DNA of 64,000 nt from Desulfoscipio sp. XC116 (GTDB lineage: Bacteria > Bacillota > Desulfotomaculia > Desulfotomaculales > Desulfallaceae), in assembly GCF_039851975.1 (NCBI RefSeq), contig NZ_CP156660.1:2547035-2611034 (forward strand), in the 5' to 3' direction. This document shows, piece by piece, positions 1 to 64,000 of the stretch. Within the stretch, counting starts at the first letter, position 1. Each line of letters begins with the position of its first letter. The position numbers were made by a program, and so were the translations under genes. The notes below the pieces were generated by a model, which was not told the DNA's origin, searched no databases, and saw only the letters and a program-made list of their open reading frames with translations.

Positions 1-16
1 AAGGATGTGAACCGTT

Positions 17-1360
17 ATGGAGACAAAAGCCGGAAACGCTGTACTGGCCGCCATAGCAGGCGTGCCGTTCATTATGGTGCTGGGCAATTCCATGCTCATA
101 CCGGTATTGCCGCAGTTGCAAGAAGCACTGCACCTAAGCCAGTTAAAAGTCAGCATGATCATCACCGCATTTTCCGTACCCGGCCTGCTAATTCCGCTGG
201 CCGGCTTTTTATCCGACCGGATCGGACGCAAAAAAGTAATAATTCCCGGCTTAATTTTATACGGCTTGGGCGGAATAATCGCCGGACTGGCCGCAGTATT
301 ACTGACTGAAAGAGCCTATACATGGATTATCAGCGGTCGTATTGTTCAAGGTATCGGCGCCGCGGGCACCTCTCCCATTGCCATGGCCCTGACCGGGGAT
401 TTATTTGCCGGTCTCCGGCGCAGTAAAGCGCTGGGAGTGGTGGAGGCCGCCAACGGATTCGGCAAAGTACTCAGCCCCGTGCTGGGTGCAGCCATCGGTC
501 TGATTGCCTGGTACGCCACCTTTTTATTTTTCCCGGCTATTATCATTCCCATCGTACTGGGTATTTGGTTTTTAGTAAAGGAACCCCAAAGCAATCGGGC
601 TACCCAAAGCGTAGCTCAGTATGGCAAATCCATAAAAGAAGTATTTCAAAAAAAATCAGCCCTGCTGGTCACCATTTTCTTAAGCGGTATGGTAGCGCTG
701 CTTATACTTTTCGGTATGTTATTTTTCTTGAGCGATTACCTGGAAGAAACCATAGGTCTGACCGGTATCATTAAAGGTGCGGCCCTAGCCATACCCGTGC
801 TGTTCATGTCCGTTACCTCATATGTCACCGGCCTGCTGATCAAAAAAAAGGTTCAGCTAATGAAATGGCTGGTAGTAACCGGGCTCGGGCTGGTAGCCGC
901 CTCTCTGGCTACATTAAACTTATACCAGAACATTTACTTTTTCTTCGCCGGCATTTCCGTTACCGGACTGGGTACGGGACTGCTTCTGCCCTGTTTAAAC
1001 ACCATTATTACCAGCACCACGGCCGCCGAGGAAAGAGGTTTGATTACTTCAGTATACGGCAGTGTACGTTTTTTAGGCGTGGCCGCGGGACCACCCCTGT
1101 TTGGATACCTGATGGGTATCAGTAACGCTTATATGTACTGGGGCGGTGCCATACTGGCCGGTACGGCGGCGCTGACAGCATTGTTTTTAATCAGAGTAAA
1201 GGACATGAAACAAACAGCGAACGATACAGAACAAGGACAACAGCCGCAGCAAGCAAATACTTCGTCAGTTCAGGCCATCAAAACTGAATTTGTATTTTCC
1301 CCGGCTCGTAAACCTATACCCGAGGGAAAGGAAAACACAGGGAACACCAGACGGAATTAA
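17..1360 (+). CDS. MFS drug/solute exporter
   Basis: A 447-residue major facilitator superfamily permease with about 12 hydrophobic segments. The loop after the second segment carries the MFS motif A (GFLSDRIGRKK, residues 63-73), and a motif-C-like glycine/proline-rich stretch lies near residues 145-160 (GFGKVLSPVLGAAIG). The N-half resembles DHA1-type multidrug exporters (Bmr/TetA-like). The C-terminus is a hydrophilic tail of about 50 residues rich in Gln and Thr. An AAGGATG ribosome site lies just before the ATG. Substrate cannot be inferred; nothing upstream is visible because the window starts here. Confidence 0.85.
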   Translation: METKAGNAVLAAIAGVPFIMVLGNSMLIPVLPQLQEALHLSQLKVSMIITAFSVPGLLIPLAGFLSDRIGRKKVIIPGLILYGLGGIIAGLAAVLLTERAYTWIISGRIVQGIGAAGTSPIAMALTGDLFAGLRRSKALGVVEAANGFGKVLSPVLGAAIGLIAWYATFLFFPAIIIPIVLGIWFLVKEPQSNRATQSVAQYGKSIKEVFQKKSALLVTIFLSGMVALLILFGMLFFLSDYLEETIGLTGIIKGAALAIPVLFMSVTSYVTGLLIKKKVQLMKWLVVTGLGLVAASLATLNLYQNIYFFFAGISVTGLGTGLLLPCLNTIITSTTAAEERGLITSVYGSVRFLGVAAGPPLFGYLMGISNAYMYWGGAILAGTAALTALFLIRVKDMKQTANDTEQGQQPQQANTSSVQAIKTEFVFSPARKPIPEGKENTGNTRRN

Positions 1361-1690
1361 ATCAACGGATTTCGTTAAGAGTGCAAATTTAAAGCATTGG
1401 GATTGTCCCAACCCTCCCGCTCGTATTTTTACACCATGTTCCTCTCCCGTCTAAAAGTGCATCGCATAAGCAGCACTTGGCCCGCACCGGCGGGGTAAAA
1501 TCACTAACCCTGGCGACTGCCGTTTGCTGTGGCAGTTGCCAAAGCTGCGTCCATATAATATCCTAAATCAAATAATTACTGTGCAACCAAAAAACGATCA
1601 TGGGCTACTTTAGCCGGATTTGATGGTGGCCTTATAATTCCGGCTATTATTTATAATTCTCCTGACTTTATTGGGACTTAGCGCCTATAA
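1361..1690. other. Non-coding gap with a GC-rich hairpin
   Basis: No convincing gene. The clearest structure is a 10-bp stem with a 9-nt loop (arms 1512-1521 and 1531-1540, one G-U pair). It is not followed by a T-run, so it is not a standard intrinsic terminator. The gap separates two convergent genes. Confidence 0.5.
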
Positions 1691-2287
1691 CTATTGGTAA
1701 ACGCTCAAGGCCCTTTGAAATACTTGATATGACTGGGCGCCCACCAGCCTTTTCTTATCATTGATGATAAATGCAGGTACAGCCGTGATCTCGTATTGCC
1801 GGGCCAATTCCCGCGCCTTTTGCAAGCGCGGCAAAAAAGGCTGTTTATCCAGCGTTTCCATTAGTTCATCTTCATTTAAGCCAATCTCTTTAAACAACTT
1901 GATAAGCACCTGTTTATCGCCGATATTCATTTCCTCTTGAAAATAAGCTTTAAACAGCCGGGCATGTGCTTGTTCATATTTTCCTTTGTCCCGGGCAAAT
2001 TCGCTGGCCTGCAGCGCCAGACATGAATTGGCCACGAGATTCATGCCACTAAAATTAATCCCGTAGGGTTTACCGGCCCGCCGAAAGTTTTCCAACATCT
2101 TATCTATATCCACATCGGGAAACAAATCCTTAATAAGCTTTCCTTCGGGCGGTGTTTCAGGATGCAACTCATAACCAACCCACTCCTCGGCAATGTCAAA
2201 TTCCTGCTTCAATTTTTCGACAATACCTTTGCCGATATAGCAAAAAGGTCATACATAATCTGAAAGAATAGTCATTTTAATCGCCAT
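1691..2287 (-). CDS. DsbA/FrnE-like thiol oxidoreductase, candidate selenoprotein (UGA = Sec13)
   Basis: Read through one in-frame UGA, this is a 198-residue thioredoxin-fold protein of the DsbA/FrnE (2-hydroxychromene-carboxylate isomerase-like) family. The start is ATG at 2287, 10 nt after GGAGG (2298-2302). The N-terminus reads MAIKMTILSDYV-U-PFCYIGKG, so the UGA (2251-2249) sits exactly where the family has the first Cys of its CPxC active site; Cys16 is intact. The cis-Pro region (AVPAFIINDKK) is near the C-terminus. Without readthrough, the only start is a TTG at 2212 with no ribosome site, and the active site would be lost. A hairpin matching the bacterial SECIS pattern follows the UGA. 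The alternative is a nonsense pseudogene, but the rest of the frame is undamaged. Confidence 0.8.
2218..2234 (-). promoter_or_regulatory. Candidate bacterial SECIS element
   Basis: In the mRNA, 14 nt after the UGA, CGGCAA pairs with UUGUCG (one G-U pair, extendable by one U-A pair) around the loop AGGUA. The apical loop begins about 20 nt after the UGA and carries GGU, as in the E. coli fdhF SECIS loop recognised by SelB. Distance and loop agree with the published bacterial SECIS rules (loop 16-37 nt downstream, G in the first two loop positions). Not folded computationally. Confidence 0.65.
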
Positions 2288-2410
2288 TGTTATAAAACCT
2301 CCAAACAAATGTGAATCAAGTCAAACCAGTATGCCTAAAGTATAACATTTAAAGCGCATAAATCCAAAGTTATTCATTCATTACACCAAATCACTAAAAC
2401 ATCTGGTCTT

Positions 2411-2448
2411 AAAAAACAAAAAAGGGCAGGGGATACAGTCACCTGCCC
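2411..2448 (-). terminator. Intrinsic terminator of the carbonic-anhydrase-like gene
   Basis: On the minus strand a 7-bp stem GGGCAGG/CCTGCCC with an 11-nt loop is followed by a T-rich tail (TTTTTTGTTTTTT). Confidence 0.85.
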
Positions 2449-2478
2449 AACCGTGCCTCTATTTGCCGGCTTAATTCA

Positions 2479-3018
2479 TTATTCCCTAATTAAATATAAA
2501 AGTTTATCATCTATACCGTAAAACATGGGTACCACCAAAATCTTAGGATAACGTAGACGTAACCTTTGGGCTTCGCTAATAACAAAATCCATTTCATTTA
2601 CAATCTCAAACATAGGTACGAAATGCATAAAGTGTTCTTCAGCCAGCTTTTTGTCCCAGCCCGCGTTTTCCACCAATCCCCGCACAAATTTATCCTTGCG
2701 GGCCATTAAGTTTACCATGCCGCATTTATCATGGCCGATTAAAGCAACAGCCTTAACTCCCCCAACAGCTATGGCATATGATAATTTAAACTCACTATAA
2801 CGGAGATTGCCCCCGCCGGTGCGCAGCACATAGGCAAAGTTATCGGGTATGCGTAAGTGTTTACGGTTATCCATACACATACCGATTAGCAATTCCGCAT
2901 GCTCATAGCTATGCAGTGGATATTGCAGGTTATGGTATTGAAGTAAGCGACCGATGGGAGTATCACGATACTGGGGGAAAATATCACCAACAGAACGAAT
3001 CGGCACCAGGTTATCCAT
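2479..3018 (-). CDS. Beta-class carbonic-anhydrase-like protein
   Basis: A 179-residue protein with the beta-carbonic-anhydrase zinc-site signatures: CMDNR (Cys48, Asp50, Arg52), RTGGG at 66-70 and GHDKCG (His96, Cys99). Cys48/His96/Cys99 would be the zinc ligands, with the Asp50-Arg52 dyad gating the site. Beta-CAs interconvert CO2 and bicarbonate in the cytosol. The usual family length is 190-220, so this is a short form, and divergent members may have other activities. GGGAGG precedes the ATG by 7 nt. It is a single gene with its own terminator. Confidence 0.75.
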   Translation of the reverse strand: MDNLVPIRSVGDIFPQYRDTPIGRLLQYHNLQYPLHSYEHAELLIGMCMDNRKHLRIPDNFAYVLRTGGGNLRYSEFKLSYAIAVGGVKAVALIGHDKCGMVNLMARKDKFVRGLVENAGWDKKLAEEHFMHFVPMFEIVNEMDFVISEAQRLRLRYPKILVVPMFYGIDDKLLYLIRE

Positions 3019-3239
3019 TTTTCATCCTCCCTCATAAATTTTATAAATATGTTATGTATTGTCATAAATATATTTGTGCTATAATTCACTTGGATGTCTA
3101 AAAAAATATAAAAATTATAATACAAATTGCAAATCCAGTGACAATTTTTTTATTATTCGACCAGCGCATATTGGATTCCTGCAAAGAAAGTGAATTATTT
3201 CTTAAAACAAAAAAATAAATAATTATTGCTTCAGCATGT

Positions 3240-3590
3240 TTATTTTACGGAAAACCATGACTCCGCGTATTTTGTTGTAACCGGATAACGGTAATATTCG
3301 CCTGACAAACATTTAATAATAGCTACAATGGCAAAAACAGTATATATCAGTGCCAATATAGCCAGGGGTATAACCAACAAAAGACCGATAAGTATCAGAC
3401 ACAGTATTCCTACCGCCACACCCAAGAGCAGGGATATAATATGCATGGTCAGCGATTCCCGGGCGTGGTGGCACACAAAATCATCATCCTTCTTAAGTAA
3501 ATAAACAACTAAAGGCACTAAAACCGGTAAACCCAGGAATATAGAACCGTGACAAATTGCACCCATAAGTTTGCTTTCCGGTGGTACCAT
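3240..3590 (-). CDS. DUF4870 (Tic20-like) small membrane protein
   Basis: 116 residues with three to four hydrophobic helices. It carries the family pattern: a short N-terminus, a first helix around GAICHGSIFLGLPVLVPLV, a charged KKDDDFVCHHARES segment resembling the conserved H-A-x-(Q/E)-(S/A)-L turn, then two further helices. Family function is unknown. GGGAGG lies about 9 nt before the ATG. Confidence 0.7.
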   Translation of the reverse strand: MVPPESKLMGAICHGSIFLGLPVLVPLVVYLLKKDDDFVCHHARESLTMHIISLLLGVAVGILCLILIGLLLVIPLAILALIYTVFAIVAIIKCLSGEYYRYPVTTKYAESWFSVK

Positions 3591-3761
3591 TTACTATTCA
3601 CCTCCCATCTACCGGAATAGAAAGTATATTTATCCTTAACAGAGGCCCGCGCCTCTATAAGCAGCACCCAAGATGAATATTATAAATTAGCATGTCATAG
3701 CAAAAGCGAAAAAACATCATCTCATATTGGATCTTAAACCTGCGAACGCACAGACTTGCGA

Positions 3762-4523
3762 CTAGAAAGCCAGCACCGGGCCATATTGTTTCAACCAGCG
3801 GCGGCGCGTCGGGTAATCAGGCAACACCGCCCCCACCAAGCTCCAAAATGCCGGACTGTGATCGAGTCTTAACAAGTGGCATAACTCATGCACAACAATA
3901 TAATCTATAATGCCTATGGGAGCCATCACCAAATGCCAGTTGAAGTTCAAATTACCCTTTCCCGAACAACTGCCCCAGCGATGTTTTTGTTCCTTTATCC
4001 TAATCTTCGCCGGTTTTACGCCTACGCCCTTAATATAGAAATCTATCCTGTCGTTTATTGTATAATTAGCCTGCGTTTTGTACCATTTTACCAGCGTATC
4101 ACGAACCGCTGCCGCACCGTTATCCCGATAAAGCGGCAAAGGCACATCGACAAGCATTTGCCGTCCATTTATCCTTACCGCCCCATTCATTACCTGCTCA
4201 TTAATATGCACCTTAACAGTATATTGGTTACCCAAAAAAAAGAATTGTTCTCCGTCCGCAAACGACCTGGGCACCGGACATCCGGACAATACCGACAGAT
4301 AATCCAGCTTTTCTATTATCCAAACACTCTTATCCTGTATAAAACGCTTAACCACCCCGGTATTATATTGTTCCGGCGCCGTGACCGTAACACCATCTTT
4401 TGCATCAACAGTTATTTTTAGGGATAAAGCTTTATGGCTGCGTTTAACTGTATATTCCATCACCCGGTCATCCAGTACCAATCGCGGCAAGACAAACACC
4501 AACTTTCCATTGCTGTCTTTCAT
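3762..4523 (-). CDS. YgjP-like zinc metalloprotein (DUF45, M48-like)
   Basis: 253 residues. The C-terminal half holds the zinc-peptidase signature HELCH (212-216) followed by DHSPAFW (His222 as likely third-ligand region). RWGSCS (182-187) is the other hallmark of the YgjP/WSS1-SprT-like family. The N-terminal half is a beta-rich domain typical of the family. It probably acts as a cytosolic metallopeptidase; the substrate is unknown. The ribosome site GGGAGA is weaker and about 12 nt upstream. Confidence 0.8.
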   Translation of the reverse strand: MKDSNGKLVFVLPRLVLDDRVMEYTVKRSHKALSLKITVDAKDGVTVTAPEQYNTGVVKRFIQDKSVWIIEKLDYLSVLSGCPVPRSFADGEQFFFLGNQYTVKVHINEQVMNGAVRINGRQMLVDVPLPLYRDNGAAAVRDTLVKWYKTQANYTINDRIDFYIKGVGVKPAKIRIKEQKHRWGSCSGKGNLNFNWHLVMAPIGIIDYIVVHELCHLLRLDHSPAFWSLVGAVLPDYPTRRRWLKQYGPVLAF

Positions 4524-4616
4524 ATTTTCTCATTATCTCCCGCGATTAGCAACCCAACCTTTATGTAAACAGTTATCAATCGGCGCGCCTGCCCGATAAT
4601 ACCTCTATAGTAATAT

Positions 4617-4656
4617 TAAAAAAAGGGAAACCGCAGCAGTTACGGCTTCCCCTTTT
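4617..4656 (-). terminator. Intrinsic terminator of the SLH-protein gene
   Basis: On the minus strand GGGGAAGCCG pairs imperfectly with CGGTTTCCC, followed by seven Ts, just downstream of the stop at 4675. Confidence 0.85.
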
Positions 4657-4674
4657 AGTTAGTCCATTATCCAT

Positions 4675-6381
4675 TTAATCGTCTTCTTCGGCCACCACTT
4701 CAAAAGTCCAGTCGGTAACGCCAATACCGGAGAATTCATTCCCTGATAAGTCCTCAATTATACCTGACGGGATGGATATGTTATATTCTCCCACGGGCAG
4801 TTCTCTATCAAATTGAATAATTAGCTCGTCTTCGTCAATATCTATATCGTCCGGTATTATCACAAAGTATCTGGCTCTGTTAAACACTATCACGGCATTT
4901 TCGTTTGGTTTTTTGCCCACCCACCGCACTTTTTCATCAAATTGCACGGTAATTTCCTCGAGGTCGCCCTCAAACTCTTCACCATCTTCCGGATTTAATT
5001 CGTCTATTTCCGGGGCGTCTTCATCCTCATCCTCAAAGGTAGCAAATTCCCAGTCTTCCGAATCAATACCCGCAAATTTATTGCCCTGGCCATCTTTGAT
5101 TATATTGGCGGCAACATCCACCGCAAAACGGCAGTCCTCGTCAAGCTCTTTCTTCAGCTCAATGATCAATTTCCGGCCATCAATATCAATATCCCATATA
5201 TCAATACTCCGGTCGTCTGTAATGTTTTCCACCTCGATACCTTCCTTGATATCGTTCAAGGATTTAACGGGGTAAATTTTTTCGTCAAAAGTTACTACCA
5301 GTGTATCAAGGCCGGCCGGCACATTTTCAGCATCGTTTTCGGGATTAAGCTCATCAACTTCCGGAGCATCCTCGTCTTCTTCTTCATCCGCATCATCATT
5401 ACCTGCGGCGCCGTCCGAACCGGCGCTCACCACTATGGCATTGCGGGCCGGGTTCAGCACCATTGAAACCGCGTAATCTTTTTCTATGTCTTCTAAATCC
5501 GCTGCTTTGCCATCAATAAAAATCGCCGCATCATCAGCTACCTGCACCAGCACCAGCGGACTATTGTCATCGTCGCCAACCTTTAGGGAAATGTAAGCCG
5601 GGTCCGACGGCATAACCTCATCCACAATACCTTTAATGTAATTAAATTTAGGGTTTAACGAAAACATGTACTGGCACCGAAACAGCATAGCCGCGATTTC
5701 CGCTCTTTGCACTTTATTCCGGGGTTTGAAGACATTACCGGGGTAACCCTTCATGATACCGGCTTGAGACATTTGAGCCACGTATTTCTCAGCATAACCA
5801 GGTATTTGACCGGCGTCGCTGAATTGCACCTCACCACTTAATACATTTTCCAGCCCATCATTGTTTAACAGCGCCCTGGCCAGCCACATAGCCACCTCAT
5901 ATCTTTGGGCCGCTTCCGTCCCGTCAAAATCCTTCAGCTCTTCCCTGGTAATAATACCCTTATCCAAAGCCAAGGCAACCATATCACCGGCCCAGCTTTT
6001 AGTTACCAATTTTAAACTGCTTCGGGAGGGTGCTTGATCTTCACAGCCCAAAGCCCGCATTAACATAACCAGGGCTTCGTTTTTAGATACTTCTTTTTGC
6101 GGATAAAACTTTCCGTCGGGAAATCCCGCAATAATGCCTTGTTTCTGCATAGCCGACACGGGCTCCGCCGCCCAGTGGTTTACAACATCGCCCATCATCC
6201 TAAAGGGCATCTTCTTGGTCTGGGTATATTCTATTTTTTTCACTTGGCCCAGCGGTTTGTTGTTATTGCCTTTACCGTTACTTCTAGCCAGGACATCAGC
6301 CGGAGCCGCTGTCACGGCAAATGTCAATACCGCCACCGTAAGCAAACCGCCAATAAAACATTTCCAACTTTTAGTACGCAA
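4675..6381 (-). CDS. Secreted S-layer-homology protein with two Ig-like (SbsA-type) domains
   Basis: 568 residues with a Sec signal peptide (positively charged start, hydrophobic core about 10-25, cleavage near AAPADVLA). Three SLH repeats follow (about 60-235), with typical phrases such as HWAAEPV, GFPDGKFYP, GYPGNVFKP and RAEIAAML; these anchor proteins to secondary cell-wall polymer. Two related Big_5/SbsA-like Ig modules (about 345-455 and 457-565) start with DEDAPE(V/I)DELNPE and contain the VxFDEK strand motif. The linkers are extremely acidic. Start is TTG, 9 nt after GGGGGAG. It is probably a cell-surface structural protein; no enzymatic domain was recognised. Confidence 0.85.
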   Translation of the reverse strand: MRTKSWKCFIGGLLTVAVLTFAVTAAPADVLARSNGKGNNNKPLGQVKKIEYTQTKKMPFRMMGDVVNHWAAEPVSAMQKQGIIAGFPDGKFYPQKEVSKNEALVMLMRALGCEDQAPSRSSLKLVTKSWAGDMVALALDKGIITREELKDFDGTEAAQRYEVAMWLARALLNNDGLENVLSGEVQFSDAGQIPGYAEKYVAQMSQAGIMKGYPGNVFKPRNKVQRAEIAAMLFRCQYMFSLNPKFNYIKGIVDEVMPSDPAYISLKVGDDDNSPLVLVQVADDAAIFIDGKAADLEDIEKDYAVSMVLNPARNAIVVSAGSDGAAGNDDADEEEDEDAPEVDELNPENDAENVPAGLDTLVVTFDEKIYPVKSLNDIKEGIEVENITDDRSIDIWDIDIDGRKLIIELKKELDEDCRFAVDVAANIIKDGQGNKFAGIDSEDWEFATFEDEDEDAPEIDELNPEDGEEFEGDLEEITVQFDEKVRWVGKKPNENAVIVFNRARYFVIIPDDIDIDEDELIIQFDRELPVGEYNISIPSGIIEDLSGNEFSGIGVTDWTFEVVAEEDD

Positions 6382-6478
6382 TAATAACCACTCCCCCGAA
6401 TTAATTTTGGATGGATTTAACCTCCTGCCTTTATATACGAAAGAACACCGTTATTTGGCAGGTCAACCCGGTAACCAA

Positions 6479-6508
6479 CCTGATAAAAAATGAATATTTT
6501 CTATCAGG
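6479..6508. other. Inverted repeat upstream of the comA-like gene
   Basis: CCTGATA and TATCAGG arms, with additional A-rich/T-rich complementarity inside, in the space between divergent genes. It could be an operator or a transcript hairpin; no T-run follows. Confidence 0.3.
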
Positions 6509-6607
6509 TGCACAATAGTTCCTATCCCGGCTGGAAAAATAAAAAGGGGGTGGACATCTGCATGCGTTCCCCCGATGCATGCAATCACCGGGAAGGGAGT
6601 TGATAAT

Positions 6608-7426
6608 TTGACCGAATACGCTCATAACAGCAACTGGCAAGAAATTATATCTTACCCGTTGGGTAACCGGACGAGTAAACCCAGAAACAAAGGTCTGACT
6701 ATGGTAATCGACAAAGGCATGGGCCTGGGTGAAACCCGGGACCTGTTACAAATTAATTATCAGCACATTGATTTTATCAAGCTGGGTTTCGGCACGCCCG
6801 CGCTTTATGCCGCAGGTACTCTGGAGGAAAAGATTCAGCTGGTTCGTTCCTATAACATTGATATTTACCCGGGGGGCACCTTTTTGGAAGTAGCGCTATG
6901 GCAAAACAAAATCAGGGAGTTTCTCGACAGATGCAATTTTTTTGGCTTTACGGCCATTGAAGTTAGCGACGGGACCATACCCCTGAGCGGGGAGGTGAGA
7001 GAACAAGCAATTGCGCTAGCTGCGGAAAAAGGCTTTAGGGTACTGACTGAAGTAGGCAAAAAAAACAACGACGTTCAAATCCCTGTGAAAACACTGGCCC
7101 GGATAGCCCTGCGTGATTTGCAAAACGGCGCTTACAAGGTTATACTGGAGGGCCGTGAATGCGGTCTGAATGTGGGACTTTATGATGCCAGAGGCAAAAT
7201 GGCGGATGATGATTTGCAGCTGTTAATGGATTATATCAGCGATCCATCATTGATTATCTGGGAAGCACCGCTTAAGACTCAACAGCAGGACTTAATCGCC
7301 CGGTTTGGGTCGGATGTTAACCTGGGAAATATTCCGCCTCAGGAAGTGCTCGCGGTAGAGGCCCTGCGAGTGGGCTTGCGGGCCGATACCTTGCAGCTGG
7401 CCATAGACAACCTGGAAGAAATCTAA
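6608..7426 (+). CDS. Phosphosulfolactate synthase (ComA family)
   Basis: 272 residues from the TTG start chosen because AAGGGAG lies 8 nt before it; an ATG at 6575 has no ribosome site. The TIM-barrel family adds sulfite to phosphoenolpyruvate to give (R)-2-phospho-3-sulfolactate. Recognisable segments include VIDKGMGLG, FIKLGFGT, YPGGTFLE, AIEVSDGT, LTEVGKK and LEGRECG, all characteristic of ComA/YitD. In archaea this is coenzyme M synthesis; in Bacillus the homologue feeds the spore compound 3-sulfolactate. comB and comC are not adjacent, so the end product here is inference, with spore sulfolactate the more likely in a spore former. Confidence 0.85.
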   Translation: MTEYAHNSNWQEIISYPLGNRTSKPRNKGLTMVIDKGMGLGETRDLLQINYQHIDFIKLGFGTPALYAAGTLEEKIQLVRSYNIDIYPGGTFLEVALWQNKIREFLDRCNFFGFTAIEVSDGTIPLSGEVREQAIALAAEKGFRVLTEVGKKNNDVQIPVKTLARIALRDLQNGAYKVILEGRECGLNVGLYDARGKMADDDLQLLMDYISDPSLIIWEAPLKTQQQDLIARFGSDVNLGNIPPQEVLAVEALRVGLRADTLQLAIDNLEEI

Positions 7427-7503
7427 CTGCTTAACTTAGCATGGTAATACAATGGACAGCGGCGGCATATATTTACTAAAAATTGTCATTGCGAGGCGAG
7501 ATT

Positions 7504-7956
7504 ATGAACGGAGTACCACTGCTTGTAGCGTTACTCCTGGTGGGCATTATTGCCCGCTCTAATTTAATTGCCACCGCTGCCTGCGTATTACTGATTATAA
7601 AATTTACCAACCTGAATTTTATATTTTCCCTGTTGGAAAAAAGAGGCCTGGAAATAGGCTTATTATTTTTATTACTGGCCATTTTAGTACCTGTGGCCAG
7701 CGGTAAAGTAACCGAAAAAGAATTGTTAGGCACTTTTACGTCACTGCCGGGCATACTGGCCATCCTCGGAGGGGCACTGGCCACCCATTTAAACGGTGAA
7801 GGATTGCGGTTATTGCAAATCGACCCGGAGATAATATTCGGCCTGCTGATTGGCTCGGTATTCGGCATTGTTTTCCTAAACGGTGTCCCTGTGGGACCGC
7901 TGATGGCAGCCGGATTAACCGCACTGTTTCTGGAAACAATCCACTTATTCAAGTGA
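7504..7956 (+). CDS. DUF441 family membrane protein
   Basis: 150 residues, four to five transmembrane segments, with the family phrases GIIARSNLIATAA, GVPVGPLMAAG and a glycine-rich second half. Function is unknown in all members. The ATG at 7504 is chosen because GAGG lies 7 nt upstream; that ribosome site falls inside a copy of a dispersed CATTGCGAG repeat. The 3' end overlaps the convergent rluD gene by 12 nt. Confidence 0.8.
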   Translation: MNGVPLLVALLLVGIIARSNLIATAACVLLIIKFTNLNFIFSLLEKRGLEIGLLFLLLAILVPVASGKVTEKELLGTFTSLPGILAILGGALATHLNGEGLRLLQIDPEIIFGLLIGSVFGIVFLNGVPVGPLMAAGLTALFLETIHLFK

Positions 7957-8904
7957 AAGCAAAGTTTTATAATCTATGTTTTCGCCAATGCCAAGTTTAT
8001 TCAGTATAACAGTCAGTTCTTTCGGCAATGGGACGGTGAATTCAAGGTAATCACCGCTGCGAGGATGCATAAACCCCAGAATATAAGCGTGCAAAAACTG
8101 ACCATTCAAACCAAAATGCGGTTTACCCGGCCCGTATTTGGAGTCCCCTACCAGCGGGCAGCCAATATAAGCCATATGCACCCTGATCTGATGGGTGCGC
8201 CCCGTTTCCAGGCGCAGCTTCAACCATGTATAATTACCCGCTCGCTCCAGCACCCGGTAACGGGTCACCGCTGCCTTGCCATTGCGCTGGGTTACAGCCA
8301 TTCTCTGCCGGTCCCGGGGATCCCGGCCAATGGGTGCGTCAACCACCCCCCGCTCACCGGCCGGAGCCCCATGAGCCAGGGCCAGATAGCCCCGGCGAAC
8401 GCTGTGCTCCTTTAACTGGCCCGCCAGGTTTTCGTGGGCCAGATCATTTTTGGCTACCATTAATAAACCCGAGGTATCCTTGTCAATGCGGTGTATGATG
8501 CCGGGTCGAAGCACCCCGTTTATACCCGAAAGGTCTTGACAGTGATGCAATAATGCATTAACCAGCGTTCCCGCATAGTTTCCCTCCGCCGGGTGCACAA
8601 CCATCCCTCTGGGCTTGTTCACTACAATAACATCTTTGTCTTCATAACATATAGCAAGGGGAATGGATTCCGGACGCACTTGAAGCTTTACGGGCGGCGG
8701 TACGTTCACCACTATCGCATCGCCTTTTTTTAAACGATAATTGGCCCGGGACGTTGCCCCGTTCACCGTGACGACACCATCACTGATTAGCTTTTGCACA
8801 AATGACCGGCTCAGCTGCTCCTCCCTGGATGTTACAAAAACATCCAGGCGCATTCCGGTATGCTCCGCATCCGCCAGGTACATTTCAGTTTTTGGCACTG
8901 TCAT
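7945..8904 (-). CDS. rluD: 23S rRNA pseudouridine synthase RluD family
   Basis: About 319 residues. An N-terminal S4 RNA-binding domain (GMRLDVFV ... SRSFVQKLI) is followed by the RluA/RluD catalytic core with HRIDKDTSGLL, whose Asp is the catalytic nucleophile, and the GRTHQIRVHMAYIG motif. It isomerises uridines in helix 69-type sites of 23S rRNA (family knowledge). The start is uncertain: ATG at 8904 overlaps lspA by 20 nt, while an in-frame ATG at 8883 overlapping the lspA stop better matches family length. It is cotranscribed with lspA, an arrangement common in Firmicutes. Confidence 0.9.
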   Translation of the reverse strand: MTVPKTEMYLADAEHTGMRLDVFVTSREEQLSRSFVQKLISDGVVTVNGATSRANYRLKKGDAIVVNVPPPVKLQVRPESIPLAICYEDKDVIVVNKPRGMVVHPAEGNYAGTLVNALLHHCQDLSGINGVLRPGIIHRIDKDTSGLLMVAKNDLAHENLAGQLKEHSVRRGYLALAHGAPAGERGVVDAPIGRDPRDRQRMAVTQRNGKAAVTRYRVLERAGNYTWLKLRLETGRTHQIRVHMAYIGCPLVGDSKYGPGKPHFGLNGQFLHAYILGFMHPRSGDYLEFTVPLPKELTVILNKLGIGENIDYKTLLSLE

Positions 8905-9355
8905 CCACCCTTTGCCGTTCCTCTTTATCACCGCGCCAAATATCGATAATCAATAGCAAGGCTCCGATTACTATGGCAGTGTCCGCCAAGTTAAAAATCG
9001 GCCAGACCCGAAAATCCAAAAAGTCAATGACCCGTCCCAGGCGCACCCGGTCAATTAAGTTGCCCAATGCACCGCCTACTACCAGCCCCAAGGCTATACG
9101 CGCCCAAATTCTTTTCCGCGGCAAATACCGGTACCCCACAAGCACACCGACAATTACCAGCAGCGTGACAATAATAAAAAAGGTGGTCCGATTGGCCAGC
9201 ACACCAAAGGCAGCCCCCGGATTCAATATATAAGTAATATAAAACACCGGCGGGAACACAGGTATTGACTCCCCCGGCAGCATACGCAATGTGATTATGT
9301 ACTTGGAGAACTGATCCACTATCATTGCAACCAAAACAATAACAATAAAGCGCAA
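8885..9355 (-). CDS. lspA: Lipoprotein signal peptidase (signal peptidase II)
   Basis: 156 residues with four transmembrane helices. The two catalytic aspartates lie in the conserved boxes GNLIDRV and FNLADTAIVIG; NPGAAFGVL is the other invariant box. The enzyme cleaves prolipoprotein signal peptides before the lipidated Cys and would process the ZnuA, PhnD and other lipoproteins in this window. The start is TTG, with GGGAGGG 9 nt upstream. Confidence 0.95.
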   Translation of the reverse strand: MRFIVIVLVAMIVDQFSKYIITLRMLPGESIPVFPPVFYITYILNPGAAFGVLANRTTFFIIVTLLVIVGVLVGYRYLPRKRIWARIALGLVVGGALGNLIDRVRLGRVIDFLDFRVWPIFNLADTAIVIGALLLIIDIWRGDKEERQRVDDSAKN

Positions 9356-9453
9356 AGTTTAAAACCCTCCCTAAAATATAGCACTATATGATATAATACC
9401 ACATGTTAATGTATTAAAAACAAATTGATATTCTTTTTTAGGAGCCCATATCT

Positions 9454-9822
9454 ATGTACTGGATTCCCGCCACCTTGTGGATGGCCCTGATATACTACTT
9501 ATCCGGACGCACGGGCAGTGAACTTAAATCATTGTTTCCATTAATAGAAAACTTCAACCCGGGTCATATAGCAGCCTACTTTGTACTGGCACCCTTGTAT
9601 TATCTGGCTTTATATAAGCATAACCACAACCGTTCTTTTATGAAAGCATTTTTATTATGTCTTTTATACGGCATTACCGATGAAATACACCAGCATTTTA
9701 TCCCCACGCGTTTCCCCGATATATATGATTTAGCCAGGGACCTTTTAGGTGCCGGGCTGGGATTAGCTATAGTTTACCTGGCAAAAAAGAAAAGGGGCCT
9801 TAAATCCCACGGTAAACGATAA
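9454..9822 (+). CDS. VanZ family membrane protein
   Basis: 122 residues with the VanZ-like pattern: an N-terminal WMALIYYLSG segment, a central helix after HIAAYFVLAPLYYLAL, then GITDEIHQHFIPTRFPDIYDLARDLLGAGLG, whose acidic/His residues are the family hallmark. The role is unknown outside teicoplanin resistance clusters. AGGAG lies 12 nt before the ATG. It is divergent from lspA. Confidence 0.8.
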   Translation: MYWIPATLWMALIYYLSGRTGSELKSLFPLIENFNPGHIAAYFVLAPLYYLALYKHNHNRSFMKAFLLCLLYGITDEIHQHFIPTRFPDIYDLARDLLGAGLGLAIVYLAKKKRGLKSHGKR

Positions 9823-9828
9823 ATAAAT

Positions 9829-9871
9829 GAGAAGGAACTCCCCACTTATAGAAGCGGGAGTCTTGGAAATT
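9829..9871 (+). repeat. Partial copy of the GGACTCCCACTTC repeat
   Basis: A shortened, imperfect relative of the two longer copies at 60976-61082 and 63316-63420, keeping the near-palindromic core (ACTCCCC ACTTATAGAAGCGGGAGT) and the TTGGAA end. Confidence 0.6.
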
Positions 9872-9900
9872 GATGCGCTAATTAATTGCACTAATTGCTC

Positions 9901-9937
9901 TTTTCTAAAAATTTTTAATCTTAAAATTTTTAGAAAA
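9901..9937. other. AT-rich 15-bp inverted repeat
   Basis: TTTTCTAAAAATTTT and its exact complement, separated by a 7-nt spacer. It lies between vanZ and the thiolase operon and could be a weak terminator of vanZ or a regulator-binding palindrome. Confidence 0.45.
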
Positions 9938-10109
9938 GCAGGACTTTTTCAAAATTAAGAAGAAATTTATTATATAATGCAATTAGATTATTTTGAAATA
10001 TTCTGGCTTGGTAAATTTAGCTAGGAATCAAAAAAATTATGTGGCCATGAATTTTTCAGAATAGCTAATCAACTGAAACAGTTATGTTTATCTTTAGGGG
10101 GGTTATGAT

Positions 10110-11291
10110 ATGCAAGATGTTGTAATAGTAGCAGGTGCTCGCACACCCATCGGCGATTTTGGCGGCTCACTGCGTACCGTTACCGCCGGCGGACTGGCCG
10201 TTACAGTAATTAAAGAAGTGCTTAAACGCTCCGGCATTAACCCGGCGGAAATTGATGACGTAATCCTGGGCTGCTGCGTACAAAGCAGCGAAGAACCCAA
10301 TATAGGCCGCACCGCGGCACTAATGGCCGGACTGCCGGACACAGTACCTGGCATGACTATTCAGAGACAATGCGCTTCAGCTATGCAGGCGATTATTTCC
10401 GGTTACCAGCAGATTGTTACCGGCGACTCGGATATTGTTTTGGCCGGCGGCACTGAAAGCATGAGTACAGCCCCTTATGTGCTGAAAAAAGCTCGCTGGG
10501 GTATGCGCCTGCAGCACGGCGAATTTACCGATGCGTTATGGGAAACGCTCACCGACCCCATACATAAAATAATGATGGGAGAAACAGCGGAGCGACTGGC
10601 CGAAAAGTACAGCATTACCAGGGAAGAACAGGACATTATTGCTTATCGCAGTCATAGGAACGCTATCAATGCCATTGAACAAGGTTACTTTGCCAAGGAA
10701 ATTGTACCTGTACCGGTTCCCCAGCGTAAAGGAGATCCCGTGCCGGTAGACCGGGACGAACACCCCAGAGCGGAAATCAGTCTGGACAGCCTTGCCAAGC
10801 TGCGTCCGGCGTTTCGCAAAAACGGCACCGTGACGGCTGGTAACGCTTCAGGATTAAATGATGCCGCCGCGGCAGTATTGGTCATGTCCCTGGATAAAGC
10901 CCGGCAATTGGGATTAAAGCCGCTGGCCCGCATTGTCAGCCACGCCAGGGCCGGGGTAGAACCCGATTTAATGGGCTACGGCCCTGTGCCCGCCATTAAA
11001 AAAGCGCTGCAGCGGGCCGGAATGACCCTGGCGGATATGGACTTAATCGAGTTAAACGAAGCGTTTGCCGCCCAGTATCTGGCCTGTGAAAAACTGCTGG
11101 ATGTAAACCGGGATATCACCAACGTTAACGGCAGCGGCATCAGCCTGGGTCACCCGGTAGGCTGTACCGGAGCCCGTATCGTAATTACACTGCTGAATGA
11201 AATGGAGCGGCGCAACGCTCATTACGGCCTGGCTTCACTTTGCGTTGGCGGCGGCATGGGAACGGCTATTATAGTGGAAAGAGAGGTTTAA
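10110..11291 (+). CDS. Acetyl-CoA acetyltransferase (thiolase)
   Basis: 393 residues, normal thiolase length. The nucleophilic Cys88 is in [12 protein letters not shown], the [10 protein letters not shown] box is near residue 315, and the C-terminal [10 protein letters not shown] box near 347-356 supplies the second active-site Cys. It condenses two acetyl-CoA or cleaves 3-ketoacyl-CoA. AGGGGGG precedes the ATG. The gene directly downstream encodes 3-hydroxyacyl-CoA dehydrogenase (3-nt gap), so the pair forms a C4 pathway or beta-oxidation module. Preference for acetoacetyl-CoA is inference. Confidence 0.92.
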
Positions 11292-11294
11292 AAA

Positions 11295-12146
11295 GTGACT
11301 ATAAAACTTATAGGCGTTGTGGGAGCGGGCACAATGGGCAACGGCATCGCCCAGGTAGCCGCCAAAGCCGGTTATCAAGTAATTATGCGCGACATTACAG
11401 ACGCATTTGTAAACCGGGGACTGTCAGTTATTGAAAAAAACCTGGCCCGGGACGTTAAAAAGCAAAGGATGACCCCGGAGGACGCAAGTCAAACGCTAGG
11501 CCGCATCAAGGGTACCACTTTGCTGAACGACTTGGCCGACTGTGATTTTATTATCGAAGCCGTAATTGAAAAAATGGAACTTAAAAGAGAACTCTATGGC
11601 GATCTGGATCAAATTTGCAAGCCCGAAACTTACTTTGCCTCCAACACCTCCGGGCTAAGTGTCACTGAAATGGCCGCAGTAACCAAAAGAGCCAATAAAT
11701 TTATCGGCATGCACTTTTTCAACCCTGTACCCGTTATGAAATTGGTAGAGTTAATCCGGGCTGCTGAAACAGATGATGATACAGTAAAAATAACCCGTGA
11801 ACTGGTCCAACAGATGGGCAAAGAGAGTATTATGGTTAATGAGGCGCCTTTGTTTGCCGTCAACCGCATACTGGTCCCCATGCTTAATGAGGCTATGTTC
11901 GTGCTCATGGAAGGAGTCGCTACCGCCGAAGACATTGACAAGGGCATGATGCTGGGCGCCAACCACCCCATCGGTCCCCTGGCCCTTTCCGATTTAATTG
12001 GACTGGACACTTTACTCATGGTATGCGACACCCTATATATGGAAACAGGTGATTCCAAGTATCGTTCCTGTCCGTTACTAAGAAAACTGGTGCGGGCCGG
12101 ACATCTGGGCCGGAAAACCGGTCGCGGATTTTATAATTACAGCTAA
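11295..12146 (+). CDS. hbd: 3-hydroxybutyryl-CoA dehydrogenase
   Basis: 283 residues, the usual length of single-domain Hbd. The N-terminal Rossmann fold carries GVVGAGTMGNGIAQ (GxGxxG at 10-15), followed by the substrate/catalytic segments SNTSGLSVTEMA and GMHFFNPVPVMKLVEL, whose His is the catalytic base. The C-terminal helical domain includes GPLALSDLIGLDT and ends GRKTGRGFYNYS. The GTG start follows the thiolase stop by 3 nt. It reduces acetoacetyl-CoA or oxidises 3-hydroxybutyryl-CoA with NAD(P). Confidence 0.93.
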   Translation: MTIKLIGVVGAGTMGNGIAQVAAKAGYQVIMRDITDAFVNRGLSVIEKNLARDVKKQRMTPEDASQTLGRIKGTTLLNDLADCDFIIEAVIEKMELKRELYGDLDQICKPETYFASNTSGLSVTEMAAVTKRANKFIGMHFFNPVPVMKLVELIRAAETDDDTVKITRELVQQMGKESIMVNEAPLFAVNRILVPMLNEAMFVLMEGVATAEDIDKGMMLGANHPIGPLALSDLIGLDTLLMVCDTLYMETGDSKYRSCPLLRKLVRAGHLGRKTGRGFYNYS

Positions 12147-12177
12147 TAAGCTTCTGCTGGAAAAAGGGGAGGGAAAA

Positions 12178-12507
12178 ATGATGGAATGTAATCAAACAGT
12201 GGGCAGCGAGGCTTCCCCGGTGATCAACAGATTTATGTTTCGCCAAGTAGAAAATGTACTGTATGAACACTCCGCGGTAGATGAGGTGGCGGTAATAAAC
12301 GCACCCGGCAAAGACGGCGGAGAGTGTCTGGTTGCTTATATTGTGCTGCGGGTTGACGGTATTACCGAAGCCGACATATTCACTTTTATGAAGCAAAGCA
12401 ACCAATTAACGGATGATAATCTGCCGCAGGTAATTAAATTTGTCCCCAGGATCCCCAAGTCACCCAGCGGAAAGGTATTAAAAATGAAGCTTTTGGAGCA
12501 ATATTAA
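12178..12507 (+). CDS. Free-standing C-terminal (AMP-binding_C) domain of an acyl-CoA synthetase
   Basis: 109 residues matching only the mobile C-terminal domain of acyl/acetyl-CoA synthetases: VENVLYEHSAVDEVAVINAP, GECLVAYIVLR, then VPRIPKSPSGKVLKMKLL. The Lys of PSGK corresponds to the residue that catalyses adenylation in full-length enzymes. The large N-terminal AMP-binding domain is absent and not encoded upstream. The gene has its own AGGGGAGGG ribosome site, sits 31 nt after hbd and ends before a strong terminator, so it appears to be a deliberate third gene of the operon. It may complement a separate N-domain, or be a relic. Confidence 0.75.
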   Translation: MMECNQTVGSEASPVINRFMFRQVENVLYEHSAVDEVAVINAPGKDGGECLVAYIVLRVDGITEADIFTFMKQSNQLTDDNLPQVIKFVPRIPKSPSGKVLKMKLLEQY

Positions 12508-12548
12508 TAATAAGCCATTAATAGCAAGTATTTTCATCATATAGCCAT

Positions 12549-12582
12549 AAAAAACCCGCCTAATTACAGGGCGGGTTTTTTT
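12549..12582 (+). terminator. Intrinsic terminator of the thiolase-hbd operon
   Basis: CCCGCC/GGCGGG stem with a 9-nt loop, followed by seven Ts (12576-12582). Confidence 0.93.
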
Positions 12583-12639
12583 ATTTATTAACCTTCTGCC
12601 GGAAATAATAATAAAAAAAATCTGAGGGGGCTGTTTTGC

Positions 12640-12705
12640 GTGAGAAAAAAACAATTTAAGACCAGCGGTACCGCCAGATCAAGGCGCCGCCCATTAAGAG
12701 CATGA
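12640..12705 (+). CDS. 21-residue basic peptide overlapping the next gene
   Basis: GTG start 9 nt after GAGGGGG; the peptide is MRKKQFKTSGTARSRRRPLR plus Ala, with seven Arg/Lys in the C-terminal half. Its TGA overlaps the ATG of the next gene (ATGA at 12702-12705), and the next gene has only a weak site of its own, so translational coupling is likely. It may be a leader peptide or a small protein. Confidence 0.5.
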   Translation: MRKKQFKTSGTARSRRRPLRA

Positions 12706-12920
12706 ATACTGTCTGTATACTATGCAACGCCCTGGGGGAAATAACCCCTCATTGTTCCTGCGGGCATATCATGCTGGATTCCGGCCCGGTTACGGATTAC
12801 GCCGGGCCGTATAGCCCTTATTTTAACATGAGCTTCAAGGGCGATTGCTGCCATCACCTTTTTACATGTCCTGTCTGTGGAGCAGATAAAGTAATTAGTG
12901 TGCCGTTGCAAAAAATTTAA
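12702..12920 (+). CDS. Small Cys-rich (zinc-ribbon-like) protein, unknown function
   Basis: 72 residues with CILC near the N-terminus, HCSCGH, CCHH and CPVCG near the C-terminus, enough Cys/His for one or two zinc sites. No family recognised. The start overlaps the stop of the preceding 21-codon frame (ATGA). A single DYAGPYSPYF segment links the metal motifs. Confidence 0.6.
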   Translation: MNTVCILCNALGEITPHCSCGHIMLDSGPVTDYAGPYSPYFNMSFKGDCCHHLFTCPVCGADKVISVPLQKI

Positions 12921-13070
12921 CGGCACATTTATAATCACTGATAAATTCCCACCGGGTATATACCGACGGAAAACATTTTGCCAATTTAATCAGGTCTCCA
13001 AACTATCACCATAAAACCCTTACGGCATATTATATAGATATATTACTTTGGTGAAGGGAGGCCGTGTATA

Positions 13071-13298
13071 TTGTCCAATAATGCAAATCCTTTTACATTG
13101 TTCTTAATTCTCGTTTTGCTGCTCCTTAGTACCGATAGCAAAGCCGATGTTAAGCTGGGATTTGTCAGGGGGCTGATCGACCAGACATCGCGTTCATTAA
13201 ATACCCTCCGTGAAGGCATTACAGCTATGAATGCCAGCTATGAACATGCACGTACCATGTTTATGAATTTAAACAAGGAACCCGGTGATCCCCAATAA
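13071..13298 (+). CDS. Small single-span membrane protein, unknown
   Basis: 75 residues; a hydrophobic segment at about 8-20 (FTLFLILVLLLLS) is followed by an amphipathic helical region with spaced Leu/Ile and ends in a hydrophilic tail. TTG start 9 nt after AAGGGAGG. It resembles the small YjcZ-like/spore membrane peptides in its N-terminal half but lacks their Gly-rich end. Confidence 0.6.
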   Translation: MSNNANPFTLFLILVLLLLSTDSKADVKLGFVRGLIDQTSRSLNTLREGITAMNASYEHARTMFMNLNKEPGDPQ

Positions 13299-13299
13299 T

Positions 13300-13677
13300 T
13301 TAACCGTGAATCAAAGCCGGCAGGCATTTAGTGCATATCCAGACGCTTTGGCCCTTTCTCCGGCATGGTAAAACGATAACCTCGTCCTCATTTTTACCAC
13401 AGCGAAAGCAGACCTGGGGAATATATGACCCCGGGTTTTGTTTTACATGCATTTCCACCGCATGTTCATCGAAATCTGCCGTTTCCCGGGTTTCCAGCGT
13501 TAAAGCGCCCCGGGGGCATACCCCGATGCAAAAACCGGCCCCGTCACACAGCTCTTCCCTTTTCACCTTAGCCTTGCCGTTTTCAATAGTGATAGCACCT
13601 TCTACGCATGGGCTTACACAAAGACCACAGCCATTACACTTCTCTTCGTCTATCTTAACAATTTGTCTCTTGGCCAT
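13300..13677 (-). CDS. Ferredoxin-like 4Fe-4S protein with C-terminal zinc ribbon
   Basis: 125 residues. The first cluster motif is complete: CNGCGLCVSPC (Cys14, 17, 20, 24). The second reads LCDGAGFCIGVC (Cys44, 50, 54) with Ala47 where the classical motif has Cys, so it may bind a 3Fe or atypical cluster; this DG-x-G-x-C variant recurs in a subfamily of ferredoxins. A tail of about 60 residues adds CFRCGK ... CTKC, a zinc-ribbon-like pair. It is likely a cytosolic electron carrier. AAGGAAGG precedes the ATG. Confidence 0.8.
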   Translation of the reverse strand: MAKRQIVKIDEEKCNGCGLCVSPCVEGAITIENGKAKVKREELCDGAGFCIGVCPRGALTLETRETADFDEHAVEMHVKQNPGSYIPQVCFRCGKNEDEVIVLPCRRKGQSVWICTKCLPALIHG

Positions 13678-13950
13678 GTTTATTCACATTCCTTCCTTAA
13701 GGCACAAAACGTCATGAAAGAATACCTTTCAGACCCGTCACCTCATATGTTGTTTGTTAATTGCCATTAATATACCCCCTTTAGGAGGCCATTACAGTAA
13801 GCAAATTCGCTATTTCGGTGTGATATTGCTCACAGTGATTTCATAGCGCGTAATAATCCAAAATAAAAGTGCATTCACCAGGCGCATAGGCCTGTTAATT
13901 AATGATCTATCCGGTAAATATATTAATAGCACATATTACGGGAGCGGAAA
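13678..13950. other. Intergenic region between divergent genes
   Basis: Holds the promoters of the ferredoxin-like and metallophosphoesterase genes by position. No clear repeat, RNA or extra gene was seen. Confidence 0.4.
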
Positions 13951-15351
13951 ATGACTATTACAAAAAAAGCAGAATTACTTACCGCTGTTTTTCTTGCCAT
14001 CGCAGGTGCCATACTGTTAATAAACCTGTTTGGGCACATGCAATTCAACATTGAAGCACTGCAGTTTCGGGTAACGGCCCAGATTAACGAAAAAGGCTAT
14101 ACCGAGGTGGAAATACCGCCCCTGGGCACCGTGCGGGCTCACACCCACACCGCACCGCTGTCAGTGTCCCTGCGCTTGGAAAACATTGACCTTGAGTTAA
14201 TCCAGCAATTATTAAGCAATACCAGCGGGCGCGACGAAGTTATCGAGCAAGGCAAAACCGTACTGCGACAAGTGGCCGCAATATTTGCCGTCAAGTTACT
14301 GGCGCTGGCCGCGCTGGGGGGAGCGCTGGGCGTCTTTCTCACCCGCAAGGGAAGTTTAAAAAAATATATTACCGGTTCAATGGCCGGCATGCTGCTGGCA
14401 GGCGCTTTACTGGCCACAGCTTATTATACTTACAATATCAGTGCTTTCCGCAACCCACAATACTCCGGCGCGCTTCGCGCAGCCCCGTGGATGGTTAGCC
14501 TGGCTCAGGAAACATTCGGAAAGATCGAAACACTAAGCGATAATCTGGAAGTTATCGCCACCAACCTCAACCAGCTCTACGAGCGGGTGGATAATCTCCG
14601 GCCGCTTGGCGAAACTACAGGGGAGCTTAAAGTACTGCATATATCCGATTTACATAATAACCCGGCCGGGATGGATTTCGTATTGCGAATGGCCGACCTG
14701 TTTGATGCCGACATGATTATTGATACGGGAGATATCAGCGACTTTGGCACCCCGCTGGAAACATTGCTGCTGGAACAATTGAATCATATTGATATACCAT
14801 ACTTTTTCATCGCCGGCAATCACGACTCACCGGCTATTATAAATAAAATGGACCAAATTCCCAACGTAACCGTTGTTAACGGGCTGGTGGAAAAAAACGG
14901 GCTGTTTTTCTACGGCATGTCCGATCCGTCTTCCGCCGGTAATACAGTAACTCCGCCTGATTTGAGCACTATTCCCCGGCTGACCCGACAGCTTATTGAT
15001 AGAATTGATCAAATCGCACCGCAAGTGGATATCGCACTGCTGCATAATGATAAAATGGCCCGTTCACTGGCCGGCCATGTGCCGGTGATATTGTTCGGGC
15101 ATAACCACCGGATGGCCATAACACAACAAGAAGGCAGCATTTTAATTAATGCCGGCACCTCAGGCGCGGCCGGCCTGCGCGGCCTGCAGACCACGCAAAT
15201 ACCTTATTCGGTAGTGCTGCTGCACTTTCTCCCCGATGAAAGGGGTCAAAAACGACTGGTAGCGGCAGATGCTATTTCGGTAAGCAACCAGGAGCAAGGT
15301 TTTACACTGAATAGAAAAAGATTTGACGTCCGGGAAAAGTTAGCTCCTTAA
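13951..15351 (+). CDS. Membrane-anchored metallophosphoesterase
   Basis: 466 residues. The N-terminal part has three hydrophobic segments (about 8-28, 108-130, 138-160). The C-terminal calcineurin-like domain starts at about 225 with the metal motifs in order: LHISDLHNN, IDTGDISD, IAGNHDSP, LLHN and FGHNHR. It is expected to hydrolyse a phosphodiester or phosphomonoester with two divalent metals; orientation suggests the catalytic domain is outside or at the membrane surface. The substrate is unknown. GGGAGCGG lies close to the ATG; the stop abuts a 59-nt perfect palindrome. Confidence 0.8.
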   Translation: MTITKKAELLTAVFLAIAGAILLINLFGHMQFNIEALQFRVTAQINEKGYTEVEIPPLGTVRAHTHTAPLSVSLRLENIDLELIQQLLSNTSGRDEVIEQGKTVLRQVAAIFAVKLLALAALGGALGVFLTRKGSLKKYITGSMAGMLLAGALLATAYYTYNISAFRNPQYSGALRAAPWMVSLAQETFGKIETLSDNLEVIATNLNQLYERVDNLRPLGETTGELKVLHISDLHNNPAGMDFVLRMADLFDADMIIDTGDISDFGTPLETLLLEQLNHIDIPYFFIAGNHDSPAIINKMDQIPNVTVVNGLVEKNGLFFYGMSDPSSAGNTVTPPDLSTIPRLTRQLIDRIDQIAPQVDIALLHNDKMARSLAGHVPVILFGHNHRMAITQQEGSILINAGTSGAAGLRGLQTTQIPYSVVLLHFLPDERGQKRLVAADAISVSNQEQGFTLNRKRFDVREKLAP

Positions 15352-15410
15352 GGTGCCGGGTGTTAAAAAGTTGAAAGATTTAATCTTTCAACTTTTTAAC
15401 ACCCGGCACC
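15352..15410. repeat. 59-nt perfect palindrome directly after the stop codon
   Basis: 29-bp arms (GGTGCCGGGTGTTAAAAAG...) that match without a mismatch around a single central T. It starts at the base after the TAA of the metallophosphoesterase gene. It could act as a terminator or a mobile palindromic repeat; no T-run follows. Confidence 0.9.
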
Positions 15411-15549
15411 GAGGAATTTTACTTTACAGGCAGGTTTTTATAGCTTAAGCCAGAAATAATTTACAGATTGGCTGCTCAGAAAGTTCGGCTGTTTACCACC
15501 GGGCCTATAAAAAAAGCATCACGACATCTTGGAAGGAGATGGAATATTT

Positions 15550-16734
15550 ATGCCTATAGCGCAAAAAATAGAAGGCTTCTTATCTGCTTCATCCTGGATC
15601 CGCAAAATGTTTGAAGAAGGGGAGAAACTGCGCAAAATATATGGGGCGGACAAAGTGTATGATTTCACGCTGGGCAACCCCAACGTGGAGCCGCCCGAAG
15701 CTTTTCACCGGGAATTGCAAAAGATTGCCGCCAACCCCGTACCAGGCATGCACAGGTACATGAGCAACGCGGGTTACGACGAAACCAGGCAGGCCATTGC
15801 CGACGTGCTGGCTGAAGAAACCGGCCGGCCCGTAACACCCGGCCATATTGTTATGACTTGTGGAGCAGGCGGCGGGCTCAACGTGGTTTTAAAAACACTG
15901 CTTAACCCCGGTGAAGAAACAATTGTTATCACCCCCTATTTCGTGGAATACCGTTTTTATGTGGACAACCATGGCGGTAAAGTACGAGAAGTGTCCACGT
16001 CCGCAGGTTTCCAGCTGGACCCGGCAGCAATAGCAGCCGCCGTTGGTCCCCAAACCCGGGCCATCATCATCAATTCACCCAATAACCCTTCCGGAGCGGT
16101 TTACCCGGCAGAAGCACTGGCCGCACTGGGCCGGCTGCTGCAGGAAAAGGAAAAGGAACTGGGCACAGCCATATACGTAATTTCAGACGAGCCCTACGCC
16201 AAAATTGTGTATGACGGTGTTGCTGTACCCAACATATTCAACCATATTAAAAATTCTATTATTGTTACCTCCCACAGCAAGGATTTGGCACTGCCCGGTG
16301 AACGCATCGGCTATATTGCGATAAACCCGGACATTGCAGACAGCGAAATTATTTTCAACGGGCTGGTATTTTGCAACCGTACTTTGGGTTTTGTCAACGC
16401 CCCGGCGCTGATCCAGCGCCTGATAACACCGCTGCAGCGGGAGACCGTCAATATTGATGACTACCGGGAAAAAAGAGATATTATTTATAATCACCTCACC
16501 GGGCTGGGGTTTGAAGTAACCAAACCGATGGGCGCGTTTTATTTCTTCCCCCGCTGTCCCATTGAAGATGATGTGGAATTTATACGTCGGGCCCAGGAAT
16601 ATAACTTGCTGCTGGTCCCCGGCAGCGGGTTCGGACTGCCCGGTTATTTCAGACTATCTTACTGCATAGACATGCAAATTATCCGCAACTCGTTACCCGC
16701 TTTCACAGAACTGGCCAAAGAGTTTAAATTATAA
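15550..16734 (+). CDS. PLP-dependent class I/II aminotransferase
   Basis: 394 residues from the ATG preceded by GGAAGGAG (11 nt). Fold-type I signatures: DFTLGNPNVEPP, YMSNAGYDETRQAIA, the NSPNNPSG box, ISDEPYAKIVYDG and the PLP-lysine segment SHSKDLALPGERIGY. The C-terminus carries FRLSYC with the substrate-carboxylate Arg. Closest in pattern to AspC-like aminotransferases of clostridia that act on aromatic or aspartate-type substrates; specificity is not certain. It is monocistronic, with a hairpin after the stop. Confidence 0.88.
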   Translation: MPIAQKIEGFLSASSWIRKMFEEGEKLRKIYGADKVYDFTLGNPNVEPPEAFHRELQKIAANPVPGMHRYMSNAGYDETRQAIADVLAEETGRPVTPGHIVMTCGAGGGLNVVLKTLLNPGEETIVITPYFVEYRFYVDNHGGKVREVSTSAGFQLDPAAIAAAVGPQTRAIIINSPNNPSGAVYPAEALAALGRLLQEKEKELGTAIYVISDEPYAKIVYDGVAVPNIFNHIKNSIIVTSHSKDLALPGERIGYIAINPDIADSEIIFNGLVFCNRTLGFVNAPALIQRLITPLQRETVNIDDYREKRDIIYNHLTGLGFEVTKPMGAFYFFPRCPIEDDVEFIRRAQEYNLLLVPGSGFGLPGYFRLSYCIDMQIIRNSLPAFTELAKEFKL

Positions 16735-16773
16735 TCAAATTTAAGGGCTTCTTAAATTACGCAAAGTAAAGAG

Positions 16774-16815
16774 GGGAGATTCTTTATACATATAAAAGGT
16801 ATCTCCCCTCTTCAA
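16774..16815 (+). terminator. Terminator-like hairpin after the aminotransferase
   Basis: AGAGGGGAGAT pairs with ATCTCCCCTCT across a loop of about 20 nt that has extra A/T pairing; the T-run after it is short. Confidence 0.6.
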
Positions 16816-16856
16816 TAATTAACAAAAACCCTATCTGCAATCAACCGATACGATGA

Positions 16857-16892
16857 AAAAATCCCCGGACCAAAAACATCCGGGGAAAAACC
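16857..16892 (-). terminator. Intrinsic terminator of the 109-aa zinc-ribbon gene
   Basis: On the minus strand CCCCGGA/TCCGGGG with a 9-nt loop, followed by ATTTTTTC. Confidence 0.85.
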
Positions 16893-16902
16893 ACAAGCTT
16901 TG

Positions 16903-17232
16903 TTAATCGTCTTCAGTCAGCAATATAACTTTTTCATGCATATGCATATTTAATTGTTCCAATACTTTTTTCAGTGACTCGGCGTCTTTAAGGTAAAAAC
17001 CACTTTTCCATCGATCAATAAGATAATCGATAAATTCCATATAACCGTTAATCATAGTTAAAGTATACAAATCTTTAAAACGGTTATTGTTTTCCGGCTG
17101 GCAGTTGTGTCCGGGAGAATTTTTGTGGGTCAGTGCAAAGTTGGACAATGTTTCATCGTCCCTGGCCCAGGTAAGAATCCCTTCGTGAACAGCAACTTCT
17201 TCTCCGCAAATATCACAAACAAACCTGGACAT
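16903..17232 (-). CDS. Small zinc-ribbon protein, unknown
   Basis: 109 residues; an N-terminal CDICGEEV, then ILTWARD, and H-x5-GHNC supply a plausible zinc site (Cys6, Cys9, His, Cys). The rest is a helical domain with LYTLTMINGYMEFIDYLIDRW. ATG at 17232 is preceded by GGGGAG (9 nt); a TTG one codon earlier is also open. No family recognised. Confidence 0.6.
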   Translation of the reverse strand: MSRFVCDICGEEVAVHEGILTWARDDETLSNFALTHKNSPGHNCQPENNNRFKDLYTLTMINGYMEFIDYLIDRWKSGFYLKDAESLKKVLEQLNMHMHEKVILLTEDD

Positions 17233-17410
17233 CAAATATTACTCCCCCCTTGAAAAAGACATAAGGACTTCCCCTATGCTATAATATATCATAACACCGG
17301 CAAGCTAACCAGAACCTAAATACGGCAGGCTTTATTACCGGTCCAGGCTGCCGGGCCGACACGTATGTTGATTTTAATGATATATCTCTTGGGAGGTTTA
17401 AGAACTAATT

Positions 17411-18259
17411 ATGCGGCATTGGTACGTTGAAGACGCCGGGGGCGGCTGCAGGGCATTTTCCGAAGTGCTGGTACTGGTCTGCGAACAGCCCCGGCTCATA
17501 TATAAAAGGTTTTTACCGCTAACCTGGGACAATAAACTGAGCATGGAAGAGATGGCCCGCGGAAAGGTACTGGAAATGATGTGGGAAGCGGGAGTCGGAC
17601 AGGATGACCACCTGTACGTTTGCTCCGGTAATATTTTTTTCGGGTTGCATAAATGGCTTACTGAAAACGGCTACCACTGGGAAACCGCTAAAATGGAAGG
17701 CCTGGCCCATGAAGTGGCCGAAAACACTTTTCAACAGCAAATTGCATCTGCAGGTTTTCCCGCCGAAATACGACTTGAGGAACGCAACTACCGGGATTAT
17801 TACCGGCAGGTTGACGCCTGGATCAAAGAAGACCCCACCCGTATTCAATATATAAAGGATATGAAAGTAAGGTGTAAACCGGCCCGCTTGCGTTACCTGT
17901 TAAAAGGCAATGCCGGCAGTACCCGCATCTGCTCTCACTGCCACAAAAAAATATTGCCTTACAGCCCTATAGTTCAGTATCGATTTAGAGAATTCGGCAA
18001 AAAAAAGAGCCGCTATTATCACCCCGATTGTTCACCCGTCAAACCGCATAAAAACAAACTACAGCAAGCGTACATTGATTGGCGGGGCGAGGAGCTGCAC
18101 GGTGTTATTTTACCTGCCCGGGAAACTCTTCCCTGTAAGGTATGCGGACAGGAAGTCCCAGCCGGAACCAAAGCGGTGCATGCCCATAAAAATAAAGAAT
18201 TAATTTTTGGCCACCCGGATTGTTTTAGACACCTGAACAAAGATAATGGCAACAAATAA
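17411..18259 (+). CDS. Double zinc-finger protein of unknown function
   Basis: 282 residues. The N-terminal half (1-160) has no recognised domain but contains conserved-looking Trp/Tyr-rich stretches (HWYVEDAGGG, KRFLPLTWDN). The C-terminal half holds two similar Cys2-His-Cys modules: CSHCHKKI...YHPDC (about 174-210) and CKVCGQEV...GHPDC (about 240-275), reminiscent of LIM/PARP-type fingers. It may bind nucleic acid or protein. GGGAGG is 13 nt before the ATG. It ends 13 nt before the convergent phosphoesterase. Confidence 0.6.
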   Translation: MRHWYVEDAGGGCRAFSEVLVLVCEQPRLIYKRFLPLTWDNKLSMEEMARGKVLEMMWEAGVGQDDHLYVCSGNIFFGLHKWLTENGYHWETAKMEGLAHEVAENTFQQQIASAGFPAEIRLEERNYRDYYRQVDAWIKEDPTRIQYIKDMKVRCKPARLRYLLKGNAGSTRICSHCHKKILPYSPIVQYRFREFGKKKSRYYHPDCSPVKPHKNKLQQAYIDWRGEELHGVILPARETLPCKVCGQEVPAGTKAVHAHKNKELIFGHPDCFRHLNKDNGNK

Positions 18260-18271
18260 TACCCCCATATA

Positions 18272-18994
18272 TTAAACAGAAGTAATTAACCGGGGCGTAA
18301 AGTCAAGGTAATCAGCACTGGTTAAATGGAAATTTATATCCCAAGCCTGATCCGGCAGCCTATACCGGCAGGCCTTGGCATGCAAGTGTCCATACACTAC
18401 AGTTTCCACTTCATATTTTCGAAATAATTCTATAAAACCGGAATAGTCATGTTTTTCATTAGTTGGCATATAGTGCATCATAACTAATCTTGGTCCTGTT
18501 TGAACACTTTGCAATGAATTCTCCAGCCGTATCAACTCCCGGCGATAAATTTTTTCGTCTTTTTCCTTAAAAAATGCACCGTTGGGACAAAGCCAGCCAC
18601 GAGTGCCACAAACACTAACCCCGTCCAGCCCGACATGATCATTTTGGATTAATTGGACATTAGACGGGACCGCTTGCCTGGCCCGGGAAATGCTCTGCCA
18701 CCAATAATCGTGATTGCCTTGCACACAGATCAGCCGCCCCGGCAGCAATCCCAGATAATCGAAATCCGGGCGGGCTTCATCAAGCCGCATAGCCCAGGAT
18801 ATATCCCCCGGCACCAACACTACATCATCATCTTTAACCAACCGGCGCCAATTTTCATAAATCCTGCGGGCATGATTATGCCAGGTGTAGTCCATCTCTT
18901 CCATGGGCTTGTACTCCCTGTTTTCCTCCCAATTATCCACATGCAGGGCACCCGAAAAAGACAGGTGCAAATCGGCAATGGCAAATATCTTCAA
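18272..18994 (-). CDS. Cytosolic metallophosphoesterase (YkuE/UDG-like superfamily)
   Basis: 240 residues with all five calcineurin-like blocks: IADLHLSF, VPGDISWAM, QGNHDYWW, MMHYMP and YGHLHAKA. No signal or membrane segment. The TTG start at 18994 is chosen because GGGGG lies 9 nt before it; a longer frame to 19015 lacks a site. Related proteins in clostridia are annotated as predicted phosphohydrolases; the substrate is unknown. Confidence 0.82.
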   Translation of the reverse strand: MKIFAIADLHLSFSGALHVDNWEENREYKPMEEMDYTWHNHARRIYENWRRLVKDDDVVLVPGDISWAMRLDEARPDFDYLGLLPGRLICVQGNHDYWWQSISRARQAVPSNVQLIQNDHVGLDGVSVCGTRGWLCPNGAFFKEKDEKIYRRELIRLENSLQSVQTGPRLVMMHYMPTNEKHDYSGFIELFRKYEVETVVYGHLHAKACRYRLPDQAWDINFHLTSADYLDFTPRLITSV

Positions 18995-19136
18995 TTGTTT
19001 TATCCCCCTGTGCAAGCTCCAGGTAAAACTATCATCCGATGGAGACGTAATGATTATTCTTTTCGCCTGTCAGGATATTTATTCCTGCCTAACAAGATGC
19101 GTTCATCATAGGGTTTTTATTGCTGCCGTGGAGGAA

Positions 19137-19181
19137 TAAATAACCCCCTAGCAATGCACTAATGCATGGGGGATTATTTTA
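19137..19181. terminator. Bidirectional terminator-like hairpin
   Basis: AATAACCCCC and GGGGGATTATT arms with an imperfect ATGCA-containing loop lie between the start of the phosphoesterase gene and the stop of the YjcZ-like gene. A/T-rich flanks on both sides fit termination of the minus-strand mini-gene. Confidence 0.6.
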
Positions 19182-19227
19182 AAGCTAATTTCTTTTAAAC
19201 CTTTTTAACTAATCAACAATCAATAAA

Positions 19228-19338
19228 TTATTTCTTCTCAGCGCTATATCCGCCAAAACCCACAAATCCCATACCAAACACCAGCAGTATCAGGATCAGA
19301 AACAGGATGAAGCTGCCATCAAAATAAGTTCCCGACAT
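19228..19338 (-). CDS. YjcZ-family sporulation mini-protein (copy 1)
   Basis: 36 residues: MSGTYFDGS, then the hallmark membrane segment FILFLILILLVFGMGFVGFG and an AEKK end. This family is common in spore formers and is often found in spore or forespore membranes. GGAGGAG lies 5 nt upstream of the ATG. Two paralogues lie at 21.1-21.3 kb. Confidence 0.85.
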   Translation of the reverse strand: MSGTYFDGSFILFLILILLVFGMGFVGFGGYSAEKK

Positions 19339-19490
19339 CTAAACTCCTCCTTCGTGATTTTTTACAATAATATAATATTTAACGGATTATAAAAGTGTTA
19401 CAGCAACGTGATTAACACTTTTCCCCAAATACCACCCACAAGAAATACTTCCTGGCAATGCAATTATACTACCGAATTCCATTTGGGTTA

Positions 19491-20534
19491 TTACAACTCC
19501 TGTCTGTAAACCCGGAAGAGCTTTATAATTTGACCGCCAAACACAGGCATGATTATTTTTCTTTTTACAGTATCATTGCTTTCAGCCACCTGGGAAGCCT
19601 CCCCCCTGGTATAGCCGTAAGTTTTGCACCGTGTATAGAAGCTCTTCAGCGCCTGCCAGTGAATACCCTTATGCCTGAATTCAGGCACTATACCGCCGAT
19701 GGCCAGTCTTATTACCCCGCCACTGCCGTCACGGCCAGGCTTTTTATAAGGAATTGATAAAAACATGCCCGCCGGCCGGCCATTCACCTCAATAATCATA
19801 AATAAGTCCGGTGGAACCTGCATAGCCAGACCCATTAAAAACCCCTGGGTATCCGCCAAAGACATCGGTATAAAACCCCATATTTCCGACATGGACTTAT
19901 TGTTTATTTCCTGGATAATTTTAGCTTCACGCATATTAGCATAATTTACTGAACGAATTGCAACATCGGAGACATCCTGTGATCGAACCAACTCCCGGGG
20001 AAGTTCTTCAGGCAGCGTCCAATTAAAGCATTCAAGATCATGTATTTTCTCAAACCCGGCATTCTCCACTAAAATTTGATAATAAGGGGGATTATAAGGT
20101 ATCTCCATTTGTGGTTCATATTCAAATCCTTTAATCATTAAACCCACCTGCTGGTTGGTATTTAAGGTGGCGGGACCGATCATTACAGTTTTACCCTGTG
20201 CTTTAAGCCATTCGGCTGCGGCATCAAAAAGAGCCGCGGCTGCGCCGGCATCATCAACGCATTCAAAACAACCCCAGAATCCCTCATCCGAACGTGGATT
20301 CAACCGGTCGATAGATGCGGTTATTCTCCCTACCGGCTGCCTTTCTCTATAAACCACAAAATTAACATATTTTAAATGCTGCAATAATGGATTAACCAGG
20401 GGTACGAAGCGCATGCCGGTAGCATATTTTTCCGCGGAAGGCGGCACAGCCCCCTGCCCATAAACCAGAGCAGGTACCGATAAAAAAGATTGCATGTCAA
20501 TACGATTATTGACCCTGGTGACACGCACTTTCAT
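19491..20534 (-). CDS. Large GNAT-like acyltransferase
   Basis: 347 residues with no signal peptide. The sequence matches the tandem-GNAT type of uncharacterised acyltransferases: an N-terminal module (NFVVYRERQPVGRITASID), a central MIGPATLNTNQQVGLMIKGF segment and a C-terminal module with GGVIRLAIGGIVPEFRHKGIHWQAL, where RHKGI resembles the acetyl-CoA pyrophosphate loop (Q/R-x-x-G-x-G/A) in altered form. The substrate is unknown. GGAGGAG lies upstream of the ATG. Confidence 0.65.
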   Translation of the reverse strand: MKVRVTRVNNRIDMQSFLSVPALVYGQGAVPPSAEKYATGMRFVPLVNPLLQHLKYVNFVVYRERQPVGRITASIDRLNPRSDEGFWGCFECVDDAGAAAALFDAAAEWLKAQGKTVMIGPATLNTNQQVGLMIKGFEYEPQMEIPYNPPYYQILVENAGFEKIHDLECFNWTLPEELPRELVRSQDVSDVAIRSVNYANMREAKIIQEINNKSMSEIWGFIPMSLADTQGFLMGLAMQVPPDLFMIIEVNGRPAGMFLSIPYKKPGRDGSGGVIRLAIGGIVPEFRHKGIHWQALKSFYTRCKTYGYTRGEASQVAESNDTVKRKIIMPVFGGQIIKLFRVYRQEL

Positions 20535-20779
20535 AATTCATCTCTCCTCCTACCATGTTTCAAACATCCCTGCACCATAAAATATTTTGGAGCCGCCGGT
20601 AAAACAACTCCAAAATCATAATTTAATCTCATATTATTCATTTTTCCCATACGATGTTACCCGGTGCCGGAATATTAGTTAAAGTGCCCCCGAGAAAATA
20701 TGCTAATAATAACATTTAATAGTAACAATTTATTTCCCGTGCCCATATATTGGTAGTAAATATAAAAGGAGGGATAACT

Positions 20780-20950
20780 ATGGGATACGGCACCGGTTCC
20801 GCACCGCATCAGGGGAAACCGGGTAAAGGGACCAAACCGTCCTTCGGCAAAGCACCAAAAGGTAAAACTAAGGCACCGGCTAAACCGGCTCAAGGTAAAC
20901 CCACCGCACCCGGAAAACCGGCAACAGGCAGACCACCCCGGAGTAAATAG
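20780..20950 (+). CDS. Lys/Pro/Gly-rich basic mini-protein
   Basis: 56 residues, low complexity, built from GKP/APAKP/TAPGKP-like units, pI clearly very high, with no hydrophobic core. The ATG follows AGGAGGG by 6 nt and a strong terminator ends the gene, so it is expressed as a unit. Lying between YjcZ-type genes it may be a spore or nucleic-acid-binding protein (inference). Confidence 0.7.
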   Translation: MGYGTGSAPHQGKPGKGTKPSFGKAPKGKTKAPAKPAQGKPTAPGKPATGRPPRSK

Positions 20951-20962
20951 GCAGACACTGTG

Positions 20963-20997
20963 AAACCCCGGGGAAAAATCATCCCGGGGTTTTTATT
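20963..20997 (+). terminator. Intrinsic terminator of the basic mini-protein gene
   Basis: AACCCCGGG/CCCGGGGTT stem followed by TTTTTATTT. Confidence 0.92.
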
Positions 20998-21011
20998 TAT
21001 CTACAAGTTGG

Positions 21012-21047
21012 CTAAATAATAAGGGTTGCCAATAAAACAGCAACCCC
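21012..21047 (-). terminator. Intrinsic terminator of YjcZ copies 2 and 3
   Basis: On the minus strand GGGTTGC/GCAACCC with a 10-nt loop, followed by TTATTATTT. Confidence 0.8.
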
Positions 21048-21056
21048 ATTTAGCAA

Positions 21057-21191
21057 TTACTTAGCGCATACGCCGGGGCCCCAAAACCCCATGCCGAAAA
21101 CAAGCAAAATCAGGATTAGAAACAGGATGAAGCTGCCGTCAAAGAAGGTCCCGCCACCACATCCGCCACCACATCCGGCACCAAAGCCCAT
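21057..21191 (-). CDS. YjcZ-family sporulation mini-protein (copy 2, Cys-Gly-rich N-terminus)
   Basis: 44 residues: MGFGAGCGGGCGGGTFFDGS precedes the family segment FILFLILILLVFGMGFWG. Two Cys near the start and one near the end are not present in the other copies. GGGAGG is 9 nt before the ATG. Confidence 0.85.
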   Translation of the reverse strand: MGFGAGCGGGCGGGTFFDGSFILFLILILLVFGMGFWGPGVCAK

Positions 21192-21213
21192 AATTTATTA
21201 CCTCCCTCTTAAA

Positions 21214-21321
21214 CTATTCCTTAACATCATAAGCACCGAAACCTACAAATCCCATACCGAATACCAGCAAGATCAGGATCAGGAACAGAATAAAACCACC
21301 ACTGCTTCCACCGTAAGCCAC
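21214..21321 (-). CDS. YjcZ-family sporulation mini-protein (copy 3)
   Basis: 35 residues with MAYGGSSGGFILFLILILLV and GMGFVGFGAYDVKE. GTG start after GGGGG. It lies 22 nt upstream of copy 2, and the two probably share a transcript. Confidence 0.85.
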   Translation of the reverse strand: MAYGGSSGGFILFLILILLVFGMGFVGFGAYDVKE

Positions 21322-21513
21322 TTTATAACCCCCTTTCTTATAGGTTTAAATACATGGTATTCATCACCCTTTATAAGTGTTAATAACCGACGATATTAAT
21401 TTGATAAGACCGGTGAAAATAACTGTTGAAGCAAGCAGGTATTCACATGAAAATATGTCATAAACTAAAATAACACCTCCTAATTATCAGAAGGTGTTTC
21501 ATTCCTTGATTAT

Positions 21514-22044
21514 TTAGTTAACCTGCAATAAAGATTTTATATCCGCAAGTAAGTATTCGATAACCACCCGATCGGTGGGAAAAGCCAACGGCGGAGGAGC
21601 TGATAAATCAAAATAGCCCACCCGGTCCAGGTCATCACCCGCCAGCGGCTCACCGCCGGTTACCCGGGCCCGAAACCAGATACCTACGGTGTGTTTTTCA
21701 GGGTCATGAAAATTAGACTGCACCGTAAAAACCCCGACCGGCTCTATATCCAGATTGGTTTCCTCTTTAAACTCCCGCCGCACCGCACAGTATACATCTT
21801 CATCATATTCCACATAACCGCAGGGAATACACCACAAACCCGCATATTTTCCCCCGGCTCGACGCCCCAATAGTATTTGTTTTTCGGCGTTTAAAACAAT
21901 GGCGGCCACACCCGCCGCCGGGTTTTCATATAAAACATATTGGCAGGTACCGCAAACCAGCCGGGGACGTTCCTCTTTGATACAGCGATAGGCCAGTTTC
22001 CCCCCGCACTTGGGACAGTAATAAAATCTCTGCTCTTTTTTAGT
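21514..22044 (-). CDS. Nudix hydrolase with N-terminal zinc ribbon
   Basis: 176 residues. A zinc ribbon (YYCPKCGG ... LVCGTCQ) is followed by a Nudix domain whose box reads G-YVEYD-E-DVYCAVR-REFKEE, a full GX5EX7REUXEE match. Related proteins hydrolyse ADP-ribose or NADH-type pyrophosphates. Start TTG at 22044 is chosen because AGGGGTG lies 7 nt upstream; the frame is open to 22158, but the extra 38 residues (MRHIDGCKRYRS...) do not resemble the family. Confidence 0.82.
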   Translation of the reverse strand, partial: TKKEQRFYYCPKCGGKLAYRCIKEERPRLVCGTCQYVLYENPAAGVAAIVLNAEKQILLGRRAGGKYAGLWCIPCGYVEYDEDVYCAVRREFKEETNLDIEPVGVFTVQSNFHDPEKHTVGIWFRARVTGGEPLAGDDLDRVGYFDLSAPPPLAFPTDRVVIEYLLADIKSLLQVN

Positions 22045-22192
22045 CAAAGGTTTAACACCCCTATTTATAGAAAACTGTTTCCGAAAACCTACAAACCTAC
22101 GGGCTTGTCCCGGAGGAGGTTCACTCCGATATCGTTTACACCCATCAATATGCCTCATAATAATCAGGCATTATGCACTGAAGATTAAACTG

Positions 22193-23002
22193 TCACGCGG
22201 CTGCTGTGCGGCGGGAAGCCAACATCAACACCAGCACCAGCATCAGCACCAGGGTCATCACTATAGCCCCTCCCGGCGGCAGATCAAGGTAAAATGAGCA
22301 TAACAGCCCAATAACAACAGCCGTCTCCCCGCAAGCAACCGCGGCAACCAGAGTACCCCGAAAGCTCTTAGCCAGCTGCATGGCTGCCGCAACGGGCAAA
22401 ACCATCAGCGATGAAACCAGCAAAATACCTACAATACGCATGGATACCGCAATGGTTAGTGCCGTCAGCGCCGTAAAGCCCACATTAATCAGCTTTACCG
22501 GCAACCCACTGACCCGGGCGGTTTCCTCATCAAAGGTAATGGAAAACAGCTCCTTAATAAAAAATACCGTCAACAGCAGCACCGGCAGGCCAATCACCGC
22601 TATGACATAAATATCTTCCGCGGTAATAAGAACAATACTGCCGAACAGGTAGCTCATAAAGCTGCCGTTAAAACCATTGCCCAAACCAATCAATATAGCT
22701 CCCAAAGCCACCCCGGCCGATAAAATAATGGCTATCGCCAACTCGGAGTAATATTTGTATTTATCCCTCAACCCTTCGATTAAAAGAGAACCGCCCAATG
22801 CAAAAACCGACGCCGCCAGCACGGGCTGAGTCCCCATTAAAAGACCTGCCGCCACACCGGAAAGACAAACATGGGACAGAGCATCCGCAATCATGGACAT
22901 GCGGCGCAAAGTAATGAAAAGCCCGATAATGGGGCAAATCACGCCCACCAACAGCCCCCCGCCCAGAGCACGCAGCATAAAATCATACTGAAATATTTCC
23001 AA
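22193..23002 (-). CDS. znuB: Zinc/manganese ABC transporter permease
   Basis: 269 residues, about eight transmembrane helices, ABC-3 family. Family phrases: LRALGGGLLVGVICPIIGLFITLRRMSMIADALSH near the N-terminus and SLMVLPVAAAMQLAKS late. It forms the membrane channel with the ATPase and ZnuA encoded upstream. TTG start, 7 nt downstream of znuC in the operon zur-znuA-znuC-znuB. The closely related Mn permeases cannot be excluded from sequence alone. Confidence 0.9.
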   Translation of the reverse strand: MEIFQYDFMLRALGGGLLVGVICPIIGLFITLRRMSMIADALSHVCLSGVAAGLLMGTQPVLAASVFALGGSLLIEGLRDKYKYYSELAIAIILSAGVALGAILIGLGNGFNGSFMSYLFGSIVLITAEDIYVIAVIGLPVLLLTVFFIKELFSITFDEETARVSGLPVKLINVGFTALTALTIAVSMRIVGILLVSSLMVLPVAAAMQLAKSFRGTLVAAVACGETAVVIGLLCSFYLDLPPGGAIVMTLVLMLVLVLMLASRRTAAA

Positions 23003-23009
23003 TAAACGC

Positions 23010-23765
23010 CTACCCCCTGACCAGACTGCCGTCGGAACAGCCCAGGCTAATTTTTTCTTTCCGTCTTACCATACAATCCCGCCAACGTACTTCATCGGAA
23101 TAATTATGACAATTGCAGGAGCAAATTTTGCGATCCAGACATACCCGTTTGCTGACTAAATAAGACAGCCATTCCGGTTCATGAGAGACCAGCATCATGG
23201 TAACGCCATCATCACGCAAATTTTTAAGCAGCCGGGCCAATGCCGTCAAATTAGCGGCATCCACACCGTTGGTAGGCTCATCCATAATCAAAACCCGGGG
23301 CTGCACCGCCAATGCGCGGGCGATCATAACCCTTTGCTGCTGCCCCCCCGATAATTCACTTATCGGGGCGTTACGCAAGGACAACATATTCACCCGTTCC
23401 AGAGCTTCCTCGGCGCACCGCTTATCCTCTTTGCCGAAAAAACGAAACATACCGCGCAGCCCGGCCCGGCCCGAAAGCACCACTTCAAAAATTGTGGCCG
23501 GATAACTGCGGTTAAAAAGAGTGGCCTTTTGAGATACATAACCAATACGATACCATTCTCTAAATTTGTTTGACGGCACTCCAAAAATTTTAACTTCACC
23601 GGACTGGGGCTTAATTAACCCCATAATGATATAAAGTAAAGTGCTTTTACCGGCGCCATTGGGGCCGGTAATGCCCACCACATCACCCTCATGCACATGC
23701 AGGGAAATACCATCCAGCACCGGGTGACAGCCGTAAGTAAAATGAACATCAATTAATTCAATCAT
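23010..23765 (-). CDS. znuC: Zinc ABC transporter ATPase
   Basis: 251 residues. Walker A GPNGAGKST, signature LSGGQQQR, Walker B VLIMDEP and the H-loop VSHEP. A C-terminal tail with CLDRKICSCNCHNYSDE carries extra Cys/His that could sense or bind metal. Its ATG overlaps the znuA stop (TAATG). It powers metal import with ZnuB. Confidence 0.92.
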   Translation of the reverse strand: MIELIDVHFTYGCHPVLDGISLHVHEGDVVGITGPNGAGKSTLLYIIMGLIKPQSGEVKIFGVPSNKFREWYRIGYVSQKATLFNRSYPATIFEVVLSGRAGLRGMFRFFGKEDKRCAEEALERVNMLSLRNAPISELSGGQQQRVMIARALAVQPRVLIMDEPTNGVDAANLTALARLLKNLRDDGVTMMLVSHEPEWLSYLVSKRVCLDRKICSCNCHNYSDEVRWRDCMVRRKEKISLGCSDGSLVRG

Positions 23766-24787
23766 TACTTTTGCTTCACCCCCAGTGCCAGGGAAAGATG
23801 CCGCAGATTTTCCTCCATTACAGACAGATAATCCTTACCCGCCTGTCTTTCCTCGGGGGTAATACCACCCAGAGGGTTCAGCACCAATGTTTGGGCACCA
23901 GCTTCCCGGGCAATCACCTCGGAAACCCGCGGACTGACTAACGTTTCAAAAAATATATACTTGACACCGGTCTGACGTGCCGTTTCAACAATCTCCGTCA
24001 TGCGGGCGGGACTGGGATCCGCACTCGGAGAAATACCCCGGATAGGCACCTGTTCCAGGTTATAGCGATGAGCAAGATAACCGAATGCGGCATGGGAAAC
24101 AATAAATTTGCGCACCGCAACCCCATCCAACGTTTCCGCAAACTTTTTGTCCAAACCGCTCAGCTGTTTCTGGTAACGGACGGCATTATCATTATAATAT
24201 CCCGCATTATCCGGGTCCGCCTTTTGCATACCCTTGACTATGTTTTCAACCATCATACCGGCATTTTGAGGGTCGAGCCAGATATGCGGGTCGGTATTGC
24301 CGGCATGTACGTGGCCGTCGGATACCTCATGCGCTCCATCGGTATGCGTATCATGCAAGTGCCCGTCGGCGCTCTCATCATGACCGTGGCTATCAGTGCC
24401 CGGCTGCATAGCTACGGGCAATAATTCTATACCCGTGCTGCAGTCCACCGCTACCGGGCCGCCCTCTTTAAGGCTTTGCAGCACTTTTTGCACCCAGGTT
24501 TCCATACCCGCACCGTTGTATACTATCACATCGGCCTGCTGTAAATTAACCATATCCTTGGGGGAAGGCTCCCAGTCATGAGGTTCCACCCCGTCAGGCA
24601 CCAATTGCACCACCCGGGCCCGGTCACCGCATACATGCGCGGCAAAATCATAAACCGGGTAAATGGTCGCGTATACCACTACATCGTCCTTATCCGAACC
24701 TGTTTTATCCTGATCACCGGAGCACCCCATTATCGCAAAATTAATCGACAATAAAATTAAAGCTAAAAAAACAGCTGCTTTCCGCAA
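23765..24787 (-). CDS. znuA: Zinc-binding lipoprotein of the ABC importer
   Basis: 340 residues. Type II signal peptide with lipobox IMGC and Cys22; the mature protein would be tethered outside the membrane. A His/Asp-rich loop at about 130-170 (HGHDE, HLHD, HTDG, HEVS, HVHAG) is diagnostic of zinc-specific cluster A-I proteins. Further ligands include HDWEPS, HIWLDPQ and the C-terminal ETLVSP region. TTG start after GGAGGAG. Confidence 0.93.
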   Translation of the reverse strand: MRKAAVFLALILLSINFAIMGCSGDQDKTGSDKDDVVVYATIYPVYDFAAHVCGDRARVVQLVPDGVEPHDWEPSPKDMVNLQQADVIVYNGAGMETWVQKVLQSLKEGGPVAVDCSTGIELLPVAMQPGTDSHGHDESADGHLHDTHTDGAHEVSDGHVHAGNTDPHIWLDPQNAGMMVENIVKGMQKADPDNAGYYNDNAVRYQKQLSGLDKKFAETLDGVAVRKFIVSHAAFGYLAHRYNLEQVPIRGISPSADPSPARMTEIVETARQTGVKYIFFETLVSPRVSEVIAREAGAQTLVLNPLGGITPEERQAGKDYLSVMEENLRHLSLALGVKQK

Positions 24788-24790
24788 TAT

Positions 24791-25222
24791 TTACTCCTCC
24801 TTTTTTAAACACTGTGCGCAGTAACCGAATATTTCAAAGCTATGTCTTTCTATGGAAAATTTTTTATCCTTTATTTGCTGTTTATCCAAATAATCCAAGG
24901 GACAAAAATCCACTTCCTCGGAACAACCGCACCCCAGGCAGATTAAATGATGCCGGTGGCCTCCTTTTCCCACCAGCTTATACCTGCCTTTGCCATCGCC
25001 GAAATCCGTTTTATCCAGCATATTTAACCGTTCCAGTATGCCGACATTACGATAAACGGTATCCACGCTCAAATTTGGAAAACGGGCCGCTATTTGGCCG
25101 TGAATATCTTCCACCGTTACATGCCTGTTCTCCTGCGCCAGCAAATTGATAATCTCCTGGCGCTGGGGAGTTATTTTATAGCCATGTTCCTTTAACTTAA
25201 TAAAAATGTCCTGTGTTTTCAA
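24791..25222 (-). CDS. zur: Fur-family regulator, probably Zur
   Basis: 143 residues. N-terminal winged helix (GYKITPQRQEIINLL, VSVDTVYRNVGIL variant) and C-terminal dimerisation domain with the structural zinc site CLGCGCSEEVDFC ... FGYCAQC. It is the first gene of the zinc-uptake operon, 3 nt before znuA, which favours Zur over Fur. TTG start 10 nt after AGGAG. Operator not recognised with confidence in the upstream AT-rich stretch. Confidence 0.85.
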   Translation of the reverse strand: MKTQDIFIKLKEHGYKITPQRQEIINLLAQENRHVTVEDIHGQIAARFPNLSVDTVYRNVGILERLNMLDKTDFGDGKGRYKLVGKGGHRHHLICLGCGCSEEVDFCPLDYLDKQQIKDKKFSIERHSFEIFGYCAQCLKKEE

Positions 25223-25265
25223 ATCGGGATCACTCCTAAACAGGAATTATTCTTATTTAACCATT

Positions 25266-25294
25266 AAAATATCCCACCCGGCTTTATTTGTCAA
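25266..25294 (-). promoter_or_regulatory. Sigma-A promoter of the zur-znu operon
   Basis: On the minus strand TTGACA (25294-25289), a 17-nt spacer and TATTTT (25271-25266), about 45 nt before the zur start. Confidence 0.7.
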
Positions 25295-25387
25295 GTTATT
25301 AACCGGTATCCTTAAATAATAATATTTATTAAAAACACTGGTTAGAAGACAAATTTTTTAAAATAGCTTAAAGCCGTTAACCGGATA

Positions 25388-25435
25388 GAGCAAAAAGAAA
25401 TAACCCTTACCGCTTGGTAAGCGGGGGTTATCTTA
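25388..25435 (-). terminator. Terminator of the 111-aa unknown gene
   Basis: On the minus strand an AACC...GGTT outer stem and a CTTACC/GGTAAG inner stem are followed by TTCTTTTT. Confidence 0.7.
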
Positions 25436-25456
25436 TTGAACACTATTATTGAGCTA

Positions 25457-25792
25457 TTAAGAAAGCATAACCTTCTTATCATCCAATATTTTCAAAACAT
25501 ACGCTGCGGCAACCATTTTAGCACTCAATACATCCGGAGTTTGGGTTTTGGCCAAATCCATCTGCTCCTTGACAGTAGCCCCTTCATTGGCGCATTTAAA
25601 TATTTCATTGCTTATTGTTTGCCTGGACGCATCCAACTGGGCAAAGCTGATAGCGGAAGAAAGAACATCCCGCAACAAATCTTTTTCCATTTGGGGATCA
25701 AATTCCGGCAGATAAACACCGTTGCCCCGGTAAATTTCAATTAACGCGGACAACAGATAACGTGCATCCGTATTTTTTTCGTTATTTTCCAT
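25457..25792 (-). CDS. Unknown helical protein
   Basis: 111 residues, soluble, mostly helical, no Cys-based motif apart from one Cys. No family recognised. AAGGAG lies 7 nt before the ATG and a terminator follows, so it is a genuine single-gene unit. Confidence 0.6.
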   Translation of the reverse strand: MENNEKNTDARYLLSALIEIYRGNGVYLPEFDPQMEKDLLRDVLSSAISFAQLDASRQTISNEIFKCANEGATVKEQMDLAKTQTPDVLSAKMVAAAYVLKILDDKKVMLS

Positions 25793-25895
25793 GGTTCAAC
25801 TCCTTCATAAATAGTAAGTCATCATGTTTTCATCCCCATTATATATCCCTTAGATGCAAAAACAAAACCCTATCTCTAACAATAATAACCGAAAG

Positions 25896-26744
25896 TTATG
25901 TTAAGTCCAACCCCGCCAGGCCGGCGGCAGTGCGCCATGCAACGTCCTCCAGGGTATCCTGGTTCGGGCATACTCTTGCCACCTGCTCATATAACAGCCT
26001 TACCGGGTAAGCCATCCCCATGGGATAGTCGCTGCCGAACAACATGCGCTTGCTGTACTTTTCAATAATACGCTGCATACCATCAATATCCCTGCTGCCG
26101 GGAGAACAGAAAAAAAATGTATTGGTGGTATCAAGATAAAGATTGGGGTACTGTTCCATAATCCCGGGCCACTCTTCATAGGGCAGGTCGTCATATAACA
26201 GATGGGCCGCTATAATTTGCATCTTTGGATAATTTCGCAGCAAGGCTAAAAAATCCCCGGTAAGTGAGCCCTTGCCGTAAAAACGGGCAAAACCGGTATG
26301 TATATTCACCGGGCAGCCCCTGGCCTGCAAAATTTCATATATCTTCAGCATGCGTCTGTCTAAAATATCAAAATTCTGAATATACGGATGAAATTTAAAA
26401 CCTTTTAGCTTTAACCCATCCAATGCTTCATCTATAATCCGCTCTTTGTATTCATCCCCGGGGTGCAAAGAAGCAAAGGGTATAATCTCTGTATACCGAT
26501 CGGCCAGCTCCCGCTGCCAGCGGTTGATTTCCCGGCTTTCCCCGGGCTGCAGCGGATAAAAGTAATTAAAAAAATAATCGGCCCCGGCTTGTTTCATTTG
26601 TTCTAGAAGTTCGCCCGGACTAATATCCAGATCCAGCTGCTCATACTCCTTGACCATCCGCCTGATCCACTTGATTCCCCCCCTGATCCGGTACGGGGTC
26701 ATCAAATGCACATGAGCATCTATAAAATATTTCGGCGCCGCCAC
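25896..26744 (-). CDS. Metal-dependent amidohydrolase (Amidohydro_2-like)
   Basis: 282 residues; the TIM-barrel amidohydrolase pattern begins IDAHVHLM, with later HPYIQNFD, INIHTG-like NIHTGFARF, AAHLLYDDLP and FGSDYPMG, giving the His/His/His/Asp metal set. Related proteins are decarboxylases or hydrolases of aromatic or lactone compounds; the substrate here is unknown. GTG start with GGAGGAG 6 nt upstream. Confidence 0.78.
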   Translation of the reverse strand: MAAPKYFIDAHVHLMTPYRIRGGIKWIRRMVKEYEQLDLDISPGELLEQMKQAGADYFFNYFYPLQPGESREINRWQRELADRYTEIIPFASLHPGDEYKERIIDEALDGLKLKGFKFHPYIQNFDILDRRMLKIYEILQARGCPVNIHTGFARFYGKGSLTGDFLALLRNYPKMQIIAAHLLYDDLPYEEWPGIMEQYPNLYLDTTNTFFFCSPGSRDIDGMQRIIEKYSKRMLFGSDYPMGMAYPVRLLYEQVARVCPNQDTLEDVAWRTAAGLAGLDLT

Positions 26745-26875
26745 CTTTAGCTCCTCCTCTCTCTGCCAGCAGCAAACTATCAGTAAATTTAAAAAATTGA
26801 TAGCGCTTATAATAACTCGATAACAGTTCTACTTCCATATTACTCCTAATATTAAAAGGTTGAAAGCATTAGTTG

Positions 26876-26909
26876 TAAATAAAAAGGTGGGAATATGCTT
26901 TCCCCACCC
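26876..26909 (-). terminator. Terminator of the lipoprotein gene
   Basis: On the minus strand GGTGGGGAA pairs with TTCCCACC, followed by TTTTTATTT. Confidence 0.9.
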
Positions 26910-26926
26910 GTATCACTGCATGATTA

Positions 26927-27892
26927 TCAGTCAATGCCCAACTCTTCAAAACATTTTTTCCTATAGTTTTCCACCCCCGCAGTCAGCCGATCATTATTTT
27001 GTTCCGCCGTATCAAGCATTTCTTGAATAATCGCGGTTAATTGACTCGGTTCGCTTTCGGCCAGCACTTTGGCATAACTTAACCTGGCCTCGGGCGACAA
27101 CATTTTGTCTTCATAACTAAAAAGAGGAGTATTGTTGGCACCCAATAGAGCAAATTGAACATAGCGTTCATACAGCATTTGGACATCCGCCAGCTTTACC
27201 GAATCAAGATAAGTGTTTATAAACTTTTCCTGGTTTAAAGCCCTGGTTAATACCGTGTCCCAACCAATGACCAGTGCGGCATCCTTGGCGGGGGGATTAT
27301 CTGATTCCGCAGCCATTATATCAATATACGCTTTGATATCCGGTGTCACCCGAGAACTGTAATCCTGGTAGCACTGATAGTCAATAATGGGGTAAAACAT
27401 CCCCTCGGCCGTGTCCACTTTATAACCGGCATTTTTAGTCCGGGTCACCAGCTCTTTCAGCTCCTTGTCCTTTATAGCACCTGCGTCATTAATATCAACA
27501 CCGGGTTTGTATTCATCCATAAACTTTTGAGCAATAGTATTATTATCACTATACAACTCATCTGTTATTTGGGGTAAATAGTTTACCTGGGCTTTTTCCA
27601 GACCGACAACCATTTGTGAAGCGTTCTCAGGAGAAAGCTTGGCTATGTTGCTATCCACATATTTAATTATAGCTTGGATGTCGCCATTGTCTTTCACAAG
27701 CGCGTTAAAATCACTTATTACAGCCTTTTGCTCTTCCCCGCTTATACCGCCTTCTCCCGCAGTCCGACCCTGCTGACCCTGATTTGACTTGTTCGCACCC
27801 GAATCGGCCTGTTCTGTCGCGGAACAACCAATTAGCGATAAAGTAATGCACATTATAAATACCGCAGATAACATGATTTTTCTTATCGGCAT
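26927..27892 (-). CDS. Lipoprotein of unknown function
   Basis: 321 residues with a lipoprotein signal (LSLIGC, Cys23), then a Gly/Gln/Ser-rich linker (about 24-55) and a predominantly helical extracellular domain. No enzymatic motif. Clear GGGAGG 6 nt before the ATG and its own terminator. Single-gene unit. Confidence 0.75.
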   Translation of the reverse strand: MPIRKIMLSAVFIMCITLSLIGCSATEQADSGANKSNQGQQGRTAGEGGISGEEQKAVISDFNALVKDNGDIQAIIKYVDSNIAKLSPENASQMVVGLEKAQVNYLPQITDELYSDNNTIAQKFMDEYKPGVDINDAGAIKDKELKELVTRTKNAGYKVDTAEGMFYPIIDYQCYQDYSSRVTPDIKAYIDIMAAESDNPPAKDAALVIGWDTVLTRALNQEKFINTYLDSVKLADVQMLYERYVQFALLGANNTPLFSYEDKMLSPEARLSYAKVLAESEPSQLTAIIQEMLDTAEQNNDRLTAGVENYRKKCFEELGID

Positions 27893-28117
27893 GGCAATCC
27901 TCCCATAGTCAATTGTTAGCTTTGCGAATCAGATCCTGCTACAATCCAAAATCAAACAGGCTCTCACCCGGCGCTTAAATAGTATGACTTAAATTTAAGT
28001 AGGATTGTTCCCCAAAAAAATTATTACCTGCAATTGCCTGATATCGTCTAACATCGATATCTCTATATGCTTAACCCATCTTACCGGCGGCTATCGACAT
28101 TGAAATAGAATGCCCGG

Positions 28118-28243
28118 TTATTGGCTCTGCAAGAGCGGTAAGTGGATCATGAACTGTGTACCACAGCCCTCTTCGCTATCGGCTGTGATAGTGCCGCCCA
28201 ACCGCTGGACAGCTTCCCGGGCTACGGCGAGTCCATGGTTACA
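28118..28243 (-). pseudogene. C-terminal fragment of a sensor histidine kinase
   Basis: The last about 40 codons of a HATPase_c domain are readable on the minus strand: NHGLAVAREAVQRLGG, then ADSEEGCGTQFMIHLPL before TAA at 28118. This corresponds to the G2 box and final strands of the ATPase domain. Nothing upstream continues the kinase. It marks the left edge of a region rich in gene remnants. Confidence 0.75.
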
Positions 28244-28413
28244 GCATACCGTGCAGCTCAGTTAGATTATTTTTGTTTACAATATAAGATTTATGGGTCC
28301 GTATACTATCCGGCCTCTGAAGCTTTTCGGCTACTGTGTACAACCGACAACGGCGTCGACTTCCACCAAGAAGTCGGCGCCGCTGTACATTTCAGTATCG
28401 TAAGGTTCTTCAA

Positions 28414-28830
28414 TTATGGTATTCTTCTTATTTCGATTTGATACTCCGGATTTTTTATCGTTTTTTCGTATATCGCCGCTGTTCCGAAGAATTTTGCGAA
28501 CCTGCCGAGTCGCGTTCGTTCGTTTAATTGCATTCCTTTTGCTGGCGTATAGCCATATTTCCCCATAACATGTCGTACCATCCACCCCACGTTCCGACGG
28601 TGGGGGGCGTTCGCGTCCCCTGCTTCATGATTAAGTGGAAACAGTTTGCAATTGGCGAATTTTTCCTCCAACTCTGCTACCACTCCCGCCAAGGCCGGCA
28701 GGCCCATCTGTGTCGCGGACAACATCAGGTTTACATTTTCAGGTCGCGTTAGGAACTCCATGGCCGCCTCGCTGTCTTGATTTTTAGGAATCGAACTGTT
28801 TTTGAAAAACTCGCTTGTGATGGTTTTCAT
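28414..28830 (-). CDS. Unknown soluble protein
   Basis: 138 residues, basic C-terminal half (RRNVGWMVRHVMGKYGY, KGMQLNERTRLGRFAKFF). No family recognised. A near-consensus promoter lies upstream and GAGGTG precedes the ATG. It could be intact or slightly truncated at the 3' end, since another minus-strand frame stays open past its stop. Confidence 0.5.
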   Translation of the reverse strand: MKTITSEFFKNSSIPKNQDSEAAMEFLTRPENVNLMLSATQMGLPALAGVVAELEEKFANCKLFPLNHEAGDANAPHRRNVGWMVRHVMGKYGYTPAKGMQLNERTRLGRFAKFFGTAAIYEKTIKNPEYQIEIRRIP

Positions 28831-28874
28831 ATCGGTGCACCTCTTTCATCTATAATACATATTGCATTATAGTT

Positions 28875-28903
28875 AGTATATCAGAAATCCTTCAGTGTGT
28901 CAA
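28875..28903 (-). promoter_or_regulatory. Strong sigma-A promoter
   Basis: On the minus strand TTGACA (28903-28898), 17-nt spacer, TATACT (28880-28875), about 45 nt before the ATG of the 138-aa gene. Confidence 0.8.
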
Positions 28904-29248
28904 CACTATATCGCATTTTGTCGTATAGATTTTATTGCTTATTTCTGGTCCCACACTGTATGAACGAATTAGACCGACACTTTTCACTTGAAACAAGGGA
29001 GCGAGCCTTAGTTTGTGCGTTTTGTCGGCATTAGAAATTAAGCGGCATTAATAATGCACTTTGCGAAAAAGAATAGCAACACATGTTTAAAAATTTCGCG
29101 ATCGTTGATTACCATTGATGATCAATAATTGCGGAACAATTATTGTAATTTTGCCGTCAATATTATAAAATACAATTTGCCGCATTACCAAATTTTGTCG
29201 TAGAGGGGGTGGCAGGGTACCTGCCCCTGGTAAAATGAGGTGTTTTAT
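28904..29248. other. Gene-free stretch with two inverted repeats
   Basis: Low-GC. CAATAATTG/CAATTATTG arms (29123-29131, 29137-29145) form a 9-bp stem. GGCAGG-GTA-CCTGCC lies at about 29211-29225, just before the next gene. No coding sequence was recognised. Confidence 0.5.
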
Positions 29249-29506
29249 TTGAACTACTTGGAATTTATTTTACTTAATTCAATTATTACTTCCATAGCAT
29301 TTTTTATCGGATATAAATTTAGACCGCTCATAACGAAGAAAAAAAGATTATTCACAGGATTTGCCGTAGCTTTTACTATCTTAACGATACTGTTAAGCGT
29401 AGATTTGTTAATGCCAACAATTAATATTTCTAAGACCGGTATTGCAACTGCTATTGCTGTGGGCTTACCCCTTGGTTTGGCTGGGCCGCCTTATGACCCT
29501 AATTAA
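29249..29506 (+). CDS. Small membrane protein, unknown
   Basis: 85 residues with three hydrophobic segments (about 5-22, 35-55 and 60-80). TTG at 29249 chosen because TGAGG lies 8 nt before it; a GTG three codons earlier overlaps that site. It lies 44 nt upstream of the 422-residue gene and may be cotranscribed with it. Confidence 0.55.
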   Translation: MNYLEFILLNSIITSIAFFIGYKFRPLITKKKRLFTGFAVAFTILTILLSVDLLMPTINISKTGIATAIAVGLPLGLAGPPYDPN

Positions 29507-29550
29507 CGAGCTGCACTCCGGATAATAACATTCAAAAGCGAGGTTTGTCT

Positions 29551-30819
29551 ATGGATATAAGGATAAAGGAATTAATTGATTTAACAAAAGCAAAATTTGG
29601 TTTAGACGACTATTATTTACATACACACAGACTTCGCCGCTCCATAAATATCTATAACAACCCGGTCTATACCTTATGCATGGAATGGTTTCCCGGCCAT
29701 GCCACCAAACAAGAGAATGATGATTATAATCCAGCAGGCACGGCCGTCGTAGATATAGACATAAACAGTCGTCAATTTAAGAGTATTATTTTTGTCGGTG
29801 GTAAGTCTTTTGCGAATGGGATCGTGTTTCCAAACAGCAATACCAATGCCCTCATAAAATGGATTGAGCAGGAAACAGGGTTGGCGTATGGGGAGCAATT
29901 TCAATTGGTAAGGGAAAAGAAAGGAGAGCTGTTTTTTCAAGAGCGCATTTATGGTATTGCGGCTTCACCTGCCGGATATATTGAAATTAACCTTGACCAA
30001 GAGGGCAAGCTCACTTTATTTTCGGTAAATGGTCATTTCCCGTCTAAAGACCTAATAATAAAAGAGACATATTCCCTGACCCTTGAGAAAGTAGAGCAAT
30101 TGACGAAGGAGCAGTTAAAATTCGTAGAATTACCTTCGTTGGAGAAAAAACGGTTTATACCCGTTTATGCCATTGAGGAAATTTTTGTTACCAATGATCA
30201 AACATCTACTATTCCCTTTAAACTTAATACAGATATTAAGTCGGACTTAACAATTGAAAAAGTAATGCGTTGGAAAACACCGGTCAATAAACCATTTAAA
30301 AGAACAGAAATTAGTTTTATTGAGGATGTAAAACCTGATCAGACATTTTTATGCGAGTCACACCCGGACACACTTCCGATAACTCCAATAGAGCAAGACC
30401 AGTGTATCATGGCCGTTGAAAACTTTTTACGTCAAGTGTTTCCACAAGACACAGGAAAATGGATTCTCAAGACACTGCATCGTGAGAATGGATATATTCA
30501 TGCACTATTAAAGCAAAACAAAACGGACAACTGTGTGTTTCAGCGAAAACTAATTATCTTTCTCGATGCGATTAATATTCAAGTATTGAATTATATGGAT
30601 ACCAAGCCTTTCCTGGAAATTTTTAAAGACTTTGAGAAACCGGAAAAAACAACGCTGAATAAAGACGAGGCATACGAAAAAATTCGTGCTTTAATTGAGT
30701 TAACGCCTGTCTATGTATATAATTTTAAGCAAAAAAAATATAGCCTTTGTGGCAAAATCGATTGTCATTATGGCGTTCATGCAGCCAGAGGCCAAGCGGT
30801 TTTATTGGATGACCTGTAA
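29551..30819 (+). CDS. Uncharacterised protein, Bacillus YcdB/YcdC (DUF4901)-like
   Basis: 422 residues, cytosolic by sequence (no signal). The first 100 residues read IKELIDLTKAKFGLDDYYLHTH ... YTLCMEWFPGH, with repeated beta-strand/turn patterns typical of PepSY/YcdB-like domains appearing twice. Assignment to the DUF4901/YcdB group is by recollection of family patterns only. Lower GC than the flanking phn and housekeeping genes fits acquisition by transfer. Confidence 0.5.
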   Translation: MDIRIKELIDLTKAKFGLDDYYLHTHRLRRSINIYNNPVYTLCMEWFPGHATKQENDDYNPAGTAVVDIDINSRQFKSIIFVGGKSFANGIVFPNSNTNALIKWIEQETGLAYGEQFQLVREKKGELFFQERIYGIAASPAGYIEINLDQEGKLTLFSVNGHFPSKDLIIKETYSLTLEKVEQLTKEQLKFVELPSLEKKRFIPVYAIEEIFVTNDQTSTIPFKLNTDIKSDLTIEKVMRWKTPVNKPFKRTEISFIEDVKPDQTFLCESHPDTLPITPIEQDQCIMAVENFLRQVFPQDTGKWILKTLHRENGYIHALLKQNKTDNCVFQRKLIIFLDAINIQVLNYMDTKPFLEIFKDFEKPEKTTLNKDEAYEKIRALIELTPVYVYNFKQKKYSLCGKIDCHYGVHAARGQAVLLDDL

Positions 30820-31060
30820 TTTCACATCGTATCAGCGCTTAACAATTGTTCTATAGTCTTTTTTAAATCTGGCGGAGTACCGGGACTTTAGGCATTTAAA
30901 TCATCCATCAGCTCACCAGCATCTACAACTTCTGCGGGAAGTTGGGTGCAGAGTACATGAAGTATTATGGGTTTCATATATGCAGGCCGGTTTTTATGCT
31001 ATAAAGCTATAATATCAATTCTACTTTATATTGGTAAGAATAGTGTTTCACTGTAAGAAA
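30820..31060. other. Intergenic, nothing recognised
   Basis: AT-rich spacer between convergent genes; no clear terminator or gene. Confidence 0.3.
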
Positions 31061-31369
31061 CTAAAAGAAATCTGTTTTTTTTAATGACCTAGTGACTAGC
31101 ATCCTTACTAATGCGCTTTTGCTGAGACCATTTTCCCTTGCTATTTTGGAAATCTGTTCGTTCTCTCTTTCAGTTAGCCGTATGGTTATTACTTCGGTTT
31201 TCTGCTCAGGTATTAAAAGTTTTTTCTCTTCTAAATTATCCAGAGGATTGTACTTGCCTTTATCGTACCTTTGAGATTCTGCTAACAATTCCTTTTTCGT
31301 GACCTGACCAAGGCTTGACACATCTTTAACAGTTTTAATATTAATTTTTCTTCTTTGAGTTTTACTCAT
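31061..31369 (-). CDS. BrnA-like antitoxin (ribbon-helix-helix)
   Basis: 102 residues from the ATG that overlaps the toxin stop by 8 nt (ATGAGTAA). The C-terminal 45 residues (EVITIRLTERENEQISKIARENGLSKSALVRMLV) have the beta-strand plus two-helix pattern of ribbon-helix-helix DNA-binding proteins. The N-terminal part is charged and would wrap the toxin. Antitoxin second in the operon is the BrnTA order. The pairing is inference from layout and fold. Confidence 0.55.
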   Translation of the reverse strand: MSKTQRRKINIKTVKDVSSLGQVTKKELLAESQRYDKGKYNPLDNLEEKKLLIPEQKTEVITIRLTERENEQISKIARENGLSKSALVRMLVTRSLKKTDFF

Positions 31370-31727
31370 TTTCACGTAACACCTTACTTTCTTGACGATA
31401 TATTTTTTCAAGAGCGGAGTCTGCCCAATAGGCAGTGATTATATAGAGATTTCCGTCAGAGAACAGCCGACCTATAATAAACAGGACACGGCCTTCCTCT
31501 GTTTCGCCCAGTATTTCAAATACCTTGCCCTTTGATTTTCCTTTTGGGGCAGGTGATGTTTGTTTGGGTTTTAATACAACCAGATATGAGTCCCCTAAAG
31601 CATCTGATAGATCTTCCTTGTATACTTTATGCTTATTGTTTAACTTAATCTCAATGTCCTCATCTAGAATAATTGTTTCATTAAAGCATTTTATAAATTC
31701 TGAACTAACAGTTCGTTTTAATATCAA
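31362..31727 (-). CDS. BrnT-like toxin candidate
   Basis: 121 residues. The stretch VFEILGETEEGRVLFIIGRLFSDGNLYIITAYWADSALEKIYRQE has the strand order of BrnT/RelE-like ribonuclease toxins (beta hairpin with GR-x-LF, then ITAYWA where BrnT has ISAR-x-A). The N-terminal half is less conserved. BrnT normally has about 90 residues, so this is a long form. A tandem operator-like element lies upstream. Confidence 0.5.
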   Translation of the reverse strand: MILKRTVSSEFIKCFNETIILDEDIEIKLNNKHKVYKEDLSDALGDSYLVVLKPKQTSPAPKGKSKGKVFEILGETEEGRVLFIIGRLFSDGNLYIITAYWADSALEKIYRQESKVLRENE

Positions 31728-31749
31728 ACGATTTCACCTACTTGCCATC

Positions 31750-31788
31750 AATGTATTACATTGTGGGCAAATGTATTACAAACTAATG
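31750..31788 (-). promoter_or_regulatory. Candidate toxin-antitoxin operator
   Basis: ATGTATTACA occurs at 31751-31760 and again at 31771-31780, exactly 20 bp apart (two helical turns). The first sits in a 13-bp palindrome AATGTATTACATT, and a half site ATGTAAT follows at 31786. Such phased sites fit cooperative binding by a ribbon-helix-helix antitoxin. Confidence 0.55.
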
Positions 31789-31799
31789 TAATTATATAA

Positions 31800-32066
31800 C
31801 ATCATAGCCTTGACTGCAAGTCGGCACTTGCATTGAATAAGGTGCTCGCAGTTTTTTTAACCGGGAGGCGGATTAATTGCTTAGATTAGGTGCTTCCTTT
31901 TGGGGAAGGAGGGAGATTCCGGCAACCACTTATTTCAGGCCCCGGCATATCGGTTAAGCAATACCATCTGCATGAAAACGGGCTGTCCGTTATTGAAAAT
32001 CCGAAGCCGAATAAAGGGCATTATGGAACATGGTTGGGCGATAAAAACCTCTCTCCTTTCAGGAAA
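31800..32066. other. Remnant-like sequence upstream of the regulator repeat
   Basis: One plus-strand frame reads like coding sequence (GISVKQYHLHENGLSVIENP, WLGDKNLSPF) but has no start, ribosome site or recognised family. Probably debris of a gene. Confidence 0.3.
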
Positions 32067-32235
32067 GTTAAGCTTATAAGGTTTGATTTTCCCCTTTTAC
32101 ATCAAGCTCGGAAAATCCAGAAACCCTGTAGCTTTATAATTCCGGTGGAGCATTACAATCTTCATTTATATGAAGTATAGTAATTTAGAAAACAATTTTA
32201 TATATATGGGTGATTTCATGGACTGCATCACAATA
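32067..32235 (+). repeat. Regulator promoter block, copy 1 (partner 36254-36420)
   Basis: About 167 bp nearly identical to 36254-36420: promoter, untranslated leader and first six codons (ATGGACTGCATCACAATA) of the HTH-PAS-AraC regulator. It includes the CTTCAT-N4-ATGAAG palindrome and TATAGT -10 box. Confidence 0.9.
32160..32181 (+). promoter_or_regulatory. Palindrome plus -10 box before regulator copy 1
   Basis: CTTCATTTATATGAAG directly abuts TATAGT. The same arrangement with 11-bp arm spacing recurs before copies 2 and 3. Confidence 0.6.
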
Positions 32236-32329
32236 GCGGTGTGAATTACAACGGCAATTTGAAAAAAAATTTAAAGATACGTTAGGAATGACTCCCGCCC
32301 AATACCGGGCAACGATGGCCCAAAAATAA
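32218..32329 (+). pseudogene. HTH-PAS-AraC regulator, internally deleted
   Basis: The first six codons of the regulator run straight into its last about 31 codons (GVNYNGNLKKKFKDTLGM ... QYRATMAQK, stop 32327-32329), in a different frame. About 270 internal codons are gone, but both the promoter and the terminator (32346-32378) remain. Confidence 0.8.
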
Positions 32330-32343
32330 AAAAATGAGTAATT

Positions 32344-32380
32344 GACTTCCGTGTGATGGTTTCGGAGGTCTTTTTTTATT
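32344..32380 (+). terminator. Terminator after deleted regulator
   Basis: GACTTCCG/CGGAGGTC stem followed by seven Ts; same hairpin as after the intact regulator at 37963. Confidence 0.88.
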
Positions 32381-32578
32381 TACAACATAGCACCCAGCGG
32401 CGTAAATATAGCACTGGAATGAATATCCCGCTTACCATCATTTACATATAATCGGAAAAAACTGACCGATATACCGCTGATTTGTCTAAGGGTAAACACA
32501 GCCTTATAAACCGAATTACCGACGCAAACCTTCAAATCCTTGACGCTACGGGGAATGTGTTCATGGGGAAAACAACCT
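32381..32578. other. Spacer before the adhesin leader block
   Basis: No recognised gene. A plus-strand frame is open from 32482 through the leader block but has no ribosome site. Confidence 0.3.
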
Positions 32579-32991
32579 TTTTAGCAAATCTATCCGATCC
32601 GATGGAAATGTTCACGAGCGATAGATCAGGCAGAAAGATATTATCCTCTGAGTATAGGGAGGCTATTTTTTTCCCATTACCCAAGATGAGGGACAAACCA
32701 CCAGGGGAGCAGTGGAATTATGATCAAAACGAATAATGAGGAGGAAAAGCCATGCAAAAAAACAAAATAATTTTGGCTCTTTTACTTGTCGCAGCCTTAA
32801 CCATTGCGCAACTGCCCGTGACGGCGCTGGCGGCCAGTGCGGGCGAGCCCGCACTGGATAGTGGTACTAATAGTGAAGGCGGCGAGATCATCGCCTTCTA
32901 CACGCTGCCGGAGGAAACGGCAAACCAAACGGTAGCTTTAGGCACCTCTCTGGAGGATTTGAATTTGCCGAACACCTTAAACGCAACGCCG
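32579..32991 (+). repeat. Adhesin 5' block, copy 1 (partner about 38747-39150)
   Basis: Nearly identical to the other copy from TTAGCAAATCTATCCGATCC through the ribosome site GAGGAGG and the first about 75 codons, apart from a 30-bp insertion in the coding part of this copy and a 33-bp insertion before the ribosome site of the other. The non-coding part is also an open frame in both copies (FTSDRSGRKILSSEYREA), so it may have been coding once. Confidence 0.85.
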
Positions 32992-35900
32992 CTCTTAACA
33001 GGCGGTCTAAACGGCTCCGGCGAAAATCTATTGGTCAATCCCGATGCGGAATCCGGCGACAGCGATGTTGGCTGGCAGAATGAGCGCGGGCCGGTGATGG
33101 GGAATTCCGGCGGAGGAAGAACCGGGAATTATTTTCAAATCCGGGCGCAGGGGCATGTATCAACGAATTCAATCTACTATCAGGATGTGGATATCAGTAG
33201 CCTGGGGGCCCAAATCGATGCCGGCTTAATCATGATCAGTCTGAACGGATATTTTTTCAAGGAAGGAAATGAAGAGACGGATCAAACGAAAATCCGCCTT
33301 GAGATGCTGGACGCGGATAGCGACTTGGTTGCCGGCCCCTTTGAGCGCAGCTGCTCCACGGAAGGAGGCTGGCCAGCACAATGGGAAGCGTTTGCGATTA
33401 GTGAAGGCGCGGTTTCCGGCACCAGAACGCTTCGTGTAACGATGGATGCCTATGTCAACGGCGGAGGTGTGAATATTACCTATCCAGGCGGGCCCTTTAG
33501 TCCACCACATTATGAGACGATCTATCACCATGCCGGCTTCGACGACATGTCCCTCACCGCCGTGGAGGACACAAGCGAGGCGCCCGTTGTTTCCACAATA
33601 GCCAGCCAGGTGACCGATTCGGGGAGCACGTTGGGGCCGCTCGGCTTTACGGTCAGCGATACGGATACAAATCTGAGCAGCCTCACAGTATCGGCATATT
33701 CATCGAATCAGACGCTGATCCCCGATGCGAACATCGAGGTTAGTCTGAGCGGGGCTAATGGCGCAATCCGCCTAAGATCGGTGGAATACGAGATTGGCGA
33801 AGCGGATGTGACGATCGCCGTTTCCGACGGAAACAAGACCACGCGCATGCGTTTCCGGGTCACCGTATATCCGGCCATTCAAATTGGAAGCAACATCGTG
33901 ATCAACGGCGATGGAACGTCCATAACGGGTTGGACAAACCCGGAGGGCCGTTTCTATTCCGACGGTGTTAAGTTTATCGTAGGAACAGTAAGTTCCACGG
34001 AATATTTCATGTACCAGGATATCGATGTCACACGCTTTAGCAACATATTTGATAAGGGGATGTCCCGCTTTACCGCCTCATGCGATGCCACGCAGGGAGG
34101 AAAAATGATCATATCCGGTCTTGCCGCAAACGGAAGCACGCTGTGGACAAAAACAAGCGGCAGTCTGATTGACGCAGGCACGCGCAAAATCCGTGTTTCG
34201 ATCGGAGGGCCAATAGGCGCAACGGTAGACAATGTCAGCGTAATCCTGCAAAACACCCTGCCCACCCTCAAAAGCGGTGTCCCGACGGAAGCTTCGGCGA
34301 GCGTGACATACGGCGATACGTATACCCTTGACTTATCTGATATTTTCACCGACGCCGAAGGCGGCCCGCTGAACTACAAGGTGTCGTTAAACAGCGCGGC
34401 GGCTGTTGACATACCTTCATCACTTTATAGTTATACGCCTGCAAAGGCGGGTATAACAACGCATAAATTTCTCGCATACGACAACTACAACGGATATACA
34501 GACGATAACAACAGATATAAAGTAACCTTGACGGCGAACAAAAAAACACCCACGGCGGCTGATTTGACCTATAGCCTTGACAATAAAACCTATAACGGAT
34601 TGGCGCAGTCTCTAAACGTGACCGGTCCTGCAGGGCTTGGCACGATGACGGTCAAATATAACGGCAGCGCTGCTGCTCCCAAAGACGCCGCTACTTACGC
34701 CGTCACGGTGAGCATAGCGGAGGGCACAAACTATGCTGCGACAACCGCAGATATTACCCTTGGTGATTACACCATCGCTAAGGCGCCGCTGACCATTACC
34801 GGCGGGGCAGCGGCAGCGAAAACCTACGACGGTACGACAAGCGCCGCGCTAAGCGCCATTACCTTCGGCGGACTGCAAAACAGCGAAACGCTGGCTATCG
34901 GTACCGACTACACCGTAAACGAAGCTGCGTTTGACAGCGCGGACGCGGGCAGCGGCAAGACCGTAACCGGCACGGTGGCGCTTACCGATTCGGGAACAGC
35001 CGGGAATTATCTCCTGAGCAGCACCGGCTTAAACCTAACGGGACAGAGCATCAGCAAGGCCACCGCGCCAACAGGCGTCGATCAGATGTTAGAAGTGGTC
35101 AAGAATCATTCGCAGGACTACGCCTTCGACCTGACCACCCTACTGCCGGCCATCAGCAGTCCGAAGTCCTTGGGGACGGTGACATACGTTCCTTCGATTA
35201 CCGCCAACAGCGACGGTGTACTGAGTTTGCTCAATTATACCTCCGGCAATACGCTGACCATTCCGGTGAACCCGGTAGCCGCCGCGGATAAAACCGCCAC
35301 CATTAAGGTAACGGTAAAAAGCACGAACTATGCGGATTTCGACACGGTTATCACCGTAAAGACCATTGATGCCGATACTACAGCCCCCACCCTCACCGGC
35401 CCGACGGCCATGACGCTGGCGGAAGGCTACAGCGCCACCTCCACCGGGGACTACACCATTACGGGCACGGAGCCGGTGGAGGTAACCAAGACCTCCGGGG
35501 ACAGCAAAATCACATGGAACGATGCGACAAAGAAGCTGGACATCGCGGCGGGACTCACGCCAGGCAGCTATCCGGTTATCCTGACAGCAAGCAACGGCAC
35601 CTCGCCCGACGCTACGCTAACCTTCACCCTGACAGTGAGTTCAGTTGACGAGGACGGCTGCCTGGTAACATACAAGGGGGCGCAAGCGAGACATAACGGG
35701 GACACAAATACCTATGATATTCGTTTTATCGCCATTATCAATACCCTGAACGCCAAGGAAGTCGGCTTTGTTTTCTCAAAAACCCAGGCAATCCCCACCA
35801 GGGAGAATGCTTTCGTGAAAGCGACCTCGACGGTATATGAGGAGATAACAGCATCAGGTTCGCCCGTAACGGCGGCAAGCCTGGGAGGACAGTATATCAT

Positions 35901-36039
35901 TGCGTGTTCCGTTACCGGAATTCCGGCGGATGATATCAACGACGAACTTCATGTGAGAGCCTTTTCAACCGTAGGAACAGCAACAAAATACACGCCGGTG
36001 ACGACAGTCACTGTCAGCGGATTACTAACCCCATTATGA
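32752..36039 (+). CDS. Large secreted surface protein with Ig-like, MBG and YDG domains (copy 1)
   Basis: 1095 residues with a Sec signal peptide (KNKIILALLLVAALTIAQLP, cleavage near ALAA). After a shared SLEDLNLPNTLNAT segment, a unique region of about 430 residues has two jelly-roll-like modules (ENLLVNPDAESG...; SNIVINGDGTSITGW...). The shared C-terminal 580 residues follow: a cadherin-like module (YGDTYTLDLSDIFTD), an MBG module (KTPTAADLTYSLDNKTYNG), a YDG module (PLTITGGAAAAKTYDGTTSA), a bacterial Ig stretch and a conserved end domain (GAQARHNGDTNTYDIRF). No sortase motif or SLH. GAGGAGG precedes the ATG. The last six residues (GLLTPL) come from fusion to LivG debris, so the end is slightly altered. 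Confidence 0.85.
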   Translation: MQKNKIILALLLVAALTIAQLPVTALAASAGEPALDSGTNSEGGEIIAFYTLPEETANQTVALGTSLEDLNLPNTLNATPLLTGGLNGSGENLLVNPDAESGDSDVGWQNERGPVMGNSGGGRTGNYFQIRAQGHVSTNSIYYQDVDISSLGAQIDAGLIMISLNGYFFKEGNEETDQTKIRLEMLDADSDLVAGPFERSCSTEGGWPAQWEAFAISEGAVSGTRTLRVTMDAYVNGGGVNITYPGGPFSPPHYETIYHHAGFDDMSLTAVEDTSEAPVVSTIASQVTDSGSTLGPLGFTVSDTDTNLSSLTVSAYSSNQTLIPDANIEVSLSGANGAIRLRSVEYEIGEADVTIAVSDGNKTTRMRFRVTVYPAIQIGSNIVINGDGTSITGWTNPEGRFYSDGVKFIVGTVSSTEYFMYQDIDVTRFSNIFDKGMSRFTASCDATQGGKMIISGLAANGSTLWTKTSGSLIDAGTRKIRVSIGGPIGATVDNVSVILQNTLPTLKSGVPTEASASVTYGDTYTLDLSDIFTDAEGGPLNYKVSLNSAAAVDIPSSLYSYTPAKAGITTHKFLAYDNYNGYTDDNNRYKVTLTANKKTPTAADLTYSLDNKTYNGLAQSLNVTGPAGLGTMTVKYNGSAAAPKDAATYAVTVSIAEGTNYAATTADITLGDYTIAKAPLTITGGAAAAKTYDGTTSAALSAITFGGLQNSETLAIGTDYTVNEAAFDSADAGSGKTVTGTVALTDSGTAGNYLLSSTGLNLTGQSISKATAPTGVDQMLEVVKNHSQDYAFDLTTLLPAISSPKSLGTVTYVPSITANSDGVLSLLNYTSGNTLTIPVNPVAAADKTATIKVTVKSTNYADFDTVITVKTIDADTTAPTLTGPTAMTLAEGYSATSTGDYTITGTEPVEVTKTSGDSKITWNDATKKLDIAAGLTPGSYPVILTASNGTSPDATLTFTLTVSSVDEDGCLVTYKGAQARHNGDTNTYDIRFIAIINTLNAKEVGFVFSKTQAIPTRENAFVKATSTVYEEITASGSPVTAASLGGQYIIACSVTGIPADDINDELHVRAFSTVGTATKYTPVTTVTVSGLLTPL

Positions 36040-36228
36040 ACCTGGTGATGAACCTGTGCGACCGGGTGGCCGTGCTGAACTTCGGTCAAAAAATCGCCGA
36101 GGGAGCGCCGGGAACAGCCCGCGGGCAATCTTTCCGGAGGGGAACAGCAGATGCTGGCCATCGGCAGGGCACTGATGGTCCGGCCCAGACTGCTGCTGGA
36201 TGAACCCTCCGTGGGGCCGCCGCCGTAG
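36036..36228 (+). pseudogene. Fused LivG/LivF ABC-ATPase remnant
   Basis: The first part encodes the C-terminus of a LivG-type branched-chain amino acid ATPase ([23 protein letters not shown]). After a frame change comes the middle of LivF ([20 protein letters not shown] ... LLLDEPSVG) before a stop. The intervening LivG end and LivF start are missing. The adhesin copy 1 frame ends inside its first codon. Confidence 0.8.
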
Positions 36229-36253
36229 GAAGTAATAATTTTATTTTATCATG

Positions 36254-36420
36254 GTTAAGCTTATAAGGTTTGATTTTCCCCCTTTACATCAAGCTCGGAA
36301 AATCCAGAAACCCTGTAGCTTTATAATTCCGGTGGAGCATTACAATCTTCATTTATATGAAGTATAATAATTTAGAAAACAATTATATATATGGGTGATT
36401 TCATGGACTACATCACAATA
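36254..36420 (+). repeat. Regulator promoter block, copy 2
   Basis: Near-identical partner of 32067-32235, with a 2-nt shorter A/T tract before the ATG at 36403. Confidence 0.9.
36347..36368 (+). promoter_or_regulatory. Palindrome plus -10 box before regulator copy 2
   Basis: CTTCATTTATATGAAG directly followed by TATAAT (36363-36368). Confidence 0.6.
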
Positions 36421-36901
36421 TAAAGAAGAGGCAGCAAAATGGGGTGTATCTACACGGGCGATTACATACCATGTGGTGAGCGGACGCATCGAGGGCGCGA
36501 TAAAAAGGGGGAATCTGTGGCTCATTCCTCAGAATTCCCCTCAACCATCTGACGAACGGCGAAAGAAAAGCCTCATGCAAAGTGAAAAGGAACAGGTGGT
36601 ATCTAAAGACATATATGAATTATATGAACAAAACAGGCATGAAGGCCCATGGCCTTTTCAGTCTCTCTATGAAAATAAAGAGCTGTTTGCCCAGATCGTG
36701 AAGCACTTTCCCTATCCGATGCATATATGTGCGCCGGATGGCACGATGCTGCTGGCCAATGAAGAGTTTTTACAGTTCGCTAAAATATCCAATCCCGAAA
36801 GAATATATAAAAAATACAATGTATTGTTAAATCCAAACCTCGCCAGATGGGGAATAAAGGACTTTGTTTTGCGGGCGTTCCAAGGAGAAACCGATCTTTA
36901 A
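36403..36901 (+). pseudogene. HTH-PAS regulator, frameshifted and truncated (copy 2)
   Basis: Reads MDYITI, then one extra T shifts the frame; the rest continues as KEEAAKWGVSTRAITYHVVS and the PAS-like segment (FPYPMHICAPDGTMLLANEEF) before stopping after FQGETDL. The AraC half is missing. About 65% similar to the intact copy at 37025. Confidence 0.8.
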
Positions 36902-36965
36902 GTGGCTAATTGGCACCTTTAAGCCTATTTCCGTTAAGAGTCAACTCAGGGATTGTCCTTGAATT

Positions 36966-36987
36966 CTTCATCTGTTTGAAGTATAAT
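36966..36987 (+). promoter_or_regulatory. Palindrome plus -10 box before the intact regulator
   Basis: CTTCATCTGTTTGAAG directly followed by TATAATGAG. The arms are conserved although the flanks differ from copies 1 and 2, which argues for function, probably autoregulation. Confidence 0.6.
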
Positions 36988-37024
36988 GAGATAAACAAAT
37001 ACATCGTCAAATAGAGGATTTTTC

Positions 37025-37963
37025 ATGAATTACATAACGATAAAAGAAGCCGCAGAAAAATGGGGCGTATCCACACGGTCCATTACCTACCATGTGGTGT
37101 CGGGTCGGATTGCCGGAGCCGTAAAAACAGGGAACACTTGGCTGATCCCAAAAGAAACCGCCAAGCCGAAGGATAAAAGGCGTAAACAAGCCCCCTCGCA
37201 AACGGAAACAGAAGCGGTCATCCAGTCACCAATACCATTGATCGAAAACAAAGATGTATTTGCAGAAATCGTCAAGCAGCTTCCGTATCCGCTGCATATC
37301 TGCGCGCCGGATGGCACAATAATTTTCGCAAATGAAGCGTTTTTTGAGTTTGTTAAGTCTCCTACAAGAGAATTGATAAAGGGCAACAACCTACGCAACA
37401 ATCCGAACCTTGACAGATGGGGCGTAAAAGATTTTGTACGGCGGGCGTTTCAGGGAGAGATTGTCCACGCCTATGATCTTAGAGTGCCGCTTCAAGAACT
37501 GATCGAAAAGTATGGCGGCAATGCTGAGCTGCTTTCGGAAAGCCTGTATCACAATATGACGGCTTTTCCCATCCGTGATGCACACCATAAAATAGCATAT
37601 ATCGTGACTGTTTTTACCACTTCCCGGTATTATCAGGGCAGGGATGAAGTGATAAGGGGCAAAGAATACATAGATGAGCATTGGAAGGAAGAGTTTGATG
37701 CGGATGTACTGTCACGCATTGTCCATATGAGCAGGTATCACTACGCACGTTTATTTAAGGAACATGTGGGTATGACGCCCCACCACTATTATCAGAGCGT
37801 TAAGCTCCAAAAGCTCAAGAAAATGCTGTGTGACAGCAATCTGTCCATCGCCCAAGTGTTTAATGAATGTGGCGTGGATTACAACGGAAAGCTGTCAAAA
37901 AAACTCAAACAGGAATTGGGAATGACCCCATCCGAGTATCGGGCAATGATGATACAAGAATAG
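37025..37963 (+). CDS. HTH (excisionase-type) - PAS - AraC transcriptional regulator
   Basis: 312 residues in an unusual order. Residues 1-45 are an excisionase/MerR-like helix-turn-helix (YITIKEAAEKWGVSTRSITY ... GNTWLIPK). A PAS-like sensor follows at about 80-200 (YPLHICAPDGTIIFANEAFF). The C-terminal AraC-type DNA-binding domain spans about 215-310 (VLSRIVHMSRYHYARLFKEH ... GMTPSEYR). Two DNA-binding ends flanking a sensor suggest looping or dual-site control. A strong terminator follows. By position it is the likely regulator of the downstream surface-protein genes (inference). Confidence 0.8.
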   Translation: MNYITIKEAAEKWGVSTRSITYHVVSGRIAGAVKTGNTWLIPKETAKPKDKRRKQAPSQTETEAVIQSPIPLIENKDVFAEIVKQLPYPLHICAPDGTIIFANEAFFEFVKSPTRELIKGNNLRNNPNLDRWGVKDFVRRAFQGEIVHAYDLRVPLQELIEKYGGNAELLSESLYHNMTAFPIRDAHHKIAYIVTVFTTSRYYQGRDEVIRGKEYIDEHWKEEFDADVLSRIVHMSRYHYARLFKEHVGMTPHHYYQSVKLQKLKKMLCDSNLSIAQVFNECGVDYNGKLSKKLKQELGMTPSEYRAMMIQE

Positions 37964-37976
37964 AAAAATTAAGAGA

Positions 37977-38014
37977 AAGACTTCCGGCTGCCACGGTTCG
38001 GAGGTCTTTTTTTG
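37977..38014 (+). terminator. Terminator of the regulator gene
   Basis: GACTTCCG/CGGAGGTC stem with a 12-nt loop and TTTTTTTG. Confidence 0.9.
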
Positions 38015-38088
38015 TGTGCAAAACAGCACAAAAGTCAGCAAATACCGCCACGAAAACAGTAATCCCTTTCTCCTCATGAGCGCTAAAA

Positions 38089-38748
38089 TTGTATTTACAA
38101 AATAGCGGCTGTCCCAATCGGGACGCACTTGAGGAATTGCCGGACGAAATCCGCCGGCAGAACACCGCCGAGCTCATATTCCCCGAAACGGTGGGCGGTA
38201 CGGTGGAGGGCGAAGCCGTACAAGTTCCGGTGACATGGCAGACGGAGCAGGACGATGACGAGAACGCCCCCGAGCACGGGCTTTATGTGTTTGACGCTGT
38301 GCCGGGCGAGGGCTATACCCTTGCGGGCGGCCTTGAAGCGCTCCGCATCACGGTGTATATCCCCGAAACGGTCAGCCGCTTTGCGCCTTTCCGTATGGGC
38401 GGCGGCGGTACAGGCATAAGTCCGCTGGAAATTACCACGGCGGCGCAGCTTGCGGAAATTGCCGAGCTGGTCAATGCGGGACGGTTGGAGAGCTTTTTGC
38501 TCAATGACGCCAGCGCAAAGGTTTATCTGAAGCTGATGAACGACCTCGACCTCTCCGCATATGGTCAAGACTACAACGGCGGCAAGGGCTGGCAGCCGAT
38601 TGGAGGTTATATCAACAACAAAGTGATGCCTTTTAAGAGCAACTTTGACGGCGGCAGGTATACGATTTCTGGACTGTACATCAACGACAGCTCCCGTGAC
38701 TACGTTGGCTTGTTCGGCATGATCGAATCAGCTACGATACAAAATTAG
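38089..38748 (+). pseudogene. Fragment of a GLUG/Ig surface protein
   Basis: About 219 codons that lack a signal peptide and start codon context. They contain an Ig-like segment (ALEELPDEI ... PVTWQTEQDD ... GYTLAGGLE) matching the 5' end of the intact surface proteins, then an ITTAAQLAEIAELVNAG / GYNGGKGWQPIGG / YVGLFGMIE segment typical of GLUG-repeat adhesins. It ends exactly where the adhesin 5' block (38747 on) begins. Confidence 0.75.
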
Positions 38749-39150
38749 CAAATCTATCCGATCCGGTGAAACTGTTCACGAGCGATAGATCAGGCAGAAA
38801 GATATTATCCTCTGAGTATAGGGAGGCTGTTTTTTTCCCCTTACCCAAGATGAGGGACAAACCACCAGGGGAGCAGTGATATTTATGAAATGAGGTTCTA
38901 TGAAAACAGAGTTATGATCAAAACGAATAATGAGGAGGAAAAGCCATGCAAAAAACCAAAATAATTTTGGCTCTTTTACTTGTCGCAGCCTTAACCATTG
39001 CGCAACTGCCTGTGACGGCGCTGGCGGCCAGTGCGGGCGAAGGCGGCGAGATCATCGCTTTCGACACACTGCCGGAGGAAACGGCAAACCAAACGGTAGC
39101 TTTAGGCACCTCTCTGGAGGATTTGAATTTGCCAAACACCCTGAACGCAA
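38747..39150 (+). repeat. Adhesin 5' block, copy 2
   Basis: Partner of 32579-32991. Contains the ribosome site, signal peptide and SLEDLNLPNTLNAT segment; a 33-bp insertion lies before the ribosome site. Confidence 0.85.
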
Positions 39151-42131
39151 CCGTGCGCGTGGTAGCCGAGGATACAGAAGCACCCGAGCCGGAAACAACG
39201 GAGATAAATATTCCAATTCCTGTGGAGTGGGCATCTTCACCCGATTATGACGGCGAAAAGGCCGGGGCTTACATCTTTAACGCTCAAGTATCGGGTTATA
39301 CTCTAAATGCTGATCTGCCTGAAATTGCAATCACAGTCGGCAAAGCGGCGCCGATTCTTGCAGCTCTCGCGGGCGCGGTCTGCAATGTCAACGGGGTGGA
39401 TTACACCGATTCCATTCGGGCTATTAGAGATGCCTTTGAAAATGGGGGAACTTTGACGCTGCTGCAAGATATCGACTGTAATGAACCTGTTGATTTACTC
39501 GCAACGCGAACCCTTGAAGTTAATCTAAATGGGTACACGTTGAACATCAACAGTAAACTACAAGCCTTCAGCGACTCAACCCTTAACCTTGTTGGGGAGG
39601 GGGAAAACGCGCATCTGAACATTAATGGTGCTGCGGTCGTACTTCAGAATAAGGCCAAAGCAAGGGTCTCTAATATTTATTCACCTGACGGATACGCCGC
39701 TGAGCTCGCAAATTTCTGCTCATTAACCGTTTCCGGGGATGCGCGCGGCGATGAAAAAGGCGTGTGGATTAATGGCAGCAAATCCTCACTGCATATAGGT
39801 GGGGACCTTATTGTTACAAATGCCTCCTACGGCATTGATGCCAGATTCAGTACTGGTACCAGTGAAAATAGTATTATGATTGGAGGCGATCTTTGTGTGA
39901 CCGGTTCCAGACCTGTGGGGGTGTACGCAACAGATATCACCACCACAATAAACGGCGGGATCTATCTGCAAGGAGCACCGGAAAGCATTGCCATTAAGAT
40001 GGGTATAGAGCCCTCGAAAACTTTCTCCCTTGGCGAGGGGACATATAATTCAGGCACCGGCTATTTTGAATACACCTTCTATAATAGCAAGGTTCATGTC
40101 AAGGGTCATGCGCTGACTGTCGCCGCAGGTACCGGCGGCACTGTGACCCCCGATTCGGGCCCCTTCGAGGGCGGACGGGTTGTCAATCTTTCGGCAACGC
40201 CCGCCAACATTCATTCTGCCTTCAACAACTGGACCAGTGTAGGCGGAGGAACTTTCACCGACAGCAATGCCGCTTCCACAACATTTATCATGCCGTCCAC
40301 GGACACGACGGTTACGGCAAATTTCACATTCGCAAACACCCTGCCCACCCTCAAAAGCGGTGTCCAGACGGAAGCTTCGGCGAGCGTGACATTAGGCGAT
40401 ACGTATACCCTTGACTTATCTGATATTTTCACCGACACCGATGAAGACCCTCTAAAGTACAAGGTGTCGTTAAACGGCGTGGGGGCTGTATATATAGAAG
40501 ATTCTTCATCATATTCTTCACTATATACATATACACCTACAGAATTGGGTACAACAACGCACAAATTTCTCGCACACGACGACTACAACGGATATACCGA
40601 CAATAACAACAAATATAAAGTAACCTTGACGGCGAACAAAAAAACACCCACGGCGGCTGATTTGACCTATAGCCTTGCCAATAAAACCTATAACGGATTG
40701 GCGCAGTCTCTAAACGTGACCGGCCCATCAGGGCTTGGCACGATGACGGTCAAATATAACGGCAGCGCTACTGCTCCCAGAGACGCCACTACTTACGCCG
40801 TCACGGTGAGCATAGCGGAGGGCACAAACTATGCTGCGACAACCGCAGATATTACCCTGGGTGATTACACCATCGCTAAGGCGCCGCTGACCATTACCGG
40901 CGGGGCAGCGGCAGCGAAAACCTACGATGGTACGACAAGCGCCGCGCTAAGCGCCATAACCTTCGACGGACTGCAAAACAGCGAAACGTTGGCTATCGGT
41001 ACCGACTACACCGTAACCGAAGCTGCCTTTGACAGCGCGGACGCGGGCAGCGACAAGACCGTAACCGGCGCGGTGATGCTTGCCGGTTCGGGAACAGCCA
41101 AGAATTATACCCTGAGCAGCACTGGCTTAAACCTAACGGGACAGAGCATCAGCAAGGCCGCCGCGCCAACCGGCGTCGATCAGATGTTAGAAGTGGTCAA
41201 GAATCATTCGCAGGACTACCCCTTCGACCTGACCACCCTACTGCCGGCCATCAGCAGTCCGAAGTCCTTGGGGACGGTGGCATACGTTCCTTCGATTACC
41301 GCCAACGGCGACGGTGTGCTGGGTTCGCTTAATTATACCTCCGGCGATACGCTGACCATTCCGGTGAACCCGGTAGCCGCCGCGGATAAAACCGCCACCA
41401 TTAAGGTAACGGTAAAAAGTACGAACTATGCGGATTTCGACACGGTTATCACCGTAAAGACCATTGATGCCGATACTACAGCCCCCACCCTCACCGGCCC
41501 GACGGCCATGACGCTAGCGGAAGGCTACGGCGCCACCTCCACCGGGGACTACACCATTACGGGCACGGAGCCGGTGGAGGTAACCAAGACCTCCGGGGAC
41601 AGCAAAATCACATGGAACGATGCGACAAAGAAGCTGGACATCGCGGCGGGACTCACGCCAGGCAGCTATCCGGTTATCCTGACAGCAAGCAACGGCACCT
41701 CGCCCGACGCTACGCTAACCTTCACCCTGACAGTGAGTTCAGTTGACGAGGACGGCTGCCTGGTAACATACAAGGGGGCGCAAGCGAGACATAACGGGGA
41801 CACAAATACCTATGATATTCGTTTTATCGCCATTATCAATACCCTGAACGCCAAGGAAGTCGGCTTTGTTTTCTCAAAAACCCAGGCAATCCCCACCAGG
41901 GAGAATGCTTCCGAGAAAGCGACCTCGACGGTATATACCCAGATAACAGCCTCAGGTTCACCCGTAACGGCAAAAAGCCTGGGAGGGCAGTATATCATTG
42001 CGTGTACCGTTACCGAAATTCTGGAAAGTGACATTAAAGTTCCGCTCTATGTCAGAGCTTTTTCAACAGTGGGAACAGCAACAAAATACACGCCGGTGAC
42101 CACAGTCACTGTCAAGGATTTAATTGATTAG
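38946..42131 (+). CDS. Large secreted surface protein with beta-helix-like, MBG and YDG domains (copy 2)
   Basis: 1061 residues. Signal peptide and first about 60 residues match copy 1. The middle (about 65-460) is unrelated to copy 1: an Ig-like PVEWASSPDYDGEKAGAYIF module, a right-handed beta-helix-like stretch (LNINGAAVVLQNKAKARVSN, GGDLIVTNASYG) and an InlB/DUF-type repeat (GTGGTVTPDSGPFEGG). From NTLPTLKSGV on, about 590 residues are nearly identical to copy 1 and end TVTVKDLID. The stop is followed at once by the RiPP precursor gene. Confidence 0.87.
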   Translation: MQKTKIILALLLVAALTIAQLPVTALAASAGEGGEIIAFDTLPEETANQTVALGTSLEDLNLPNTLNATVRVVAEDTEAPEPETTEINIPIPVEWASSPDYDGEKAGAYIFNAQVSGYTLNADLPEIAITVGKAAPILAALAGAVCNVNGVDYTDSIRAIRDAFENGGTLTLLQDIDCNEPVDLLATRTLEVNLNGYTLNINSKLQAFSDSTLNLVGEGENAHLNINGAAVVLQNKAKARVSNIYSPDGYAAELANFCSLTVSGDARGDEKGVWINGSKSSLHIGGDLIVTNASYGIDARFSTGTSENSIMIGGDLCVTGSRPVGVYATDITTTINGGIYLQGAPESIAIKMGIEPSKTFSLGEGTYNSGTGYFEYTFYNSKVHVKGHALTVAAGTGGTVTPDSGPFEGGRVVNLSATPANIHSAFNNWTSVGGGTFTDSNAASTTFIMPSTDTTVTANFTFANTLPTLKSGVQTEASASVTLGDTYTLDLSDIFTDTDEDPLKYKVSLNGVGAVYIEDSSSYSSLYTYTPTELGTTTHKFLAHDDYNGYTDNNNKYKVTLTANKKTPTAADLTYSLANKTYNGLAQSLNVTGPSGLGTMTVKYNGSATAPRDATTYAVTVSIAEGTNYAATTADITLGDYTIAKAPLTITGGAAAAKTYDGTTSAALSAITFDGLQNSETLAIGTDYTVTEAAFDSADAGSDKTVTGAVMLAGSGTAKNYTLSSTGLNLTGQSISKAAAPTGVDQMLEVVKNHSQDYPFDLTTLLPAISSPKSLGTVAYVPSITANGDGVLGSLNYTSGDTLTIPVNPVAAADKTATIKVTVKSTNYADFDTVITVKTIDADTTAPTLTGPTAMTLAEGYGATSTGDYTITGTEPVEVTKTSGDSKITWNDATKKLDIAAGLTPGSYPVILTASNGTSPDATLTFTLTVSSVDEDGCLVTYKGAQARHNGDTNTYDIRFIAIINTLNAKEVGFVFSKTQAIPTRENASEKATSTVYTQITASGSPVTAKSLGGQYIIACTVTEILESDIKVPLYVRAFSTVGTATKYTPVTTVTVKDLID
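40337..42100 (+). repeat. Adhesin 3' block (partner about 34250-36010)
   Basis: About 1.75 kb near-identical to copy 1, coding for the cadherin-like, MBG, YDG and end domains. Differences are concentrated in a few patches, such as the SSSYSSLYTYTPTEL insertion and the last 25 codons. Confidence 0.88.
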
Positions 42132-42144
42132 GGAGGTGTTTGTT

Positions 42145-42273
42145 ATGAAAAAGGCTTATGAAAAGCCGGAGATTGAAATTATAACATTTGAACCGGAGGA
42201 TATCCTGGCAAGTACATTAACCAACGGGGGCAGCGGGACCGGCGACGAATTCGGCTGGGGCGACATTCGTTAA
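42145..42273 (+). CDS. RiPP precursor peptide, lasso-like
   Basis: 42 residues. The leader has the lasso-type recognition motif Y-x-x-P-x-I (YEKPEI, 5-10) preceded by MKKA, then an acidic/hydrophobic segment ending in STLTN. If cleaved before Gly28 the leader has Thr at position -2 (Thr26), as lasso leaders do, and the core GGSGTGDEFGWGDIR has acids at core positions 7 and 8, where lasso rings close onto residue 1. GGGAGGTG lies 6 nt before the ATG; 13 nt after the surface-protein stop. Kinase, PqqD-like and peptidase genes follow. Confidence 0.65.
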   Translation: MKKAYEKPEIEIITFEPEDILASTLTNGGSGTGDEFGWGDIR

Positions 42274-42286
42274 AAAGCATGGCTGG

Positions 42287-42330
42287 CTGAACATGACAGG
42301 CGGTTAAAGCCCCCTGTCCTGTTCAGCCCA
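42287..42330 (+). promoter_or_regulatory. Long hairpin between precursor and biosynthetic genes
   Basis: GGCTGAACA/TGTTCAGCC plus GACAGG/CCTGTC with one internal mismatch. No T-run follows, so it may protect the precursor mRNA end or attenuate rather than terminate fully. Confidence 0.6.
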
Positions 42331-42369
42331 TGTGTATCCCTCATCGGGCCGGAAAGGAAGAAAATCAAT

Positions 42370-43104
42370 TTGAACCATTACAAAATAGCCGACTTGACCG
42401 TGGCAATGGAAGGCGCGGGAGAAACCCTGCAAAGATTAATGAAGCCCTACGGGGCGGATACAAAGGGAAAAGCGGATATTACCATGAGTATCGACAGGGA
42501 AAAAATGCACAAGACCGGAGCAAAATATCCCCATCTGTCACTTGACGAGTGGGAATACATTCAGACGGGCTATGCCTTTGCCTGCAAGCTGCTGGACTTT
42601 GACGGATTCTGCCTCCACGCTTCGGCAGTGGCGCTGGATGGCCAAGCGGTCCTGTTTTCCGGCCCCTGCGGTACGGGCAAATCCACCCATACCCATCTGT
42701 GGCGGCAATATTTTGGCCCGGACCGGGCGGTGGTTATCAATGACGACAAGCCGCTGTTGCGCCGGACAGAGGATATTTTTTACGTCTATGGCGCACCCTG
42801 GAGCGGGAAAAGCGCCTTGAATAACAATATCCGTGTCCCCCTCAGTGCGGTTGTTTTTCTGAAACAGGCAAAGGAAAATCATATCCGGCGCTTGAGCAAT
42901 AAGGAAGCGGTGCAAATGCTGTTTTACCAGAGCCAGCGTCCGGGCGGCGACAGGGACAGGATAAACAGGCTTTTAACCCTGATGGACGCCCTGCTGCAAA
43001 AGATACCGGTCTATCAACTGGACTGCGACATCAGCATTGATGCGGTAAAAACGGCATATTACGAAATCTGTCAATCAAGAATGGAAACGAGGAATGAAAA
43101 ATGA
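42370..43104 (+). CDS. HPr-kinase-like peptide kinase
   Basis: 244 residues of the HprK/PEPCK-like fold: Walker A GPCGTGKST (98-106), INDDKPLL as the metal/catalytic segment and the WSGKSALNNN loop. Lacks the N-terminal domain of true HprK. Such stand-alone kinases phosphorylate Ser/Thr of lasso peptides such as paeninodin. Its position right after the precursor supports this; the core has Ser and Thr but no C-terminal Ser. TTG start after GGAAAGGAAG. Confidence 0.72.
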   Translation: MNHYKIADLTVAMEGAGETLQRLMKPYGADTKGKADITMSIDREKMHKTGAKYPHLSLDEWEYIQTGYAFACKLLDFDGFCLHASAVALDGQAVLFSGPCGTGKSTHTHLWRQYFGPDRAVVINDDKPLLRRTEDIFYVYGAPWSGKSALNNNIRVPLSAVVFLKQAKENHIRRLSNKEAVQMLFYQSQRPGGDRDRINRLLTLMDALLQKIPVYQLDCDISIDAVKTAYYEICQSRMETRNEK

Positions 43105-43364
43105 AGATAAAGTCCGATTATGTGATGCGCGAGGTTGCCGGAACCTGTGTGGTGGTGCCCACAGGCAAGGCGTCCATCGATTTTTCCGGCATGATCAGCT
43201 TAAACGGCACCGGTGCGTTTTTGTGGAAACAGCTTGCGGAGGATAAGACCGAGCAGGAATTGCTTTCCGCCATGCTGGAGGAATATGAAACGGATGAAGC
43301 CACCGTCAAAGCCGATATATCCGAATTTCTCCAGAAGTTAAAGGAAGCTGATCTCCTTGAATAA
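43101..43364 (+). CDS. PqqD-like RiPP recognition element (B1-type)
   Basis: 87 residues, winged-helix PqqD family: VMREVAGTCVVVPTGKASID, then LNGTGAFLWKQL and a C-terminal helix pair. In lasso and other RiPP systems this domain binds the YxxPxL leader motif and presents the substrate to the protease/cyclase. The ATG overlaps the kinase stop. Confidence 0.82.
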   Translation: MKIKSDYVMREVAGTCVVVPTGKASIDFSGMISLNGTGAFLWKQLAEDKTEQELLSAMLEEYETDEATVKADISEFLQKLKEADLLE

Positions 43365-43839
43365 AATAGTTGCCATGTCGGAGCTTTCACCGCTGATGAA
43401 GGAGACCCTGGAAAACGGCGGAGAAGTTATTTTTACACCAACCGGCGACAGTATGCGCCCCCTGCTGCGCCACTGCGAGGATAAGGTGTGCATTATGAAA
43501 CCGCGGGGAAACTGTTTGAAAAAATATGATATCCCTTTATTTATCCGCAATAACGGCCAATATGTCCTGCACAGGATCGTGGCGGTAAAAGCGGACGGCT
43601 ATGTCGTCACCGGAGATAATCAGTACGTCAAGGAATACCGGGTGCAGCATTCCCAGGTCATCGGCGTAGTCAGAGGAATCTGGCGGAACGGTAAATACAT
43701 ATCCTGTGAAGGTTTTTGGTATCAAGTATATTGCAGGTTCTGGGTATGGATATATCCCCTCCGGTGGATTTATTTAAGAGCAAGGCAAGTCTTTTTTAGA
43801 ATGAAAAGGTTTTTGGGAGATAAAGCCTATGAAGGATAA
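43357..43839 (+). CDS. S26/S24-type signal-peptidase-like protease
   Basis: 160 residues. GDSMRPLL carries the nucleophile Ser32; the second catalytic segment is YVLHRIVAV, with His72 where ER/SipW-type signal peptidases have His rather than Lys, followed by VVTGDNQYV. No clear N-terminal membrane helix, but a hydrophobic/aromatic C-terminal stretch (FWVWIYPLRWIYLR). It could remove the leader of the neighbouring precursor in place of a B2 protease (inference). The start is TTG at 43357 overlapping the PqqD stop. Confidence 0.7.
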   Translation: MNKIVAMSELSPLMKETLENGGEVIFTPTGDSMRPLLRHCEDKVCIMKPRGNCLKKYDIPLFIRNNGQYVLHRIVAVKADGYVVTGDNQYVKEYRVQHSQVIGVVRGIWRNGKYISCEGFWYQVYCRFWVWIYPLRWIYLRARQVFFRMKRFLGDKAYEG

Positions 43840-44123
43840 ACAGACGTTCCTGTGCATTGACGGTATTATACATATTTGACCCTCTCTTTGCCCTGATTTT
43901 CGCTTGCGGCGGCCTAAATTTATTCCTTGCGGCAAGATTTTTCCCAGATGAAGCCACCGAAGAAAGGCTTATCAACAATATACGGAACCTGACCGACAAG
44001 ACCCGCATCCTGATAAGCCATAAAAAAACGGCGTTACCCGTGTGTGATAGGGAAATCCGTATCAAAAACGGAAAATTGCTCACTATCGAAAAGAGGCGTC
44101 CACATGCAGTCCATACAGCTTGA
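43829..44123 (+). pseudogene. ABC exporter remnant with internal deletion
   Basis: Starts MKDKQTFLCIDGIIHI and stops; after a frame change the sequence resumes as PDEATEERLINNIRNLTDKT RILISHKKTAL and ends IRIKNGKL. These are the D-loop and H-loop (SHKKTA) of an ABC exporter ATPase. Membrane domain, Walker A and signature are gone. An exporter is the expected partner of a RiPP cluster. Confidence 0.78.
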
Positions 44124-45294
44124 AAGCCAATATTTAATTCACCTGCTGTCCGCGGTATTAAAGGATACACAGCCACAAAATCCGCCGGATAAGCTGGATT
44201 GGGAAAAGCTATATAAGCTTGCGGTCTGGCATGGCGTATCGAATATGGCTTGCTATGGCGTAAGCAGGCTGACGTGTGACAATCAGCCACCCCGGGACAT
44301 TCTGGAGAAATTTGAGAGCGACCGCAAAAAAGCCGTGGCAAGAGAAGCCACCCAGCATATCGCGGTGGAGCAAATCTTAGAAGCCTTTGAAGAAAAGGGA
44401 ATTGCCAGTATGCCCCTGAAAGGCTGCCTGCTTAAATATCTGTATCCGCGTCCCGACATGCGCCTAATGGCCGACATAGATATTTATTTTAAAACGGAAC
44501 AGGCGGAAAAGGTAAAGAAAATCATGCCGGAGCAAGGCTATACGGCTAAGCACCAGGGCGGAAACCACGATGTTTTTTACAGGCAGCCGTTCATGAATAT
44601 AGAAATGCACCACCGGCTTATTTCAGAAGACAGTCCCTACAGCGATTATCTGAAAAAAACCTGGGAGAGAGCTCTCCTAAAACCTGGCTGTGATTATACA
44701 TACGAGCTTTCCCGTGAGGACTTTTATATCTATCTCTTAATCCACCTGACCAAACACTACTCGGGCGGCGGCACCGGCATCCGTTCTTTTCTGGACATAT
44801 GGGTGTATAAAGAGCGCTATAAAGATGAAATGGACTGGGACTACATACAGGCGGAGCTAAATAAAATCAACTTTCTGGAATTTGCGAAAAACATCTCCGG
44901 CCTTTGTGAAGTATGGTTTGGGAATGCCGGGAGCACTGTGTTGTACGATGAAATGACGGAGTACGTTTCTTGCAGCGGCGTTTATGGCATAAGAAAACAT
45001 GCTGTCGTATCTTCTATGGGCATCAAGTCAGGTAAACAGTATTCGGTCAGGATGGCAAAATGGTTGTACAGCTTGAAGCTGTTTTTTCCGCCCTTTGACA
45101 TCATGAAAATCAAATACCCGTTCCTTGAAAGGGTGCCTAAACTACTTCCGATCTGCTGGGTGCTGCGGGGCATCCGGTGTATCGTATTCAAACGCAGGAA
45201 TACGCTGCAAATGATCAATAATGTCCACGCCGTATCAGAGCAAGACATAAGAAAAATAGGACGGCTGCATGAAAAAGCAGGGCTTTTGAAGTAA
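44104..45294 (+). CDS. Nucleotidyltransferase-family protein (NTP_transf_5)
   Basis: 396 residues. The segment MPLKGCLLKYLYPRPDMRLMADIDIYF has the LKG...R...DxD signature of this family, Asp residues being the metal ligands. The same family is found in lasso clusters with kinases, where its role is unsettled. Start ATG at 44104 with AAGAGGCG upstream; the longer frame from 44044 lies in exporter debris. Confidence 0.75.
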   Translation: MQSIQLESQYLIHLLSAVLKDTQPQNPPDKLDWEKLYKLAVWHGVSNMACYGVSRLTCDNQPPRDILEKFESDRKKAVAREATQHIAVEQILEAFEEKGIASMPLKGCLLKYLYPRPDMRLMADIDIYFKTEQAEKVKKIMPEQGYTAKHQGGNHDVFYRQPFMNIEMHHRLISEDSPYSDYLKKTWERALLKPGCDYTYELSREDFYIYLLIHLTKHYSGGGTGIRSFLDIWVYKERYKDEMDWDYIQAELNKINFLEFAKNISGLCEVWFGNAGSTVLYDEMTEYVSCSGVYGIRKHAVVSSMGIKSGKQYSVRMAKWLYSLKLFFPPFDIMKIKYPFLERVPKLLPICWVLRGIRCIVFKRRNTLQMINNVHAVSEQDIRKIGRLHEKAGLLK

Positions 45295-45354
45295 TAAGAA
45301 GGCGAGCCTATCGAATTACCGGATTATACGAGGTTGCATATCGGCGTTGCGTAG

Positions 45355-45453
45355 ATGTATGTGGATGATCCCCGGTTTACTGTTTATTACGACCAGATTG
45401 CGCCCGGCTGCGCGTCGTTTCTGCGGAACGCAGTCCTGATCTACTGCAAATAA
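45355..45453 (+). pseudogene. C-terminal fragment of a TipA-type MerR regulator
   Basis: 32 residues: MYVDDPRFTVYYDQIAPGCA SFLRNAVLIYCK match the end of the TipAS antibiotic-recognition domain. A TAG immediately precedes and no winged helix is present. Right-hand edge of the decayed island. Confidence 0.65.
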
Positions 45454-45469
45454 TTTGCATCAAGCCGTT

Positions 45470-45946
45470 TTAAACGGTCGGCTCCAGGGAAAATCCGGCA
45501 TGGGTCATGCGCCAGCCTAACTTAGCGTAAAAATCGTGGGCGTCCCGGCGGCTGAGATTGCTGGACAGTATTATTTTGTAGCAGCCATGCTCCCGGGCTA
45601 TCCGTCCGGCCTCGGCCATGAGGCGCGTGCCAATGCCCCTCCCCCGAAATTTACTGTCCACCACAACATTTTCCACCGCCGCCCAGGGACTGCCCCGGTG
45701 CCCGAGATTGGGGATAATGATCACCGTCAGCGTGCCGATAATCCGCCGGTCCTTCACCCCCACCAGGATATGCTGGCGGGGGTCGGCGCTTACCTGCTCC
45801 CAGAGCTTTTCCTGATCTGCTTCGCTCCCGGCTGCAGTGTGACCACCGTAAGCTCCCTCCAGGTCACGGTAAAGAGACATAATGTCCGGCAGATCATTTA
45901 TGGCAGCCCGCCTGACAATCAGGTCCGGGCCTGGAACGCTATTCAT
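45470..45946 (-). CDS. GNAT acetyltransferase at the end of the phn operon
   Basis: 158 residues, single GNAT domain: VENVVVDSKFRGRGIGTRLM is the acetyl-CoA-binding Q/R-x-x-G-x-G/A motif; HDFYAKLGWRMTHAGF follows. Its start overlaps the stop of the TIM-barrel gene, so it is in the phn operon. By position it may play the role of PhnO (aminoalkylphosphonate N-acetyltransferase), though it is not clearly that subfamily. Confidence 0.75.
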   Translation of the reverse strand: MNSVPGPDLIVRRAAINDLPDIMSLYRDLEGAYGGHTAAGSEADQEKLWEQVSADPRQHILVGVKDRRIIGTLTVIIIPNLGHRGSPWAAVENVVVDSKFRGRGIGTRLMAEAGRIAREHGCYKIILSSNLSRRDAHDFYAKLGWRMTHAGFSLEPTV

Positions 45947-46895
45947 TTAATTCACCCTTTCTTTCCCTATCTCCCCCATAAACCAGGGCTCTGGCGTTGG
46001 CCAAGGCTTCACCGTAAAAAGCGCTGTAGCGGGGACGCATTTCCAGGGTGATGACCCCGTTGAAATTATTCAGCCGTGCCAAAGCATCACCGGCGGGAAT
46101 TTCTCCCCAACCGACCGGCAGGTGCATGTCGCCGCGCCCGGTGGCGGCCATTTCAGCCTGCTTTTTTTCGTAGGACGCGCAGATTTTGCCGAAATTATCA
46201 TGTAAATGAATATGTCTGACGTAAGGCGCAACGGCTTCCACCTCGTCCAGCAAATCGAAATGATAGTGGCAAGCGGCCAGGTAGGCATGGCCCAGGTCGA
46301 GGGTGACGCCCACCCGGGGATGGTTAATCTCCCGGATCACGGCGCCCAGTTGGTCAAGAAATTCACCGTAACAATAAGGGCTGGCGTCAAGGAAGGGGCG
46401 AGCGTTTTCCACAGCTATGGTCACTCCGTACCGCGCCGCCAGATCACCCATTTCCCCCAGCAGTGACCGTTCCATGTCCAACATAGCCTTTTGAACTTTT
46501 AAAGACGGCATGACCGCCCCGGGCAGCAGGAATTTTTCCTCCGGCAGAAAACGGCCCGCATGGTAGACCATGACGCCGGCCCCCAGCGCCGCCGTGAACT
46601 CAATGGTGGATATAAACATGCGCCGCTCCACATCGCCGGCTTCCATATTCATCAGGTTCATGGGATTGGGGCCGTGCACGACGTAGCGAAAGGGATAGCC
46701 CGCCAACAAGGCCAGTAATCCCTTCATCCTTTCCTTGTTCAACCGCCCGTTGAACATGACGCCGGCGCCGTGAGGGGCAATTTCCACATAAGGGAAACCC
46801 AGCCGGGCATAGTAATCAAGTTCCTCCCGCAAAGTATCAGGACTGCCGTCCACTTTGGCAGCGTCAGCATTGATGGCAAAACCTGCAATTTTCAC
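45939..46895 (-). CDS. TIM-barrel sugar-phosphate isomerase/epimerase-like protein
   Basis: 318 residues, AP-endonuclease-2 (xylose-isomerase-like) fold: VEIAPHG, RYVVHGPNPMN, MVYHAG, TIAVENARPF, VTLDLGHAY, HIHLHDNFG, ITLEMRPRY give the three-metal Glu/Asp/His pattern. GTG start overlaps phnM by 32 nt and has GGAGGG 8 nt upstream. No such gene is in the classical phn operon; it could process a ribose-phosphate intermediate, substituting for PhnP/PhnN (inference). Confidence 0.72.
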   Translation of the reverse strand: MKIAGFAINADAAKVDGSPDTLREELDYYARLGFPYVEIAPHGAGVMFNGRLNKERMKGLLALLAGYPFRYVVHGPNPMNLMNMEAGDVERRMFISTIEFTAALGAGVMVYHAGRFLPEEKFLLPGAVMPSLKVQKAMLDMERSLLGEMGDLAARYGVTIAVENARPFLDASPYCYGEFLDQLGAVIREINHPRVGVTLDLGHAYLAACHYHFDLLDEVEAVAPYVRHIHLHDNFGKICASYEKKQAEMAATGRGDMHLPVGWGEIPAGDALARLNNFNGVITLEMRPRYSAFYGEALANARALVYGGDRERKGELNE

Positions 46896-48087
46896 TCTGC
46901 AATCCCTCCGTTATTGATCTCCGGTAATTAACCCCGTAAACCTGAACCCCGCCCACTACCGTCCTGGTGACCACGGGAACGTCGCCCCGCATGTTGACCA
47001 CCACGGCGTCTCCCCATTTGCCTTCCTCCAAGCTGCCCAGCCGGTCCAGTCCCACCGCCCTGGCGGGTTCCAGGGTTACCAAACGCGCCGCCTCGGGCAA
47101 ACTCAGCATACTGTCGGCCAATATGAAGACAGACTGCAGCATGGCCGGAGGATAATAATCGGAACAAATTACTCCGGCCAGCCCGGCCTCAATGGCGTCG
47201 GCAGCCCGCATCCCCCGACCTGTGGAACCGCCCCGCACTATATTGGGCGCGCCCACGCAAACGTAATTGCCGCTGCGGTGAGCCGCCCGGGCCGTTTCCA
47301 GGTTAATGGGGAATTCATTGATGGCAGCCCCCAGGCCGCGATAATATGCAACCCGGCCGGGACTGTCATCGTCATGGGAAGCAATGGGAATACTCGCCTT
47401 TCCGGCAGCCGACCCCAGTTTTTCGACACAGCCGTGAGCCATGGCCCGGCCTTTTTCCTTCAAGGCAATATTGTCCTCTATGGCGCTGTATGGCAGGTGG
47501 TAGGTTTTTTCCATATAGCGGCGGTAATCCTCCAGAGTGGGATATTGCCCCTGTCCCGGAGTGTGGTCCATAAACGACAATAGATGAGCCAGCCTGTCGG
47601 CCAGCAGGGACATAACGATATCCAGACACCGGTAGTTGGTAATCTCAAAGCGGAGGTGGATACGATTGCGGATTAGTGAACGGTACCCGGCCATCGCCGC
47701 TATCTGGCGGATGGCAGCGGCCGCTTCGGCATCGTTGCGCACTCCGTACTCCGCCCCGGCAAAAGAAAAGGAATGAAACATGGTGGTGATGCCCTGTCCG
47801 GCCAGTTTTTTTTCCAGCTCGCTGAATGCCGGAGCAATATCGAAAAAAGTCCCCGGCCGGGGTTCCAATTCCTTTTCGATGGCGTCGCTGTGCAGATCAA
47901 CCAGCCCCGGCAGAATATATCCCCCGTCCGCGTCAATCACGGTATCCGCCGTCCGGGCGGCATTGATGTTAGTGCGTTTCCCCACCTGCTGTATAATGCC
48001 TTCTTCCATGTAAATTTCCGCCGCGTCAAGTACGCGATCCGGCAGCACCACCCGGCCGTTGGTAATCAGTAAAGTTGTTTTTTTCAT
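46864..48087 (-). CDS. phnM: Alpha-D-ribose 1-methylphosphonate 5-triphosphate diphosphatase
   Basis: 407 residues, amidohydrolase fold: LPGLVDLHSDAIEKELEPRPG (metal site), TMFHSFSFAGAEYG, IASHDDDSPGRV and VICSDYYPP all match PhnM. Removes pyrophosphate from the triphosphate made by PhnGHIL, giving the 5-phospho compound that PhnJ cleaves. The ATG overlaps phnL. Confidence 0.95.
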   Translation of the reverse strand: MKKTTLLITNGRVVLPDRVLDAAEIYMEEGIIQQVGKRTNINAARTADTVIDADGGYILPGLVDLHSDAIEKELEPRPGTFFDIAPAFSELEKKLAGQGITTMFHSFSFAGAEYGVRNDAEAAAAIRQIAAMAGYRSLIRNRIHLRFEITNYRCLDIVMSLLADRLAHLLSFMDHTPGQGQYPTLEDYRRYMEKTYHLPYSAIEDNIALKEKGRAMAHGCVEKLGSAAGKASIPIASHDDDSPGRVAYYRGLGAAINEFPINLETARAAHRSGNYVCVGAPNIVRGGSTGRGMRAADAIEAGLAGVICSDYYPPAMLQSVFILADSMLSLPEAARLVTLEPARAVGLDRLGSLEEGKWGDAVVVNMRGDVPVVTRTVVGGVQVYGVNYRRSITEGLQSENCRFCHQC

Positions 48088-48818
48088 ATGACCTCCCGCC
48101 TCACTTCGGCATCATCGCACCGGCCCGCCCGCATGACGAACACCCTGTCCACCAGGCGGTGCATAGCGTCCAAGTCGTGAAAGATACCGATAATGCTGGT
48201 GCCCTCCTTTTTGGCTTCCGTCAATACCCGCACCACGATCTGTTTTGTTTCATGGTCCAGGGAGGCAGTGGGTTCGTCCAGCAGCAGCAGCCGCGGTTCG
48301 GTAATCAATGCCCGGGCCAGGTTGACCCGCTGCTGCTCTCCGCCGCTGAAGGTCGACGGGTAGGCATCCCACAAAGTCCGGTCAATGTTCATCATTTTTA
48401 GGTACTCCCCGGCCCTTTCGCCGGCCTGTTCCATATCCCAGCCTTTTTTCCTCAGTTCTCCGGCCAGCACGTCCAGCGCCGGCACCCGGGGCATCACTTT
48501 CAGGAACTGGCTGGCGTAACCGATGTCCAACCGGCGCAGCCGGATTATTTCCCGCTCCGGCGCACAGGCCAGGTCTGTTTCCCGACCGTCCCGGTGGCTA
48601 TAAATAATACTGCCCGAAGTGGCCAGGTAAGTACGGTAGATGCATTTAATCACCGAGGATTTGCCCGCGCCGCTGGGTCCGGTAAGACCCAGAAACTCCC
48701 CCCGCCGCAGCACGAAGCTGACGTTCTCGCAGGCGGTGATGACCTTCTCCCCCAGAACATGCAGGGTAAACTGTTTGAATAGTTCTCTGACCGCCAGGAT
48801 TTCATTTTGATTAAGCAT
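48084..48818 (-). CDS. phnL: C-P lyase subunit ATPase-like PhnL
   Basis: 244 residues. Walker A GPSGAGKSS, signature FSGGEQQR, Walker B LLLLDEP. PhnL acts with PhnGHI in forming ribose 1-phosphonate triphosphate; the ABC fold is not for transport. 10 nt after phnK. Confidence 0.93.
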   Translation of the reverse strand: MLNQNEILAVRELFKQFTLHVLGEKVITACENVSFVLRRGEFLGLTGPSGAGKSSVIKCIYRTYLATSGSIIYSHRDGRETDLACAPEREIIRLRRLDIGYASQFLKVMPRVPALDVLAGELRKKGWDMEQAGERAGEYLKMMNIDRTLWDAYPSTFSGGEQQRVNLARALITEPRLLLLDEPTASLDHETKQIVVRVLTEAKKEGTSIIGIFHDLDAMHRLVDRVFVMRAGRCDDAEVRREVI

Positions 48819-48828
48819 GCCAACCCCC

Positions 48829-49674
48829 CTAAAGCATGGAATGGACCAGCAGCTGAGTGTAATCGTGCTGAGGGTCTTCCAGTATCTGATCCGTAAGTCC
48901 CGTTTCCAGGATGCGGCCGTTTTTCATCACGGCGGTACGGTCCGCCAGCATTCTGATGACGCCCAGATCGTGAGACACCACCAGCATGGCAATGCTCAGC
49001 TCCCGCTGAATTTCCTTGATTAAATCCAATACCCGGGCCTGCACCGAAACGTCCAGTCCGGTGGTCACCTCGTCCAGGAAAAGCACCGGGGGATTATTGG
49101 CCAGGGCCTTGGCAATCTGCACCCGCTGCTGCATCCCGCCGCTGAAATTGGCCGGAAAATCGTCCATCCGGCTGAGGGGCACTTCGGTGCGCCCCAGCAG
49201 TTCCGCCGCCCGTTTTCTGATTGAGGACACATTATATACGTCGGCGGTTAATAATTTTTCCGCCACGTTGCCGCCGGCGGTAAAATGGGGTTTGATGCCC
49301 AGCAGCGGATTCTGGTACACCATGCCCATCAGGTGGTTGCGGATGGTCCTTTTGTTTTGGGCGGACAGGGTGAAAATATTTGTCCTTCCGCCGTCAAAGG
49401 CGCTGAAATAACACTCACCGCCCGAAACTTGCTCGTCAAAATACAGGCAGCGCGCCAATGTGCTCTTGCCGGACCCGCTTTCCCCCACGATGCCCAGTAT
49501 TTCACCCTGCTCCAGCGTTAAACTGACGCCGCCGCAGGCCACCAGGGTGTTGCAGCGGGGGCAGGCGCTGGTGCCGGATTCCGGGCCGGTCATGGTCAGG
49601 CAGTGGGGACAGCCGCTTCCGTACAGCTTGATCAGGTTGTTAACCTCCAGCACGGTGTTATCTTCCGCTATCAT
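48829..49674 (-). CDS. phnK: C-P lyase accessory ATPase PhnK with Cys-rich insert
   Basis: 281 residues. Walker A GESGSGKST, signature FSGGMQQR, Walker B VLFLDEV. An N-terminal insert (Cys22, Cys25, Cys38, Cys41, Cys47) absent from the about 250-residue E. coli protein forms a zinc-ribbon-like loop between the first strands. PhnK docks on the PhnGHIJ core. The start overlaps the phnJ stop. Confidence 0.93.
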   Translation of the reverse strand: MIAEDNTVLEVNNLIKLYGSGCPHCLTMTGPESGTSACPRCNTLVACGGVSLTLEQGEILGIVGESGSGKSTLARCLYFDEQVSGGECYFSAFDGGRTNIFTLSAQNKRTIRNHLMGMVYQNPLLGIKPHFTAGGNVAEKLLTADVYNVSSIRKRAAELLGRTEVPLSRMDDFPANFSGGMQQRVQIAKALANNPPVLFLDEVTTGLDVSVQARVLDLIKEIQRELSIAMLVVSHDLGVIRMLADRTAVMKNGRILETGLTDQILEDPQHDYTQLLVHSML

Positions 49675-50534
49675 CAGTCAGTTCCTTCCTTCCGGGCCCG
49701 CCGGAGCTTGTCACAGTGACTGCTGTCGGAACAAGCGTATATTTTTTGGCCGTTCCCGGCGCCCGTAATTTCATTGAGATAAGTATGTGAAGCGCCGCAG
49801 CGGGTACAACTGTGGCCGTTAAAATCCTCAACCCGGAATTTAAAATCATCAAACTCCAGCGGCTGCACCCTGGTGTAGGGCGGGACGGCATAAATCCTTT
49901 TTTCCCGGCCGGCGCCGAAAAGATATAATGTATCCGCATTGTCCAGCTTCGGCACGTCCCAACGCGGTATCGGCGACGGATCAATAAGATAGCGGCCGTT
50001 GACCAGGGACGGATAACGCGCGCCGATGGTAATCTCCCCCCATTTGACAATGTTCTCATACAGGAAAATCCACATTCTGCTGTAATCCATTTCACCGTGC
50101 ATCTCCCTGGCTTTTACCTCACTGGGCTCCACGTAGCGCAGCGGGTCGGGAATGGGCACCTGGAGAACCAGGATCTGATCTTCGCGCATCTTTTCCTCGG
50201 GTATCCGGTGCCGCGTCTGCACGATAGTGGCCGCTTTGGTGTCGAAGGTAGTCTCAACCCCGGTGGTCTTTACCAGCAGATTGCGGATATTCACCGCGTT
50301 TACACCGCCGTCGCAGCCCTGGTCGATTACTTTAAGCACATCGTTCGGCCCGATAATGGACATGGTGATTTGGATGCCGCCGGTGCCCCAGCCCCGGGCA
50401 ATGGGCAGTTCCGGGGAAGCAAAGGGCACCTGGTAACCGGGAATAGCCACCGCCTTTAAAACTTTACGCCGGATTTCCCTTTTGGTGTTTTCATCTAAAA
50501 AAGCGAAATTATAGCCCTGCTGGTGCATCTTCAT
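49674..50534 (-). CDS. phnJ: Carbon-phosphorus lyase core subunit PhnJ
   Basis: 286 residues. The radical-SAM cluster ligands are exactly spaced as Cys243-X2-Cys246-X21-Cys268-X5-Cys274. AIPGYQVPF contains the Gly (33) corresponding to the glycyl-radical position of E. coli PhnJ. Cleaves the C-P bond of ribose 1-methylphosphonate 5-phosphate, releasing methane or another alkane. It overlaps phnI by 26 nt. Confidence 0.96.
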   Translation of the reverse strand: MKMHQQGYNFAFLDENTKREIRRKVLKAVAIPGYQVPFASPELPIARGWGTGGIQITMSIIGPNDVLKVIDQGCDGGVNAVNIRNLLVKTTGVETTFDTKAATIVQTRHRIPEEKMREDQILVLQVPIPDPLRYVEPSEVKAREMHGEMDYSRMWIFLYENIVKWGEITIGARYPSLVNGRYLIDPSPIPRWDVPKLDNADTLYLFGAGREKRIYAVPPYTRVQPLEFDDFKFRVEDFNGHSCTRCGASHTYLNEITGAGNGQKIYACSDSSHCDKLRRARKEGTD

Positions 50535-51612
50535 CCTCCTTAAGCTTCCTGGTCCTGCGCAGGCGGTCCAGCGTAGATTGAAAGGTCACATAATGGGGCA
50601 GTTTCCAGTGGGCCACAAAGCCGGAGGATTCAATGCCGTCAATATGATATAGAACAAATTCTTCGTCTTCCGCCGGCGCTTTATGGGCGGAGCGGCTGAG
50701 CAAGGTGCGGTCAAGAATGCCCATGGAAATGGCTTTCAGTTCATTGTGGCCGAAACACAGGCCGTAACCCAGGGTAAGCTGCGGCTTACCGCTCTTATCC
50801 CCCTCGTCATACCGGGCAATGATTTCAGCCTCGGTTACCAGAATCCCGCCTACATATACCGGTTCATTGGCGCCCGGGTGATTGATGCGCAGCGGCACGG
50901 TGCCCACCCGCAGTTCTCCCAGGTAGGGGTGGATATCGCCGTATCCCCGGATGGAACTGTAGGCCAGGGCCATCATGGCCCCGGTCTCCCCCCGGGCCAA
51001 GGACTGCAGCTTGGCGGAGCGCCGGCAGGGGAAGGAGATACTCTCCCTGGTGATATCACACAAACCACCGCCTGCGTCCGAAGGCTCCACCAGCAGCCCC
51101 TCCCGGCGCAGTAGTTCCACCACTTTGGGGAAGGTATCGGGAAGCTGCTGTGCGGACATCTGTACATCCAGACCCATAAGAAAATCACGCACGCTGTCCC
51201 GCTCCTCGTCCAGCAGGGAAAAATTCACCAGTCGCTGGGTATAGTCTCTGGTCGGCCCCAGTATCTGGCCCCCGGGAATATCTTGAAAGGCGCCGGAAAT
51301 ACGCCTGATTATTTTCATTTCCCCGGTATCGGCCGGCAGCGAAACATAGCGCCGGGCCCGGGTGGCACGGTAGGCGCGCACGATAAATGAAGCTTCTATG
51401 TTGTCCCCCTCGGCCTGTTTTAAACTCAGGGCGGCAATAGTGGGAGCGTACAGAGCCCCCTCCCCCATCACTTTATCTACCGCCAGCCGCTGCTGTTCTT
51501 TAATCTGGCCAACCTCAAGCGGAGCGGAATCTCCCTTGAGACGGAAGTAAGCGACCAGTTCTTCCGCCTTTAATATGGCCTCCGAACCTCCGGAAACCGC
51601 CACATAGCCCAT
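50509..51612 (-). CDS. phnI: Phosphonate C-P lyase subunit PhnI
   Basis: 367 residues, the usual length. Starts MGYVAVSGGSEAI, a PhnI hallmark, with the conserved ITRESISFPCRRSAKLQSLARGETG middle. Nucleosidase component that with PhnG, H and L displaces adenine from ATP by phosphonate. GGAGGTGA before the ATG, which overlaps the phnH stop. Confidence 0.95.
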   Translation of the reverse strand: MGYVAVSGGSEAILKAEELVAYFRLKGDSAPLEVGQIKEQQRLAVDKVMGEGALYAPTIAALSLKQAEGDNIEASFIVRAYRATRARRYVSLPADTGEMKIIRRISGAFQDIPGGQILGPTRDYTQRLVNFSLLDEERDSVRDFLMGLDVQMSAQQLPDTFPKVVELLRREGLLVEPSDAGGGLCDITRESISFPCRRSAKLQSLARGETGAMMALAYSSIRGYGDIHPYLGELRVGTVPLRINHPGANEPVYVGGILVTEAEIIARYDEGDKSGKPQLTLGYGLCFGHNELKAISMGILDRTLLSRSAHKAPAEDEEFVLYHIDGIESSGFVAHWKLPHYVTFQSTLDRLRRTRKLKEDEDAPAGL

Positions 51613-52223
51613 TAGCAGGTCACCTCCTTTTCAATATTCACGGCGCAGGAGCGGGGCAAAGCCGCCAGGGCGCCGTTCTGATCCGTTAAAATAAGGTCCA
51701 CGCCCAAGGGAAACTCCCGGTTCAATTTCTGCACACGGTGCATATTGGCCGGGCACAAACCTTTCAGTGCCAGTCTCTGAATACCGTCAACACCGGGTCC
51801 GCGCAGGGTCAGCCGCAACCCGTCGCCTTGTTCGCCAATGGCATCCACCATGACGATCAAGGTCGCCCCCCGTTCGGGGAAAAGCAAGTCGCCCCGGCAC
51901 AGGCCGGCCAGTTCCGGAAAATCACCCCGGCCGTCCAGGATGATAAACTGCGCCCGGGATAATTCCTCCGCCCGGGAGCCGCTGTTCAAACAAATATATT
52001 GCCTGGAAGCTTCGTTGTCCGGCAGCAGGGCAAAAGAAGTTTCACTGTCCAGCAGCGTAAAGGCCACTCCGGCGGCATAAGGATTAATTTCCGCCGGGGG
52101 ATAAAGCTCCGGGCGCGCAAGGAGCATAATTTTCCCCGGCCTGGCCACGGCGTCCAGCATCAGCCGGTAAATGCGCTGGGTATCAAACACTCTGTCGAAG
52201 CCGGATTCAAAAACTACGTTCAT
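51612..52223 (-). CDS. phnH: C-P lyase subunit PhnH
   Basis: 203 residues; FDRVFDTQRIYRLMLDAVARPG at the N-terminus and the hydrophobic DSETSFAL core match PhnH, a structural subunit of the PhnGHIJ core. GGAGGG 6 nt upstream. Confidence 0.93.
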   Translation of the reverse strand: MNVVFESGFDRVFDTQRIYRLMLDAVARPGKIMLLARPELYPPAEINPYAAGVAFTLLDSETSFALLPDNEASRQYICLNSGSRAEELSRAQFIILDGRGDFPELAGLCRGDLLFPERGATLIVMVDAIGEQGDGLRLTLRGPGVDGIQRLALKGLCPANMHRVQKLNREFPLGVDLILTDQNGALAALPRSCAVNIEKEVTC

Positions 52224-52226
52224 CAG

Positions 52227-52640
52227 TTATCCCTCCATAATATCGAAGCGAACCTTTGTGCCGGCCACAAGACTGTCTTCCCGCCGCTGCATCCGGAGCA
52301 GGCGCTCTTTTTCCGCGGCAATAGCGCTTAAAATTTCTTCTTCCTCCGGCACCCGGGCGGCCAGGGCGGCGTTAATCACCGCAAAACACAGTACCCGGGC
52401 GGGCTCGTCTTCAATAGCCACGCCGTAACCTACAACCCCATCGACGGTCACCGCGGCCTCGCTGATCAGCACTTCACCCAGACAGAACGGAGTACCGCCC
52501 ACGCTGTCCAGGGCCTGCATCATCACCAGGCAGGTATCCGGATTTTGCACCACCTTAACCTCGTGCCGCTCGGCAATGCCCCGGGCTATTTCCTGCCACA
52601 GGGGAAAATCCCCCCGGGTCAGCACATCCTGCAATTCCAT
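52227..52640 (-). CDS. phnG: C-P lyase subunit PhnG
   Basis: 137 residues from the ATG at 52640 with GGGGAGG 11 nt before; a GTG four codons earlier abuts that site. VKVVQNPDTCLVMMQALDSVGGTPFCLGEVLISEA is the family core. It precedes phnH by 3 nt. Confidence 0.93.
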   Translation of the reverse strand: MELQDVLTRGDFPLWQEIARGIAERHEVKVVQNPDTCLVMMQALDSVGGTPFCLGEVLISEAAVTVDGVVGYGVAIEDEPARVLCFAVINAALAARVPEEEEILSAIAAEKERLLRMQRREDSLVAGTKVRFDIMEG

Positions 52641-52665
52641 TGGCTGTCCCACCTCCCCGTGATAA

Positions 52666-53532
52666 TCATTTCTTTTGGAACCCGGCCTTCATAGTTGTGG
52701 AACACGTCTCCAGCAAAACGGCGAAACCCAAAATCAAATAGGTAATTAACCCTACTTCCCGCAAATCGAAATAATATTCACCGGCCATGAACAAATCAAA
52801 GCCGATTCCGGCTGCTCCGGCAGCGGCGCCCATGGCAACGGCATTGGCAAAGTTGATCTCAAAACGCAGGAAGGTCCAGGACAGTAAATAAGTGACAGAA
52901 GAAGGTATCACCGCCTGAAAAACAATTTGCCACCAATTGGCGCCGCTGGCCGTTAAAGCTTCGATAACGTCCGCATTCAGGTCTTCAAAAGACTCGGAAT
53001 AGGCCTTGGTTAGATAGCTGATTGAATGGAAGGTCATGCCGATAACTGCGGCCGCGCTGCCCAATCCGGCGGCCACGGCAAAAATCAATACCCACAGGAT
53101 TGTGGGCACCGCCCTGATAAAAGCCACAAAACCTTTGATTAGATTGGTAACCGGCTTCGGGGCCAGATTTTGAGCGGCCAAGAGTCCCAAAAACAAGGCG
53201 ACGGCAGCGCCGAACAAGGTGGTTAAAAACGCCAGCCCCAAAGTGATCAGCACTTCGTAGAACGCTTCCCACAGACTAAAACGGTGCGAATACGGCTGCA
53301 GAAACATTAATTTAAAATTACTGACCGTGTCCGCTGCCGCCGTGTAAACATCTACACTACGGTAATCAATGGTGCTCAGGGCATATACGGTCAGCGCCGC
53401 CAAAGCCAGTAAAACCGCCCGTATCCCTATGGCCGCCCTGTTCAGGGGTTTAACGGCGATTAAGTCGTCCAGATCGTTGGTATCATTGCCGCTTAACTGC
53501 CCCCAGGTTTTAATTGATTCTTCAACCTGCAT
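52666..53532 (-). CDS. phnE: Phosphonate ABC transporter permease (second PhnE)
   Basis: 288 residues, six membrane helices. The permease EAA-like loop reads EALTASGANWWQIVFQAVIP. Paired with the upstream permease, so the channel is a heterodimer. ATG at 53532 overlaps the preceding stop. Confidence 0.92.
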   Translation of the reverse strand: MQVEESIKTWGQLSGNDTNDLDDLIAVKPLNRAAIGIRAVLLALAALTVYALSTIDYRSVDVYTAAADTVSNFKLMFLQPYSHRFSLWEAFYEVLITLGLAFLTTLFGAAVALFLGLLAAQNLAPKPVTNLIKGFVAFIRAVPTILWVLIFAVAAGLGSAAAVIGMTFHSISYLTKAYSESFEDLNADVIEALTASGANWWQIVFQAVIPSSVTYLLSWTFLRFEINFANAVAMGAAAGAAGIGFDLFMAGEYYFDLREVGLITYLILGFAVLLETCSTTMKAGFQKK

Positions 53533-54317
53533 CACAAAATCACCCTTCTGATCATATTTGATACGGATTCGATAACAATAACCGTGATTACAATTAAAAT
53601 CACCACCAGGCTTGCGGCATGGTAATCAAATCTGTGGTAGTACATTTGAAAAGCAAAGCCGATTCCCGTGCCGGTGAGAATTCCCACCAAGGTGGCGTCG
53701 CGGATGTTGGTCTCGATCATGTATAACAGCCAGCTGATCATCTGGGGCATGCCGGAAGGCAAAACCGCCTGAAAAATGATATGGAAATAACCGGCGCCGG
53801 TGGCCTGCAAAGCTTCCACCGGGTTGCTGCCCACTTCGTCAATGGTTTCGATAAACGCCCTGGATAGAAACCCGAAGGAGCCGAAAAACAAGGCCAGATA
53901 GCCCGTCAACGGGCTTTGGCTGAACGCCAGCATTAAAACCATGGCCCAGGCCACCAGGGGGATATTGCGGAAAAGTGAAGCCATGCCCCGGCTGGCAATA
54001 CTAAACGCACTGTTGATACTGGTAGTCCGGGAACCGGCCAAGGCCAGAAACAGGGCAAAAACCGCGGCCACGGTGGTGGAAGCGATGGACATCAGCACTG
54101 TTTCCCGCAATTTCACCAAAATATCGGGCAGCTTCTCCAACGACCCGGCATCGGGATAAAAATTGGTGATCCCCCAGTAAAAGGCATTAAAGATACTGGT
54201 AAAACCTTTCAGCACATCGTACTGGGTAATCACTATCGAGCCCGCGGTCAGCACGGCCAATAATGCAAAGAAGAGCAGACTCCTGTTTCTTCGTTTGACA
54301 AAGATATCAGCTTGCAT
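53532..54317 (-). CDS. phnE: Phosphonate ABC transporter permease (first PhnE)
   Basis: 261 residues, same family; loop EALQATGAGYFHIIFQAVLP. The two PhnE proteins are clearly homologous but not recent duplicates. Overlaps phnC by 11 nt. Confidence 0.92.
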   Translation of the reverse strand: MQADIFVKRRNRSLLFFALLAVLTAGSIVITQYDVLKGFTSIFNAFYWGITNFYPDAGSLEKLPDILVKLRETVLMSIASTTVAAVFALFLALAGSRTTSINSAFSIASRGMASLFRNIPLVAWAMVLMLAFSQSPLTGYLALFFGSFGFLSRAFIETIDEVGSNPVEALQATGAGYFHIIFQAVLPSGMPQMISWLLYMIETNIRDATLVGILTGTGIGFAFQMYYHRFDYHAASLVVILIVITVIVIESVSNMIRRVIL

Positions 54318-55092
54318 TTCTTTCTCCCGGTTCGATAATCAGTTCACCGGACTCCGTACCATAAATGTCCGCAATTCGCCCGGCCGTCAGTTCATCCGGC
54401 GGACCGTCAAAAACAATCCTCCCGTGGTTAACGCCGATGATTCTGTCCGCATACTTCAGAGCCACATTTACCTGGTGCAGGTTGACGATCATCGTGATGC
54501 CCATTTGGGTGGCCACGTTTTTCAGATGGTCCATAATGATCCGTGAAGCGTTCGGGTCCAGCGAAGCAATGGGCTCGTCACATAAAATCATTTTGGGATT
54601 TTGCACCAGGGCCCTGGCAATCCCCACCCGCTGTTTCTGCCCGCCGCTTAACTGATCGCAGCGCTGATAAACCTGATCGTGCAGACCTAAAAACTGAATC
54701 ACTCCATAGGCCTGCATTTTTTCCTCTCGGCTGTACCGGCCCAGCACGCCCGTCAAGGTGGACTTGTAACCAAGCCTGCCGTGGAGCACATTTTCGATTA
54801 CAGTCAACCGGTCCACCAGGTTATAGTGCTGAAAGATCATACCGATTTTGGTCCTTAGTTTTCTTAACTCTTTTTTCTTAATTTTTGAAGCCACGACTCC
54901 GTCAAAATAGATTTCCCCGCCGGTTACTTCAATCATCCGATTAATACAACGGAGCAGGGTGGACTTGCCGGCCCCGGAAGGGCCGATGACGGCAACAAAC
55001 TCACCCTTCCGGACCGCAAGGCTCACACCGGCCAGAGCCGGAACATTACTGTTATAATACTTGGTGACATTTTTTAATTCCAATAACGCCAT
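54307..55092 (-). CDS. phnC: Phosphonate ABC transporter ATPase
   Basis: 261 residues. Walker A GPSGAGKST, signature LSGGQKQR, Walker B MILCDEP. ATG at 55092 chosen because GAGAGG lies 9 nt upstream; the ATG at 55101 abuts that site. Confidence 0.94.
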   Translation of the reverse strand: MALLELKNVTKYYNSNVPALAGVSLAVRKGEFVAVIGPSGAGKSTLLRCINRMIEVTGGEIYFDGVVASKIKKKELRKLRTKIGMIFQHYNLVDRLTVIENVLHGRLGYKSTLTGVLGRYSREEKMQAYGVIQFLGLHDQVYQRCDQLSGGQKQRVGIARALVQNPKMILCDEPIASLDPNASRIIMDHLKNVATQMGITMIVNLHQVNVALKYADRIIGVNHGRIVFDGPPDELTAGRIADIYGTESGELIIEPGERNAS

Positions 55093-55122
55093 GTTTAACA
55101 TCCTCTCACTGCGGACGTTTCC

Positions 55123-56154
55123 TTATTTGCTCAGTTCTCTGATGGGTTCAAACCAGTCGTCTTCAACGGTCAGGAAACACTGCGGCTGATTAAAGAACCC
55201 TTTGCCGCCTTCGGCGATGAAGATTTTAGGATTATTGGTCACTTCGTCGGAGGTAAGAGCCCGGGTTATTGCGTCGATGGTTTCCTGTTTCAGCACTCCG
55301 GTATTGGCGACGACGGGCGCGTTTAATACCGGAGTAGACTGGATGAGCACGTATTGCGCTCCCGCCAGTTTGTCAAAGGGGGGATCGGCGTTTTCTCTGA
55401 CGGTATAGACAGCACCCGGTCTGTTCTCGGTGCCCGCAGTAAGCTCCACATAGCTGGCGACGTCAACATCGTCAACGGCGGCGACTTCAGCTTTATCCGT
55501 AAGCACGTTAACCAAAGACAGCTGGTGGGAACCGCCAAAAATCACCTGGCTGAAAAACTTGTCGCCACCGCCTTCAAGCAGTTCCTCCTGTTTCAGCTCT
55601 TTCCACTGGTCCTGTTGGGAAAAGTGCGCTACGATGCCTGACGAAGGCACTTTGCAACCGGATGTTGAACTGGTGGAAACGAAAGACATTGTTTTGCCCG
55701 CTATGTTGTCAATGGAAAAACCGTCGCCGGATTTGTACTGATCTTCGTTCCCTTTCTTAACCACCAGCCGGCTGTAGTACATGGCATCGTCCAGAGTTCC
55801 GGAATCACCGCTGCTGACCACCAGAGGAAGGACTTTATCGTTTTTTTCGTGTGCCTCAATATATTGCTGAGCGCCTACCCAGGCCAACTGGGCGGTGCCG
55901 CTGGCTATGGCCTCAATGGTAATGGCGTAGTCGGTGGTTAATTTGTGATCAACCTTTTTCCCGGTGGCTTCTGCTATGACTTTGCCGATTTCGTCCCTGG
56001 CTTCTTTAAGATCTTCTCCCACAGTATTGGGCAGCCAGGCAATGGTAATGGTGTCGGGTTCTTTCACTACAGAAGAATCGGATGAGGATGAACACCCGGC
56101 TAGAAATAAGGACATCAAAGCCGTGGTCAGTACAAACAAGAAGATTTTTTTCAT
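55123..56154 (-). CDS. phnD: Phosphonate-binding lipoprotein
   Basis: 343 residues with lipobox LAGC and a Ser-rich linker, then the PhnD/SsuA-like periplasmic-binding fold: TIAWLPNTVGEDLKEAR, AQLAWVGAQQYIEA, SFVSTSSTSGCKVPSSG (the anion-binding segment) and VAAVDDVDVASY. Captures phosphonates for PhnCE. AAGGAG 6 nt before the ATG. Confidence 0.94.
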   Translation of the reverse strand: MKKIFLFVLTTALMSLFLAGCSSSSDSSVVKEPDTITIAWLPNTVGEDLKEARDEIGKVIAEATGKKVDHKLTTDYAITIEAIASGTAQLAWVGAQQYIEAHEKNDKVLPLVVSSGDSGTLDDAMYYSRLVVKKGNEDQYKSGDGFSIDNIAGKTMSFVSTSSTSGCKVPSSGIVAHFSQQDQWKELKQEELLEGGGDKFFSQVIFGGSHQLSLVNVLTDKAEVAAVDDVDVASYVELTAGTENRPGAVYTVRENADPPFDKLAGAQYVLIQSTPVLNAPVVANTGVLKQETIDAITRALTSDEVTNNPKIFIAEGGKGFFNQPQCFLTVEDDWFEPIRELSK

Positions 56155-56228
56155 GTCAAGACTCCTTTCGTTTTAAAGAGTTTAAGAATCTTTTTCACGC
56201 TACTTTCTTTTTTTCATCCCGCCTCCTT

Positions 56229-56957
56229 TTACCATTCAATACTGACTCTGGCTTGGTCACCGCGGTAACAGGCAACGTTATATAAAATCAGGACGCCATC
56301 CTGGGATTTTAACAGGCTCCGGCCTTTCAGCACCGGCATGTTGGCAGGTATTTTCAGGGCCAGGGCCTCCTCCCGGTTGGGAAAGGAGGCGTGAAAGTCG
56401 TATTTTACCCTGTATGGCCTGATGCCGTAGTGCTTTTCCAAGATAATGAACAACGAGGAAAAGTTTTCGATACGCTCCAAAAAACCCGGCAGACAAGCGG
56501 CGGGAAGAAAATTAACGGCCAGTAGAAAGGGACTGCCGTCCACCAACCGAAGAATGTCCAGCACATATACAGCATCTCCCGCTGACAAACCCAGCGTTCG
56601 GGCTGTCTTCTCATCCGCCGCCGCCCTGGTGGCCCGCAATATTCTGCTGCCGGGCATTTTCCCCGCCTGGAGAATGTTATCCGTAAACCGGTTGCGGGGA
56701 GATATTTTATATTCCAGATGATCCAGAGGTGGCTTAGCCACGAAGGTACCCCGTCCCTTAACCTTGTACAAAATGCCGGCGTGGGACAGCTCGGCAACGG
56801 CCTGGCGCACGGTGTGACGGTTTACCTGGTAAGCGTTGCTCAGCTCAAACTCACAGGGAATCCGCTGGCCTTCCTTATAAACGCCGTTATCCACCTGCCG
56901 CCGGATTATAGCCATCAGCTGACGATAATAAGGAATGCCGCTTTCTTTATCAATCAT
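56229..56957 (-). CDS. phnF: GntR/HutC-family regulator of the phn operon
   Basis: 242 residues. N-terminal winged helix (IPYYRQLMAIIRRQVDNGVY ... RIPCEFELSNAYQVNRHTVRQA) and a C-terminal UTRA ligand-binding domain. The HutC subfamily includes PhnF. First gene of the operon, about 75 nt before phnD. ATG at 56957 or GTG at 56966; neither has well-spaced ribosome site. Confidence 0.88.
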   Translation of the reverse strand: MIDKESGIPYYRQLMAIIRRQVDNGVYKEGQRIPCEFELSNAYQVNRHTVRQAVAELSHAGILYKVKGRGTFVAKPPLDHLEYKISPRNRFTDNILQAGKMPGSRILRATRAAADEKTARTLGLSAGDAVYVLDILRLVDGSPFLLAVNFLPAACLPGFLERIENFSSLFIILEKHYGIRPYRVKYDFHASFPNREEALALKIPANMPVLKGRSLLKSQDGVLILYNVACYRGDQARVSIEW

Positions 56958-57026
56958 TGTCCTCACCCCGGAGCTATGTTTTTTGTGCCGCTGTCCGGAT
57001 GTCTATATAACAGCCTTACAGCACAC

Positions 57027-57050
57027 GTGCCGCTCGAAAATGAGCGGCAC
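57027..57050. promoter_or_regulatory. Strong hairpin in the phnF leader
   Basis: GTGCCGCTC/GAGCGGCAC 9-bp perfect stem with a 6-nt loop between the PHO-box array and phnF. It could be a PhnF operator or an RNA element. Confidence 0.6.
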
Positions 57051-57102
57051 GGCATGGATATATAAATAAAGTTTTTGCTTATTGCTATTATCGCAGAACA
57101 AT

Positions 57103-57151
57103 ATTAAGCTGCTATTAAACAGCTATTAAGCGGTATTAAAAACTGTGTTAA
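57103..57151 (-). promoter_or_regulatory. PHO-box-like array upstream of the phn operon
   Basis: On the minus strand TTAA(C/T)-type units recur with starts 10-12 bp apart: plus-strand ATTAA/GTTAA at 57103, 57114, 57125, 57135 and 57147. Direct TTAACA-like repeats every 11 bp are the PhoP binding pattern known from Bacillus. About 140 nt before phnF and on its strand. Confidence 0.6.
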
Positions 57152-57353
57152 ATTCCGGAAAACTTTTAGGCGCAAACGGAAGCAAGGTGAGATTTCCATA
57201 CTTCCTTAAAAAGGAAATATAAAAACCTCCCCTTGCCTTAAAGTTGAGATATAGAAAAGACTAAGCAAGAAGTAATTGTCGGTTACTTTGATGTATGGAA
57301 GTCTCTATCAACCCCCACCCGGGAGTTAATCTCTTAGACTGTGCCGGGCGCAC
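57152..57353. other. Non-coding upstream segment
   Basis: No gene, RNA or repeat recognised between the PHO-box-like array and the RRM-gene terminator. Confidence 0.3.
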
Positions 57354-57390
57354 CCAAAAAAAAGCCCCCCTTGCGGGAGGTTTTCTTTTG
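57354..57390 (-). terminator. Terminator of the RRM-protein gene
   Basis: On the minus strand AACCTCCC-GCAA-GGGGGGCTTTTTTTT. Confidence 0.92.
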
Positions 57391-57400
57391 CCGACTATGC

Positions 57401-57649
57401 CTATTCCCTGGCCCGGGCTTCGTTGACGGTGATGATCCGCCCTTCGAAATCGGTACCGTTTAATGCCGCAATCATACCTTCGGCATCCTCGTCCTTTACC
57501 TCTACAAAACCGAAGCCGCGTGAGCGGCCGGTTTCTCTGTCGGTAATAATACGGCTGCCCACAACTTCTCCGTATCTTGAAAAGGCCTCGCCTAAATCCT
57601 CGGCTTTAGTTCCCCACGGTAGATTTCCCACATATAATGTTCGCGCCAT
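57401..57649 (-). CDS. RRM-domain RNA-binding protein
   Basis: 82 residues, one RNA-recognition motif: RNP2 LYVGNL (5-10) and RNP1 RGFGFVEV (about 44-51). It resembles the small cold-inducible Rbp proteins of cyanobacteria and many Firmicutes. Binds single-stranded RNA; cellular role unknown. AGAGGTGA precedes the ATG. Confidence 0.92.
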   Translation of the reverse strand: MARTLYVGNLPWGTKAEDLGEAFSRYGEVVGSRIITDRETGRSRGFGFVEVKDEDAEGMIAALNGTDFEGRIITVNEARARE

Positions 57650-57752
57650 CAGATCACCTCTTTTCCATTGCTGCTTTCATGATGATGTGTCAATATTATT
57701 TGCAAAAGGAAAATACCTAATGCAATAATAGCAAGTTAAGTTTTTACCAGCG

Positions 57753-58385
57753 CTAAGATTGGTATAAGTTATTTTGGTAAATAAATTTTTCCACCGCTTC
57801 GGGCAGCAAATATTTAATAGGTCTGCCCTGCCGCACCCGGTTCCTGATATCTGTGGATGAAATGGCCAGTGCGGGTACTTCAATGGTTTTAATTTTAGCC
57901 AGGGACCCTTCGGGCAAGTGACCTAATTTATGGCTAACGCTGCCAAGCTGGAACCCCGGCCTGGTGGCCGCAACAAAAAAACACTCCTTCAGCAGCCCAT
58001 CAACGTTTTTCCAAGCCAATATCTCCAGCACGGCATCTGAACCGGTAATAAAAAACATTTCCCATCCGGCGTAAAGCTCCTTCATAGCTCGCACAGTGTC
58101 AATCGTATACGATAGACCTTCCCTTTGTATTTCCAGGTCGGAAATAGTAAAGTACGGGTTGGAGCTAACCGCCTTTTCAGTCATTTCCAACCGATGCTCC
58201 GGCGGGGAAATATCCCTTCCGGTTTTGTGCGGCGGTTTGCCGGTCGGAATAAAAATTACTTTTTCCATGCCGAATTGGCAGCGGGCCTCTTCCGCAGCCA
58301 CCAAATGCCCGTGGTGTATAGGGTCAAATGTGCCGCCCATCAGGCCGATTCTTCTTTTCTTTGGCTCGTTAAGGATATTACTCAT
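57753..58385 (-). CDS. nadD: Nicotinate-nucleotide adenylyltransferase
   Basis: 210 residues. GGTFDPIHHGHL is the nucleotidyltransferase motif and SSTDIRNRV the C-terminal signature. Converts nicotinate mononucleotide and ATP to deamido-NAD. It lies in the obgE-proB-proA-nadD gene order frequent in Firmicutes. Confidence 0.95.
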   Translation of the reverse strand: MSNILNEPKKRRIGLMGGTFDPIHHGHLVAAEEARCQFGMEKVIFIPTGKPPHKTGRDISPPEHRLEMTEKAVSSNPYFTISDLEIQREGLSYTIDTVRAMKELYAGWEMFFITGSDAVLEILAWKNVDGLLKECFFVAATRPGFQLGSVSHKLGHLPEGSLAKIKTIEVPALAISSTDIRNRVRQGRPIKYLLPEAVEKFIYQNNLYQS

Positions 58386-58446
58386 TTCTGGTAAACTCCG
58401 TTATTTTTCTATCTAACTCGTGAAAAATAAAAATACAATTTCAGTC

Positions 58447-58475
58447 CGGGATTGCTTCGCTTGCGCTCGCAATGA
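58447..58475. repeat. Dispersed GATTGC...GCAAT palindromic repeat
   Basis: GATTGCTTCGC and TTGCGCTCGCAATG; self-complementary family widespread as CATTGCGAG...GAAGCAATC in many bacterial genomes. A partial copy lies at 7484-7500. Confidence 0.6.
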
Positions 58476-58481
58476 ATGTTT

Positions 58482-59732
58482 TTAGCCCCTGATTTGCCCC
58501 TCGCCGAACACAATATACTTATTAGTAGTCAGTTCTTTTAAACCCATAGGTCCCCGGGCATGCAGCTTCTGGGTGCTAATGCCGATCTCGGCCCCAAAGC
58601 CGTACTGACTGCCGTCGGTAAAGCGAGTGGAGGCATTGATATATACCGCCGCGGCATCTATTTCATTTAAGAAGCGCATGGCCCGGGTGTAATTTTCAGT
58701 AATAATAGCCTCGGAATGTTTAGTGCCGTAGCGATAAATATGATCCAGCGCTTCATCCAGATTATCTACCACTTTTACAGCCATGACAAGGTCCAGGAAC
58801 TCGGCGGCATAATCATTCTCAGTGGCTTGTTTAACCCAGTCGGCCGCCGCCATGGTACGCTCGCAGCCGCGCACTTCCACTCCGGCTTCCTTCAGCGCTT
58901 CAAGCATGCCGGGCAAAAAATCTTCCGCTACGGCTTGGTGAACAAGCAAAGATTCCATAGCATTACATACCCCGGGGCGCTGGCATTTAGCGTTGATAAC
59001 AATCCGCCGGGCCATTTTAAAATCGGCAAAGCGGTCGACAAAAACATGACAGTTGCCCACACCGGTTTCAATAACGGGCACGGTGGAGTTTTGCACCACA
59101 GTTTGAATTAGCCCGGCGCCACCCCGGGGAATAATCACATCTATATAATCGTTCAATTTCAGCATGACGTTAACCGCCGCCCGGTCGGTTATCTCTATTA
59201 AGTTAATGGCTCCCTCGGGCAGGCCGGCCCCGGTGGCGGCGCCGGCAACAACGTTGGTAATGGCGGTATTGGAGTTAATGGCTTCGGAACCGCCCCGCAG
59301 TACAACCGCATTACCTGCTTTCAGGCACAGCCCGGCGGCGTCCACCGTTACATTGGGCCGGGCTTCATATATGATACCCACCACACCAAGAGGCACCCGG
59401 GTACGCCCTATACGCAAACCGTTGGGACGAGTCCACATGCTTTCAACCTCGCCCACCGGGTCGGGCAATGAGGCTACCATACGTAACCCATCCGCCATAT
59501 CCGCTATCCGCTCCGGAGTTAATAACAGCCGGTCGATCAGCGCACGGGATAGCCCTTTCTCCCGCCCGGCTCGAACATCAATATCGTTGGCTGCCAATAT
59601 TTTATCCGTGTTTCTGATCAAACTGTCCGCCATGGCCGACAAAGAACTATTTTTTATATCCGTGGATAGATAGGCCAGCCGGCGAGCTGCCTCTTTGGCT
59701 TTTTGCGCCTTGGCGATCACTCGCTGTTCCAT
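58482..59732 (-). CDS. proA: Gamma-glutamyl phosphate reductase
   Basis: 416 residues. Catalytic Cys in KCQRPGVCNAMESLL, NADP-binding FGSEAI-like GGSEAIN, and C-terminal TNKYIVFGEGQIRG. Second step of proline synthesis, reducing glutamyl-5-phosphate to the semialdehyde. Order proB-proA with a 113-nt gap. Confidence 0.96.
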   Translation of the reverse strand: MEQRVIAKAQKAKEAARRLAYLSTDIKNSSLSAMADSLIRNTDKILAANDIDVRAGREKGLSRALIDRLLLTPERIADMADGLRMVASLPDPVGEVESMWTRPNGLRIGRTRVPLGVVGIIYEARPNVTVDAAGLCLKAGNAVVLRGGSEAINSNTAITNVVAGAATGAGLPEGAINLIEITDRAAVNVMLKLNDYIDVIIPRGGAGLIQTVVQNSTVPVIETGVGNCHVFVDRFADFKMARRIVINAKCQRPGVCNAMESLLVHQAVAEDFLPGMLEALKEAGVEVRGCERTMAAADWVKQATENDYAAEFLDLVMAVKVVDNLDEALDHIYRYGTKHSEAIITENYTRAMRFLNEIDAAAVYINASTRFTDGSQYGFGAEIGISTQKLHARGPMGLKELTTNKYIVFGEGQIRG

Positions 59733-59845
59733 AGTTTTTACCCCCTTGCCAGGTTATCCATTATATCGAAAAATACCTGTAACACAGGAACTTCTTTAAG
59801 GAACTATTGCCGTTATGTATTTAACGTATTTGCGGCTTGATTTTT

Positions 59846-60961
59846 TTACTCCAGCGCCAGGTTGTCCCGGTGAATTACTTCGTCATAATCCTTATAGCCG
59901 AGCAGCGGAGCTATTTCATTGGTTTTTTTGCCTCTGATCTGCTCTATTTCAGCAGCGGCATAATTAACTATCCCCCGGGCAATTTCCTTACCGTCCGGGG
60001 CGATTACGCTCACCGTGTTGCCCATTTCAAAGCTGCCCTCAACGGCGGTAATGCCCGAAGGCAGCAGGCTTTTGCCATTTTCACGCAGCGCGCGGGCCGC
60101 TCCCTCATCTATGTAAATTCGCCCGCAAACAGTAGCACTAAAGGCAATCCATCTTTTTTTATTAACCAGTTTAACTGAAGGCCAAAAAACAGTACCCAGC
60201 GGTTCACCGGCCACTAATCGTCTTATTACATCGGGTTCGGCGGCTCGGGCAATTATAGTAACCAATCCGGAGTGCATGGCAATGCGGGCGGCTTGAATCT
60301 TGGTGGCCATGCCGCCTGTGCCCACCCCCGATCCAACACCTCCGGCCAGGGCCTCTATTTCATCAGTGATTTCATTTATTTCCCGGATTATCCGGGCCCC
60401 GGATGTACCCGGCTTGCAGCTGTACAGCCCGTCTATATCGGAAAGCAGTATTAAAATATCCGCGTCAACCAAAGCGCCTACCATAGCCGCCAGGTTATCA
60501 TTATCACCCAGTTTGATTTCATCGACCGCCACGGTATCGTTTTCATTGATTATCGGTATAATATCCATATTCAACATGGCCTGCAAGGTATTACGGGCAT
60601 TTAAGAACCGTCGGCGATTGGCAAAATCGGCCTTGGTCAGCAGCACTTGTCCCACCACCAGCCCGTATTCGGCAAATATTTTCTCGTACATATGCAACAG
60701 CAAACCTTGCCCCACCGCAGCTGCCGCTTGTTTTTCAGGAATAGTGCGGGGCCGTTCCGTGAAACCAAGTCTGCCCATACCGGCTCCCACCGCTCCGGAC
60801 GTAACCAGTAAAACATCAAGACCACGGTTGTGCAAATCGGTTAATTGCCGGACCAGCGCTTCAATTTGGCTGATGTTCAGCTTGCCGTTGGAGTAAGTAA
60901 GCGAGCTGGAACCGACCTTCACTATTATTCGCTGCATGCGATTGTAGCTTCTTGTTTCCAT
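59846..60961 (-). CDS. proB: Glutamate 5-kinase
   Basis: 371 residues: amino-acid-kinase domain (VKVGSSSLTY, LVTSGAVGAGMGRLG, INENDTVAVDEI, GTGGMATKIQAARIA) followed by a C-terminal PUA domain. First step of proline synthesis; normally inhibited by proline. ATG at 60961 has a weak upstream site. The frame is open a further seven codons. Confidence 0.95.
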   Translation of the reverse strand: METRSYNRMQRIIVKVGSSSLTYSNGKLNISQIEALVRQLTDLHNRGLDVLLVTSGAVGAGMGRLGFTERPRTIPEKQAAAAVGQGLLLHMYEKIFAEYGLVVGQVLLTKADFANRRRFLNARNTLQAMLNMDIIPIINENDTVAVDEIKLGDNDNLAAMVGALVDADILILLSDIDGLYSCKPGTSGARIIREINEITDEIEALAGGVGSGVGTGGMATKIQAARIAMHSGLVTIIARAAEPDVIRRLVAGEPLGTVFWPSVKLVNKKRWIAFSATVCGRIYIDEGAARALRENGKSLLPSGITAVEGSFEMGNTVSVIAPDGKEIARGIVNYAAAEIEQIRGKKTNEIAPLLGYKDYDEVIHRDNLALE

Positions 60962-60975
60962 AAGTTCACTTCGCC

Positions 60976-61082
60976 TTATCAAATTCCAAGACTCCCGCTT
61001 CTATAAGTGGGAGTTCCTATTTCTTCAGGTGGGGTAGAATCCCCATCTGAAGCCCCGGAAGCCCCGATGTTCAGCTTTAGCC
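60976..61082 (-). repeat. IS605-end-like repeat, inverted copy
   Basis: On the minus strand GCTAAAGCTGAACATCGGGG, then a GGGGATTCTACCCC hairpin and the ACTCCCACTTATAGAAGCGGGAGT palindrome ending TTGGAATTTGATAAG. Homologous to 63316-63420 in opposite orientation. No transposase nearby. Confidence 0.75.
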
Positions 61083-61090
61083 AAACAAGT

Positions 61091-62374
<1,284 letters not shown>

Positions 62375-62466
62375 TTAGTTTGTAGAGGCCCCTGTTTATT
62401 ACATCAACGCCTCATACCATATTATATACATTTAAGCCCGTCTTAAATAACCGGTCTATTCCATAA

Positions 62467-62988
62467 TTATAATATATCATTATTGCAATCGGCTATATTA
62501 AGTTCCAGCTTTAGCCCGGCCCGCCGAACGCTTTCCTTTATACGGCCGGGGTGGGCGTTGGGCACAGCGTTAAAGCTAATCTGCCATACATGGTTTCCTT
62601 CATTGCCGGTTATGCCTATGGTTACTTTACGATGAGCAATTTCAGGCGGAGCCAGGTAATCTATAATATTGTTAAAAATATCCTCCAACCGGGCTGCCAG
62701 CTGATCACCGGGCTCCGTGCAGCCAATTAAATTAGTTTGCACATCAAATACAAATTCTATTTGATGGCTTGCCGCCCGATTGTGAGCCCAAAGCAAAACC
62801 GCAGCCACTTCAGGAACGGCAAGATGTACAATCTTACTCAAATCTACAATTTCACGGACCACGTTGCGTATGTATTCCCGAGCCTCGGCCTCCCTGTTTA
62901 ATTGCAGCAGTCCGGAAATAATTTGCAGGTGATTTAGAAAATCATGCCTTTGCACGGATAGTAACTCCAGCATCTTTGCAGTATCCAA
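62467..62988 (-). CDS. Spo0B-like sporulation phosphotransferase
   Basis: 173 residues. RHDFLNHLQIISGLLQL has the phospho-acceptor His in the RHDxxNHLQ motif of Spo0B/CitA-type kinases, followed by a degenerate ATPase-like domain. The position beside obgE, L27 and L21 is the Spo0B locus of Firmicutes. TTG at 62988 is preferred (AGGAG 9 nt upstream); an ATG at 62997 abuts that site. Passes phosphate from Spo0F to Spo0A in the family model. Confidence 0.85.
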   Translation of the reverse strand: MDTAKMLELLSVQRHDFLNHLQIISGLLQLNREAEAREYIRNVVREIVDLSKIVHLAVPEVAAVLLWAHNRAASHQIEFVFDVQTNLIGCTEPGDQLAARLEDIFNNIIDYLAPPEIAHRKVTIGITGNEGNHVWQISFNAVPNAHPGRIKESVRRAGLKLELNIADCNNDIL

Positions 62989-62997
62989 GTAAAACAT

Positions 62998-63315
62998 CTC
63001 CTCTCCCCACTCCGGTCGATAATCGGCGGATTACATAAAGCAGTTATACGAATGGCATTGCATGAATAACCATTCTCAATGCGGTTTCCGATTTATGGAC
63101 CGGGAACGCTGCAAGACCATTTCGGTTATTTGCCAATTATGATTTGCAAGTAAATGTCAACACAATCTTGCTCAATATCTAACTTATCAATAACATACCT
63201 AGCATTATATCATAAAATACTTTTTTTTCGCACTAAATTATGGGAATATATTCGATAACAAGGTTAAGTTTTCTCCCGGAATATAAATTTTGTCCCCCAC
63301 GGTTTAGTAACTCGT
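62998..63315. other. Intergenic region
   Basis: No gene recognised; AT-rich, probable promoter region of the spo0B-obg operon. Confidence 0.3.
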
Positions 63316-63420
63316 TCAGCTAAAGTTGAACATCGGGGCTTCAAATGAGGATTCTACCCCAACTGAAGCACAAAATAAGGACTCCCACTTCTAGAAGTGG
63401 GAGTCCTGGAATTTAATAAG
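63316..63420 (+). repeat. IS605-end-like repeat, direct copy
   Basis: CAGCTAAAGTTGAACATCGG, GGATTCTACCCC and a perfect 30-bp palindrome at 63378-63407 (AGGACTCCCACTTCT and its complement), then CCTGGAATTTAATAAG. With 60976-61082 it brackets obgE and the spo0B-like gene as an inverted pair. Confidence 0.8.
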
Positions 63421-63490
63421 CAGATACTATTTATACGAGATGCATTAGTATGATTAAAGAGATGATTTAGTTCAACTTAGTTTGCTCCAA

Positions 63491-63760
63491 CTATACGGCT
63501 GCTTCCTCAGTTTCTTTGATATCAACTACTTTTTTATCTTTACCCCTGGTCTGGAAGGATACAATTCCGTCCACCTTGGCAAACAAGGTATCGTCTCCAC
63601 CGCGCCCTACATTTTGACCGGGATGTATGCGAGTGCCCCGCTGGCGCACCAAAATGCTGCCCGCGGTAACGAATTGACCATCCCCCCGCTTAACACCAAG
63701 CATCTTGGGATTGGAATCGCGACCGTTACGTGAACTACCTACACCTTTCTTATGTGCCAA
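63491..63760 (-). CDS. rpmA: 50S ribosomal protein L27
   Basis: 89 residues beginning [16 protein letters not shown]. It lacks the about 9-residue N-terminal extension that most Firmicutes remove with the Prp protease, and no prp gene lies between rplU and rpmA (18-nt gap). N-terminus sits near the peptidyl transferase centre. Confidence 0.97.
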
Positions 63761-63778
63761 CTCAATTCACCTCCGTGG

Positions 63779-64000
63779 TTAGGCTTGTATTGTTTCCACC
63801 ACAACCCTGGTAAAGGGCTGACGGTGGCCTTTTTTACGCCGGTAATTTTTCTTGGGCTTATATTTAAAAACGATTATTTTCTTATCCTTGCCATGCTTTT
63901 CTACTTTCAATACTACCTTGGCACCCTCCAGCACGGGAGTGCCCACCCGCAGCTGTCCGTCTTTTTCCACCGCCAGCACTTTATCAACTTCATAAGTTTG
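63779..64000 (-). CDS. rplU: 50S ribosomal protein L21 (5' end outside the window)
   Basis: The C-terminal 73 residues are visible: [20 protein letters not shown] ... [18 protein letters not shown]. The gene runs off the right edge. First gene of the rplU-rpmA operon. Confidence 0.95.

Follow-up and report, generated by a model that had tools for sequence, protein, structure and literature searches.

The window, by which we mean the whole 64,000-nt stretch of DNA analysed, carries on its minus strand a complete gene for a selenoprotein of the FrnE type within the DsbA family, a reading to which we give a probability of about 0.93. Selenocysteine (Sec) at residue 13 is strongly supported by computation: the reading frame, the equivalence of the codon with cysteine in homologues, a covarying hairpin, the Sec machinery of the genome and the protein fold were each computed directly, and from these we infer that Sec is actually inserted. 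The earlier note had placed an in-frame UGA on the first active-site position of a thiol oxidoreductase, in a frame open on both sides, with the partner cysteine, flanking residues and ribosome site intact, and both the observation and its interpretation are correct. With TGA read as U, the frame from 2287 to 1691 begins MAIKMTILSDYVUPFCYIGKGIV... and is 198 residues long; its only UGA is codon 13, in the context SDYV-U-PFC-YIGKG (Table 1). That standard gene callers would begin at a TTG was also foreseen: the mechanical call starts at TTG 2212, 3' of the active site, and gives a frame of 173 aa.

Table 1. Features of the selenoprotein locus, in window coordinates.
Feature	Position	Strand	Remark
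Whole selenoprotein gene (198 aa), thiol oxidoreductase of DsbA/FrnE type	1691..2287	-	
In-frame UGA, selenocysteine, residue 13, position 1 of UPFC	2249..2251	-	TGC/TGT aligned there in distant homologues
Partner cysteine codon TGC, residue 16	2240..2242	-	Invariant across Sec and Cys forms
Bacterial SECIS-type hairpin UCGGCAA-AGGUA-UUGUCGA	2217..2235	-	Begins 13 nt 3' of the UGA
Ribosome-binding site GGAGGT, 9 nt 5' of ATG 2287	2297..2302	-	Read from sequence
Terminator-like hairpin GGGCAGG...CCTGCCC with T-run, ends upstream gene	2411..2448	-	Read from sequence

When the entire window was scanned for TGA-spanning frames with a nearby cysteine, this was the sole frame with a UxxC redox motif; the other in-frame TGA candidates lack the motif and resemble chance occurrences. 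An Rfam scan of the whole window returned no matches. Since the upstream gene is closed by a terminator-like hairpin and T-run (with a loop that exceeds the length limit of the automatic scan), the selenoprotein gene probably forms a transcription unit of its own. The upstream neighbour (2479-3018, minus strand) encodes a short carbonic-anhydrase-like protein with a match to PF00484 barely above the cut-off, and its position is common to the closest relative only.

Protein family, fold and probable role

The DSBA domain of Pfam (PF01323) matches residues 8-194, across the UGA, with an E value of 1.4e-28 (100.4 bits against a gathering threshold of 25.6). As this match spans the codon, and the TGA is shared by the full-length homologues of the family and class, the gene is far beyond chance. 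The AlphaFold model has a mean pLDDT of 95.4 and a pTM of 0.91, and its best fold match among solved structures is FrnE of Deinococcus radiodurans (TM 0.89, E 9.2e-16). Structures of this protein head the fold ranking; SCO1869 comes next, and the periplasmic proteins DsbA and BdbD match far less well. FrnE is also the best match in a sequence search of the PDB (E 1.4e-16). The closest solved structure is FrnE by both sequence and fold, as expected of a member of the FrnE subfamily (cd03024/COG2761), and the DsbA/FrnE-like assignment proposed from the bare sequence is backed by the Pfam, PDB and fold searches alike.

The invariant residues include S9, D10, U/C13, P14, F15, C16 and P171, the last of which is presumed to be the cis-Pro. 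The protein ends at residue 198 and its last cysteine lies no later than residue 89; the C-terminal CxxxxC tail is therefore absent. This tail is found in many FrnE members but not all, and is not strictly defining; the FrnE proteins of S. roseofulvus and D. maricopensis likewise lack it. Two other models were considered and rejected: NF041057, which scores 47.5 bits where 190 are required and covers residues 81-194 only, so that the protein is not a member, and TIGR02187, with a score below its cut-off.

The U-P-F-C site is most likely a selenol/thiol redox couple, in which Sec13 would attack disulfides or other oxidised thiols, of protein or low-molecular-weight substrates, and Cys16 would resolve the intermediate. 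Higher reactivity of a UxxC site is the expected chemistry. By analogy with the Cys-containing FrnE of Deinococcus and with Lmo1059 of Listeria, we favour a role as a cytoplasmic selenol/thiol-disulfide reductase, which perhaps helps the cell to withstand thiol-oxidative or metal stress. FrnE proteins have been described as cytoplasmic disulfide reductases (PMC8945050), and Lmo1059, which belongs to the DsbA family, acts as a reductase of GSSG and confers protection from thiol oxidation (PMC10715225).

The alternative that deserves most weight, while being considerably less probable than a reductase, is that this is a true selenoprotein with another activity, namely that of a disulfide oxidase or isomerase, or of a metal- or selenium-handling protein. 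For the D. radiodurans protein (DrFrnE), which is induced by cadmium, both isomerase activity and reduction of insulin have been shown (PMC8945050), and no partner genes point either way. However, the N-terminus shows no obvious signal peptide, which suggests location in the normally reducing cytoplasm, and structural studies of DrFrnE speak for a reductase (PMC8945050). For the reductase role that we prefer, genomic context gives no substrate, because neighbours are not conserved: across 15 relatives, no conserved neighbour was found except between the closest ones.

The UGA codon in homologues and the selenocysteine machinery

Homologues were searched for at three taxonomic levels, in the family (16 genomes), the class (113) and the phylum (399). 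Every full-length homologue found within the family and class has TGA at the same codon, and more distant homologues carry TGC or TGT at exactly this place. The 54 proteins compared comprise 38 UGA forms and 16 Cys forms, and the alignment with homologues suggested in the earlier note thus finds the codon to be either UGA or Cys. In the tree of these proteins, the window gene falls within a clade of 29 that are all Sec forms, including some from Nitrospirota metagenome-assembled genomes (MAGs). Five changes between Sec and Cys are needed on the best tree (3-5 over bootstraps). A contig search with one protein matched four Nitrospirota MAGs only; the breadth of the family is taken from the genome searches. 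Relatives found in a plasmid search were all below 60% identity (best about 34%), and no second homologue was found in the window's genome.

The Sec form appears to be fixed in this lineage. A bolder reading, which we consider doubtful, is that the clade is an obligate-Sec FrnE lineage, ranging from Desulfotomaculum-type Firmicutes to Nitrospirota, with Sec never replaced by Cys in the 29 full-length members sampled. If true, this would suggest a reaction for which Cys is insufficient, together with a tail-less, selenol-dependent route of regeneration. Elsewhere in the tree, loci L055, L056 and L060 make up a small supported clade of one Sec and two Cys forms, where the hairpin is broken in the Cys forms, a Sec/Cys switch. 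Two copies are probably damaged: L044 (G029), which stops shortly 3' of the active site, and L078 (G227), which is in two pieces in the match table.

It is very improbable that no UGA-spanning protein is made, either because translation begins only at TTG 2212 or because it stops at the UGA. The mechanical frame call agrees with such a start, but the segment before the UGA contains a first strand (I-x-x-F-S-D-Y) that is conserved in all homologues, the GGAGGT motif is positioned to serve ATG 2287, and without this segment the predicted fold would lose its first strand and active-site helix.

The window's genome (4.26 Mb in 2 contigs, 100% complete) was also examined for selA, selB, selC and selD, the genes by which the earlier note proposed to check its claim, and selA, selB, tRNA-Sec and selD are all present. 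The selB gene is full-length (386 bits) with selA adjacent to it, the tRNA-Sec has the anticodon tca (UCA), and there are two selD genes, each with one in-frame TGA. These two (loci L051 and L052 of genome G000) are probably themselves selenoproteins. Across the homologues, selB is present in 32 of 34 genomes with UGA forms and in 4 of 20 with Cys forms (Fisher p 2.8e-8, uncorrected for relatedness); the two UGA-form genomes without it are 84% and 57% complete. In the mechanism that we propose, the UGA would be decoded as Sec by SelB and tRNA-Sec(UCA), with insertion directed by an mRNA hairpin just 3' of the codon.

A SECIS-type hairpin downstream of the UGA

The candidate hairpin has a stem of 7 pairs and a loop, AGGUA, that begins 20 nt 3' of the UGA. 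As in SECIS elements, a G stands in a small apical loop directly downstream of the UGA, and its A-G-G-U is similar to the loop in the fdhF element of E. coli. Folded singly, the hairpin of the window sequence is unremarkable (z about -0.8 to -1.4), and the case for it thus rests on conservation. Stem cells are paired in 99.5% of cases over 31 distinct sequences, in a region where the hairpin overlaps the conserved coding stretch YIGKGIVEKL and coding alone limits variation. When more divergent Sec forms are added, both sides change at pair 22-30 (A-U, G-C and C-G) and at pair 18-34 (C-G and U-A). At 0.284, the score for covariation is above those of all 500 shuffles (mean 0.123) and of all slid controls (at most 0.128). 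Sec forms keep a mean of 6.55 of the 7 pairs, as opposed to 3.56 in Cys forms, and the mean hairpin energies are -6.8 and -1.9 kcal/mol, respectively.

The stem UCGGCAA/UUGUCGA is absent in its exact form from the distant Sec forms L040, L041, L063 and L065-L067, which presumably use another hairpin. In L065, L066 and L067 (G264, G191 and G115, respectively), where UPFC is followed by M/F-IGK, a different, GGGAAAGUCCC-type hairpin is found 3' of the UGA, suggesting that the SECIS of these three arose independently or was re-shaped.

These comparisons leave hardly any room for the UGA being read as an amino acid other than Sec, whether through a Trp code or by near-cognate read-through, given that the alternative state at the codon is always Cys, that tRNA-Sec and SelB are present, and that the hairpin and selB both track the UGA. 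An artefact of sequencing, or a nonsense mutation that turned TGC or TGT into TGA in a normal Cys-type FrnE gene or in a pseudogene, might be imagined from the single base that separates these codons from TGA and from the decayed copies in some relatives (L044). Such an origin is practically ruled out, as 38 homologues from separate genomes share this TGA, which is flanked by strongly conserved sequence and accompanied by the covarying hairpin.

Relation to known selenoproteins and FrnE proteins

DsbA-like UxxC selenoproteins (COG2761) were reported from the Sargasso Sea in 2005 (PMC1088965), from complete genomes including that of Desulfotomaculum reducens, with one there, in 2006 (PMC1794560), from the GOS survey in 2008 (PMC2398784) and as two Asgard sequences in 2024 (PMC11227280), and in reviews of 2022 and 2026 they are described as predicted, with their function largely uncharacterised (PMC9312934, PMC13188914). 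The literature therefore bears out the statement, already made in the earlier note, that such proteins had been proposed in selenoproteome surveys, and the novelty is accordingly lower: the gene is a new, well-supported member of a selenoprotein family that has been predicted by computation since 2005, and not a new kind. Its value lies in correcting the annotation of a UGA-spanning gene that gene callers miss, in enlarging a so far purely computational family by about 30 well-supported members that come with a covarying SECIS-type hairpin, and in making the function of a selenium-based FrnE testable in a relative of sulfate reducers.

The protein has the same domain as form 1 of the DsbA-like selenoproteins (PF01323/COG2761), the same Sec at the first position of UxxC and a bacterial SECIS-type hairpin, and D. 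reducens, a relative, is among the listed carriers of that form; its subgroup identity with the published members is judged from domain, motif and host. The genome of our locus L039 is presumably that of D. reducens MI-1, the strain with one reported DsbA-like selenoprotein. A thioredoxin-fold relative that has either Sec or Cys is the Rcas_1661 thioredoxin-like selenolipoprotein of NCBIfam (NF041057), the selenoprotein that the 2026 review calls "DsbG-like".

With the periplasmic oxidases DsbA and BdbD the protein shares a thioredoxin fold, an inserted helical domain, the position of the CxxC motif at the start of helix 1 and a cis-Pro loop; it differs from them in its weaker fold match (TM about 0.55-0.65), in the apparent lack of a signal peptide, and in that no DsbB-type partner was found nearby. 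Closest among solved structures is D. radiodurans FrnE (DR_0659; PDB 5cnw, 5co3, 5coh, 5cp1 and 5xwh), a predicted cytoplasmic protein with a CP(W/F)C active site in the same place. At about 27% identity to it, the protein of the window has Sec in place of the first Cys and lacks the CxxxxC tail by which DrFrnE regenerates its active site.

Follow-up and report, generated by a model that had tools for sequence, protein, structure and literature searches.

The window analysed here, a 64,000-nucleotide stretch of the Desulfoscipio sp. XC116 genome, carries a cassette in which the genes for a large secreted surface protein and a short precursor peptide are followed by those for a kinase, a RiPP recognition element (RRE), a peptidase, the remains of an ABC exporter and a nucleotidyltransferase (Table 1). 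The preliminary description of this DNA had listed the precursor, kinase, PqqD-like protein, S26-like peptidase and nucleotidyltransferase, and all five were recovered in the order that it gave; the exporter remnant had been overlooked.

Table 1. Features of the cassette, in positions of the window
Feature	Position	Strand	Evidence
Surface protein, 1061 aa, secreted	38946..42131	+	ORF; Pfam: Big_4, InlB-type repeat, MBG, YDG
Precursor peptide MKKAYEKPEIEIITFEPEDILASTLTNGGSGTGDEFGWGDIR, 42 aa	42145..42273	+	Sequence; homologues; leader profile
HprK-like kinase, TTG start, LppK counterpart	42370..43104	+	TIGR04249/HprK_rel (below cut-off); AlphaFold2; conserved motif
PqqD-type RRE	43101..43364	+	PF05402 7.5e-20; PDB matches TbiB1, LppB, PbaB1, TfuB1
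S26-like (archaeal/SipW-type) Ser-His-Asp peptidase, predicted leader peptidase, LppS counterpart	43357..43839	+	Triad; model; TIGR02228 1.8e-4
ABC exporter pseudogene, LppD position	43829..44123	+	tblastn with intact L023 exporter; TIGR03375/TIGR01193 matches
Nucleotidyltransferase, LppN counterpart, DxD motif ADIDIYF	44104..45294	+	PF14907 8.5e-72

Genes of the cassette and its copies in the genome

The precursor frame opens with an ATG at 42145, 13 bp past the stop codon of the 1061-aa surface protein, has an AGGGAGG ribosome site and closes with a stop codon at 42271-42273. Its leader is predicted to span about residues 1-22 and its core about residues 23-42 (such as STLTNGGSGTGDEFGWGDIR), on either side of a putative cleavage site. 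The surface protein carries a conserved C-terminal domain (...YVRAFSTVGTATKYTPVTTVTV) that is also present on proteins upstream of other precursors. The genes for two paralogous surface proteins of the YDG/MBG type, at 32752-36039 and 38946-42131, lie within an apparent segmental duplication of ~6.1 kb (32067-36392 and 36254-42131); genes for helix-turn-helix/AraC-like regulators separate them, and a precursor follows only the second.

A search of PDB sequences with the kinase profile returned generic P-loops only, and a fold search then resolved the protein: its AlphaFold2 model (pLDDT 92.4) matches the fold of HprK/P and PEPCK. Its Walker A motif, GPCGTGKST, is invariant in 28 homologues, and its best NCBIfam match is ScmC (1.4e-8, below the cut-off). 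The peptidase triad S32, H72 and D87 is likewise invariant in 29 homologues, and the matches of the peptidase model (pLDDT 92.5) include signal peptidases of human and staphylococcal origin as well as LexA/UmuD-type folds. When the RRE profile was compared with the PDB, the lasso RREs TbiB1, PbaB1 and TfuB1 ranked above LppB.

Between the peptidase and nucleotidyltransferase genes, the exporter survives as its start codon region and two internal fragments, which together keep residues 3-13, 154-183 and 513-570 of 570 after the deletion of ~1.4 kb. An intact exporter occupies the same position in six other loci (L023, L026, L028, L029, L031 and L032), and several relatives have no exporter there. 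The first of these six, L023 (C1:703 kb), is a second full cassette in the same complete genome (4.26 Mb, 2 contigs), with an intact 570-aa exporter and a different core. A third copy, L024 (C1:3758 kb), has decayed: its precursor is 93% identical to that of the window, its kinase is frameshifted, and no RRE, peptidase or nucleotidyltransferase was found there. Three copies are also present in G033, a genome from another family of the order, where the exporter is wholly gone from the copy orthologous to the window.

Distribution of the cassette and pairing of its precursors with large secreted proteins

A kinase scan of 84,980 species genomes yielded at least 522 kinase-related loci, the best 80 of which were fetched and proved to be nearly all clostridial. 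In most of these 80 the kinase adjoins the RRE and S26 genes; whether exporter and nucleotidyltransferase genes are present, and in which order, differs between loci. A search within the phylum of the window itself gave few loci, because the kinase family occurs mainly in other lineages of clostridia. Eight loci (L045, L048, L050, L051, L060, L061, L063 and L068) have the kinase-RRE-S26 trio beside apparent housekeeping genes, with no precursor found nearby.

A profile search collected 138 precursors (132 with unique C-termini, from 127 loci); many of the relatives are draft metagenome assemblies, and simple rules were used to call gene starts. Precursors frequently lie scattered in trans of the cassette; G505, G508 and G532 have 5-6 dispersed precursors each. 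The consensus over 130 precursors, Y-x-x-P-E-[IL]-E-[IV]-x-x-F-E-V-E-D-[IV]-I-T-x-S, covers the leader, which is the conserved part of these peptides, and the cores are very variable. The T-x-S at the border of leader and core is conserved (T in 82/130 and S in 98/130 precursors), and GTGDExGWG[DE]I is kept across aligned homologues of the window precursor. The latter has Ser at +15 (Ser23) and Thr at +16 (Thr24), where other precursors usually have Ser at +16. Cores from different genomes (L170, L197, L238 and L243) have an EHDNGF-like or DHDNGF-like motif, which suggests that core families extend across loci.

A precursor 93-95% identical to that of the window recurs in a further copy within this genome and in a different family of the order, the codon changes being 5 synonymous and 2-3 non-synonymous. 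The preliminary description had taken absence of the frame from related loci as the finding that would count against it; homologues are present in 37 of the 50 cassette genomes tested. This near-identical recurrence with mostly synonymous changes, together with homologues in most cassette genomes tested, shows that the precursor frame is not a chance one.

Across the collection, 81 of the 132 unique precursors start no more than 110 bp downstream of a same-strand gene, typically one for a large secreted protein. Among the 60 complete upstream genes, 49 encode a signal-peptide-like N-terminus by a crude hydrophobicity rule, compared with 27% of 548 other genes, and 56 encode proteins of at least 300 aa, the largest having 2825 aa. 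With its gap of 13 bp, the window obeys the same rule. No single C-terminal domain common to all of the upstream surface proteins was found, and two domain types cover 36/108 of them. The link to surface proteins is real and statistically strong, and we found no description of such a link for LPP-like peptides in the literature searched.

An LPP-like reading of the locus and its alternatives

Linear polyphosphorylated peptides (LPPs) are RiPPs published in May 2026 by Popov et al. (PMC13381572), with the lppA-K-B-S-D-N genes of Paenibacillus alginolyticus DSM5050 as reference. These encode the precursor LppA, the kinase LppK, the RRE LppB, the SipW-type peptidase LppS, the exporter LppD and the nucleotidyltransferase LppN; LppK adds several phosphates to Ser3 of the core and does not phosphorylate Thr, and LppS, acting together with LppB, cuts the leader off behind FET, with no involvement of a cyclase (PMC13381572). 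The LPP leader motif is YxxPxVLxHQxIxFETxxS, and neither Clostridia nor SLH or surface proteins are named in the paper (PMC13381572).

In common with this system, the window has a kinase, a discrete RRE, an S26/SipW-like peptidase with Ser-His-Asp catalytic residues, a nucleotidyltransferase and an MsbA-like exporter (as a remnant only), arranged in a compact operon with neither cyclase nor B2, together with a YxxP leader, a variable core and Thr/Ser at the leader-core border, where T-x-S is comparable to the FET|xxS of LPPs. However, the clostridial leader (YxxPEIE[IV]xxFEVED[IV]ITxS) has the YxxPx[hydrophobic] part of the LPP motif but lacks VLxHQ and has a Y-F distance of 10 rather than 13, and the clostridial RRE is not closest to LppB. 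Furthermore, the clostridial cores are mostly 10-30 aa long and lie behind large secreted proteins, whereas LPPs are found at capsule loci; the exporter is lost in the window, and core-like tails occur on SLH, dockerin or lipoproteins in some relatives. In gene content, peptidase triad and lack of a cyclase the window cassette agrees with LPPs and would work like one; we name it an LPP-like clostridial variant, in preference to a member of the LPP class, because the leader motif differs and the RRE is not clearly LppB-like.

A clostridial LPP-like RiPP cluster making a short, linear, phosphorylated peptide for the cell surface is the reading of the locus that we consider likely. Several features favour this reading: the gene set recurs around clostridial kinase homologues and equals the LppA-K-B-S-D-N core set; the invariant triad, the modelled signal-peptidase and HprK/PEPCK folds, the absence of B2 from this genome and its near-absence from related ones are consistent with it; and the precursor is retained in the L024 copy despite the frameshifted kinase. 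Leader spacing, the missing VLxHQ and an RRE profile that matches lasso RREs better than LppB point the other way, as may, by analogy with the inactivity of LppK on Thr, the Thr at the usual Ser position +16. By comparison with Paenibacillus, the RRE would bind the leader at Y5-P8, the kinase would phosphorylate a Ser where the core begins (the best candidate being Ser23), the S26 enzyme, given an RRE-bound leader, would cut near residue 22, the nucleotidyltransferase would then elaborate the phosphate, and an MsbA-like exporter would secrete the product. Since the window exporter is deleted, export of its product, if it still happens, would need the intact paralogue at C1:703 kb. As the gene neighbourhoods suggest, the product would act jointly with the large secreted protein whose gene lies immediately upstream, the cell surface being the probable site.

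The loss of the exporter could mean that the window copy is no longer productive. A leftover, decaying copy, whose genes can still be read and whose peptide is no longer made, would account for the exporter fragments, for the sister copy at C1:3758 kb with its broken kinase and missing RRE, peptidase and nucleotidyltransferase, and for the complete absence of the exporter in G033. Yet every other frame in the window cassette is intact and the changes in the precursor are mostly synonymous, the L023 cassette offers an intact exporter that makes export in trans possible, and several relatives also lack an exporter at this position, so that we regard decay as unlikely, if the most serious of the alternatives.

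The position of precursors directly after large secreted proteins, even in trans of the cassette, and the great variability of their cores would also suit a short peptide that is a cytoplasmic adaptor or regulator and not a RiPP precursor, the substrate of the enzymes then being the large surface protein. This we think improbable, as the conserved part of the peptide is the leader, which matches an RRE-binding motif, and the homologous short peptide of LPPs is both phosphorylated and cleaved (PMC13381572).

The preliminary description had held that the precursor fits lasso rules, and that the cyclase might lie elsewhere in the genome or the cluster have decayed. Paeninodin-type phosphorylated lasso peptides do share the HprK-like kinase, PqqD RRE, PF14907 nucleotidyltransferase and ABC exporter, but the window is without macrolactam cyclase, B2 or conserved ring residues, and its leader has Tyr in place of Trp. 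The YxxP leader stands; the Thr at -2 does not, as five homologues have T, L, F, I and Y at the aligned residue, and the lasso pattern of Thr at -2 with an acceptor acid at core positions 7-9 was not found with this position so variable. Nor did the complete genome contain any match to B2 (PF13471, the transglutaminase-like leader peptidase) or any Asn-synthetase-like macrolactam cyclase; the sole Asn_synthase match was a canonical AsnB, a glutamine-dependent type of 645 aa with the N-terminus MCGITG, which leaves no cyclase elsewhere. Relatives have the same gene set with no lasso genes, B2 exceeding its family cut-off in 1/40 cassette-carrying genomes, and in the window only the exporter has decayed. 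The placing of an S26-like peptidase where B2 would be was borne out, an S26 enzyme with an invariant triad holding the leader-peptidase position throughout the family. A degraded paeninodin-type cluster, or one with a distant cyclase, is thus very improbable despite the common accessory genes, the YxxP leader and a weak, below-cut-off hit (E 0.087) to the benenodin model, and we rejected it on the absence of B2 and cyclase and the unconserved Thr-2. A kinase, PqqD protein and nucleotidyltransferase should not be called a lasso cluster where a cyclase is missing.

The SynChlorMet cassette (ScmC/ScmD) is similar in that ScmD is a PqqD relative and the kinase has ScmC as its best NCBIfam match, but the window has no radical SAM genes. 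One relative in the same family carries such a gene between RRE and kinase (L034:8402-9807, minus strand), along with a Cys-containing precursor LATCDPVYNGAKEPPRCTDLHMYKN, and may be a variant of the system with additional modification.

Core-like tails on anchored proteins in relatives

In relatives of the window, a secreted neighbour of the precursor ends in a sequence like the precursor C-terminus at 8 loci, or 9 by a looser list (Table 2). In most cases the gene with the copied tail separates the precursor from the kinase or comes immediately behind the precursor, and two further loci with SLH carriers (L038 and L041) show weaker tail similarity. The word ELP(F/P)VP appears in cores and secreted-protein tails of different loci (L181, L196, L256 and L172). 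The window itself has the pairing with a surface protein and no tail copy: its surface protein ends in VTVKDLID, which does not resemble the precursor core, and a search of the genome for the GWGDIR tail found it only in two precursor copies, with no tail-copy partner by that pattern.

Table 2. Matching C-termini of precursors and secreted neighbours
Locus	Tail pair	Carrier	Remark
L180	GWSDWWTPEF/GWSDWWTPEY	No Pfam match	
L172	DEDELPPVVIG/DDDELPPVPVG	Lipoprotein-like	
L112	GGWETDVSLPEGWM/GGWETETENPEGWE	Big-repeat protein	Only in list without signal-peptide requirement
L032	GGDIGDY/GADIGDY	SLH protein	
L268	ENMTDKG/DNMTEKG	SLH protein	
L109	NQLPLG/NQLPLG	SLH	Just under cut-off
L256	YELPPVWV/YELPFVPV	Dockerin protein	
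L029	GGEIIDG/GGEIIDY	SLH protein	
L069	GIEDGEEN/GIEDGGEL	SLH protein	

Scoring was ungapped and anchored at the C-terminus, with a threshold of at least 30 that was picked after seeing the data; at this score 8 precursors had a matching secreted neighbour, against an expectation of 0.08 when the secreted neighbours of other loci were used and of none when the tails were reversed. A threshold of 20 gave 12 matches against 2.2 expected, and lower thresholds a smaller excess that is still present. An initial test that permuted cores against intervening genes, on incomplete pairs, had given only p ~0.01, and the enlarged, better-controlled test was decisive. Different codons are used at 30 of the 58 identical tail residues that allow a synonymous choice, which indicates that the match is maintained in the protein sequence and does not stem from recent copying of DNA. 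Given SLH, dockerin and lipoprotein carriers, the copied word sits on surface-anchored proteins.

We give even chances to a surface-protein system in clostridia in which every precursor goes with a large secreted protein and the same C-terminal word is borne by the free processed peptide and by the tail of an anchored protein (SLH, dockerin or lipoprotein), the word being specific to each locus and matched within it; in this proposal the two share the word because both must be recognised by one and the same partner. Among the options offered by the preliminary description, a new RiPP type linked to surface proteins came closest: the surface link holds, while the type was already known as LPP from the publication of May 2026. 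What is new is the clostridial form of the system, the pairing of its precursors with large secreted proteins, and the existence of anchored proteins that copy the core.

Together these findings describe a large and little-noticed clostridial branch that is common in gut and rumen genomes. Its ties to surface proteins and its core-copying anchored proteins provide a first concrete, testable hint of LPP function, namely that the peptides act at the cell surface together with a matched partner.
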